DNA of 22,091 nucleotides, from the IMG/VR virus record IMGVR_UViG_3300044641_005933, positions 1-22,091 of that record; one strand, given 5' to 3'. Origin of the DNA: a virus. Below, in pieces: positions 1 through 22,091 of this stretch (the first letter of the stretch is position 1; each line of letters opens with the position of its first letter). Both the position numbers and the translations under genes were made by a program. The notes beneath the pieces were generated by a model. That model ran no database searches. It worked only from the letters and a program-made list of their open reading frames with translations, and was not told the DNA's origin.

Positions 1-226
1 CCTTTACCAGGTGGGCCTTGTCACCGCCACAGCAGCGGACAACCTGGAAGGCTGAACCAGTTTCCTGCACCAGGAAAACAGCTTCATGCTTGCCCTTCCG
101 CTCGTGCTGGCGGTAGTAAAAGTCGGCCGTGTCACGGTCGCTGTAGGAATAGGGGAGGGAGTACGTGGTTCCGTCCTCTTCGTCTAAAGTACCGTAGCAA
201 AGAACGTGGTAGGTGGTTTGGGTCAT
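1..226 (-). CDS. Hypothetical protein, C-terminus beyond window
   Basis: The reading frame opens at ATG 226-224 and stays open for 75 codons to the window edge, so the C-terminus is missing. It begins MTQTTYHVLCYGTLDEEDG and carries SYSDRDTADFYYRQHERKGK followed by a strand-rich stretch ending in CCGGDKAHL. The pattern (sheet, then an YRQ-type helix, then sheet) suggests a small phage alpha/beta protein, but I do not recognise the family. It has its own promoter (253-282). The leader has no Shine-Dalgarno sequence, as is common in this window. The start is supported by the promoter about 27 bases upstream. Confidence 0.7.
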   Translation of the reverse strand, partial: MTQTTYHVLCYGTLDEEDGTTYSLPYSYSDRDTADFYYRQHERKGKHEAVFLVQETGSAFQVVRCCGGDKAHLVK

Positions 227-252
227 TGCGGTTTCGTGGGGTCACTGTTTGT

Positions 253-282
253 ATTTTAACCTGGAAGGGGGCTGTTTGTAAA
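253..282 (-). promoter_or_regulatory. Sigma-70-type promoter for the gene starting at 226
   Basis: Minus strand: -35 TTTACA (282-277), 18-base spacer, -10 TAAAAT (258-253). The -35 lies in the loop of a 7-bp hairpin, GGGGGCT/AGCCCCC, that follows the stop codon of the gene ending at 299. Confidence 0.7.
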
Positions 283-298
283 GCCCCCGCTAAAGCCA

Positions 299-634
299 TC
301 AGTCAGCCAGCAGATAGAAAGCACGGTCAAGCAGCCAATTAAGCCAACGGGCGGCAACGGGGCGGGCGGCTACACCAGCCTGGTGGGTCTTTTCGATGGC
401 CTCCGTGAGCCATTCTACGAAAAGCTCGAAGCGCAAAGTAATCTCTTCGCCGTGATTCTGCCAAAATGCGCGAGAGTTGCGGTAAACAAAGAGAGAGACA
501 GCAACTACAATCGCACAGAAAGTAGCAGCAAAAGTAATCAAATCGTTGGCAAGTTTCCGGTAGTTGACGTTACGAAGGAACGAAAGCAGGGAGTCAACGG
601 GAGGGAAAGCAGGGTTGGAAGCGGGGGTGAACAT
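299..634 (-). CDS. Hypothetical single-pass membrane protein
   Basis: This is a 111-residue protein beginning MFTPASNPAFPPVDS. A hydrophobic stretch at about residues 32-52 (DLITFAATFCAIVVAVSLFVY) is a clear transmembrane segment. It is followed by an amphipathic, charged tail. The protein would sit in the inner membrane, but no family is recognised. An in-frame GTG at 700 would give a longer product. That codon lies only about 4 bases after the -10 hexamer (709-704), so it cannot be used by transcripts from this promoter; I therefore chose the ATG at 634. The leader has no Shine-Dalgarno sequence and ends in CACCCCCGTACCAACC before ATG. Confidence 0.65.
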   Translation of the reverse strand: MFTPASNPAFPPVDSLLSFLRNVNYRKLANDLITFAATFCAIVVAVSLFVYRNSRAFWQNHGEEITLRFELFVEWLTEAIEKTHQAGVAARPVAARWLNWLLDRAFYLLAD

Positions 635-703
635 GGTTGGTACGGGGGTGAAAGTTGTTGCCAAGGGGAGCGTGAAGAGGGGGCTCAACCCTTGACTCAC
701 CTC

Positions 704-732
704 AAGTTACCTCACCGGGAAGCCCTTGTAAA
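704..732 (-). promoter_or_regulatory. Sigma-70-type promoter for the gene at 634
   Basis: Minus strand: -35 TTTACA (732-727), 17-base spacer, -10 TAACTT (709-704). It places transcription start near 697 and argues against the GTG at 700 as a start codon. Confidence 0.65.
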
Positions 733-780
733 GGAGTTGGGCGAAAATAGGGTCACTTATATTTGTGACCCTCGCCGCAC

Positions 781-1035
781 TCAAGCTGCCACCAGGTTGT
801 CAGCCTCGGCGTCTTGCAGTAGAACCAGGGCTTCTACGGCATATCCGGGATTGAAGAACCAGGTGGAACGGGTGACGCCTGACGCGTCAGAAACCGCGTA
901 ACGCAAAGCAGCGTTGTCATACACCAGCCAAAAATCACTGTCGGTTTCGTAAAACCACAGATTATGCTGCACGATGGGAGCAGCCTGGACGGTGATGCCA
1001 CGAATGGCAGCGTAGGGGGAGAAAGGGGTGAGCAT
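781..1035 (-). CDS. Hypothetical protein
   Basis: An 84-residue protein beginning MLTPFSPYAAIRGITVQAA. It looks strand-rich, with many aromatic residues (NLWFYETDSDFWLVYDN), and is not recognised. The frame is open upstream to 1083. I chose ATG 1035 because it carries the same leader as its neighbour at 1389: TTCACC then TCGGAACC directly before ATG. A -10-like TAAACT lies about 25 bases upstream (about 1060), but no good -35 is visible, so it may also be read from the promoter at 1414-1442. Confidence 0.6.
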   Translation of the reverse strand: MLTPFSPYAAIRGITVQAAPIVQHNLWFYETDSDFWLVYDNAALRYAVSDASGVTRSTWFFNPGYAVEALVLLQDAEADNLVAA

Positions 1036-1116
1036 GGTTCCGAGGGTGAACTGAAAGCAGTTTACATGGTGGAGGAGGAGCATGAGTTGCCCCGGTATCC
1101 ACCTTGGAAAGTGGAA

Positions 1117-1389
1117 CTAGGCAGCCACGGGCCACTCGGAGCGAATTTCGCGGGCGAGCAGGCGGCAGTTGGAATTCCGGTAGACAGATTGAACCACCCA
1201 ATGAGGATGAAAGTAGGCAGCCCCGTGGTACTCGTTGCATCCAAGCTGGTAGTCCCAGGAACCGTCTTCCGAGATTCCCACAGTCAAAAGGATCCCTGGT
1301 TCCTCATCAAATTCGTGCGCCCGGCACTCATCGGTGATATGGCCCTTGGTAGCACGAAGCACGGAGTAAAGCTCGCGGATTGTAGGCAT
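1117..1389 (-). CDS. Hypothetical protein
   Basis: A 90-residue protein beginning MPTIRELYSVLRATKG. It contains an acidic stretch (DECRAHEFDEEPG) and then ISEDGSWDYQLGCNEYHGAAY, a strand-rich region. No motif I can assign. A clear promoter lies upstream, and the leader reads TTCACCTCGGAACC immediately before ATG with no Shine-Dalgarno sequence. The gene downstream (1035) shares that leader and is separated by about 80 bases. Confidence 0.65.
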   Translation of the reverse strand: MPTIRELYSVLRATKGHITDECRAHEFDEEPGILLTVGISEDGSWDYQLGCNEYHGAAYFHPHWVVQSVYRNSNCRLLAREIRSEWPVAA

Positions 1390-1413
1390 GGTTCCGAGGT
1401 GAAGAACAATGGA

Positions 1414-1442
1414 AGCTTACAGCGGAAAAGGCTACTTGTAAA
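1414..1442 (-). promoter_or_regulatory. Sigma-70-type promoter for the gene at 1389
   Basis: Minus strand: -35 TTTACA (1442-1437), 17-base spacer, -10 TAAGCT (1419-1414). Confidence 0.7.
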
Positions 1443-1446
1443 GCCC

Positions 1447-1806
1447 TCACAAAGCAAGCTGGGAGCGATTGGCCTCCTTCCAGCTCTCAAACCTCTTCTC
1501 ACCGCAGACTTTCCGGTAAACCGGCATGGTGTCACCGGTTTTAGCGCCCAACCTTTCCAGGGTAGCCTGCAGCTCGTAAATACGCGGTAGGTACTCGGCG
1601 GTCTCCAGGGAGGAACTTAAGTTAATTAACTCCTGGGTTTCCGAGGCAGCTTGAAGGAAAGCAACCCGGTTCTGAAGAAGCTCGGCTTCGTAACCTTGGC
1701 AGCGCTGATTGTGAGCTTGAGACTGAGAAAAGCCGAAAACAGCGGCACCGATTCCAGTGGAAAGACCGAGGGCGATGCCAACGGTTTGAAGACGGTTCAG
1801 GTTCAT
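1447..1806 (-). CDS. Hypothetical membrane-anchored or exported protein
   Basis: A 119-residue protein. The N-terminus has a short basic region followed by a hydrophobic segment (about residues 8-27, VGIALGLSTGIGAAVFGFS), fitting an uncleaved membrane anchor or signal peptide. The rest is mostly helical, with leucine/glutamate-rich stretches around residues 40-90 compatible with a short coiled coil. Two cysteines (CQGYEAE and VCGEKRF) could form a disulfide in the periplasm. A small phage lysis accessory such as a spanin is conceivable, but no specific motif supports it. It has its own promoter (1830-1858) and a leader ending AACCCCAAACC before ATG. Confidence 0.65.
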   Translation of the reverse strand: MNLNRLQTVGIALGLSTGIGAAVFGFSQSQAHNQRCQGYEAELLQNRVAFLQAASETQELINLSSSLETAEYLPRIYELQATLERLGAKTGDTMPVYRKVCGEKRFESWKEANRSQLAL

Positions 1807-1829
1807 GGTTTGGGGTTGCTAACAAGGAA

Positions 1830-1858
1830 AGTTTACCGTGGAAGGGGCTTGTTGTAAA
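1830..1858 (-). promoter_or_regulatory. Sigma-70-type promoter for the gene at 1806
   Basis: Minus strand: -35 TTTACA (1858-1853), 17-base spacer, -10 TAAACT (1835-1830). The -35 lies in the loop of a perfect 7-bp hairpin (GGGGCTT/AAGCCCC) just after the gene ending at 1873, so the end signal of one gene and the promoter of the next may overlap. Confidence 0.75.
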
Positions 1859-1872
1859 GCCCCCTGGAAAAA

Positions 1873-2094
1873 TCAGTCGAGCAACTCCTTCGTGTCCACC
1901 GCCATTGCCTGAACGCTGCTATAGAACGACCGGCGCTCTCCACGCCAACGGTGAATGTCACCGCAGTGTGCCGTCATTCTCTCCCTAGCACAACGAGCGA
2001 TATTAAACCAATCGAGTGTATGAACGTAGCCCTTAGGCTCGTATTCGCACTCTTGGCCGTAAACAGTGTAGGTAGGCAAAGCAGTCTGGGACAT
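1873..2094 (-). CDS. Hypothetical protein
   Basis: A 73-residue protein beginning MSQTALPTYTVYGQECEYEPKG. It has three cysteines (C15, C35, C44 region) and a basic RWRGERR stretch. I do not recognise it. It has a strong promoter (2122-2150), and its leader contains CATCCCCCGAACC shortly before ATG. It is the last minus-strand gene before the 370-base intergenic region and is divergent from the plus-strand gene at 2465. Confidence 0.65.
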   Translation of the reverse strand: MSQTALPTYTVYGQECEYEPKGYVHTLDWFNIARCARERMTAHCGDIHRWRGERRSFYSSVQAMAVDTKELLD

Positions 2095-2121
2095 GGAGGT
2101 TCGGGGGATGAACTTGAACCA

Positions 2122-2150
2122 AGTATGCCGGTTTGCGGCGGCGTTGTAAA
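2122..2150 (-). promoter_or_regulatory. Sigma-70-type promoter for the gene at 2094
   Basis: Minus strand: -35 TTTACA (2150-2145), 17-base spacer, -10 CATACT (2127-2122). Confidence 0.75.
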
Positions 2151-2197
2151 GCCCCTAGGTCCACTTCTCAAGGTGACTTTATTCTCAAACCATCCAT

Positions 2198-2226
2198 CAT
2201 CACCCTCCACCCGGTAGGGGGTGATG
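2198..2226. other. GC-rich inverted repeat (hairpin)
   Basis: CATCACCC (2198-2205) pairs with GGGTGATG (2219-2226) around a 13-base loop. Flanking CCATC and GATGG extend the symmetry imperfectly. Neither strand has a T-tract after it, so it is not a standard terminator. Confidence 0.5.
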
Positions 2227-2239
2227 GTTGATGGTTGGG

Positions 2240-2254
2240 CGTAAATGCACCCCC
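2240..2254 (+). repeat. Direct repeat, copy 1
   Basis: CGTAAATGCACCCCC. A second copy differing at one base lies 109 bases downstream (2349-2363). Confidence 0.55.
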
Positions 2255-2340
2255 CCTCAAGGGAGAGAAGAACAACGAAAGTTGAGCGCGAAAAAGGCGC
2301 CCTGCAAAGCACCTGGAGCTCACCTTTGCCGTGAACTACT

Positions 2341-2380
2341 GTAAAAAACGTAAATACACCCCCACCCCGGGGGGGGTGTA
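2341..2380 (-). terminator. Possible minus-strand terminator
   Basis: TACACCCCC (2355-2363) pairs with GGGGGTGTA (2372-2380) around an 8-base loop. On the minus strand the stem is followed by a T-rich stretch including six T in a row (2348-2343). It would stop transcripts reading leftward, antisense to the plus-strand gene at 2465. Confidence 0.4.
2349..2363 (+). repeat. Direct repeat, copy 2
   Basis: CGTAAATACACCCCC, matching 2240-2254 at 14 of 15 positions in the same orientation. Its right part forms the left arm of the hairpin at 2355-2380. Confidence 0.55.
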
Positions 2381-2388
2381 ACTACGCT

Positions 2389-2417
2389 TTCTGTCGGGTA
2401 AAAGCAGCTTGTATACA
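2389..2417 (+). promoter_or_regulatory. Weak candidate promoter for the plus-strand gene
   Basis: Plus strand: -35-like TTCTGT (2389-2394), 17-base spacer, -10-like TATACA (2412-2417). The match is poorer than for the minus-strand promoters. Confidence 0.3.
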
Positions 2418-2464
2418 TCCGGGGATTGGCGTGGTGGCCGATCCCTTTCCCACCACCATCCACC

Positions 2465-3106
2465 ATGAAATTCTTCCCACAAACAAACAAAGAACTGAAA
2501 AACATCGACTCGCTTCTTGGCACTGTCGTCAACGCTGCAATCCGCTCTGGCGCCAACCCTGAATCCCTTAATCTTCACAACGCAATTCAAGCTTGCATCA
2601 AAATAATCAACGACCACATAAGATACCAAGAGAAAATAAAAGACATGGGGTACTCCAGCATTGGAATTGCCCTGAAAGCACTCAGCCAATACAAGCAAGG
2701 TGATTCACCGGTTGACATAAATCACCTGCCCGAAGTATTCCAAAAGATCCCCGCAATTTGGTTGTCAGGTAAACCGAAAACAAAGAAAGAAGCCGGCTTC
2801 GCTCCCCTCCGTGTCAAAGACGCGCAACGCCAACATCGAGTTATGGCTCCGCTTCTCGCAGAAGCCTGGGACCTGGCTGACGATAAAATCCGTGATGAAA
2901 TAACGCAAGAATACTTATCCACGTCAGCCGCAGACTTTGAAAGAAGCCTCTACAGGTACATCAATGACCTAGAAGAAGTTTCTTTTGAAGAAGAGTTTGA
3001 AGAATTGAGAGTTGAGAAAGCATCCTCAGCGATTGAGGAAATGAGAACGCTAAGAATGCTGGAATCCTCCGTCGACTACGGTGTGGGTGGCAGCTTCGGA
3101 GAATAG
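2465..3106 (+). CDS. Hypothetical protein, the only plus-strand gene
   Basis: A 213-residue protein beginning MKFFPQTNKELKNIDSLLG. The frame is open from 2426, but the upstream part (WWPIPFPPPST) looks like untranslated leader, so I chose ATG 2465. The sequence is mainly helical. The centre is basic (GKPKTKKEAGFAPLRVKD), and the C-terminus is strongly acidic (EEVSFEEEFEELRVEK) with a Gly-rich end. No catalytic motif or known family is visible. It converges on the endonuclease gene ending at 3114, with only 7 bases between stop codons. Codon choice is visibly richer in AAA/AAT than in the neighbours, and together with the opposite strand this suggests separate acquisition or separate regulation. 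Confidence 0.75.
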   Translation: MKFFPQTNKELKNIDSLLGTVVNAAIRSGANPESLNLHNAIQACIKIINDHIRYQEKIKDMGYSSIGIALKALSQYKQGDSPVDINHLPEVFQKIPAIWLSGKPKTKKEAGFAPLRVKDAQRQHRVMAPLLAEAWDLADDKIRDEITQEYLSTSAADFERSLYRYINDLEEVSFEEEFEELRVEKASSAIEEMRTLRMLESSVDYGVGGSFGE

Positions 3107-3113
3107 CTTTATT

Positions 3114-3830
3114 TTACCATTTTCTGCCTCGTTTCCAGTTCTCCCCCGGGGCCTCCTTACTCCGACAAGTCTCACCTAAAGAATTAACCCACCAATACCC
3201 TCTTTCTGGGATTGGTTTCTCAACCGGCCACTTTCTCCCAGGCCTCCAATCCAACCCCGGACTTTCCAGGCTTCGCGTAGTTCTCCCGGATTCGTGGACC
3301 CACCACGGGTACTCAGAAACCGTGAAAAGCCTACCAAAACAAAATCCTTCAGGTACATTAGATCCTTTGGGAAGAAGCTTCTCTGAAGCTCCGTTATTAA
3401 CCCAAAAGGAACCTAGATGCTTTTCTCTATTCGCTTGTTTAGCTTCTTCAGTGTGCGAAACACCGTAACGGTGATGATCTGGGCCAATGCCGCAATAATT
3501 CTTTCCGGTACGAGATTCTTTCCTTCTTTTTAAAGTTTCCTCGGAAAATTTGTGCCCGGTTAAGTTGGGCGGAAGAACTGCATTCGGATTAAGATTATAA
3601 CATTGCTCTTTGCCGAACCACTGGTCCAGTAAAGCTTGTTCTAGTACAGGCTGGTCCCAGTTATCTTCATATACTTCCCAAATAAATGCTTCTGGGTTCT
3701 TTCTTAGCGCTCTCTGAAAGGGATAAGGATCATTAGATCCTAAATGAGCAGCCTGTCTTTTCTCAAAGTTAATTGAACTCCCAATGTAAAATTTCCCATT
3801 AAGAGTATTTGTGGCGATGTAAGTGAACAT
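3114..3830 (-). CDS. GIY-YIG homing endonuclease (Seg-like)
   Basis: A 238-residue protein. The N-terminal GIY-YIG domain is clear: FTYIATNTLNGKFYIGSS (residues 2-19), with the second motif as FYIG, then conserved Arg25 and a Glu in the LEQALLDQWFG helix. Next comes a NUMOD3-like DNA-binding segment (FSEETLKRRKESRTGK). The C-terminus has two 27-residue repeats (about 175-201 and 212-238) of the form WWV..G.T.RS.E.PG..W..GRKW. Such proteins cut intron-less or intron-minus alleles and spread by gene conversion. The start at 3830 (MFTYI) is chosen because the family begins there; the longer frame to 3893 overlaps the terminator region. It sits directly after the DUF932-type gene and is AT-richer than that gene. 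Confidence 0.9.
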   Translation of the reverse strand: MFTYIATNTLNGKFYIGSSINFEKRQAAHLGSNDPYPFQRALRKNPEAFIWEVYEDNWDQPVLEQALLDQWFGKEQCYNLNPNAVLPPNLTGHKFSEETLKRRKESRTGKNYCGIGPDHHRYGVSHTEEAKQANREKHLGSFWVNNGASEKLLPKGSNVPEGFCFGRLFTVSEYPWWVHESGRTTRSLESPGLDWRPGRKWPVEKPIPERGYWWVNSLGETCRSKEAPGENWKRGRKW

Positions 3831-3910
3831 AGTCTTTTGGCGAAGTTTGGGAGGATGGGAACTCCGCCAAGAGAAAACCACCCAACCCAACAACCTTTAC
3901 CCCCATACAC

Positions 3911-3933
3911 AGAAAGAGGGGCTTGCGCCCCTC
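3911..3933 (-). terminator. Rho-independent terminator after the DUF932-type gene
   Basis: Perfect 7-bp stem GAGGGGC/GCCCCTC (3933-3927 and 3922-3916 on the minus strand) with a 4-base loop, followed by TTTCT. It lies about 50 bases past the stop codon at 3982 and separates that gene from the homing endonuclease. Confidence 0.75.
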
Positions 3934-3981
3934 CGTTCCCCGAAACCAGGTTAGTTTTACGACATAACCCAGGTCGAGGAA

Positions 3982-4815
3982 TCAAACAGCCGCCATCTCC
4001 GATAGAACCCCAAGAGCGCGACGAGCTACGCGAGAACCTTGACCGAAGTTAGTGTACAGGTAACGACCCGAGTCTGTCTTGCGAGATTGATTGCTATTGT
4101 AATCAGTCACGCTATTCCAGGCATCATAGAAAGTCCTGCCCTCGTTACCGGCTCCCCGATGAAACAGCTCCTCCAGCTGAGAAACGAACGACTCCCGCAT
4201 ATCCTTAACAGGGCGCTCATAAATGCGCTCCAGAGACTCGCGGAACTGAGACGTGGTGCAGCGGGCCTGAGCCAGAGTCTCAGCGTATTCCGAATATTTT
4301 TTCATAGCACCATTAACATAATCAATTACAGCAGTGCTTTCCAGGACACGCTCATTTACACCTACACTGTGACGAAACTTCTCACCGATATTTTGATATG
4401 CCATAGAGAAGGTATTGTTGCAGATAATACGAATATTACTAACCCCGAGTGCAACAGCACAATTTCCCGTGAAACCGTTAAGTAACGAAATTGCACCGCG
4501 ATAATCTTCGCCAAGCACTTTGAATCCTTCCGTTACTTCAGCTTGGACAAATACTTTCGCCCCTCCATTCAAGTAACCTACATTCTTCATTTCCAACAAC
4601 CCTTCTTCAATCATGGGTTGCACCATGCCAAGAAGCACACTGTTCTGAACCGTTTCATAGTCAGGGCTAACAGTCCCAAGAAAAACACCGTTGTCGTCCC
4701 TCACAACGGCCACTTTCTCTTTAATCGCGACTGACACTCCGTCGTTACCAACAAAAGACAAAGGACGATGTGAGACAGTCCAGTTCAGGTTATCAGTGAT
4801 AGCAAATTGGGCCAT
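3982..4815 (-). CDS. DUF932 / phage-plasmid-like protein
   Basis: A 277-residue protein that I recognise as the DUF932 (TIGR03299-like) family of phages and plasmids. Hallmarks are an N-terminal WTVSHRPLSF, then VVRDDNGVFLGTVSPDYETV, a central GYLNGGAKVFVQAEV, the SLLNGFTGNCAVALGVSNIR / IICNNTFSMA core at about residues 108-140, and the C-terminal TFYDAWNSVTDY (about 230-241). The molecular function of the family is not established; members are often near DNA metabolism or anti-restriction genes. Length is near the family norm. It has a strong promoter (4866-4894), a long leader of about 45 bases ending CATCCCCTGAAACATC before ATG, and a terminator downstream. Confidence 0.88.
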   Translation of the reverse strand: MAQFAITDNLNWTVSHRPLSFVGNDGVSVAIKEKVAVVRDDNGVFLGTVSPDYETVQNSVLLGMVQPMIEEGLLEMKNVGYLNGGAKVFVQAEVTEGFKVLGEDYRGAISLLNGFTGNCAVALGVSNIRIICNNTFSMAYQNIGEKFRHSVGVNERVLESTAVIDYVNGAMKKYSEYAETLAQARCTTSQFRESLERIYERPVKDMRESFVSQLEELFHRGAGNEGRTFYDAWNSVTDYNSNQSRKTDSGRYLYTNFGQGSRVARRALGVLSEMAAV

Positions 4816-4865
4816 GATGTTTCAGGGGATGAAGGTTGGAACCGGCCTTGAACCGGTATGAACTA

Positions 4866-4894
4866 ACTATACGGCCTTTTGGCTCGCTTGTAAA
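4866..4894 (-). promoter_or_regulatory. Strong sigma-70-type promoter for the DUF932-type gene
   Basis: Minus strand: -35 TTTACA (4894-4889), 17-base spacer, -10 TATAGT (4871-4866). The leader contains ACCGGTTCAAGGCCGGT, a short inverted repeat (ACCGG/CCGGT) that may fold upstream of the start codon. Confidence 0.85.
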
Positions 4895-4904
4895 GGAGGG
4901 AGGG

Positions 4905-5078
4905 TCACCTTGGGAAGTGACTGCCCCTTTGACTGGAATCGCGACAGAAGGCAATAAGCAGGGCCAGACCCGTAATCAGAGGGAACACAGGGAAGCCGGA
5001 TGTTAGCAGGGAACAAAGTGCCAGAACAAGGAAAGGAAGGGAACCGTAGAAGAGACAGACGAGGATAACACCTTTCAT
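4905..5078 (-). CDS. Small two-helix membrane protein
   Basis: A 57-residue protein beginning MKGVILVCLFYGSLPFLVLA and ending in a basic CRDSSQRGSHFPR tail. It has two hydrophobic segments (about residues 3-25 and 28-44) separated by TSGFP, so it should form a membrane hairpin with both ends on the same side. The start ATG overlaps the stop TGA of the gene at 5314 (ATGA), which supports translational coupling. Another frame over the same bases (opening at 5115) lacks such a context and reads as a shadow. The family is unknown; holin-like or membrane-modifying roles are possible, but nothing specific shows it. Confidence 0.65.
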   Translation of the reverse strand: MKGVILVCLFYGSLPFLVLALCSLLTSGFPVFPLITGLALLIAFCRDSSQRGSHFPR

Positions 5079-5314
5079 GCTTGCAGACGGGAGGCAACAG
5101 CCGCGATGTCGTCAACGGAATCGACTGTAACGAAACGGAACACGTCTTCCGTCAAGCCAGACTCGTACGTTATAAAACCATCTTTCAGAACGGCAACCTC
5201 ATAGGTGGCACCGTCGGGCTCCGGTATGATTGAGAGACCATAAGAGTTTGGAAACTTGCAGACAGCCTGGAAACCGGCAGGGTGCTTGTAGAAAGTAAGT
5301 TGGGAAAGGTCCAT
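5075..5314 (-). CDS. Hypothetical phage protein
   Basis: A 79-residue protein beginning MDLSQLTFYKHPAGFQAVCK. The pattern of FPNSYGLSIIPEPDGATYEVAVLKDGFITYE followed by a short acidic helix (TVDSVDDIAAVASRL) resembles a recurring small family of tailed phages whose function is not known to me. It starts 3 bases after the stop of the 5494 gene (TGAACCATGG) and overlaps the next gene by 4 bases, so these three are probably one operon. Confidence 0.7.
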   Translation of the reverse strand: MDLSQLTFYKHPAGFQAVCKFPNSYGLSIIPEPDGATYEVAVLKDGFITYESGLTEDVFRFVTVDSVDDIAAVASRLQA

Positions 5315-5317
5315 GGT

Positions 5318-5494
5318 TCAGAATTGAATAACGGGGTGATCCAAACCAAGAACGTCACACTCTTGGTCAGCAAACACCAGCTGTACATTCAACTGATAAT
5401 ATTCGTCAACTCCGGTGTCATAAACACAAACATCGTAGTTGAGTAAATCATCGCCGAGTTGTTGTAACTGATGAAGAAGTTCACGGTACGTCAT
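5318..5494 (-). CDS. Hypothetical phage protein
   Basis: A 58-residue protein beginning MTYRELLHQLQQLGDDLLN. The order of N-terminal helix, VCVYDTGVDEYYQLNVQLVFA and a C-terminal DVLGLDHPVI matches a small conserved phage family of unknown function that I have seen in other tailed phages. The frame extends to 5668, but the upstream part overlaps the ArdA-like gene and lacks this family character, so I chose ATG 5494. The leader between 5495 and 5579 holds two hairpins. Confidence 0.72.
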   Translation of the reverse strand: MTYRELLHQLQQLGDDLLNYDVCVYDTGVDEYYQLNVQLVFADQECDVLGLDHPVIQF

Positions 5495-5528
5495 AGTCTG
5501 AAGAAAGAGGTTAACGTGATGTCTGGCA

Positions 5529-5569
5529 GTTTCCTGACGGAAACATTTTACATTGGCGGCTTCGCCGCC
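5529..5569 (-). other. Two tandem hairpins between the ArdA-like gene and the next gene
   Basis: On the minus strand: GGCGGC-GAA-GCCGCC (5569-5555), then GTTTCC-GTCA-GGAAAC (5544-5529). Neither is followed by a T-tract, so they are more likely mRNA-processing, stability or translation-control structures than a terminator. Confidence 0.5.
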
Positions 5570-5579
5570 TCGCTCTTTA

Positions 5580-5999
5580 TCAAAAGCAGCAACGGAAATA
5601 GTGATCCCCGTAACGGTCAACGTCATGGTCGATAAGATACTCAGCGGTTGCCTCCCAGTCCACCACAATCATATAATGTAAACGGTCAACCTCGTCCTCA
5701 AGAAAATCCTCTGCCATTCTTGCCGGCGAAGAGTATTCACCGATGTAGGCTCTTTCAAACTTATCCAGATCACTGAGATCTGCCACTTCGTTGATAAAGA
5801 AATCCACGGCCTCAAAACCATGCTCCTCACCTGCCTCCACGTACTCCTCGTAGTACTCACGGAAATCCTCTTCGGAGTGCTCGTCTATAAATTCAAGGAT
5901 GGCACCGAGATCATACAGGCTCTCGAGGTAACCATCAATCTTTTCGACGGTTTCCGGAGCAAGGACTTCGCGGTAGTTGGTGGTGAGGGTGATGGACAT
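5580..5999 (-). CDS. ArdA-like antirestriction protein
   Basis: A 139-residue, very acidic protein. The C-terminal part matches ArdA: LDKFERAYIGEYSSPARMAE (about residues 78-97) followed by VVDWEATAEYLIDHD and a final YFRCCF. The middle helical domain (EEYVEAGEEHGFEAVDFFIN) also fits. ArdA proteins mimic B-form DNA through surface acidic residues and block type I restriction-modification enzymes. Typical ArdA is about 165-170 residues with an N-terminal domain around the motif for a small beta-sheet; that domain seems short here, so this may be a reduced form. It has its own promoter and a leader with CACCCCGAACC before ATG. Early expression is likely. Confidence 0.72.
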   Translation of the reverse strand: MSITLTTNYREVLAPETVEKIDGYLESLYDLGAILEFIDEHSEEDFREYYEEYVEAGEEHGFEAVDFFINEVADLSDLDKFERAYIGEYSSPARMAEDFLEDEVDRLHYMIVVDWEATAEYLIDHDVDRYGDHYFRCCF

Positions 6000-6028
6000 G
6001 AGCGGTTCGGGGTGAGTGAACTGAACTA

Positions 6029-6057
6029 AGTATGGCTCATGCTGCCGGCAATGTAAA
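6029..6057 (-). promoter_or_regulatory. Sigma-70-type promoter for the ArdA-like gene
   Basis: Minus strand: -35 TTTACA (6057-6052), 17-base spacer, -10 CATACT (6034-6029). The -35 lies just after the stop codon of the gene ending at 6063. Confidence 0.78.
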
Positions 6058-6062
6058 GGAGG

Positions 6063-6275
6063 TCAATCTGCAAACTGGATGCTTGGCCACAACGCCGCTG
6101 AGACAACGTCGGCGGCACCCCCAAGGTTGTCACGTACGATACGCCGTAACATTTCCGAACCTTCCTCCGTCTCATGCATAACAGCAAGGTTCTCAGCTGT
6201 TCTTTCAAAATCTTCAAAAGCAGCCTGAACGAGCATTTCCCCAAGAATAATCAGATGGGCGTTGTTGGGAGCCAT
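6063..6275 (-). CDS. Hypothetical protein
   Basis: A 70-residue helical protein beginning MAPNNAHLIILGEMLVQAAFE and ending DVVSAALWPSIQFAD. The reading frame is open to 6458, but that upstream part overlaps the signal-peptide protein. ATG 6275 lies 5 bases past the stop of that gene, so it is the likely start; ATG 6314 (MSFLPKP) is an alternative. No family is recognised. It is probably co-transcribed with the 6481 gene. Confidence 0.6.
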   Translation of the reverse strand: MAPNNAHLIILGEMLVQAAFEDFERTAENLAVMHETEEGSEMLRRIVRDNLGGAADVVSAALWPSIQFAD

Positions 6276-6280
6276 GGCAA

Positions 6281-6481
6281 TCACTCTGCGAATTGGTTTA
6301 GGTAGGAACGACATTGTTGGAACCGTTGCCACTCTTCGTCTGAGAAGTTGTCGGAGGCGTAGGGGATCCCGACAATGGACGCGCAAGCCTTGTTCACGTT
6401 GATTGAAGTAACTTCGGCTTGCGCTGGCAAAGCACTCATATACCCTAACAGCACACAACAGGTGGAAAGTCTTAGAAACAT
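6281..6481 (-). CDS. Small secreted protein with signal peptide
   Basis: A 66-residue protein. The N-terminus MFLRLSTCCVLLGYMSALPAQA is a good Sec signal peptide, with a likely cleavage after AQA (residue 22). The mature part of about 44 residues has two cysteines (NKACASIV and QQCRSYL), which could form one disulfide in the periplasm. It resembles small exported phage or cyanobacterial proteins of unknown role. Its start follows a -10 TATACT (6513-6508) and a leader without Shine-Dalgarno sequence. Confidence 0.65.
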   Translation of the reverse strand: MFLRLSTCCVLLGYMSALPAQAEVTSINVNKACASIVGIPYASDNFSDEEWQRFQQCRSYLNQFAE

Positions 6482-6507
6482 GGTGGCTTCAGCGGAAAGC
6501 TGAGGTA

Positions 6508-6513
6508 AGTATA
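6508..6513 (-). promoter_or_regulatory. -10 element for the gene at 6481
   Basis: Minus-strand TATACT, about 27 bases before the start codon. The -35 region at the expected spacing is weak (CCTGGT at 6536-6531) and lies in the hairpin after the preceding gene. Confidence 0.45.
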
Positions 6514-6533
6514 GCGGTTTTCAGAAGGAAACC

Positions 6534-6550
6534 AGGGCGGTTAACCGTCC
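6534..6550 (-). terminator. Hairpin containing the stop codon of the zinc-ribbon gene
   Basis: GGACGG-TTAA-CCGCCC on the minus strand, one mismatch in the stem, with the TAA stop (6543-6541) in the loop. It is followed by TGGTTTCCTTCT. A weak terminator is plausible. Confidence 0.4.
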
Positions 6551-6906
6551 AATGAGCTCAAATCAATCTTCTCCCACTCCTCTAACCACGCCGGCTCCTC
6601 GTCTCCCAGTAATTCTTGTGCATACCGTAGAGTTCCTCTATCAAAATAACCATTACGAAAATCATCAGTTTGTCCACGATGTTTATACCAAGCTAGGATA
6701 CCAAATCCAACGTCAAAGCGGCTCACTACTCGCACGCGGTTATTGTCGCACTCTACTTCTTCTCCGCCCATTTCCCTCAAGGCATTTAGGGTGGCACAAT
6801 TCCAATTGTTTTCCAGGAAATTTCCGTTTTCGTCAAACCCGCACTTAGGGTCATCACCGTTCCAGTCCTTTACTCTGGCAGAACAACGGGGACACTGGTA
6901 AGTCAT
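6541..6906 (-). CDS. Zinc-ribbon-like hypothetical protein
   Basis: A 121-residue protein beginning MTYQCPRCSARVKDWNGDDP. The N-terminal CPRC pair with later C22 and C37 gives a possible zinc site; the rest is acidic, ending AWLEEWEKIDLSSLDG. The middle contains GFGILAWYKHRGQTDDFRNG. A nucleic-acid-binding role would fit a zinc ribbon but is not shown. ATG 6906 overlaps the stop of the upstream gene by one base (TAATG), so the two genes are coupled. Confidence 0.65.
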   Translation of the reverse strand: MTYQCPRCSARVKDWNGDDPKCGFDENGNFLENNWNCATLNALREMGGEEVECDNNRVRVVSRFDVGFGILAWYKHRGQTDDFRNGYFDRGTLRYAQELLGDEEPAWLEEWEKIDLSSLDG

Positions 6907-7205
6907 TAGAACAATTCCTTTAGCATTTGTTTAAAGTGCCACCAGGTAGACCTAGGCTTATCCTCATCTACTGGTTTTTCCCTGGCAACAAAATCTTTAC
7001 CGTCCCGGCCACACAAACGTGAATCCTTACGAACCTCTGTGCAAATGAGATCTAATGCGTATACTTTACCGTTGATGTAATCCAGTTCTTCAACACAGTG
7101 TTTCTCACAAACGTGAAAAAGACCTGGTATCAAACGACAATGCTGGCAGTTTCTACAAGCCGGAATATCAGAAACTACGAGATCGATTTCCTCGACCGCA
7201 CTCAT
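6906..7205 (-). CDS. Cys-rich hypothetical protein, probable zinc binder
   Basis: A 99-residue protein. Residues about 16-37 hold CRNCQHC then CEKHC, followed by further cysteines (LICTEV and RLCGRDGKDF). The spacing resembles small phage zinc-finger proteins in which the end reads LC...R....CG..GK.F. Function is unknown. It starts by ATGA overlap with the stop of the 7477 gene and hands on to the zinc-ribbon gene by TAATG overlap, so 7477-6541 is one operon with three coupled genes. Confidence 0.68.
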   Translation of the reverse strand: MSAVEEIDLVVSDIPACRNCQHCRLIPGLFHVCEKHCVEELDYINGKVYALDLICTEVRKDSRLCGRDGKDFVAREKPVDEDKPRSTWWHFKQMLKELF

Positions 7206-7477
7206 TTGATCAACCCCGCAAATTCTTCCACAGTGCCAATTTCCTTCACTTGAATACGATTATCCCAACTCCACTGATAGTTACCGCCCACGGTCGTGAC
7301 CTCGTAAATAGTTCCATCGACTATAACCTTCTCTGGGCTATGGAACAACTCACGGGCTTGCGCTGCCATCGTACTCATCTTACGTTGCTCCTCGCGCAAT
7401 TTCTCTTCCTGTTGCCTAACCTTCTGCAATTGGCGGTAAAGCTGCAGTGCCGTGGGCTTTTTGGTTTTGGTTGCCAT
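7202..7477 (-). CDS. Hypothetical protein with N-terminal coiled coil
   Basis: A 91-residue protein beginning MATKTKKPTALQLYRQLQKV. Residues about 10-45 are Gln/Glu/Arg-rich and heptad-like, so a coiled coil is likely. The C-terminal half (VIVDGTIYEVTTVGGNYQWS) is strand-rich. No known family. Promoter at 7501-7529. Confidence 0.65.
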   Translation of the reverse strand: MATKTKKPTALQLYRQLQKVRQQEEKLREEQRKMSTMAAQARELFHSPEKVIVDGTIYEVTTVGGNYQWSWDNRIQVKEIGTVEEFAGLIK

Positions 7478-7500
7478 GTTGTTTCTCAGTGGTTGACAGT

Positions 7501-7529
7501 AGTTTAACCGCAGGTCAGCTCGGTGTAAA
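7501..7529 (-). promoter_or_regulatory. Sigma-70-type promoter inside the end of the preceding gene
   Basis: Minus strand: -35 TTTACA (7529-7524), 17-base spacer, -10 TAAACT (7506-7501). The -35 lies within the last codons of the gene ending at 7504, and its stop TAA (7506-7504) forms the first half of the -10 hexamer. Confidence 0.8.
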
Positions 7530-7683
7530 CCTGCTGTAGGAATCCACGAATCCGAAAAGCTTGCTCGGTCGTTTCCGCATAATCCAGGGCGGTCTCCAAC
7601 ATTGCCTTGGCTTCTTCAATCGAAGAATAGGCTTCGGCCACATAGGAAACGCCATACTCATCCGTGTCGTAAAGTTCAAACAT
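7504..7683 (-). CDS. Hypothetical protein
   Basis: A 59-residue protein beginning MFELYDTDEYGVSYVAEAYS, followed by an acidic helical part (SIEEAKAMLETALDYAET). I chose ATG 7683, which overlaps the end of the PD-(D/E)XK-like gene by 8 bases; the frame is open further upstream but only as an overlap with that gene. Its last codons double as a promoter for the next gene. Not recognised. Confidence 0.62.
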   Translation of the reverse strand: MFELYDTDEYGVSYVAEAYSSIEEAKAMLETALDYAETTEQAFRIRGFLQQVYTELTCG

Positions 7684-8290
7684 TGCGAACTGCCTCAAGT
7701 GCTTTCTGCATTTGGATAATACCGACCCCGTATACCTTGTGGCAACGCTCATTGTCTCGAGTGCGCAGAATCTGCCACAGAGCTTTAGCAGTAATATCAG
7801 CCGGAGAGGGTAGCTGGATGAGATTGTTTCTCCCTCCTTTCTCCGTGTACTGACCTTTGCTGTCACTCCAGCGAATGGTAACAGTATCGCCAAACTCTTC
7901 CCTGGCATACTTAAACCCGTCGAGACTATCAGTCACCGGATTATAAACCAGCACGAACAGTTCCTTCGCATCTTTATCCCGCAACTTATCTATAGTTGTG
8001 AAATGCCCAGAATTGGCGCTGTCAGGTGCCAACCTCCGGGCTTTCACCTCTATGGTCCAGCCATCTGACTGAAGTAAGTCATGACCCTTCTGCCGGTCGA
8101 TTTCAGCTTGATAATAAGAAGCTGCATACTCCTCGGCCAGAACACCAAAGTCAGTTGTGAGGGCGCATTTTTCACCGCTCTCTACATAAGAATACCCGTA
8201 CACAGCTTCCTGAAGAAGCTGCACAGGGCGAAGGATGCGGCGGGCTTCCGCTTCTTGACGGAGTGCTTCTTTGAAATTAAGCGTGCGCAT
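7676..8290 (-). CDS. PD-(D/E)XK nuclease-like protein
   Basis: A 204-residue protein. Around residues 45-85 it reads FGVLAEEYAASYY, then KGHDLL, then IEVKARRL. This Glu ... Asp-X(n)-Glu-Val-Lys arrangement is the classic core of PD-(D/E)XK-fold nucleases (restriction-like or Holliday-junction-type), with D70 and the EVK Glu/Lys as likely metal-binding and catalytic residues. The C-terminal half (FVLVYNPVTDSLDGFKY and NNLIQLPSPADITAKAL) is not assigned. It could act on host DNA or in phage recombination; which is not visible. Strong promoter 8312-8340; no Shine-Dalgarno sequence. Confidence 0.55.
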   Translation of the reverse strand: MRTLNFKEALRQEAEARRILRPVQLLQEAVYGYSYVESGEKCALTTDFGVLAEEYAASYYQAEIDRQKGHDLLQSDGWTIEVKARRLAPDSANSGHFTTIDKLRDKDAKELFVLVYNPVTDSLDGFKYAREEFGDTVTIRWSDSKGQYTEKGGRNNLIQLPSPADITAKALWQILRTRDNERCHKVYGVGIIQMQKALEAVRNV

Positions 8291-8311
8291 GGTTTGGAAA
8301 GCAACCAGTTA

Positions 8312-8340
8312 AGTTTACAGGGTGTTAGGGCAAATGTAAA
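8312..8340 (-). promoter_or_regulatory. Sigma-70-type promoter fused to a terminator
   Basis: Minus strand: -35 TTTACA (8340-8335), 17-base spacer, -10 TAAACT (8317-8312). The -35 directly follows the terminator stem 8341-8356, so the T-tract of the terminator is the first half of the -35. Confidence 0.85.
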
Positions 8341-8356
8341 GGGGGCCGAAGCCCCC
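8338..8356 (-). terminator. Rho-independent terminator of the HNH-like gene
   Basis: Perfect stem GGGGGC-TTCG-GCCCCC (8356-8341) with a stable TTCG loop, followed by TTTA. The stop codon of the preceding gene is at 8363. Confidence 0.85.
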
Positions 8357-8362
8357 GCACAG

Positions 8363-8842
8363 TCAGAAGCAGACGCTTTGGGCAAAAACCTGAGCAGCCA
8401 GGTAGTTGCCAGCGTGAATCATGCGATCCAGCACCTCGGCGTTGGGGCGAGAGATGCAACGCTTGTTAATCATTTGGTTGGTCTCACGAAGGAGCACAGC
8501 CAGGTTGTTCACGTTGTTAATCTTTCCGCCCTTGTAAGAAGCGGCACGAGCAAGGGAATGCAGGTGACAAACTTCGCGGGGGCGGCCATCCAGCTCCTCC
8601 AGCAGAATGGCAGTCTCAGAGAGACGACCGAACTCCTTCATTTCCTCTGCGGTGTTGTGAGCCCAAATTTCCTCGGGCTTGCGCAGAGGGGCATTCGGGT
8701 TGCCATTTGTATGAATAGTCACACGTTGGGGCAGCGTGAGGCTATACTGACGGCACTCGTTGAAGAGGCGGCAGGCTTTAGCTTTCTTGGCAGCCAGCTT
8801 AGCAGCTTGAGTTTGGGCTTGGATCGAAGGGACTTTAGCCAA
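8363..8842 (-). CDS. HNH-endonuclease-like protein
   Basis: A 159-residue protein beginning (TTG start) MAKVPSIQAQTQAAKLAAKK. A Lys/Ala-rich N-terminus is followed by a region (about 100-135) EVCHLHSLARAASYKGGKIN then NNLAVLLRETNQMIN. This has the layout of an HNH motif (His-x-His, then Asn-Asn-Leu, then a distal Asn). The first His is normally preceded by Asp, which is Cys here, so activity is uncertain. TTG 8842 is the only possible start because an in-frame TAA lies 3 codons upstream. Promoter 8909-8937 gives a leader of more than 60 bases. A terminator follows. Confidence 0.5.
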   Translation of the reverse strand: MAKVPSIQAQTQAAKLAAKKAKACRLFNECRQYSLTLPQRVTIHTNGNPNAPLRKPEEIWAHNTAEEMKEFGRLSETAILLEELDGRPREVCHLHSLARAASYKGGKINNVNNLAVLLRETNQMINKRCISRPNAEVLDRMIHAGNYLAAQVFAQSVCF

Positions 8843-8908
8843 GGTGATTTACCTGATAAATTTGGTTGAGTGAGGGAGGAAGCAGAAGCAACCGCCGCTC
8901 ATGAACTT

Positions 8909-8937
8909 ACTATAGCGTGCCGGAAGGCAGGTGGAAA
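8909..8937 (-). promoter_or_regulatory. Sigma-70-type promoter for the HNH-like gene
   Basis: Minus strand: -35 TTTCCA (8937-8932), 17-base spacer, -10 TATAGT (8914-8909). It lies just after the terminator at 8944-8964. Confidence 0.7.
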
Positions 8938-8943
8938 GGACCT

Positions 8944-8964
8944 AAAAGGGCGGTTAACCGCCCT
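8944..8964 (-). terminator. Rho-independent terminator of the 8972 operon
   Basis: An 18-base perfect palindrome AGGGCGG-TTAA-CCGCCCT (8947-8964), followed on the minus strand by a run of T (8947-8944). It closes the operon running from the inositol phosphate synthase gene. Confidence 0.8.
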
Positions 8965-8971
8965 ACCGGAC

Positions 8972-9469
8972 TCACAGAGTGAAACCTTGCTGCACTACCT
9001 TAACTGGGTAGCCTTCCCGGAGGTTACGCATACGGGTCGCCATACCCTTGCGCCACGAGGGATTTTGGTTGCTTCGACTCGCATTGCGCTCGTCCAGCAG
9101 CTGAGGGTCAGCTTCCAGGAAGTAGGTGGTTACATCCGGGCAGCCCCCGTAGAAAAAGTCGAAGAATTTGCTGTTGGAGAAGCGTTCGCCCTCCCAATAG
9201 AACTCCCAGTCATCGTAGGCAGGATCGGCATTCTTCGCATCGAGCCACTCGCGGTACTTGGGACCACAAGATTTTGCGGTGCGGTCGGTTCCGCTAAAGA
9301 CGGCATCATCGTAGATGCCCGCAACGAAGACCTTTTCCTCTGGGTATTCTGTGTAGACCACCAACCCTTCTTTCTTCACGGTGCCTGTGTCCTTGAGGTT
9401 GGAGATGAAAGCACGCATGATGGTGCTTTTGCCAGATGCGGGCTCGCCGCAGAGACCAACGATTTTCAT
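8972..9469 (-). CDS. P-loop NTPase / nucleoside-kinase-like protein
   Basis: A 165-residue protein with a Walker A motif GEPASGKST at residues 8-16. It then reads GIYDDAVFSGTDR (about 51-63), a feature of a small phage ATP-binding family, and ends with RNASRSNQNPSWRKGMATR, a basic lid-like segment. The fold looks like a small nucleotide or sugar kinase. The substrate is not visible; its place downstream of the hypermodification block and next to a HAD protein makes a role in nucleotide modification possible. ATG 9469 overlaps the stop of the HAD gene (ATGA). Confidence 0.68.
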   Translation of the reverse strand: MKIVGLCGEPASGKSTIMRAFISNLKDTGTVKKEGLVVYTEYPEEKVFVAGIYDDAVFSGTDRTAKSCGPKYREWLDAKNADPAYDDWEFYWEGERFSNSKFFDFFYGGCPDVTTYFLEADPQLLDERNASRSNQNPSWRKGMATRMRNLREGYPVKVVQQGFTL

Positions 9470-9858
9470 TTGCGCGTAATATTATGAACGAGGTGAACTA
9501 CCTTAACCTCCGGAACTAGAGCCTCGATAATTTCCTTTTGCCTTTCGTCATCCTCAAAGAATTTCTCGATGCGGTGAGTCTTTAGGAGTTCCCGTAGAGT
9601 TAGGGCCTTGTGGTACCCTGAAATTTCTCGAGTCTTAAGGTGCTCGGGCACCTGGCTGAAGTAAATTTGGTTGTGAATACCGAACTTCTCACACCAGGCG
9701 ACCGTCTTATCTCGTTCTTCAAAAGAACGCCCCGTAATTATAATGTCGTTGGGCCCGGGGAAGACCCCAGGGGAGTCTTTGCCGTAATAAATTACGCCGT
9801 CGAAGTCAAAACAATTTACTGGTTCCACGTTAAAAGCCCATAAAGGAATGTAGGACAT
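9466..9858 (-). CDS. HAD-superfamily phosphatase-like protein
   Basis: A 130-residue protein. Motif I is FDFDGVI (17-23; D18 nucleophile and D20), motif II is ITGRS (41-45), Lys84 is a candidate motif III, and EDDERQ (102-107) is motif IV. All four HAD signatures are present in a compact protein without a cap domain, like T4 PNK 3'-phosphatase or small phage phosphatases. Substrate unknown. It starts by TAATG overlap with the homing endonuclease stop and overlaps the P-loop gene. Tight coupling to a P-loop kinase suggests a kinase-phosphatase pair. Confidence 0.75.
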   Translation of the reverse strand: MSYIPLWAFNVEPVNCFDFDGVIYYGKDSPGVFPGPNDIIITGRSFEERDKTVAWCEKFGIHNQIYFSQVPEHLKTREISGYHKALTLRELLKTHRIEKFFEDDERQKEIIEALVPEVKVVHLVHNITRK

Positions 9859-10397
9859 TACTGTTCTTTTCTTAGATTTTTGACGAAAGTTTCCCTTCCT
9901 CTTGCCAATGCGTCAAGCCGAGCTTGACGTTCTTCTGGGGTCTCATTTTGGACCCTTCTTTGGGCCGCTTCAGATTGTTTTCTACGAGTCTCCTCAGAGT
10001 GGTGAACTTCATAAGGTCCATGTTCCTCTAAATAGCGTAAACGAGCTTCCCTCATTTTTCGCTTAGACTCTTCACTCCTCTTCTTACCTTTATTCTTTTC
10101 TGTAAGAAGCTTCTGCCTCTCTCGTCTCCTTTGAGTCTCTTCTTCAGAAAGTTTCTTTTTGCGACCTTTATTAACTTTACTACTATGTTCCGCAGCTTTC
10201 TCAAGAACTTTCTGTTTGAGGCCGTCAGGGAGCAAAGGCCATGCCTCATGGCGAAAATCAAACCGGGGACCTTCATTGTAAAGAAAGTCCCAGGCGTGAT
10301 GCAAAGCATGGCTGTACGGGTCTAGCTCCTCTAAATTGGAGGGGTCATTCGACCCTCCCCTGCTCTTAGGTTGCTTATGATGCCGGTGTCTTTTCAT
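9858..10397 (-). CDS. HNH homing endonuclease with NUMOD3-like repeats
   Basis: A 179-residue very basic protein. The N-terminus is an HNH motif of the phage type: RHHKQPKSRGGSNDPSNLEE followed by LDPYSHALHHAW (about residues 4-36). It is followed by several NUMOD3-like helices (GRKKKLSEEETQRRRERQ, NKGKKRSEESKRKMREAR, HSEETRRKQSEAAQRR). These bind DNA in free-standing homing endonucleases. The start codon lies inside the last codons of the inositol phosphate synthase gene (23-base overlap in another frame). It likely inserted at that boundary and is transcribed with the operon. Confidence 0.82.
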   Translation of the reverse strand: MKRHRHHKQPKSRGGSNDPSNLEELDPYSHALHHAWDFLYNEGPRFDFRHEAWPLLPDGLKQKVLEKAAEHSSKVNKGRKKKLSEEETQRRRERQKLLTEKNKGKKRSEESKRKMREARLRYLEEHGPYEVHHSEETRRKQSEAAQRRVQNETPEERQARLDALARGRETFVKNLRKEQ

Positions 10398-11523
10398 TAA
10401 GGTAAGTGTTACGAACCGTCATCCCCGCGATATCCCTTACAGCAAACGCTTCGCATTCTGCCTGAGCTACGGCAAAGGGAAGTTGCTCCGGGGGCGTTTT
10501 CTGAGTGAACGCACTGGGGCCCCGAAGAGACCCAATAACTCCCTCTTCCTTAGCAACTTTTAGATACCTGATGGCATCGATTACAACCCCAGAAGAATTT
10601 TCAGAATCGCAGACTTTCAGCTTACAGTCAAGCTCCACAGGTGCTCCCCCGAAAGACTCCAGCTCAAGCCGGAAGTAAGCCACCTTGTGGTCTTTCAGGT
10701 AGGGGATCCAAGTGCTGGGGCCTGCGTAGAGGGACTCATCCTCGATTTCAATGCCCCGCAGCTCATTTTGAGCACGAATCACGTTTTCTTTCGAGATTTT
10801 CTTTGAGGCCAACCGGTCTTGATTGGACATTACTAGAAAGTCGGAATTTCCTCCTACATTGACTTGTTGGTGGAATTTCACGACGCAACCACGGCTAAAG
10901 GCTAATTCTTGAAGCATTTGGCTAACAATGGAAGCACCCAAAGCCGATTTCATGTCGTCACCGCAAATAGGCAGGCCAGCGTCAATAAACTTCTTCTCCC
11001 ACACAGGATCAGAAGCAATAAACACTGGAATACAATTCATAAAAGCTACGCCAGCTTTCAAGCAGCACTCTGCATAATACTCGGTGGCAATCTGGCTACC
11101 AACCGGGCAATAGTTAATCAGGATATCGGCTTTTGTTTCTCGAAGAACTTCGGCCACATCGACTGGATCTTCGTTGGAGAGCCTAAAGCCATATTTTTCC
11201 GGGGCTTCCAGCATATGTTGGCTGACTCCGTCGAACACCGGAGGCATCTGAACGATAGGGCCTGCTGGCACATCCGGGCAAAAAACACGGGCGCAGTTGG
11301 GGGCGGCAAAGATTGCTTCGCCCAACGGACGCCCAACTTTACGGCGATCAACGTCGAAAGCAGCAACAAACTCGATGTCGGCGGGATGGTAACCGCCGAT
11401 GCGAGCAAACATCACACCAGGAATATTATCCTCATAATGATCCTTATAGAATTGCACACCCTGGTAAAGGGCGGACAGGCAGTTGCCGACACCAGCAACG
11501 GCAACGCGAATCTTTTTAGACAT
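10375..11523 (-). CDS. ino1: Inositol-3-phosphate synthase (MIPS)
   Basis: A 382-residue protein of the short bacterial/archaeal MIPS class. It converts D-glucose 6-phosphate to 1D-myo-inositol 3-phosphate using NAD as a bound cofactor. Evidence: Rossmann GVGNCLS (11-17), GDDMKSALGASI (188-199, K192), NVGGNSDF (222-229), KDHK (277-280) and DSENSSGVVIDAIR (306-319), all in family order with the expected spacing. Length and ends look intact. Such a gene is unusual in a phage. Because it lies next to a TET/JBP-type dioxygenase and a DNA-transferase-like gene, I infer that it feeds DNA modification, although use in host metabolism or membrane lipids is also possible. Promoter 11588-11615 is embedded in the preceding gene's end. 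Confidence 0.95.
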   Translation of the reverse strand: MSKKIRVAVAGVGNCLSALYQGVQFYKDHYEDNIPGVMFARIGGYHPADIEFVAAFDVDRRKVGRPLGEAIFAAPNCARVFCPDVPAGPIVQMPPVFDGVSQHMLEAPEKYGFRLSNEDPVDVAEVLRETKADILINYCPVGSQIATEYYAECCLKAGVAFMNCIPVFIASDPVWEKKFIDAGLPICGDDMKSALGASIVSQMLQELAFSRGCVVKFHQQVNVGGNSDFLVMSNQDRLASKKISKENVIRAQNELRGIEIEDESLYAGPSTWIPYLKDHKVAYFRLELESFGGAPVELDCKLKVCDSENSSGVVIDAIRYLKVAKEEGVIGSLRGPSAFTQKTPPEQLPFAVAQAECEAFAVRDIAGMTVRNTYLNEKTPAS

Positions 11524-11587
11524 TGGGCCTCAGTATGTCAGTTTAGTGAAAACGGTCGTTGATTGAGGGTCGTAGGACCGTACAACT

Positions 11588-11615
11588 ATTATAGTATCGG
11601 GGCTGCCAGTGTAAA
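11588..11615 (-). promoter_or_regulatory. Sigma-70-type promoter of the inositol phosphate synthase operon
   Basis: Minus strand: -35 TTTACA (11615-11610), 16-base spacer, perfect -10 TATAAT (11593-11588). The TAA stop codon of the transferase-like gene (11591-11589) lies inside this -10. The leader is about 60 bases. Confidence 0.8.
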
Positions 11616-12785
11616 GTCAGCCGTATACTTCAGCTCGGGAACCGACAAGTTATCATGTTGCCAAAACTCACCAAGCAACCCCTCGTTCGGGTCTAGCCCT
11701 AAAACAGAATGAACATCTGGCATGTCATTAAAGCAGTCATCCATGTTAATCATCATCCCGGTTCGACCAAAGATCGCATTGTGCCACGGTACAATCTGCT
11801 TCCCTTGCGTTTTGCCAGGCAGTGACCGAGCTGCTTCGCGATATTTCGACCAGTCGATTTCGGGCCAATTTTTAGCGTAGTACAGGTACCACTGAGCGTG
11901 ATCACCCGACGAATGCCCCGCATACTCTTTCGAGGCTTTTTCGTTAAATAACCGTTTATACATACACCAAATCGTTTCACACCGGAAACTATCGACCTTC
12001 TTGCCCAGGTAAGTTTGACCTTGCTCACAGTAGTCGTGCACAGTACTTTGAAACCACTCGATGTCCTTCGTGGTGGGTTTGTACTCCCCGTACTTACCAA
12101 CCATCTTTCCAGGAACATTTTCCAGGGCGCAGAGACCGTTCCAGATTGACTGCATTGAGCTATCGTTATGAGGGCCGTAACCATCCAGAATCGGAGTTCC
12201 CAAGTCAATCGGCAAATCGGCCAAGTCGTGCAAAGCTTGCATCGCCAACCATGAGGTCATTCTGCCATACTTGTAAAGTTTGGCGATTTCATTGAACAAC
12301 GCGTAAAAGTTCTCTTTCTGAGTGTCAAATACGATGATACTATTTATTTTCTCAGTCAGAGTACCATTACCGATCCATTCCTTTACTGATTGGCATTGTT
12401 TCACGAAGTGACCTTTATTATACCGGGCATCTGATCCGTAAGTTGTTCGACGCCAGTTGTCAGTGTGCCAAGTTTCGATATCTGAGATTGAAGTGCTATG
12501 GATGTAGGGGAATGTCTCAGTGTATGCCCAACTTTGGCATGTGCGGTACGTCATTCCAAAGACCATCGCAAACCACAACCGTTGCTCGAGATCATAATCA
12601 CGGCACACAGTTCGCATCCAGTACCTCTGATCAAGGTCTTCATGGGTGACCCTCCAAGCGAAATACCGGAGAAACAGTTCTTTCCTGTTCTCCGGCAACC
12701 GGTAATCTTTCTCAGAGGGATTGTTCTCGTACGCTCTCAGTTTTACCTCAGCGTAGGCCGGGACATGAGTAGAAAAACGAGCCAT
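11589..12785 (-). CDS. Putative amino acid:DNA transferase (aGPT-Pplase/ADDT-like)
   Basis: A 398-residue protein that I place, with moderate confidence, near the helical alpha-glutamyl/putrescinyl-thymine pyrophosphorylase (aGPT-Pplase / amino acid:DNA transferase) group that replaces the activated 5-hydroxymethyl of 5hmU in phage DNA. Supporting stretches: LFLRYFAWRVTHEDLDQRYW (about 37-56), RLWFAMVFGMTYRTCQSW (about 69-86), and YGRMTSWLAMQALHDLADLP (173-192) followed by an aspartate-rich loop (DGYGPHNDSS) and WNGLCALEN. These fit the YG-R-SAF type core of the group as I remember it. The neighbours (TET/JBP upstream, inositol phosphate synthase downstream) support a DNA-base role. Promoter/operator at 12788-12837. 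No terminator separates it from the next gene. Confidence 0.55.
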   Translation of the reverse strand: MARFSTHVPAYAEVKLRAYENNPSEKDYRLPENRKELFLRYFAWRVTHEDLDQRYWMRTVCRDYDLEQRLWFAMVFGMTYRTCQSWAYTETFPYIHSTSISDIETWHTDNWRRTTYGSDARYNKGHFVKQCQSVKEWIGNGTLTEKINSIIVFDTQKENFYALFNEIAKLYKYGRMTSWLAMQALHDLADLPIDLGTPILDGYGPHNDSSMQSIWNGLCALENVPGKMVGKYGEYKPTTKDIEWFQSTVHDYCEQGQTYLGKKVDSFRCETIWCMYKRLFNEKASKEYAGHSSGDHAQWYLYYAKNWPEIDWSKYREAARSLPGKTQGKQIVPWHNAIFGRTGMMINMDDCFNDMPDVHSVLGLDPNEGLLGEFWQHDNLSVPELKYTADFTLAAPIL

Positions 12786-12787
12786 GC

Positions 12788-12816
12788 TATATTAGCCAGT
12801 AACACAAGCTAATATA
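12788..12816. promoter_or_regulatory. Operator-like inverted repeat before the transferase-like gene
   Basis: TATATTAGC (12788-12796) and GCTAATATA (12808-12816) form a perfect 9-bp dyad around an 11-base spacer. It starts 3 bases upstream of the ATG and overlaps the -10 region, so a repressor or an mRNA hairpin could control expression. Confidence 0.6.
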
Positions 12817-12837
12817 ACATTGGCTTTCAGATGTAAG
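12809..12837 (-). promoter_or_regulatory. Candidate promoter for the transferase-like gene
   Basis: Minus strand: -35 CTTACA (12837-12832), 17-base spacer, -10 TATTAG (12814-12809); TATATT (12816-12811) is an alternative -10 at 15 bases. It overlaps the 9-bp dyad. Confidence 0.5.
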
Positions 12838-12849
12838 GAGTTTCCTTCT

Positions 12850-12878
12850 AAAACTTGCCGAGAATGCTTCGCATTCTC
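12850..12878 (-). terminator. Probable terminator after the TET/JBP-type gene
   Basis: Perfect 8-bp stem GAGAATGC-GAA-GCATTCTC (12878-12860), followed six bases later by TTTT (12853-12850). It is about 10 bases past the stop codon at 12889. Confidence 0.6.
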
Positions 12879-12888
12879 TCCTCGGACG

Positions 12889-14298
12889 TTAGCTTTTAGC
12901 CAGATGAGGTTGCCTCACCATTAATTCGGCTTCGTCAGGTTTGCCCGCAATATTCGTGTTAGAACATTTCGTGTAGTCAAAGTCACCTTCGGCAGCTCTC
13001 GTCGCCTTGTAATCTTCCCACAACTGAGAACCCCACATCCCCGGGGCGCTGCCATTCCATTTTGCTTCACCGGTGCCTAATTCCGGATGGTTCTCTGCAA
13101 GAAACTCCATAAACTCTCGACGGCATGTTTCGCATTCCAGCGGATCCAGCGTCAGCACAGCATCTTTACTGTAGAAAACAAAAGTGATCGACTCAGCGTC
13201 AGCCGAGGCGTTTCGCATTTCGGTAATCGAGTGCTCGACCTCGTTGTTATCCCCAATAAATAAGTCACCGTGACGCATGTTAAAAGCGAGACGGAGGGGA
13301 TGCATCACGAACTCAAACCCATCAAACTTTCCGTTATCGAGTGCAGAAAGCACCGCCATTCCTTTGTCAGAGTTAGCACCGTCCACATGACGGGCAACTT
13401 GAAAGTTGTAGTTGATGGTGAAGCTGGTAAATACTGTGCCAAACAAGTTGTACCGCTCGTCAGCAACTTGACTAAAACGTTCATTTAGCAGTTCCCACCG
13501 GTCCGGCATATGCTGCTTGAGCAATTCGTTAACCTCGTTGAACACTTTCTTCTGCTCTTGAAACTCCTCCCATTTCGCCAATGTGGGCGCCGTCAACCTG
13601 CCGAACGGGGTACGTCCTGACCGAGTGATTGTGCCAAACACAGCGGAGTACGCTTTGTTTCCGCGCGGGTTTCCGGTAACATAGCGCTTCTTAGCCGCTT
13701 TCGCCGCAGCCACCTTGTCTTCCGACTTATCCCACACCGTCCGCAACCAACACTCAAACCATGCCAGTTTGGCTGCATTTCTCTTGTCTGTCGCCTCCTT
13801 CCTCTGCTTCGGGGGCGTCGCTTTCTTGCGAACAATCGCATCCCAACGTTCCACTTCGTTCAGATCCACCAGGCCATCGGCCTCGGCTTTTCCTACGAAA
13901 TAAGTGGTTACAGTCGGAGTGTCATCCGCAGTCAGCTCAAGAGCCTCTTCCAGCGTAATCTCCTTTTTGGTGGCAACACTAAAGAACGCTTTCTGGCCCT
14001 CGGTCACCCTGATTTCCACGTTTGTCCTCAACTCTTTACCTGCGGCCGACCCTCGTTGGTCACTCAGGAGGGATCGACTCGCCCATTTCCAGTACCTGTA
14101 ATCATCGGAATCTGGCGTCAGAGAAGCAAGGGACTTGATGGCACCTTTGCGAAACACTACCGCAAGGGAACCATCTGGCAAATAAACGTCGCAATCTTCG
14201 TCAATCACCTCATCATAGTCTTTCTTTGCGGGAAACTTCCCATGGTTGGCTTTATCACCAAAACCATAAAGTTCTTTCAGATGAATTTTTCGTACCAT
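12889..14298 (-). CDS. TET/JBP-type 2-oxoglutarate/Fe(II) dioxygenase
   Basis: A 469-residue protein. The C-terminal catalytic double-stranded beta-helix is clear: TVFTSFTINYNFQVARHVDG (288-307) carries the H304-x-D306 iron ligands, then FDGFEFVMHPLRLAFNMRHG with GDLFIGD and the distal His356 in EVEHSI. The end, ENHPELGTGEAKWNGSAPGM followed by WGSQLWEDYK, is the tail typical of phage members. These enzymes oxidise the methyl of thymine or 5-methylcytosine in DNA. The Arg that usually contacts 2-oxoglutarate just before the last core strand is replaced in SITFVFY (370-376), though Arg362 is nearby. The N-terminal 1-200 region is not assigned. Its promoter overlaps the stop codon of the preceding gene. 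Confidence 0.85.
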   Translation of the reverse strand: MVRKIHLKELYGFGDKANHGKFPAKKDYDEVIDEDCDVYLPDGSLAVVFRKGAIKSLASLTPDSDDYRYWKWASRSLLSDQRGSAAGKELRTNVEIRVTEGQKAFFSVATKKEITLEEALELTADDTPTVTTYFVGKAEADGLVDLNEVERWDAIVRKKATPPKQRKEATDKRNAAKLAWFECWLRTVWDKSEDKVAAAKAAKKRYVTGNPRGNKAYSAVFGTITRSGRTPFGRLTAPTLAKWEEFQEQKKVFNEVNELLKQHMPDRWELLNERFSQVADERYNLFGTVFTSFTINYNFQVARHVDGANSDKGMAVLSALDNGKFDGFEFVMHPLRLAFNMRHGDLFIGDNNEVEHSITEMRNASADAESITFVFYSKDAVLTLDPLECETCRREFMEFLAENHPELGTGEAKWNGSAPGMWGSQLWEDYKATRAAEGDFDYTKCSNTNIAGKPDEAELMVRQPHLAKS

Positions 14299-14322
14299 TG
14301 TCGTTTCTTGTAGGACAGTCAG

Positions 14323-14351
14323 ATTCTACCCATCTTCATTTTGGTCTTCAA
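14323..14351 (-). promoter_or_regulatory. Sigma-70-type promoter of the TET/JBP-type gene
   Basis: Minus strand: -35 TTGAAG (14351-14346), 17-base spacer, -10 TAGAAT (14328-14323). The TAG stop codon of the homing-endonuclease-like gene (14328-14326) is the first half of this -10. Confidence 0.65.
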
Positions 14352-15024
14352 ATCCAGGAGTAAATCCCTCAAGATTCACATTACGCTCGCGAGCTTTCCA
14401 CCCCTTGTATTGCCACCCTGGATTCCTTGCTGTTCGGCCTATCCGGGATCCGTCTAATCCTCTCTCTCTTCCGAATTGAGCCAAGTTAAAAACCTCGAAC
14501 ACCTCGCCGTCCGGGGAAAACACCCACCAGTGTTTTGCCTTGGATGGAATCTTTTGGTGACTCTGCATCCACCTACCATACTCCGAAGTGCCAAATAATG
14601 CTCTCATTTCAGGTGTATGCCTGCCCTTCCCCTCTTTTATTTGCCTACGTGCGCTTGCTCCTTGGTCTTTCCTAACCTTTTCCTTATTATTCTCGATGCG
14701 ACATTCTTTGAAGAATTTTCTGGCGAGTTTCTCCAAGACGCTGCGTTTACCTCCCATCCGGTTCGGCTCTTTCTTCCTCCACTTTTTGACAGTCTCAATC
14801 AGCAGATGCTTGTTTTCATCCGTAGGATAAACCATCCACTGAATATATAGTAAACAAACTTGTTTTCGAAGACTGCGGCGTTTCCAGCCTTTCTTAGGGT
14901 ATTTATCCTGAAGATAATGGAAAGTGTCAATCACCGGACGCGGATAAAGCTCCCGAGAAATTTTGGTCCCGGAGGCAAGGTACCGGTGTTTAGCTGATCT
15001 TCTTCTTACTTTTCGGGTAGTCAT
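14326..15024 (-). CDS. Homing-endonuclease-like protein with NUMOD-type C-terminus
   Basis: A 232-residue basic protein beginning MTTRKVRRRSAKHRYLASGT. The C-terminal part reads SPDGEVFEVFNLAQFGRERG, then LDGSRIGRTARN and YKGWKARERN, the helix-turn-helix-like module found at the end of many phage homing endonucleases. The N-terminal 130 residues are rich in Lys/Arg and contain RPVIDTFHYLQDKYPKKGW; I cannot name the nuclease class. It starts by ATGA overlap with the small membrane gene at 15230 and its last codons provide the promoter for the TET/JBP-type gene. It may therefore have inserted into the operon between them. Confidence 0.65.
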   Translation of the reverse strand: MTTRKVRRRSAKHRYLASGTKISRELYPRPVIDTFHYLQDKYPKKGWKRRSLRKQVCLLYIQWMVYPTDENKHLLIETVKKWRKKEPNRMGGKRSVLEKLARKFFKECRIENNKEKVRKDQGASARRQIKEGKGRHTPEMRALFGTSEYGRWMQSHQKIPSKAKHWWVFSPDGEVFEVFNLAQFGRERGLDGSRIGRTARNPGWQYKGWKARERNVNLEGFTPGFEDQNEDG

Positions 15025-15230
15025 CTTACAAATAGACCGACAATGTTTACTGCCTGCATAAACGCTATCAGCAACGTGACATCCCACATCTTCCCTTTCA
15101 AGAAGAAGGGAAGCGACAGCAAGCTGCTACATATAATGATACCCAGACCCGCATCACGAGAGACAAAAAGCAAGACGCATTGACCAGCAATTAGCCCAAT
15201 GTTACTTGCGATTCGTAGAGCAACCCTCAT
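15021..15230 (-). CDS. Small two-helix membrane protein
   Basis: A 69-residue protein beginning MRVALRIASNIGLIAGQCVL. Two hydrophobic helices, about residues 5-40 (with a break at SRD) and 49-66 (WDVTLLIAFMQAVNIVGLF), predict an inner-membrane hairpin. The layout (short N-terminus, LFV..GL, then KMWDV and a terminal helix) is like a small family in cyanophages. The start has AGGA 8 bases upstream, one of few visible Shine-Dalgarno sequences here, and overlaps the TGA of the 42-residue gene. The frame extends upstream to 15368 but that part is the other frame of the small gene. Confidence 0.68.
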   Translation of the reverse strand: MRVALRIASNIGLIAGQCVLLFVSRDAGLGIIICSSLLSLPFFLKGKMWDVTLLIAFMQAVNIVGLFVR

Positions 15231-15355
15231 TCGTGGTATCCTAAAATCGCGCCGCCGCGATTTCGAATATCGTCGAGACTGCGCTTTCCCCATGGCACCC
15301 AGATCCACTCGATTTTGCCTCCTTTCCATAGGACTTGTACGCACATGTATCGCAT
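15227..15355 (-). CDS. 42-residue coupled small protein
   Basis: Begins MRYMCVQVLWKGGKIEWIWV and ends RGGAILGYHE. The ATG overlaps the exonuclease stop (TAATG) and the TGA overlaps the next ATG (ATGA), so it is stitched into the string on both sides; this is the main evidence that it is real. It is basic and Trp-rich. A perfect 8-bp palindrome (AAATCGCG/CGCGATTT, 15244-15263) lies within the coding sequence, so I do not call it a terminator. Function unknown. Confidence 0.68.
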   Translation of the reverse strand: MRYMCVQVLWKGGKIEWIWVPWGKRSLDDIRNRGGAILGYHE

Positions 15356-16233
15356 TAGGAGCATCCAAGAGTCTGAAGAATCTTACCTTTGCGCTTTAGC
15401 ATGCTCTTAAACTCCAGCCCTTGAAAAAGTGTTTCAACATGAAGAGGAACAGGTGGACTCGATGCAAACCAATTCAGATCCGGGACGTCGTTCTCCAGAG
15501 TAACCAATCGCAAATTGCCGAGAAAGGTGGCTGCATGGGGAGCTACTTTCGGATGCAGACAGATTCGGTCAGCCCCCGTAAATTCCGGATTGATTTCGCT
15601 CGGGCGGGACTCCTCAATGATTTTGACAGCGGTTTTAGGCCCGATCCCTTTGATGCCAGCAACATTGTCACTGGAATCCCCCGCAAGGGCTTTAAAGTAT
15701 TTTACCTCGGCGGGGAACACCCCAAACTTCTCGACAACTTCGTCAATACCATATGTTTTCACCTTCTTCGCACTGTTGAATAGAATGACCTTAACCCGGT
15801 TCCCAACAAGCTGAAGCAAATCAGCGTCCACTGTAAGAATATGAATTTCACGATAAGCGGGAGAGTTGCGAGAGATTGTGGCAATAATATCGTCGGCTTC
15901 CCAACCTTTAACCCCTACCGGAGTGAAGCCAAGCGTCGGAAGAACATCCTGAACCAACAGAGACATGTCAGCATAGTGCTCCATGCTGCCCTTTTCCCGA
16001 TTACCCTTATAATCGTCGCTTAGTTTTTTACGAAAGTTCCCACCTGCGTCGTAGCAAGGGATAACAGAATCGTAGTCCCCTTTCTCAATAATGGAGAAGA
16101 TTGTGTTAAGGGTCCCGAAAGTGCCGGTTACAGGAATTCCGGCAGAGGTAGTCATTTCACCCATCGTGCGAGTGAGAGCGGAGCGAGAGCGGTGAAAAAC
16201 CGCATTCGTATCAATCAGGAGAAGGTCTTTCAT
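15355..16233 (-). CDS. 5'-3' exonuclease / flap endonuclease (FEN family)
   Basis: A 292-residue FEN-family nuclease like T5/T4 5'-nuclease and the PolA N-terminal domain. Acidic metal ligands: D8 (LIDTN), D62 (CYDAGGNFRKKL), WEADD (E112, D114, D115), VDAD (D136, D138) and GDSSDN (D186, D189). The helical clamp DNA-binding loop GIKGIGPK lies at 193-200. Family order and spacing are intact. It removes RNA primers and flaps during phage replication, and degrades nicked DNA. It starts by ATGA overlap with the phosphatase stop, in the same operon as the kinase and phosphatase. Terminal part (about 230-292) is less conserved. Confidence 0.93.
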   Translation of the reverse strand: MKDLLLIDTNAVFHRSRSALTRTMGEMTTSAGIPVTGTFGTLNTIFSIIEKGDYDSVIPCYDAGGNFRKKLSDDYKGNREKGSMEHYADMSLLVQDVLPTLGFTPVGVKGWEADDIIATISRNSPAYREIHILTVDADLLQLVGNRVKVILFNSAKKVKTYGIDEVVEKFGVFPAEVKYFKALAGDSSDNVAGIKGIGPKTAVKIIEESRPSEINPEFTGADRICLHPKVAPHAATFLGNLRLVTLENDVPDLNWFASSPPVPLHVETLFQGLEFKSMLKRKGKILQTLGCS

Positions 16234-16919
16234 TGTTGTTTCGAAAACTGGTAAAAGGTGTCTTGTGTAGCATTATAGGCGGTGAGCACCCCTGTAAAGA
16301 AGGCCCCCGAGTCCAGGCAAATTCCGTCGGGGATAGTGTACGGTTTTCCCTCTCCTACGCCGGTTTTCGGTGTGTGCCCAAAGACTATCTTTTTCAACTC
16401 TGGATTCCACTTTTCAAATTGAGGGCCCATCGACAAGAAAGGCTCTCTCATCCATAACAACTTATCCACTTTCCCCATGTCGACAAGCTCGTAAGGATCA
16501 CGTCCAGGGACGATGCCAGCGTGGGTGTAGAAGGTGTCACCCACCGTCATGTAGATTGGCAACTCAGCTAACCACTCCAAATGCTCTCGCATCTCCGCAA
16601 AGTCTTCAAAGTTCCCACCGTTCTGCAACCACAGCACATAGTCTGCACCTGAGCCCGTCATCGCGTCAACAAACATAGCCTCGTGATTTCCCATTAAACA
16701 GAAGAAGTTGCTGAGGCCAATGATCTCAGGCTCCCTCAACAATGACGAAACCACATCTAGAACCTTGACATCGTCTCCCCCGCGATCAATAATGTCTCCG
16801 AGCAAGATCACACAGGCTTGGCTACCTTGAACATATTCTAGAAACTTTTCTAGCAGAGGGTAGCAAGCATGAATGTCCCCTACCGCAATTACATCGCCAG
16901 GGTTAATATCAGAAGACAT
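16230..16919 (-). CDS. PPP-family metallophosphatase (lambda-phosphatase-like)
   Basis: A 229-residue protein with all PPP signatures: GDIH (14-17), GDIIDRG (41-47), GNHE (77-80), His133 (THAG) and GHTP (181-184). Two metal ions would be bound by D15, H17, D42, N78, H133 and H182. Members dephosphorylate proteins, diadenosine tetraphosphate or nucleic-acid ends. Because it directly follows a polynucleotide-kinase-like gene with an 11-base overlap, it may form a two-gene version of bacterial Pnkp, where a kinase and a PPP-type phosphatase are fused. Downstream is the 5'-3' exonuclease. Confidence 0.92.
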   Translation of the reverse strand: MSSDINPGDVIAVGDIHACYPLLEKFLEYVQGSQACVILLGDIIDRGGDDVKVLDVVSSLLREPEIIGLSNFFCLMGNHEAMFVDAMTGSGADYVLWLQNGGNFEDFAEMREHLEWLAELPIYMTVGDTFYTHAGIVPGRDPYELVDMGKVDKLLWMREPFLSMGPQFEKWNPELKKIVFGHTPKTGVGEGKPYTIPDGICLDSGAFFTGVLTAYNATQDTFYQFSKQQ

Positions 16920-17358
16920 GGTTTAGCCTGGAGAAAGGTTCTGAGTCAAGACCCTTGAGAGAACGTTGAAGCTCATTGTGCATTTCCTGAATGACATATT
17001 CTGGCACGTTGCGAGAACGTTCTCGGTTTCTTTTAAGGCACGTTTCCAAGGTTGGGTTTATAACTACCACTTCAATGTCTGTATAGCCGTATGAACTTAG
17101 GAGGGTAACAGCTTCTTCCCGGTAACTTTTTCGATAAAAAGTACCATCCAAAATAACAGGCATACCACACGCCTCAGAAACCAGCTCGTCAAACCGGTCC
17201 CAAATTTCCGACCAGGTTCCCTGGATTTCTGCGCTTCCGTAAAGTTCAGCGCGGATGTCGTCACCGCTGATAACAACAGCATTTTCGAGAGTTGCGAGTT
17301 TTTTGGCGTAGGTGGTTTTGCCAGCTCCGGGAGCCCCACACATTAGGAAGGCTTTCAT
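16909..17358 (-). CDS. Polynucleotide 5'-kinase-like P-loop protein
   Basis: A 149-residue kinase domain like T4 Pnk/bacterial Pnkp. Walker A is GAPGAGKTT (8-16), followed by ISGDDIRAELYG (30-41) whose Asp is the likely catalytic base, DGTFYRKSYREEA (71-83), and the lid RNRERSRNVPE (110-120) with several arginines. It would transfer the ATP gamma-phosphate to a 5'-OH of DNA or RNA. T4 Pnk also has a C-terminal HAD phosphatase, which is absent here; a PPP phosphatase gene follows instead. A nucleoside or other small-molecule substrate is also possible. Promoter 17380-17408. Confidence 0.8.
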   Translation of the reverse strand: MKAFLMCGAPGAGKTTYAKKLATLENAVVISGDDIRAELYGSAEIQGTWSEIWDRFDELVSEACGMPVILDGTFYRKSYREEAVTLLSSYGYTDIEVVVINPTLETCLKRNRERSRNVPEYVIQEMHNELQRSLKGLDSEPFSRLNHVF

Positions 17359-17379
17359 GGTTTAAGAAGCACTCCTTAC

Positions 17380-17408
17380 AGTTTAACTGCTTTTTTGATT
17401 CAAGACAA
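17380..17408 (-). promoter_or_regulatory. Sigma-70-type promoter of the kinase-phosphatase-exonuclease operon
   Basis: Minus strand: -35 TTGTCT (17408-17403), 17-base spacer, -10 TAAACT (17385-17380). The TAA stop of the gene ending at 17383 is the first half of the -10. A Shine-Dalgarno-like AAGGAG follows but lies 13 bases before ATG. Confidence 0.65.
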
Positions 17409-17646
17409 CGGGGTGACCAGTAGGGTTAACCGCCCTGTAGAAGCGGAACGAGTCTAGCCAATCCTCAAGGGAATCATCTTCAATTACCTTGCTGGACAGA
17501 AAATTCTCAATAACAAAAGCTGCTTCAGCTAAGTCCATCTCAGTAGGGCTATGAGGTAGCTTAAAGTGGATTTCGGGATGTTTCTTCAGAACAGCTCGGA
17601 GCTTTCCAGTCAGACTGTCGAAGGTTTTCATAGCTTCGGTCCCCAT
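17383..17646 (-). CDS. Hypothetical protein
   Basis: An 87-residue protein beginning MGTEAMKTFDSLTGKLRAVL. The centre (PTEMDLAEAAFVIENFLSSK) and the acidic end of the middle (EDDSLEDWLDSFRFY) look helical. ATG 17646 is preceded by AAAGGA at 5-6 bases, one of the few good Shine-Dalgarno sites here. No family is recognised. Its last codons form the promoter for the kinase gene. Confidence 0.65.
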   Translation of the reverse strand: MGTEAMKTFDSLTGKLRAVLKKHPEIHFKLPHSPTEMDLAEAAFVIENFLSSKVIEDDSLEDWLDSFRFYRAVNPTGHPVVLNQKSS

Positions 17647-17666
17647 TTTGGTCCTTTTACCCGTTG

Positions 17667-18059
17667 TTAACGACCTGTTACGTCTTCAAAATCTATGAGT
17701 TTGCCTCGGCGGAAATGTAGACGTAGACGCGGCCAGTCTTCCCATTTGCCGTTGTGTTTGTCCGGATAGATCTCGATATATTTCGTCAAGAGATGAGGCT
17801 GAAATTTACCGCGAGTTCCGGTAGGTACCCATTCTTGGTTTGCCCAAAATGCTTTCGGTTCGTACCTGGGATCCCCCTCTTCAATAAATTCCAGGGTATG
17901 GCAGCCAACGTAACTCCCGTACCAGAGCAACCCCGAGGGGTCAATCCAGTAATCGGTCATTGTGCCTCCGATTCCATCCTCAATGTCACGGGTATGGTTC
18001 ACACCCGTAAACGGTTCAGGCAGCGGATAGCTGCTTCTCACAGAATCAAACATTCCCAT
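17667..18059 (-). CDS. Conserved phage protein of unknown function
   Basis: A 130-residue protein beginning MGMFDSVRSSYPLPEPFTG. The stretches IEDGIGGTMTDYWIDPSG, FIEEGDPRYEPKAF and LLTKYIEIYPDKHNGKWEDW followed by PRLRLHFRRGKLIDFEDVTG are typical of a compact phage family with one beta-rich fold; I recognise the pattern but know no function. A TTG at 18074 lies in frame, but ATG 18059 starts exactly at the family's usual MG-FD sequence. It begins 6 bases after the stop of the membrane gene at 18065. Confidence 0.8.
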   Translation of the reverse strand: MGMFDSVRSSYPLPEPFTGVNHTRDIEDGIGGTMTDYWIDPSGLLWYGSYVGCHTLEFIEEGDPRYEPKAFWANQEWVPTGTRGKFQPHLLTKYIEIYPDKHNGKWEDWPRLRLHFRRGKLIDFEDVTGR

Positions 18060-18064
18060 GGCTG

Positions 18065-18292
18065 TTACTTGCAATCAAGGAAATAGGTAAACTTAGCGTC
18101 ATTTTTGGGCATGTAACGGACCACTTCGCATGGCCCATACTGATCGACAACCTTGAAGCGATCCTCAGGTTTTGACTTTGCCTCATCCGAAGTGCCAAAA
18201 ATGCCCACGAACAACATCAAACCGCCCACCAAGGCAATGCAAAAGGCAAAGCCTCGGGCAAACTCATTGAATGCTTCTTTGTTACTTTGCAT
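18065..18292 (-). CDS. Small single-pass membrane protein
   Basis: A 75-residue protein beginning MQSNKEAFNEFARGFAFCIA. A transmembrane helix at about residues 13-32 (GFAFCIALVGGLMLFVGIFG) is followed by a soluble tail with DRFKVVDQYGPCEVVRYMP and YFLDCK. This tail, with two cysteines, is found behind membrane helices in other small phage proteins; function unknown. ATG 18292 overlaps the end of the 18464 gene by 11 bases. Confidence 0.7.
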   Translation of the reverse strand: MQSNKEAFNEFARGFAFCIALVGGLMLFVGIFGTSDEAKSKPEDRFKVVDQYGPCEVVRYMPKNDAKFTYFLDCK

Positions 18293-18464
18293 AATCGTCC
18301 TCGAATGAAAAATAGGTGTCGATGGCCAACCAAAGTTCGTTATCGAGTTTGGTCTCAAGTTGCCGAATCTGTGTGTCCGTCAACGCATCATCAATGTTTC
18401 TCAGAGCGTGCGCCACAGCACGATCAAGGCAGTCTTCCAATATTACTCTGGAGTTTACTCTCAT
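18282..18464 (-). CDS. Hypothetical helical protein
   Basis: A 60-residue, mostly helical protein beginning MRVNSRVILEDCLDRAVAHA and continuing TDTQIRQLETKLDNELWLA. It looks like a short antiparallel helix pair. No known motif. Two overlapping TAAACT sequences (18488-18498) about 25 bases upstream are candidate -10 elements without a clear -35. Confidence 0.6.
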   Translation of the reverse strand: MRVNSRVILEDCLDRAVAHALRNIDDALTDTQIRQLETKLDNELWLAIDTYFSFEDDYAK

Positions 18465-18507
18465 TGCTCAATCTCCCAATGTTTGTCAGTTTAGTTTATA
18501 AAGTGCC

Positions 18508-18897
18508 CTACCTATCCCCACCCAAATAAAGGAGACGATATTTCAAATCACTTCTTCTATAAAGATTTTTTTGAGTTCCAGATTCTTCTCTACCTTTTCT
18601 CACCCAAGCAATATCACTATCACTGTTGTCAGTCATAGCAACATCTCTTTCTTCATCACTTTGAAATCCACCCTCGGTGGGGAATCCAGCATTGTATCTT
18701 GGAGTTCCACACATATGGTAGACAACTACTCTGTCAGTTTTACCAAACAAATACTTCTGTGCTAATGTATCAGCACCTTTTGCATCACCAACTACAAAAG
18801 AGTGATTATGAGAAAGTGCCTCATCAATTAGAGATTTGTAGTGAGTATCAAACTCATCTTGTGTGAGTGATAAATGTCCACTAATGAAGTAAATCAT
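18508..18897 (-). CDS. SLOG-family nucleotide-binding-like protein
   Basis: A 129-residue protein beginning MIYFISGHLSLTQDEF. The FISGH start followed by FVVGDAKGADTLAQKYL (about 38-54) is a Rossmann-like nucleotide-binding pattern of the SLOG/YspA/DprA-like superfamily (GxxxGAD-type loop). Members bind or process nucleotides or nucleotide-sugars. The C-terminus is charged and unassigned. The gene is visibly AT-richer than its neighbours, a sign of recent transfer. It starts by ATGA overlap with the preceding gene. Confidence 0.68.
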   Translation of the reverse strand: MIYFISGHLSLTQDEFDTHYKSLIDEALSHNHSFVVGDAKGADTLAQKYLFGKTDRVVVYHMCGTPRYNAGFPTEGGFQSDEERDVAMTDNSDSDIAWVRKGREESGTQKNLYRRSDLKYRLLYLGGDR

Positions 18898-19148
18898 TCT
18901 GGTGCCTCCGCGCACACAACTTCCCAACCCTTGTTCACATAGAGAGTTCCACTCTCTTCCTCCAACCAGAAATCACCTTGCTTGGGAACCCACTCAGTGA
19001 CAGCCTCGCAGATTTGATCTGTTAGAACATCGCAGTCAATGCCGTAGCCGACGAAGGGCCCCACGGTTTCCCAGATACGATCATAGAGAGAGTTGCGGCA
19101 AGAGCTCGTAAAATCAGTTATATTGCCCGAGGGTGTTGAGGGTTCCAC
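18894..19148 (-). CDS. Hypothetical protein
   Basis: An 84-residue protein beginning (GTG) MEPSTPSGNITDFTSSCRNS. A central GPFVGYGIDCDVLTDQICEA and a Trp-rich end (WLEEESGTLYVNKGWEVVC) suggest a small alpha/beta fold. Not recognised. It starts 3 bases past the previous stop codon, with no visible Shine-Dalgarno, and overlaps the SLOG-like gene by 4 bases, so the three genes 19340-18508 are a coupled operon. Confidence 0.6.
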   Translation of the reverse strand: MEPSTPSGNITDFTSSCRNSLYDRIWETVGPFVGYGIDCDVLTDQICEAVTEWVPKQGDFWLEEESGTLYVNKGWEVVCAEAPE

Positions 19149-19151
19149 TTG

Positions 19152-19340
19152 TTAAGAATCCATGTAGTCGTTGATTTGATTGAGAACCCTCAGAGCAATC
19201 TCGCCTTGGGGTGTGATGCCCCCGTCCCCACACTCACTCATTTCCAACTTGTAGAAATCGTTGAGGGCGGCACGGATAACGAGCAGCTCGAACCGTTCGA
19301 GTTGGCTGAGAGCAAAGGTTCTTTTTCCGGTGATTTTCAT
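19152..19340 (-). CDS. Hypothetical protein
   Basis: A 62-residue helical protein beginning MKITGKRTFALSQLERFELL, with a Cys-Gly-Asp turn (ECGDGGITPQG) in the middle. The frame is open to 19373 only through a TTG that lies within the promoter region, so ATG 19340 is the start. Promoter 19362-19390. Confidence 0.65.
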   Translation of the reverse strand: MKITGKRTFALSQLERFELLVIRAALNDFYKLEMSECGDGGITPQGEIALRVLNQINDYMDS

Positions 19341-19361
19341 CGGGGATTGGAAACTAAAGTC

Positions 19362-19390
19362 AGTATAGCTCAAAAGCCAGCCCCCGTAAA
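19362..19390 (-). promoter_or_regulatory. Sigma-70-type promoter of the 19340-18508 operon
   Basis: Minus strand: -35 TTTACG (19390-19385), 17-base spacer, -10 TATACT (19367-19362). Leader about 22 bases, ending CAATCCCCG before ATG. Confidence 0.8.
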
Positions 19391-19405
19391 GGGAGACTGG
19401 CTCAG

Positions 19406-19430
19406 GGAAAGGGACGGGTTACCGCCCCTT
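19406..19430 (-). terminator. Probable terminator after the 19457 gene
   Basis: Stem AAGGGGCGG/CCGTCCCTT (19430-19409) with one G-U pair and a four-base loop, followed by a short TTT. It lies between this gene and the next promoter. Confidence 0.5.
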
Positions 19431-19456
19431 GCGTTCGGGTGTTACCTTGTTGGCAA

Positions 19457-19717
19457 TCAGGCAGGAACGGCTTCGCCTTCGGGGGCCTCAGCGGCTTCCT
19501 CAGCGGGAGCTTCGGGCACGGTGAGGTTGAAGGCCTCGAGAATGTCGCTGTAACCGGCTTGGGCGATGGAACGAATCACGTCGTCGTCGCTCAGGTTGGC
19601 GATTGCTGCCGTCACTGCTTCAGAGTACACGCGGAGAAGCTCTCGCACAGGGGCGTTGGAAATAACACGCTCAGTAAGAACGTTGACCACTTCGGTACGG
19701 TTTGTCATTTCAGACAT
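19457..19717 (-). CDS. Hypothetical protein with Ala/Glu/Pro-rich tail
   Basis: An 86-residue protein beginning MSEMTNRTEVVNVLTERVIS. The first 70 residues are helical with SDDDVIRSIAQAGY; the tail (EAPAEEAAEAPEGEAVPA) is a low-complexity acidic extension. Such small helical proteins with EAP tails are common in phages. ATG 19717 is chosen (TTG 19726 or ATG 19708 are alternatives). The leader is long (about 65 bases) and again without Shine-Dalgarno. Confidence 0.65.
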   Translation of the reverse strand: MSEMTNRTEVVNVLTERVISNAPVRELLRVYSEAVTAAIANLSDDDVIRSIAQAGYSDILEAFNLTVPEAPAEEAAEAPEGEAVPA

Positions 19718-19787
19718 AATAAACAAGTATAAAGGACGAGAGGGAGAAACTTGCGAGCGAACTGTCTCTCTGTTGTTCGCTGGTGCT

Positions 19788-19814
19788 ATTATAGCGTGGA
19801 AGGAGGAAAGTAAA
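19788..19814 (-). promoter_or_regulatory. Candidate promoter for the 19717 gene
   Basis: Minus strand: perfect -10 TATAAT (19793-19788) with a -35-like TTTACT (19814-19809), but the spacer is only 15. A second TATACT lies about 10 bases before ATG. Confidence 0.45.
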
Positions 19815-19815
19815 C

Positions 19816-20085
19816 CTAAATCCGAGTAAACACTCCAAGGAACGCTGCCTGAAGTTTCACGTCAAGCACGGGTATCTCAGGGTGCTTACTTGCGTTTTCC
19901 AAGTCGCGTTTTGATGCCCAATAAATCCTCAAGTCAACCCTGCCCGTGGGGTACCGCTGGTACGTCTTCCTCAGGTACCCGCGCTGCTGCTGCAACCACG
20001 GTTCCCAGACTGCTGTGTCTGCTTTGATGAAGTCGTCGAGGCGATCCTTAGGGGTCACCAAAAACGAAAGACGCTCAATTTCCAC
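19816..20085 (-). CDS. TIGR03792-like ABM-type protein
   Basis: An 89-residue protein beginning MEIERLSFLVTPKDRLDDFI. The pattern, a strand, then DFIKADTAVWEPWLQQQRGYL, then strand-rich VDLRIYWASKRDL and ending LDVKLQAAFLG, matches the TIGR03792 family of cyanobacterial proteins with a ferredoxin-like (antibiotic biosynthesis monooxygenase-like) fold. Enzymatic role is not known; the usual His/Trp positions are partly retained. The start is GTG 20085, overlapping the preceding gene by 11 bases. This is the strongest host clue. Confidence 0.7.
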   Translation of the reverse strand: MEIERLSFLVTPKDRLDDFIKADTAVWEPWLQQQRGYLRKTYQRYPTGRVDLRIYWASKRDLENASKHPEIPVLDVKLQAAFLGVFTRI

Positions 20086-20335
20086 GGGTCCACTCCCCCC
20101 ACTTCCCGATGGGGCACTCCATGTTGGCCATGGTTGTTTTAAGTTTCATGTAACACAAGCAAATGGAACATTGCCCACTTTCAGGCATGTAGCGATCACA
20201 CCCTTCACAAATAGTCAACCTCTCAGCAGCAACCGCTCGGGGCGCAACTGTGGGGTCTTCAAGCAATCGCTTCGCAGTATCCTTGATGGAAGCAGCAAAG
20301 CTGCGACGGCAACATTCTGGGGCGTTGTCATCCAT
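20075..20335 (-). CDS. Zinc-cluster phage protein
   Basis: An 86-residue protein beginning MDDNAPECCRRSFAASIKDT. It contains RLTICEGCDRYMPESGQCSI followed by CLCYMKLK and ending CPIGKWGEW. This CxxC ... CxxC layout with a terminal CPxxKW is known in small zinc-binding proteins of phages; function unknown. ATG 20335 begins 4 bases after the previous gene's stop; the frame upstream to 20368 has only TTG. It overlaps the TIGR03792-like gene by 11 bases. Confidence 0.72.
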   Translation of the reverse strand: MDDNAPECCRRSFAASIKDTAKRLLEDPTVAPRAVAAERLTICEGCDRYMPESGQCSICLCYMKLKTTMANMECPIGKWGEWTRGN

Positions 20336-20339
20336 GGGC

Positions 20340-20798
20340 TTAATCCCAGTACCTGTCAAGGCAGGCAAAGTGCGATATGATTATATATTCCTCGGCGTGC
20401 CTGTAAACCGAGGGCAGAGACCCGTGGTCCTTGTAGTGTTTGAGTTCTGCAACAACTGCCCTAGTAACCGGTGAGTCCGCAACAAACTGCCGAAACCAGA
20501 AAGTGCCGAACTTCTCCAGGTAAACGAAAATAGGATCATTGTGAGTCCATGCACTCCCGTACCCATCGTACCTGGAATCCCAGACGTCGCTCAATAGAAA
20601 AGATTCGAGACGTTCGGGATCATCGATCGTAAAAGTCTGACGATAGTTCTCCGAGTCTGCTTTAGTCCTCTCGAGCAGGTGCTCGTCATCTGTGATGCGA
20701 AACGTTGCATTGATCGTAAGAAAGGGAACCTCTTGTAACCAGAGGTTGCCTTCCGGCGTGACTCTTGGGGTGACTCTAAGGGAGGTGATTTCAAGCAT
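20340..20798 (-). CDS. Hypothetical protein
   Basis: A 152-residue protein beginning MLEITSLRVTPRVTPEGNLW. Strand-rich first half (VPFLTINATFRITDD), then an acidic middle (TIDDPERLESFLLSDVWDS), then WTHNDPIFVYLEKFGTFWFR. No recognisable family. It starts the string of three genes 20798-19816. No clear promoter or Shine-Dalgarno sequence is visible. Confidence 0.6.
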   Translation of the reverse strand: MLEITSLRVTPRVTPEGNLWLQEVPFLTINATFRITDDEHLLERTKADSENYRQTFTIDDPERLESFLLSDVWDSRYDGYGSAWTHNDPIFVYLEKFGTFWFRQFVADSPVTRAVVAELKHYKDHGSLPSVYRHAEEYIIISHFACLDRYWD

Positions 20799-20859
20799 TT
20801 CACATACTGCCAGGGACGTTTTGATGGAGCCATGTAGTTGGTTTCCTTTTATTCGTCAG

Positions 20860-21066
20860 CTATTGGGAAACGCAATAGTTTTTGCTCGAGACCCACCCCT
20901 GCGGGCATGGGCCACCACCGCTGTAATAAACCTGAGTGTTGCCGACTGGCACACAGGAACTACCTGATGTATAGGTGCCGGTCGGGCATTGCCCTTGGCG
21001 GTAGACTGGAGTGCTTTGGGCTAGTGCCGGAGCTATAAGGAGAAAGGAAGCAAGTAGGAGTTTCAT
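20860..21066 (-). CDS. Small secreted Cys-rich protein
   Basis: A 68-residue protein with a signal peptide (MKLLLASFLLIAPALAQS, cleavage after ALA or AQS). The mature part has two similar units: QCPTGTYTSGSSCVP and PCPQGWVSSKNYCVS, each with CP and a later Cys about 11 residues on, so two disulfides are likely. Such repeats occur in exported proteins of cyanobacteria and phages; function unknown. -10 TAAACT (21093-21088), leader TCACTACTCACCC before ATG. Confidence 0.72.
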   Translation of the reverse strand: MKLLLASFLLIAPALAQSTPVYRQGQCPTGTYTSGSSCVPVGNTQVYYSGGGPCPQGWVSSKNYCVSQ

Positions 21067-21087
21067 GGGTGAGTAGTGACTGGACTT

Positions 21088-21093
21088 AGTTTA
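21088..21093 (-). promoter_or_regulatory. -10 element for the secreted-protein gene
   Basis: Minus-strand TAAACT about 22 bases before ATG 21066. The -35 at the expected spacing (CGTGTT) is weak and lies at the terminator arm. Confidence 0.4.
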
Positions 21094-21115
21094 ACCTACG
21101 CTCGGGCAGAAACAC

Positions 21116-21133
21116 GGTAGGGTTCACCCTACC
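21116..21133 (-). terminator. Hairpin containing the stop codon of the gene ending at 21124
   Basis: Perfect 7-bp stem GGTAGGG/CCCTACC with a 4-base loop; the TGA stop (21126-21124) is in the loop. Followed by GTGTTTCTG. Likely weak terminator. Confidence 0.5.
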
Positions 21134-21309
21134 TCGTCTAGAATCTCAGGTGCAAACTCCTCGGCATGCATCAAAAGGTCGGGCCACTCTTGCCATACCA
21201 GGTCTTCGTACAACATGTCCCATACTTGGGTCCGCATTTCCTCAAAAGTCATCTGAGCAATCATTCCCTCAATAATCGCCGTAACAACTTCTTCTCGTGA
21301 ATCTTCCAT
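21124..21309 (-). CDS. Hypothetical acidic helical protein
   Basis: A 61-residue protein beginning MEDSREEVVTAIIEGMIAQM and very acidic throughout (MHAEEFAPEILDEVG). ATG 21309 has AAGGAG six bases upstream, the best Shine-Dalgarno in the window, inside the end of the 51-residue gene. The frame is open to 21435 but without such support. Function unknown. Confidence 0.7.
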   Translation of the reverse strand: MEDSREEVVTAIIEGMIAQMTFEEMRTQVWDMLYEDLVWQEWPDLLMHAEEFAPEILDEVG

Positions 21310-21310
21310 G

Positions 21311-21466
21311 TTACACTCCTTGGTCTTTGAGCTGTTTGTAAATTTCGTCAATACTAATTTTTCCTGCGATGTAGTCCTGGGCAAGACCGAGTTTTTCCAG
21401 GTACAACACCTCATCCATGCTGAATACGGTGTCAAGGTAATCTGATCGAGACTCTTCAGGTGTCAT
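21311..21466 (-). CDS. 51-residue coupled small protein
   Basis: Begins MTPEESRSDYLDTVFSMDEV and ends IDEIYKQLKDQGV. Helical, with a potential short coiled coil. Its ATG overlaps the TGA of the DUF3310-like gene (ATGA), and its last codons carry the AAGGAG of the next gene, so it is flanked by coupling signals on both sides. Function unknown. Confidence 0.65.
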   Translation of the reverse strand: MTPEESRSDYLDTVFSMDEVLYLEKLGLAQDYIAGKISIDEIYKQLKDQGV

Positions 21467-21684
21467 TCTTCAAACTTCGAAATCAAACGGTCAAGATACC
21501 AACGTGCTTTCTTTGAATCCTTTAGTGCATTCTCCTTGTCCCACAGACGGAGCATGTACTTAAGTACCTGGTACTGGAGTGACCCTTTGATCGGGTCAGG
21601 TGCTCGGGCGACAGCATCCTCCAGAATGTCAATAACTTCGATTCTGTAGTTTCGGTAGTAGTCCGGATTGATTGGGTCGCTCAT
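21463..21684 (-). CDS. DUF3310-like (SaV) protein
   Basis: A 73-residue protein beginning MSDPINPDYYRNYRIEVIDI. The pattern NPDYY...IEVIDILED, then LQYQVLKYMLRLWDKENAL and KDSKKARWYLDRLI matches the DUF3310 / SaV-like nucleotide-kinase-associated family of phages. The LKY-RLW-K--KKA-WYLD arrangement is its core. Function is uncertain; some members are thought to be linked to nucleotide metabolism. Confidence 0.85.
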   Translation of the reverse strand: MSDPINPDYYRNYRIEVIDILEDAVARAPDPIKGSLQYQVLKYMLRLWDKENALKDSKKARWYLDRLISKFEE

Positions 21685-21722
21685 TGTTTTCGTGTTTTCG
21701 ATTAAGTGTAGCTTCGTTGAAA

Positions 21723-22091
21723 TTAGGTAAATCCTTCTTGGCGAGTCTCACCTAGAAAAGTTCTCTCCAAAAAAGTCCACCCTTTGTGCTGTTTTTGCTT
21801 GCCATTCATTAACCTGCGCATGCAAGTCTCATTCAACCCATTTTCCTTACACGTGTAACTTAGATTCTTGGTCACAACAATTTCTCCATCTGGGGAGAGT
21901 AGTTTATAAACATATTTTGAGTCAATGGATTTGCCCTTATTCCACGCAGGAGCTCCTTTTTTAGAGTTGCTGATTTTTTGTTTTGTTTCCTCACTCATGA
22001 CCTTTCCAGTATTACACATTCTCAATTTTTCAATTCTTTCTAAATAACATTCACCATGAATTTCCTCGTAAGTTTTTCCTTTTAATGAAGT
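21723..22091 (-). CDS. Homing-endonuclease-type protein, N-terminus beyond window
   Basis: The frame is open through the window edge for 122 codons. It has GKTYEEIHGE, then NUMOD3 (MSEETKQKISNSKKG followed by AWNKGK), then a C-terminal module LLSPDGEIVVTKNLSYTCKE with MRRLMNGKQKQHKGW. This order is typical of phage GIY-YIG or HNH homing endonucleases, but the nuclease domain lies outside. It is visibly AT-richer than its neighbours. The next gene (21684) starts about 40 bases downstream. Confidence 0.78.
   Translation of the reverse strand, partial: TSLKGKTYEEIHGECYLERIEKLRMCNTGKVMSEETKQKISNSKKGAPAWNKGKSIDSKYVYKLLSPDGEIVVTKNLSYTCKENGLNETCMRRLMNGKQKQHKGWTFLERTFLGETRQEGFT

Follow-up and report, generated by a model that had tools for sequence, protein, structure and literature searches.

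A phage operon encoding a TET/JBP oxygenase, an ADDT-family transferase and inositol-3-phosphate synthase as a candidate pathway to inositol-substituted thymine in DNA

The window, that is, the whole stretch of DNA analyzed, comprises 22,091 nt from a virus of bacteria (IMG/VR record IMGVR_UViG_3300044641_005933, positions 1 to 22,091). The following features were located in it.

12889..14298, minus strand: TET/JBP 2-oxoglutarate/Fe(II) oxygenase (TET), 469 aa, PF12851 match; putative conversion of T to 5hmU in DNA
11589..12785, minus strand: ADDT-family base-alkyl transferase (ADDT), 398 aa, PF18724; putative exchange of phosphate for inositol on 5-phosphomethyl-dU
11588..11615, minus strand: sigma-70-like promoter match TTTACA-16-TATAAT (11/12), from a consensus scan only; overlaps the ADDT 3' end, upstream of MIPS
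10375..11523, minus strand: inositol-3-phosphate synthase (MIPS/Ino1), 382 aa, PF01658 and 1gr0 matches
9858..10397, minus strand: HNH/NUMOD3 homing-type endonuclease (NUMOD3, 5.4e-5; HNH, 3.4e-3), outside the pathway
9466..9858, minus strand: small HAD phosphatase, putative inositol-phosphate phosphatase from its model fold and conserved motifs
8972..9469, minus strand: P-loop kinase, PF18751 Ploopntkinase3 (8.4e-8); putative 5hmU-in-DNA kinase

The preliminary description had reported TET, ADDT and MIPS as three adjacent, consecutive genes on one strand (10375-14298). The open reading frames lie exactly there on the minus strand, separated by 103 bp (TET-ADDT) and 65 bp (ADDT-MIPS), and all three family calls scored above curated cut-offs. 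The operon extends beyond that interval to position 8972, adding downstream the HAD and P-loop kinase genes, which overlap by 4 bp. The HNH gene is inserted between MIPS and HAD in the window and is missing from that position in relatives, such as L006, L007, L016 and L017. All five genes, in the order seen in the window, are present in the complete genome of the cultured Caulobacter phage Cr30. Each of the five families keeps its catalytic residues, and dN/dS, where measurable, was 0.05 to 0.11, a sign of purifying selection. The further proposal that promoters are embedded in gene ends drew weak support from the 11/12 match in the ADDT 3' end. However, the scan, which also gave a 9/12 match upstream of TET, returned 7 matches in total compared with 4.8 +/- 2.0 in shuffled sequence, which is not above chance.

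TET matched Tet_JBP (PF12851) at 6.5e-18, with 64.9 bits against a cut-off of 34.9. The iron ligands of its HxD...H motif (H304, D306 and H356) were present in 55/55 homologues, while R342, the candidate 2-oxoglutarate-binding basic residue, was an arginine in 42 of the 55 and is thus not invariant. Its dN/dS relative to L007 was 0.09. The profile search of solved structures yielded only weak matches for this protein, the best being TET2 at 0.015.

For its part, MIPS matched Inos-1-P_synth (PF01658) at 9.8e-22 (77.6 bits; cut-off, 27) and Mycobacterium tuberculosis Ino1 (1gr0) over its full length (1.4e-101, 344 bits). Residues K245, D278, K280, D306 and K342, the presumed catalytic lysines and aspartates of Ino1 enzymes, were invariant in 97/97 phage homologues. 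By family, the protein is an inositol-3-phosphate synthase, with a predicted activity converting glucose 6-phosphate to inositol 3-phosphate. It also matches the five-membered-cyclitol-phosphate synthase 6k96 (194.6 bits). This match would suit a reading, to which we give a rather low probability, in which the final group is a different one: MIPS would make a five-membered cyclitol phosphate, or inositol would be turned into another cyclitol, an amino-cyclitol or a uronate before attachment. The extra TET-associated-glycosyltransferase-like gene of Cr30 and the FkbM-type methyltransferases present in 14/61 MIPS clusters point the same way. Against these stand the far higher Ino1 score and the cluster neighbours, which include neither an inositol dehydrogenase nor an aminotransferase that obviously recurs.

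The HAD protein gave a confident model (pLDDT of 94), whose nearest folds were the T4 Pnkp 3'-phosphatase, which acts on nucleic acids, and the Nir2 C-terminal domain, which binds lipids; neither is an inositol monophosphatase. Its profile search of the PDB gave chance matches only. Its motifs (DxD, Thr, Lys and DD) are well kept, with D18, D20, K84, D103 and D104 in 80/80 sequences and T42 in 78/80 (T/S). The kinase scored 32.4 bits against PF18751 (cut-off, 27), its Walker A residues G8, G13 and K14 plus E93 were found in 64/64 sequences, and it occupies the same slot across class I clusters (defined below). Known 5hmdU DNA kinases carry an HMUDK_hel domain. This domain (PF18723) was absent from the scanned proteins of the window and from the class I records with TET that were searched, Cr30 among them, and the P-loop kinase, which may function like a 5-HMUDK, is not classed as one. 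Both proteins belong to the modification system, which amends the three-gene cluster first described.

Viral contigs were then probed in an unbiased way with MIPS, yielding 61 distinct phage MIPS genes. DNA-hypermodification genes lay within 10 kb of 60 of them, and HAD accompanied 54. In the MIPS-probe comparison of loci of at least 9 kb, the counts were 66/68 versus 10/34 for gp44-control loci without MIPS (p=2e-13), the rows of this comparison being not fully independent. The MIPS loci fall into three classes: class I, with TET, ADDT and kinase; class II, with dCMP-hydroxymethylase-like and HMUDK_hel genes; and a third, with queC, queE and folE. Mapped onto the MIPS tree, the classes switch into one another at least 17 times, so that the MIPS and HAD module has been recruited repeatedly. 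Where enough downstream sequence was available, HAD was found at 69/72 MIPS loci. Among 84,980 bacterial and archaeal genomes, five HAD relatives were found, all adjoining MIPS and four of them accompanied by class II genes.

The link between MIPS and DNA-modification genes is thus strong, and phage MIPS homologues do not lie in unrelated contexts, which by the preliminary description would have counted against a modification role. MIPS and HAD could instead act in the metabolism of the host (osmolytes, phospholipids or the salvage of phosphate), their proximity to modification genes reflecting chance or shared expression timing; in this sense, the MIPS of Stenotrophomonas phage Ps15 was described merely as a "bacteria-like" protein (PMC9025141). 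We consider this highly improbable, since the linkage spans three unrelated modification chemistries, the absence of MIPS coincides with an ADDT clade (see below), and HAD stands beside MIPS with the sole exception of contig L103. A housekeeping role for MIPS was accordingly rejected on the 60/61 linkage and the class switches. MIPS and HAD appear to form a portable inositol module, also used in 5hmC-type and 7-deazaguanine pathways.

Regarding the base acted upon, the preliminary description had left thymine and 5-methylcytosine as alternatives. No C5-cytosine methyltransferase above the cut-off was found in any of the 25 class I records, which include the complete Cr30 genome and are otherwise mostly fragments. 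Three class I loci with ADDT and MIPS that lack TET (L080, L098 and L099) carry a thymidylate synthase (TS)-like enzyme with a dUMP-type Asn, its residues numbered against the Escherichia coli ThyA sequence, with the anchors RSxD, active Cys and Gly aligning. The lack of a methyltransferase in class I and the dUMP-type enzyme of the TET-less members make thymine the likely target. The putative oxidation is thus probably of thymine rather than 5-methylcytosine, judging from gene content. A TET acting on 5-methylcytosine, leading to inositol-modified 5hmC, would agree with the characterized phage TETs, which, as reportedly found by Burke et al. in 2021, oxidize 5mC made by a phage methyltransferase, and with the dCMP-type hydroxymethylase of class II loci. 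Nevertheless, the same two class I observations make it very unlikely, and this route was dropped on the absence of the methyltransferase throughout the 25 records.

The transferase assignment had been considered the weakest link of the preliminary description, and it proved sound. ADDT matched PF18724, a family named amino acid:DNA transferase, at 4.8e-25, with 89.1 bits against a cut-off of 26.2. Neither single-sequence nor profile searches of solved structures gave a solved relative, so that a fold comparison was needed. With the AlphaFold model (pLDDT of 89), the top three PDB matches in Foldseek were all the 5-PmdU glycinyltransferase PUGT (8z2m/8z2n; probability of 0.98 to 1.00, E of 0.04 to 0.16), the only credible fold match; the best had a probability of about 1, yet an E value of 0.04 and a TM-score of 0.4 to 0.6. 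Thus, both Pfam and fold place the 398-residue protein inside a DNA-modifying transferase family.

The ADDT tree separates a MIPS-linked clade (39/40), into which the window ADDT falls, from a clade without MIPS and HAD (0/9; Fisher 5e-9, two label changes). The gp44-control phages have related TET and kinase genes, an ADDT of the other clade and neither MIPS nor HAD. Their ADDT loci were rejected as exceptions to the rule, since these ADDTs group in a clade of their own and the loci lack HAD too. Contrary to this pattern, L103, whose ADDT is of the MIPS-linked type, contains HAD and lacks MIPS in 88.9 kb. The MIPS linkage and the clade split point to inositol, and not an amino acid, as the putative donor of ADDT, with an equally putative acceptor. 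In an amino-acid-type hypermodification of thymine like that of phages ViI and M6, ADDT would take an amino acid, and inositol would be joined later to it or to a further group. The family name, the glycinyltransferase as closest solved fold and the distant ADDT relatives in Ackermannviridae, the 5-NeOmdU family, agree with such a scheme. We nonetheless regard it as unlikely, because class I loci have no recurring amino-acid tailoring gene, PLP decarboxylase PF00282 occurs in 0/9 class I records, and MIPS and HAD go missing jointly with the MIPS-linked ADDT clade, a pattern that implicates the substrate of ADDT itself.

Taken together, it is reasonably likely that this operon serves to hypermodify the phage's own DNA, giving inositol-substituted thymine. 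The analysis directly covers gene families, catalytic residues, gene order, co-inheritance and the fold predicted for ADDT, and from these we infer all of the reactions below, the substrate of TET, the sequence in which the kinase and HAD act, and the inositol-DNA bond. TET would turn thymine in DNA into 5-hydroxymethyluracil, and the P-loop kinase would phosphorylate the 5-hydroxymethyl group to give 5-phosphomethyl-dU. MIPS would convert glucose 6-phosphate to inositol 3-phosphate, and HAD would either free inositol or remove the phosphate after transfer. With ADDT, an inositol hydroxyl would displace the phosphate of 5-phosphomethyl-dU, rendering 5-(inosityloxymethyl)-dU. O-methylation by the FkbM-type enzyme may follow in about a quarter of relatives, and the product would protect the phage genome from host nucleases. 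The core of the earlier proposal, oxidation of a pyrimidine followed by its decoration, the likely substituent being an inositol compound, is upheld by the ADDT family and fold and by the MIPS linkage. Its phosphate form is amended, with free inositol and inositol phosphate equally likely as the attached group. Gene clustering alone does not tell inositol as the substituent from inositol as the precursor of one.

Several known systems resemble parts of this scheme. Lee et al. (2018/2022) are said to give the amino-acid transferase details of ViI/M6 thymidine hypermodification. The ViI/M6 pathways (5-NeOmdU and 5-NedU) share with it a 5hmdU handle, a kinase and then a transferase (PMC6449724). 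In those phages, however, a TS-like enzyme supplies 5hmdU at the nucleotide level and the group attached is an amino acid, whereas in the window TET would act in DNA, and MIPS and HAD stand in for the amino-acid tailoring enzymes. PUGT (gp46 of Pseudomonas phage PaMx), which resembles the ADDT model in fold, acts on 5-phosphomethyl-dU according to its entry title, but it uses glycine, and its relationship to the window ADDT is not detectable in sequence. The thymidine hypermodification cluster of Rhodococcus phage Tonitrus contains a predicted TET-like protein, aGPT-Pplase2 and a 5hmU kinase (PMC11955845). It thus resembles the window in TET-like protein, transferase and kinase, whereas neither MIPS nor HAD was reported there. 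In phage TET/5mC systems and in base J (JBP), a 2-oxoglutarate/Fe oxygenase makes a hydroxymethyl handle in DNA. These decorate by glycosyl transfer, in contrast to the window operon, with its cyclitol synthase donor module and no C5-methyltransferase. The 7-deazaguanine cluster of Menderavirus has the same MIPS and HAD pair within folE-queC-TGT-queE, on a different base handle and without ADDT or TET. The algal TET homologue CMD1 reportedly puts a vitamin-C-derived glyceryl group on 5mC in a single step, while the window operon has separate oxygenase, kinase and transferase genes. Its product, 5-glyceryl-methylcytosine, carries a polyol on a pyrimidine C5, as cited in PMC11550810.

Known phage DNA decorations comprise sugars, amino acids, amines and few others. 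In the literature outside key subscription papers, we found neither an inositol-linked DNA base nor a phage MIPS tied to DNA modification, nor chemical data on Cr30 DNA modification. Cultured carriers are Cr30 and Stenotrophomonas Menderavirus isolates. A broader proposal, for which we see about an even chance, is that inositol is a general substituent of phage DNA bases, one MIPS and HAD module feeding at least three base handles to give a class of cyclitol-modified DNA. The handles would be 5hmU (TET/kinase/ADDT), 5hmC (dCMP-hydroxymethylase type with HMUDK_hel/SGNH-like) and 7-deazaguanine (queC/queE/TGT). If true, cyclitols would add a new class to the chemistry of DNA substituents, and the repeated pairing of a single inositol module with three handles would imply that the handle evolves separately from the substituent, each as a cassette. 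Because inosityl and hexosyl groups are isobaric, an inosityl ether could have been mistaken for glycosylation, and a phage nucleoside heavier by 162 Da would not necessarily carry a hexose. Finally, the phage "inositol phosphate synthase", so far a curiosity to annotators, would acquire a function.

The preliminary description had placed three adjacent genes on one strand, encoding a TET/JBP-type oxygenase, an ADDT-like transferase and an inositol-3-phosphate synthase, and all their positions were borne out. The family assignments also held, the Tet_JBP, ADDT and Inos-1-P_synth profiles each scoring over the curated threshold, while the promoters proposed within the gene ends found weak support. 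The operon and its insertion are as follows.

12889-14298, minus strand: TET/JBP oxygenase (TET)
11589-12785, minus strand: transferase of the "amino acid:DNA transferase" family (ADDT)
10375-11523, minus strand: inositol-3-phosphate synthase (MIPS)
9858-10397, between MIPS and HAD: HNH/NUMOD3 endonuclease gene, an insertion
9466-9858, minus strand: small HAD phosphatase (HAD)
8972-9469, minus strand: P-loop kinase

The M. tuberculosis inositol-3-phosphate synthase matched along the length of MIPS (1.4e-101). The two downstream genes, one for a protein of 130 residues carrying HAD motifs and the other for a kinase matching Ploopntkinase3, were counted into the operon set. A GIY-YIG endonuclease gene is also present in the window (3114-3893). 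The operon is very probably a DNA-hypermodification system; clusters of TET, kinase and a related transferase have already been recognised (Tonitrus; PMC11955845).

Viral contigs were scanned with a MIPS alignment, modification genes playing no part in the selection. Of 194 relatives that were confirmed, the best 80 were taken, so that the sample covers the nearer phage MIPS genes; with earlier loci they made up at least 90 loci, or at least 61 distinct genes at 95% identity. In this sampled set, DNA-modification genes lay within 10 kb of 60 of the 61 distinct MIPS genes, the remaining one being on an incomplete contig with kinase and HAD, and HAD accompanied 54 of 61. Class I (31 genes) is defined by TET and/or ADDT; class II (about 20) by a thymidylate synthase (TS)-like protein, an SGNH-like protein (by motif reading only) and an HMUDK_hel (PF18723) protein; and class III (about 9) by queC, queE, folE and TGT. 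FkbM methyltransferases (14/61) recurred in classes I and II. Among loci of at least 9 kb, a strict modification marker was found in 66 of 68 with MIPS versus 10 of 34 MIPS-free loci for which gp44, a clamp-loader gene, had served as the probe (p=2e-13, a certainty overstated by counting related contigs as independent). Since that probe derived from a class I phage, the comparison errs on the conservative side.

Class III includes Menderavirus Moby, whose MIPS is the same in other Menderavirus isolates. In Stenotrophomonas phage Ps15 a queuosine cluster has been described, with MIPS (ORF137) listed only as a bacteria-like protein (PMC9025141); judged by its number, this ORF lies within the cluster. 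MIPS, HAD and QueC are contiguous in L041 (10001-12328), and in L077 (11688-12893) QueC is fused to a domain resembling HAD (LNS2, 1.3e-4, below cut-off), hinting that class III QueC homologues work with the inositol module.

The order TET-ADDT-MIPS-HAD-kinase was common to IMG/VR relatives, even with ADDT down to ∼25% identity, and was unchanged in the cultured Caulobacter phage Cr30, with its P-loop gene. Catalytic motifs were retained in all five families (MIPS K245/D278/K280/D306/K342 in 97/97, HAD D18/D20/K84/D103/D104 in 80/80, TET H304/D306/H356 in 55/55), and measurable dN/dS values were 0.05-0.11. Compared with locus L007 (2189-10936), window positions 8972-14298 have flanking genes mostly 94-98% identical, whereas ADDT is 24% and MIPS 82% identical, which indicates that the ADDT-MIPS segment was exchanged between these near-identical phages. 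HNH sequences occupy the MIPS/HAD gap in the window and the TET/ADDT gap in L007, which suggests that the exchange was tied to homing.

Cr30 gp122 (locus L001, 11519-12445), a glycosyltransferase-like gene between MIPS and ADDT, matched PF20691 TET-associated glycosyltransferase (8.5e-4, below cut-off) and phrog_842 (4.7e-8); its product may glycosylate the modified base. P-loop kinases of phrog_800, such as Cr30 gp114, are labelled 'terminase small subunit', a label that their operon context suggests is wrong. A relative of the Cr30 kinase is also present in Melnitz phages (Methylophilales phage Melnitz-2, locus L093, 4010-8090), where it stands alongside a C5-MTase and other proteins, without MIPS, a candidate further DNA-modification cluster.

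No C5-cytosine methyltransferase exceeded the cut-off in 25 class I records (Cr30 complete, most others fragments). A TS-like protein with Asn at the equivalent of E. coli ThyA 177 is encoded in three TET-free class I loci (L080, L098, L099), whereas Asp occupies this position in every class II TS-like protein. We take Asn to mark the dUMP type and Asp the dCMP-hydroxymethylase type, as in TS and T4 dCMP hydroxymethylase. Together these features point to thymine/5hmU in class I and cytosine/5hmC in class II. About 10 class II clusters (including L035, L040, L058 and L068) carry a C5-cytosine-methyltransferase-like gene (L068 13796-14989, PF00145, 7e-19), often accompanying the dCMP-hydroxymethylase-type gene.

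The ADDT structure predicted with AlphaFold2 from a 29-sequence alignment (mean pLDDT 89) had 8z2m and 8z2n as its sole credible PDB matches (prob 0.98-1.00, E 0.04-0.16; TM at most 0.61 on the target). Both are PUGT, 5-phosphomethyl-2'-deoxyuridine glycinyltransferase, to which sequence profiles alone gave no match. The closest solved fold is thus that of an enzyme which, from its entry title, moves a small metabolite onto 5-phosphomethyl-dU.

In the proposed pathway, TET would convert thymine in DNA to 5hmU and the kinase would convert 5hmU to 5-phosphomethyl-dU, a step with precedent in M6, ViI and phi W-14 (PMC6449724). MIPS and HAD would supply inositol, which ADDT would link to 5-phosphomethyl-dU. 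The nucleophile in the ViI pathway is a serine hydroxyl, so that, by analogy, an inositol hydroxyl would be chemically reasonable. The predicted HAD fold is as close to T4 polynucleotide 3'-phosphatase as to a small-molecule phosphatase, and HAD could therefore act on DNA-borne inositol phosphate. The group finally on the DNA is likely to be inositol or a close derivative, and we favour, a little more cautiously, its attachment to 5-phosphomethyl-dU by ADDT. Inositol and hexose adducts have equal mass. No link between inositol and phage DNA was found in the part of the literature covered, and an earlier prediction may exist elsewhere.

In the ADDT tree, MIPS was present in 39 of 40 members of one clade, versus neither MIPS nor HAD in its sister clade (n=9; including a Salmonella SW16-7 protein and the gp44-control ADDTs). 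The gp44-control phages retained related TET and kinase genes with a different ADDT between them, sometimes with a glutamine-amidotransferase gene. In two loci of this other clade (L164 3900-7111; L175 1984-6070), a class II glutamine amidotransferase (GATase_6, 1.4e-9 in L164) and further proteins between TET and ADDT probably form another donor cassette. A reverse probe of 84,980 bacterial and archaeal genomes with the HAD alignment gave five loci, which come from environmental bins and probably belong to phage contigs; MIPS adjoined HAD in all five, and class II genes were present in four. One exception to the pairing is L103, an 88.9-kb contig on which HAD occurs without MIPS. At least 17 switches among the three classes were counted on the MIPS tree, indicating that different DNA-modification pathways repeatedly took up the inositol pair.

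Follow-up and report, generated by a model that had tools for sequence, protein, structure and literature searches.

Two overlapping viral genes, encoding a stand-alone Pnk-type polynucleotide 5'-kinase (hereafter KIN) and a calcineurin-like, NinI-like phosphatase (hereafter PPP), form a conserved pair on viral contigs, and we consider it fairly probable that their products act as a distributed RNA (tRNA) end-healing pair, with a ligase in trans. The pair was analyzed in a viral DNA of 22,091 nucleotides, hereafter the window, which is the full length of IMG/VR record IMGVR_UViG_3300044641_005933. According to the list of open reading frames, KIN (149 aa, positions 16909..17358), PPP (229 aa, 16230..16919) and a stand-alone 5'-3' exonuclease of the PolI N-terminal type (hereafter FEN, 292 aa, 15355..16233) follow each other in this order on the minus strand, and each gene overlaps the next. 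The overlap is 11 bases between KIN and PPP (16909..16919, minus strand) and 4 bases, ATGA, between PPP and FEN (16230..16233, minus strand), and FEN is probably co-transcribed with the other two genes. An earlier note on this DNA had described adjacent, overlapping kinase and PPP-type phosphatase genes followed by overlap by an exonuclease gene, and the open reading frames, the domain matches and the conserved gene order all agree with that description.

KIN was assigned by profile searches to AAA_33 (E = 4e-24) and to phrog_505, a polynucleotide kinase family (E = 1e-18), of which it matched the N-terminal half. Its AlphaFold model had a mean pLDDT of 94.7. The best fold match was the kinase of Clostridium Pnkp (4gp6; Z = 20.4, rmsd 1.9, 146 residues aligned, 30% identity), followed by T4 Pnk (Z = 16.6, rmsd 2.0, 134 residues aligned), a gap of Z 3.8, and the 12 best structural rows were all Pnk or Pnkp enzymes. 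Residues K14, D33, D71 and R114 showed no variation in 23 aligned rows. Together, the fold comparison and the residue alignment indicate that the active site of the Pnk fold is retained in KIN. The active-site comparison used the residue numbering of Clostridium Pnkp and T4 Pnk.

PPP matched Metallophos (E = 2e-15) and the NinI-like family phrog_246 (E = 4e-41), to which it belongs by its profile match and its PPP motifs. The AlphaFold model (pLDDT 95.9) gave its best Z with the phosphatase of Clostridium Pnkp (4j6o; Z = 23.2, rmsd 2.3, 199 residues aligned, 25% identity), ahead of lambda phosphatase (Z = 21.9, rmsd 2.7, 194 residues aligned) and ApaH (Z = 21.3, rmsd 2.5, 200 residues aligned). 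The Foldseek E-values placed lambda phosphatase (6.7e-13) ahead of Pnkp (7.7e-10), and a sequence search of the PDB also returned the lambda-type phosphatase as the closest. Residues D15, H17, D42, R46, N78, H79, H133, H182 and D203 were identical in 25 of 25 rows, so that the positions of the binuclear-metal active site are kept, these positions being general to PPP enzymes and not specific to Pnkp. The histidine of the GNH[D/E] motif, H79 in PPP, has been linked to the 2',3'-cyclic phosphodiesterase activity of Clostridium Pnkp, of which it is not the sole determinant (PMC3407115, in part). Judging from the title of a 2007 study by Keppetipola and Shuman cited there, PPP enzymes of the Pnkp kind and of the lambda kind have both been studied as 2',3'-cyclic phosphodiesterases (PMC3407115).

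The sequences themselves do not group with bacterial Pnkp. Against TIGR04075, KIN scored 48.3 bits and PPP 35.5 bits, the curated cut-off of 750 bits being a whole-length one that single domains are unable to reach. In quick trees, which had many open forks, long branches and a small reference set with only three true Pnkps, all from one phylum, KIN joined the PseT side with weak support (77) and the three Pnkps formed a clade of their own, and the PPP clade of the window was separate from the three Pnkps, from lambda NinI and from E. coli PphA. The KIN profile was nearer to PseT kinases (E = 3e-27) than to Pnkp kinases (E = 4e-17) by hhalign, where E-values depend on set size and the two reference sets were unequal in size and diversity; the PPP profile was nearest to six PPPs from phages and viral contigs and to four bacterial PPPs. 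Membership in bacterial Pnkp by sequence was rejected on the basis of the TIGR04075 scores, both trees and the profile comparison. By sequence, PPP is closer to NinI-like and bacterial PPPs than to bacterial Pnkp. The pair thus falls outside the Pnkp family, although it probably functions as the healing part of Pnkp does. The likeness to a two-gene Pnkp put forward in the earlier note is thus upheld by the folds, as ranked by Z, and by the invariant catalytic positions, but not by sequence grouping, and Foldseek favours lambda.

To assess the conservation of the gene set, alignment searches were done on viral contigs, which yielded 32 KIN loci, and the best 80 of 543 PPP relatives were retained. 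PPP adjoined KIN in 29 of the 32 KIN loci, many contigs being near copies of each other so that the locus counts are not all independent. The three exceptions are L049 and L067, in which the contig stops at or within the kinase, and L052, which has KIN but lacks PPP. FEN lay downstream of PPP in 28 of the 29 KIN-PPP loci, at a spacing of at most 65 bases in 26 of these; in the two others, 719 or 895 bases are inserted. Conversely, 29 of the best 80 PPP loci carried KIN within 600 bases of PPP: all 25 loci with at least 49% identity to PPP, L094 (44%) and a divergent group of three. In the latter, L097, L103 and L104 (PPP 31-33% identical), the order is swapped, with the phosphatase first. PPP was found without KIN nearby in Synechococcus phage S-CBWM1, the closest isolate for PPP (L093, 42%), where the 10.7 kb around PPP gave no KIN match, and in L095 (37%), where FEN stands apart. 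No match to KIN, FEN, HAD4 or the NMNAT-like gene was obtained at E 1e-5 in the flanks of 80 bacterial and archaeal PPP loci, no single open reading frame matched both the KIN and the PPP profiles among the loci examined, and a tblastn search with the KIN of L097 gave no matches among phage records. A chance juxtaposition was excluded because the gene order is conserved across loci.

A ligase, which the earlier note had proposed to look for in the rest of the genome, was found in relatives and not in the window fragment. RNA ligase genes (PF09511 and/or PF09414), of families other than the Pnkp ligase domain, were detected in 16 of the 17 KIN-bearing records of at least 40 kb, the exception being G011 (41 kb). 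The T4 Rnl1-type ligase (PF09511) was present in 17 of 46 searched records, and PF09414 ligases in 2 of 18 records and in 10 of 28 records. In G005, G006, G007, G008 and G012, the Rnl1-type gene is located 13.7-14.0 kb upstream of KIN on the same strand, and in the other records with such a gene it is located 3.2 to 34 kb upstream; G251, with a partial kinase match and its ligase on the opposite side, was excluded from these distances. In L097, all three genes fit inside 4.5 kb, a T4 Rnl1-type ligase (PF09511, E = 6e-16) preceding PPP by 1.9 kb and KIN by 2.9 kb. The record of L103 carries HAD_PNKP (a T4-type HAD phosphatase), an Rnl1-type ligase, PPP and KIN within about 13 kb, followed by a macro-domain gene. 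The same kinase family was also found near an RNA ligase gene in all six phages examined, of 177 records (StarPlatinum, Wakanda, MeganTheeKilla, Klebsiella PSKm4DII, Clavibacter CN1A and Bacillus KLEB27-3). As a control, we took the 51 PPP loci that have no KIN in their vicinity and used 19 of them, on records of about 39 kb or longer. A ligase over the cut-off was present in 4 of these 19 records, all four longer than 150 kb, with 0 of 12 at 39-69 kb and 0 of 3 at 107-221 kb. Genome size therefore accounts for part of the ligase association.

In the RNA end-healing reading that we favour, KIN would phosphorylate 5'-OH ends, and PPP would open 2',3'-cyclic phosphates and/or remove 3' (2') phosphates. 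The substrate would be cleaved RNA, with tRNA that has been cut by ribotoxins or anticodon nucleases of the host as the most likely target, and the healed 5'-phosphate/3'-OH ends would be sealed by an ATP-dependent Rnl-type RNA ligase whose gene lies at another place in the phage genome. Each of these proposed steps agrees with the protein families. In most relatives, HAD_PNKP would supplement or overlap the PPP step. That the pair counters host nucleases, as the earlier note had suggested, is plausible in view of the many tRNA genes of one relative (G016, below). We infer such a ligase for the virus of the window too; its gene would lie outside the fragment, which extends only 4.7 kb upstream of KIN. 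Several observations go against an end-healing role: PPP is NinI-like, no ligase, HAD_PNKP or tRNA was found in the 22 kb of the window, and the two genes are unpaired in L052, S-CBWM1 and L095.

The wider genomic setting suggests that the KIN-PPP lineage consists of large, tRNA-rich phages allied to those of cyanobacteria; the host is likely a cyanobacterium. The first 100 kb of one relative, G016 (201 kb), hold 38 tRNA genes, two of them with unclear anticodons, as well as a permuted tmRNA. G016 also encodes a 386-residue ligase that presumably resembles the Deinococcus RNA ligase. Jumbo phages have been viewed as repairing and replacing tRNAs cut by host defences (PMC7824862, in part), and translation gear such as that of G016, beside RNA ligases, fits this view.

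Among the alternatives, the first is that KIN and HAD_PNKP together represent a split T4-type Pnkp, with PPP an unrelated NinI-like protein phosphatase that serves host takeover and only shares the operon. NinI-like phosphatases are best known as protein phosphatases, and PPP is NinI-like. HAD_PNKP was found in 33 of the 46 records (32 over the cut-off), as a separate gene where read, and is a conserved neighbour in relatives, about 0.7-3.8 kb after the KIN-PPP-FEN cassette. It was identified by PF25109 (E = 1e-14) and matches the C-terminal half of phrog_505 (residues 164-290), the family whose N-terminal half corresponds to KIN, and the KIN profile is nearer to PseT than to Pnkp kinases in the comparison with unequal sets given above. 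KIN may thus just as well correspond to the N-terminal part of a split T4-type Pnkp to which PPP was added, which qualifies the split-Pnkp interpretation of the earlier note. On the other hand, the window and the TET-adjacent G001, G238 and G239 keep KIN and PPP, and no HAD_PNKP was found in these fragments. The contact between KIN and PPP is also tighter and more constant across loci than that between KIN and HAD_PNKP, and the fold of KIN is nearer to Pnkp than to T4 Pnk by the Z difference of 3.8. We regard the split T4-type arrangement as unlikely. HAD_PNKP makes PPP look redundant in most relatives, an observation against end healing by PPP. Because HAD_PNKP doubles the 3' step there, PPP may be a specialist for another end type.

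A bolder version of the end-healing reading is that KIN and PPP form one complex in which a phage kinase and a recruited PPP of bacterial type together reconstitute Pnkp in trans. This union would have arisen more than once, and FEN would belong to a healing-and-trimming operon that acts on RNA/DNA hybrid ends in replication and on cut tRNAs. The idea of a repeated union draws on the two gene orders, kinase-first in the clade of the window and phosphatase-first in L097 and L103. We consider this version quite unlikely.

It could also be proposed that the cassette processes DNA ends or nicks, KIN and PPP healing 5'-OH and 3'-phosphate DNA ends and FEN trimming flaps before ligation, in a phage that cuts or replicates modified DNA. 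FEN follows PPP directly in 28 of the 29 PPP-bearing KIN loci, and a bacterial Pnk solved with DNA, as its title states (PDB 4mde), is among the structural matches of KIN. FEN itself matched PF02739 (E = 4e-33, 114.9 bits, cut-off 34.3) and PF01367 (E = 6e-12, 46.4 bits, cut-off 40), and the domain search showed that the polymerase part is absent from its open reading frame. However, replication readily explains such a gene, and FEN is most simply a replication or primer-removal enzyme sharing the operon and not an RNA-repair step; a repair role would be deduced from gene position only. Nick repair, which the earlier note suggested for the module, draws in the case of the exonuclease on that same position and is not supported. 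Moreover, none of 18 records had an ATP-dependent DNA ligase (PF01068) over the cut-off, while RNA ligases are common and the kinase is near RNA ligases in other phages. One sub-cut-off PF01068 match was obtained in these records, and an ATP-dependent DNA ligase partner was rejected, as this lone match is the open reading frame that PF09414 calls an RNA ligase. A function in DNA end processing is therefore improbable.

Instead of an end kinase, KIN could be a kinase of DNA bases that belongs to the hypermodification cluster nearby. Domain searches identified in the window, on the same minus strand as KIN, a TET/JBP oxygenase (14298-12889), an amino acid:DNA transferase (ADDT, 12785-11589) and a Ploopntkinase3 (9469-8972), and TET/JBP was found in 27 of the 46 records. 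That frequency also bears on the end-healing reading, against which it can be noted that the kinase could serve a DNA-modification pathway. But the cluster in the window already has its own Ploopntkinase3 beside it, KIN shows both the fold and the catalytic residues of Pnk, and some KIN-bearing records, such as the fragments G250 (90 kb) and G256 (87 kb), gave no TET match. S-CBWM1 carries TET, being also the closest isolate for the TET of the window (36.5%), together with the PPP that is 42% identical, and gave no KIN match in the surrounding 10.7 kb. We found no literature on Tet_JBP and myo-inositol in phage hypermodification. Overall, a base-kinase role is very improbable. Finally, a small-molecule or counter-signal role can be considered, in which PPP would be an ApaH-like nucleotide hydrolase (ApaH structures, Z = 21.3) and KIN would phosphorylate small nucleotides as part of NAD or nucleotide metabolism. 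It has a neighbour in its favour, the cytidylyltransferase/NMNAT-like (CTP_transf_like) gene that precedes KIN in most relatives. This gene was not found in the window, however, and KIN retains the Pnk residues, with all of its 12 best structural rows occupied by Pnk or Pnkp enzymes; such a role is hardly credible.

In bacteria, end healing by a Pnk kinase and a PPP phosphatase is known from a single protein; these results suggest that a lineage of large, tRNA-rich phages has a stable two-gene counterpart, alongside T4-type parts. If the pair heals RNA ends, it would counter defences that cut tRNA in hosts from the environment, which are probably cyanobacterial, and would provide two small enzymes, each with a single activity, that might be useful for work on RNA. 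Phage genes annotated as "NinI-like serine/threonine phosphatase" may be RNA-repair enzymes.

The pair was also compared with known systems. Lambda NinI, with phrog_246, is closest to PPP by PHROG, by the PDB sequence search and by the Foldseek ranking. It stands alone among the nin genes, with no kinase beside it, and the PPP clade of the window is separate from it. In T4, Pnkp (PseT) acts alongside T4 RNA ligase 1 and the kinase is phage-borne as it is here; relatives of the window share T4-type parts, namely the Rnl1-type ligase (17 of 46 records) and a separate HAD_PNKP (33 of 46), neither of which was found in the window fragment. The T4 kinase is fused to its HAD phosphatase, whereas KIN is unfused and adjoins a PPP gene instead. 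In jumbo-phage RNA repair, kinases, phosphoesterases and ATP-grasp RNA ligases co-occur, and calcineurin-like domains have been proposed as the 3'-end phosphatase in a small number of these phages; a conserved triplet of Pnk kinase, PPP and FEN is not described in the portion of that article considered here (PMC7824862). Healing and sealing are also spread over several proteins in the Capnocytophaga Pnkp1-Rnl-Hen1 complex, where kinase and phosphatase form a single-protein T4Pnkp homologue and not two genes as in the window (PMC4411300, in part). Bacterial Pnkp of the Clostridium thermocellum type (TIGR04075) has the same kinase-then-PPP order, the best-matching folds and the catalytic residues that are kept in KIN and PPP. 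It is one polypeptide with kinase, PPP and ligase domains, whereas the window has separate open reading frames and no ligase domain, and the domains of the two systems belong to distinct sequence clades, with scores far below the family cut-off. As the sequences do not group with Pnkp and Foldseek ranks lambda phosphatase ahead of it, "split Pnkp" describes a likeness, not a descent.

A minus-strand stretch of the window (14298-8972) likely constitutes a DNA hypermodification cluster. It encodes a TET/JBP oxygenase (14298-12889), an amino acid:DNA transferase (ADDT, 12785-11589), an inositol-phosphate synthase (11523-10375) and, in two overlapping genes, a HAD-like protein (9858-9466) and Ploopntkinase3 (9469-8972). 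The presence of an inositol-phosphate synthase gene in this cluster was unexpected; its product might feed a base decoration of the inositol type. TET/JBP oxygenase matches were found in 27 of the 46 searched records, with two matches each in six of them (G013, G014, G016, G252, G254 and G257). The phage lineage of the window therefore seems to be rich in modified DNA.

Comparison with the sister contig L002 showed that the DNA on either side of ADDT is approximately 88-89% identical to that of the window, while the ADDT protein encoded in L002 (7540-8808) shares only 24% identity with its window counterpart. This gene, which is preceded by an HNH gene in L002, thus looks to have been exchanged between closely related phages. 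Homing-endonuclease-like genes of the GIY-YIG and HNH/NUMOD3 types are dispersed across the window (3893-3114, 10397-9858 and 22025-21723). Related-looking insertions interrupt the junction between the phosphatase and exonuclease genes in two relatives (L013, 1795-2616; L015, 7244-7897).

In the relative G013 (L021, 202-2597), a P-loop kinase, assigned to its family from its sequence and resembling the window Ploopntkinase3, is followed by genes for a short RNA ligase (PF09414) and a deoxyribosyltransferase-like protein, the neighbour gene being named through its G016 relative. This arrangement hints that Ploopntkinase3-like proteins also have roles beyond base modification. The G016 record itself carries a phage-encoded permuted tmRNA (L025, 4423-4732) with the tag ANKIVKFERTAVAV; within the first 100 kb of this record, tRNA genes number 38.

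The window also encodes a DUF932/TIGR03299 protein (4815-3982), scoring above the family cut-off. A gene for such a protein is likewise found in the Synechococcus phage S-CBWM1, near its phosphatase gene.
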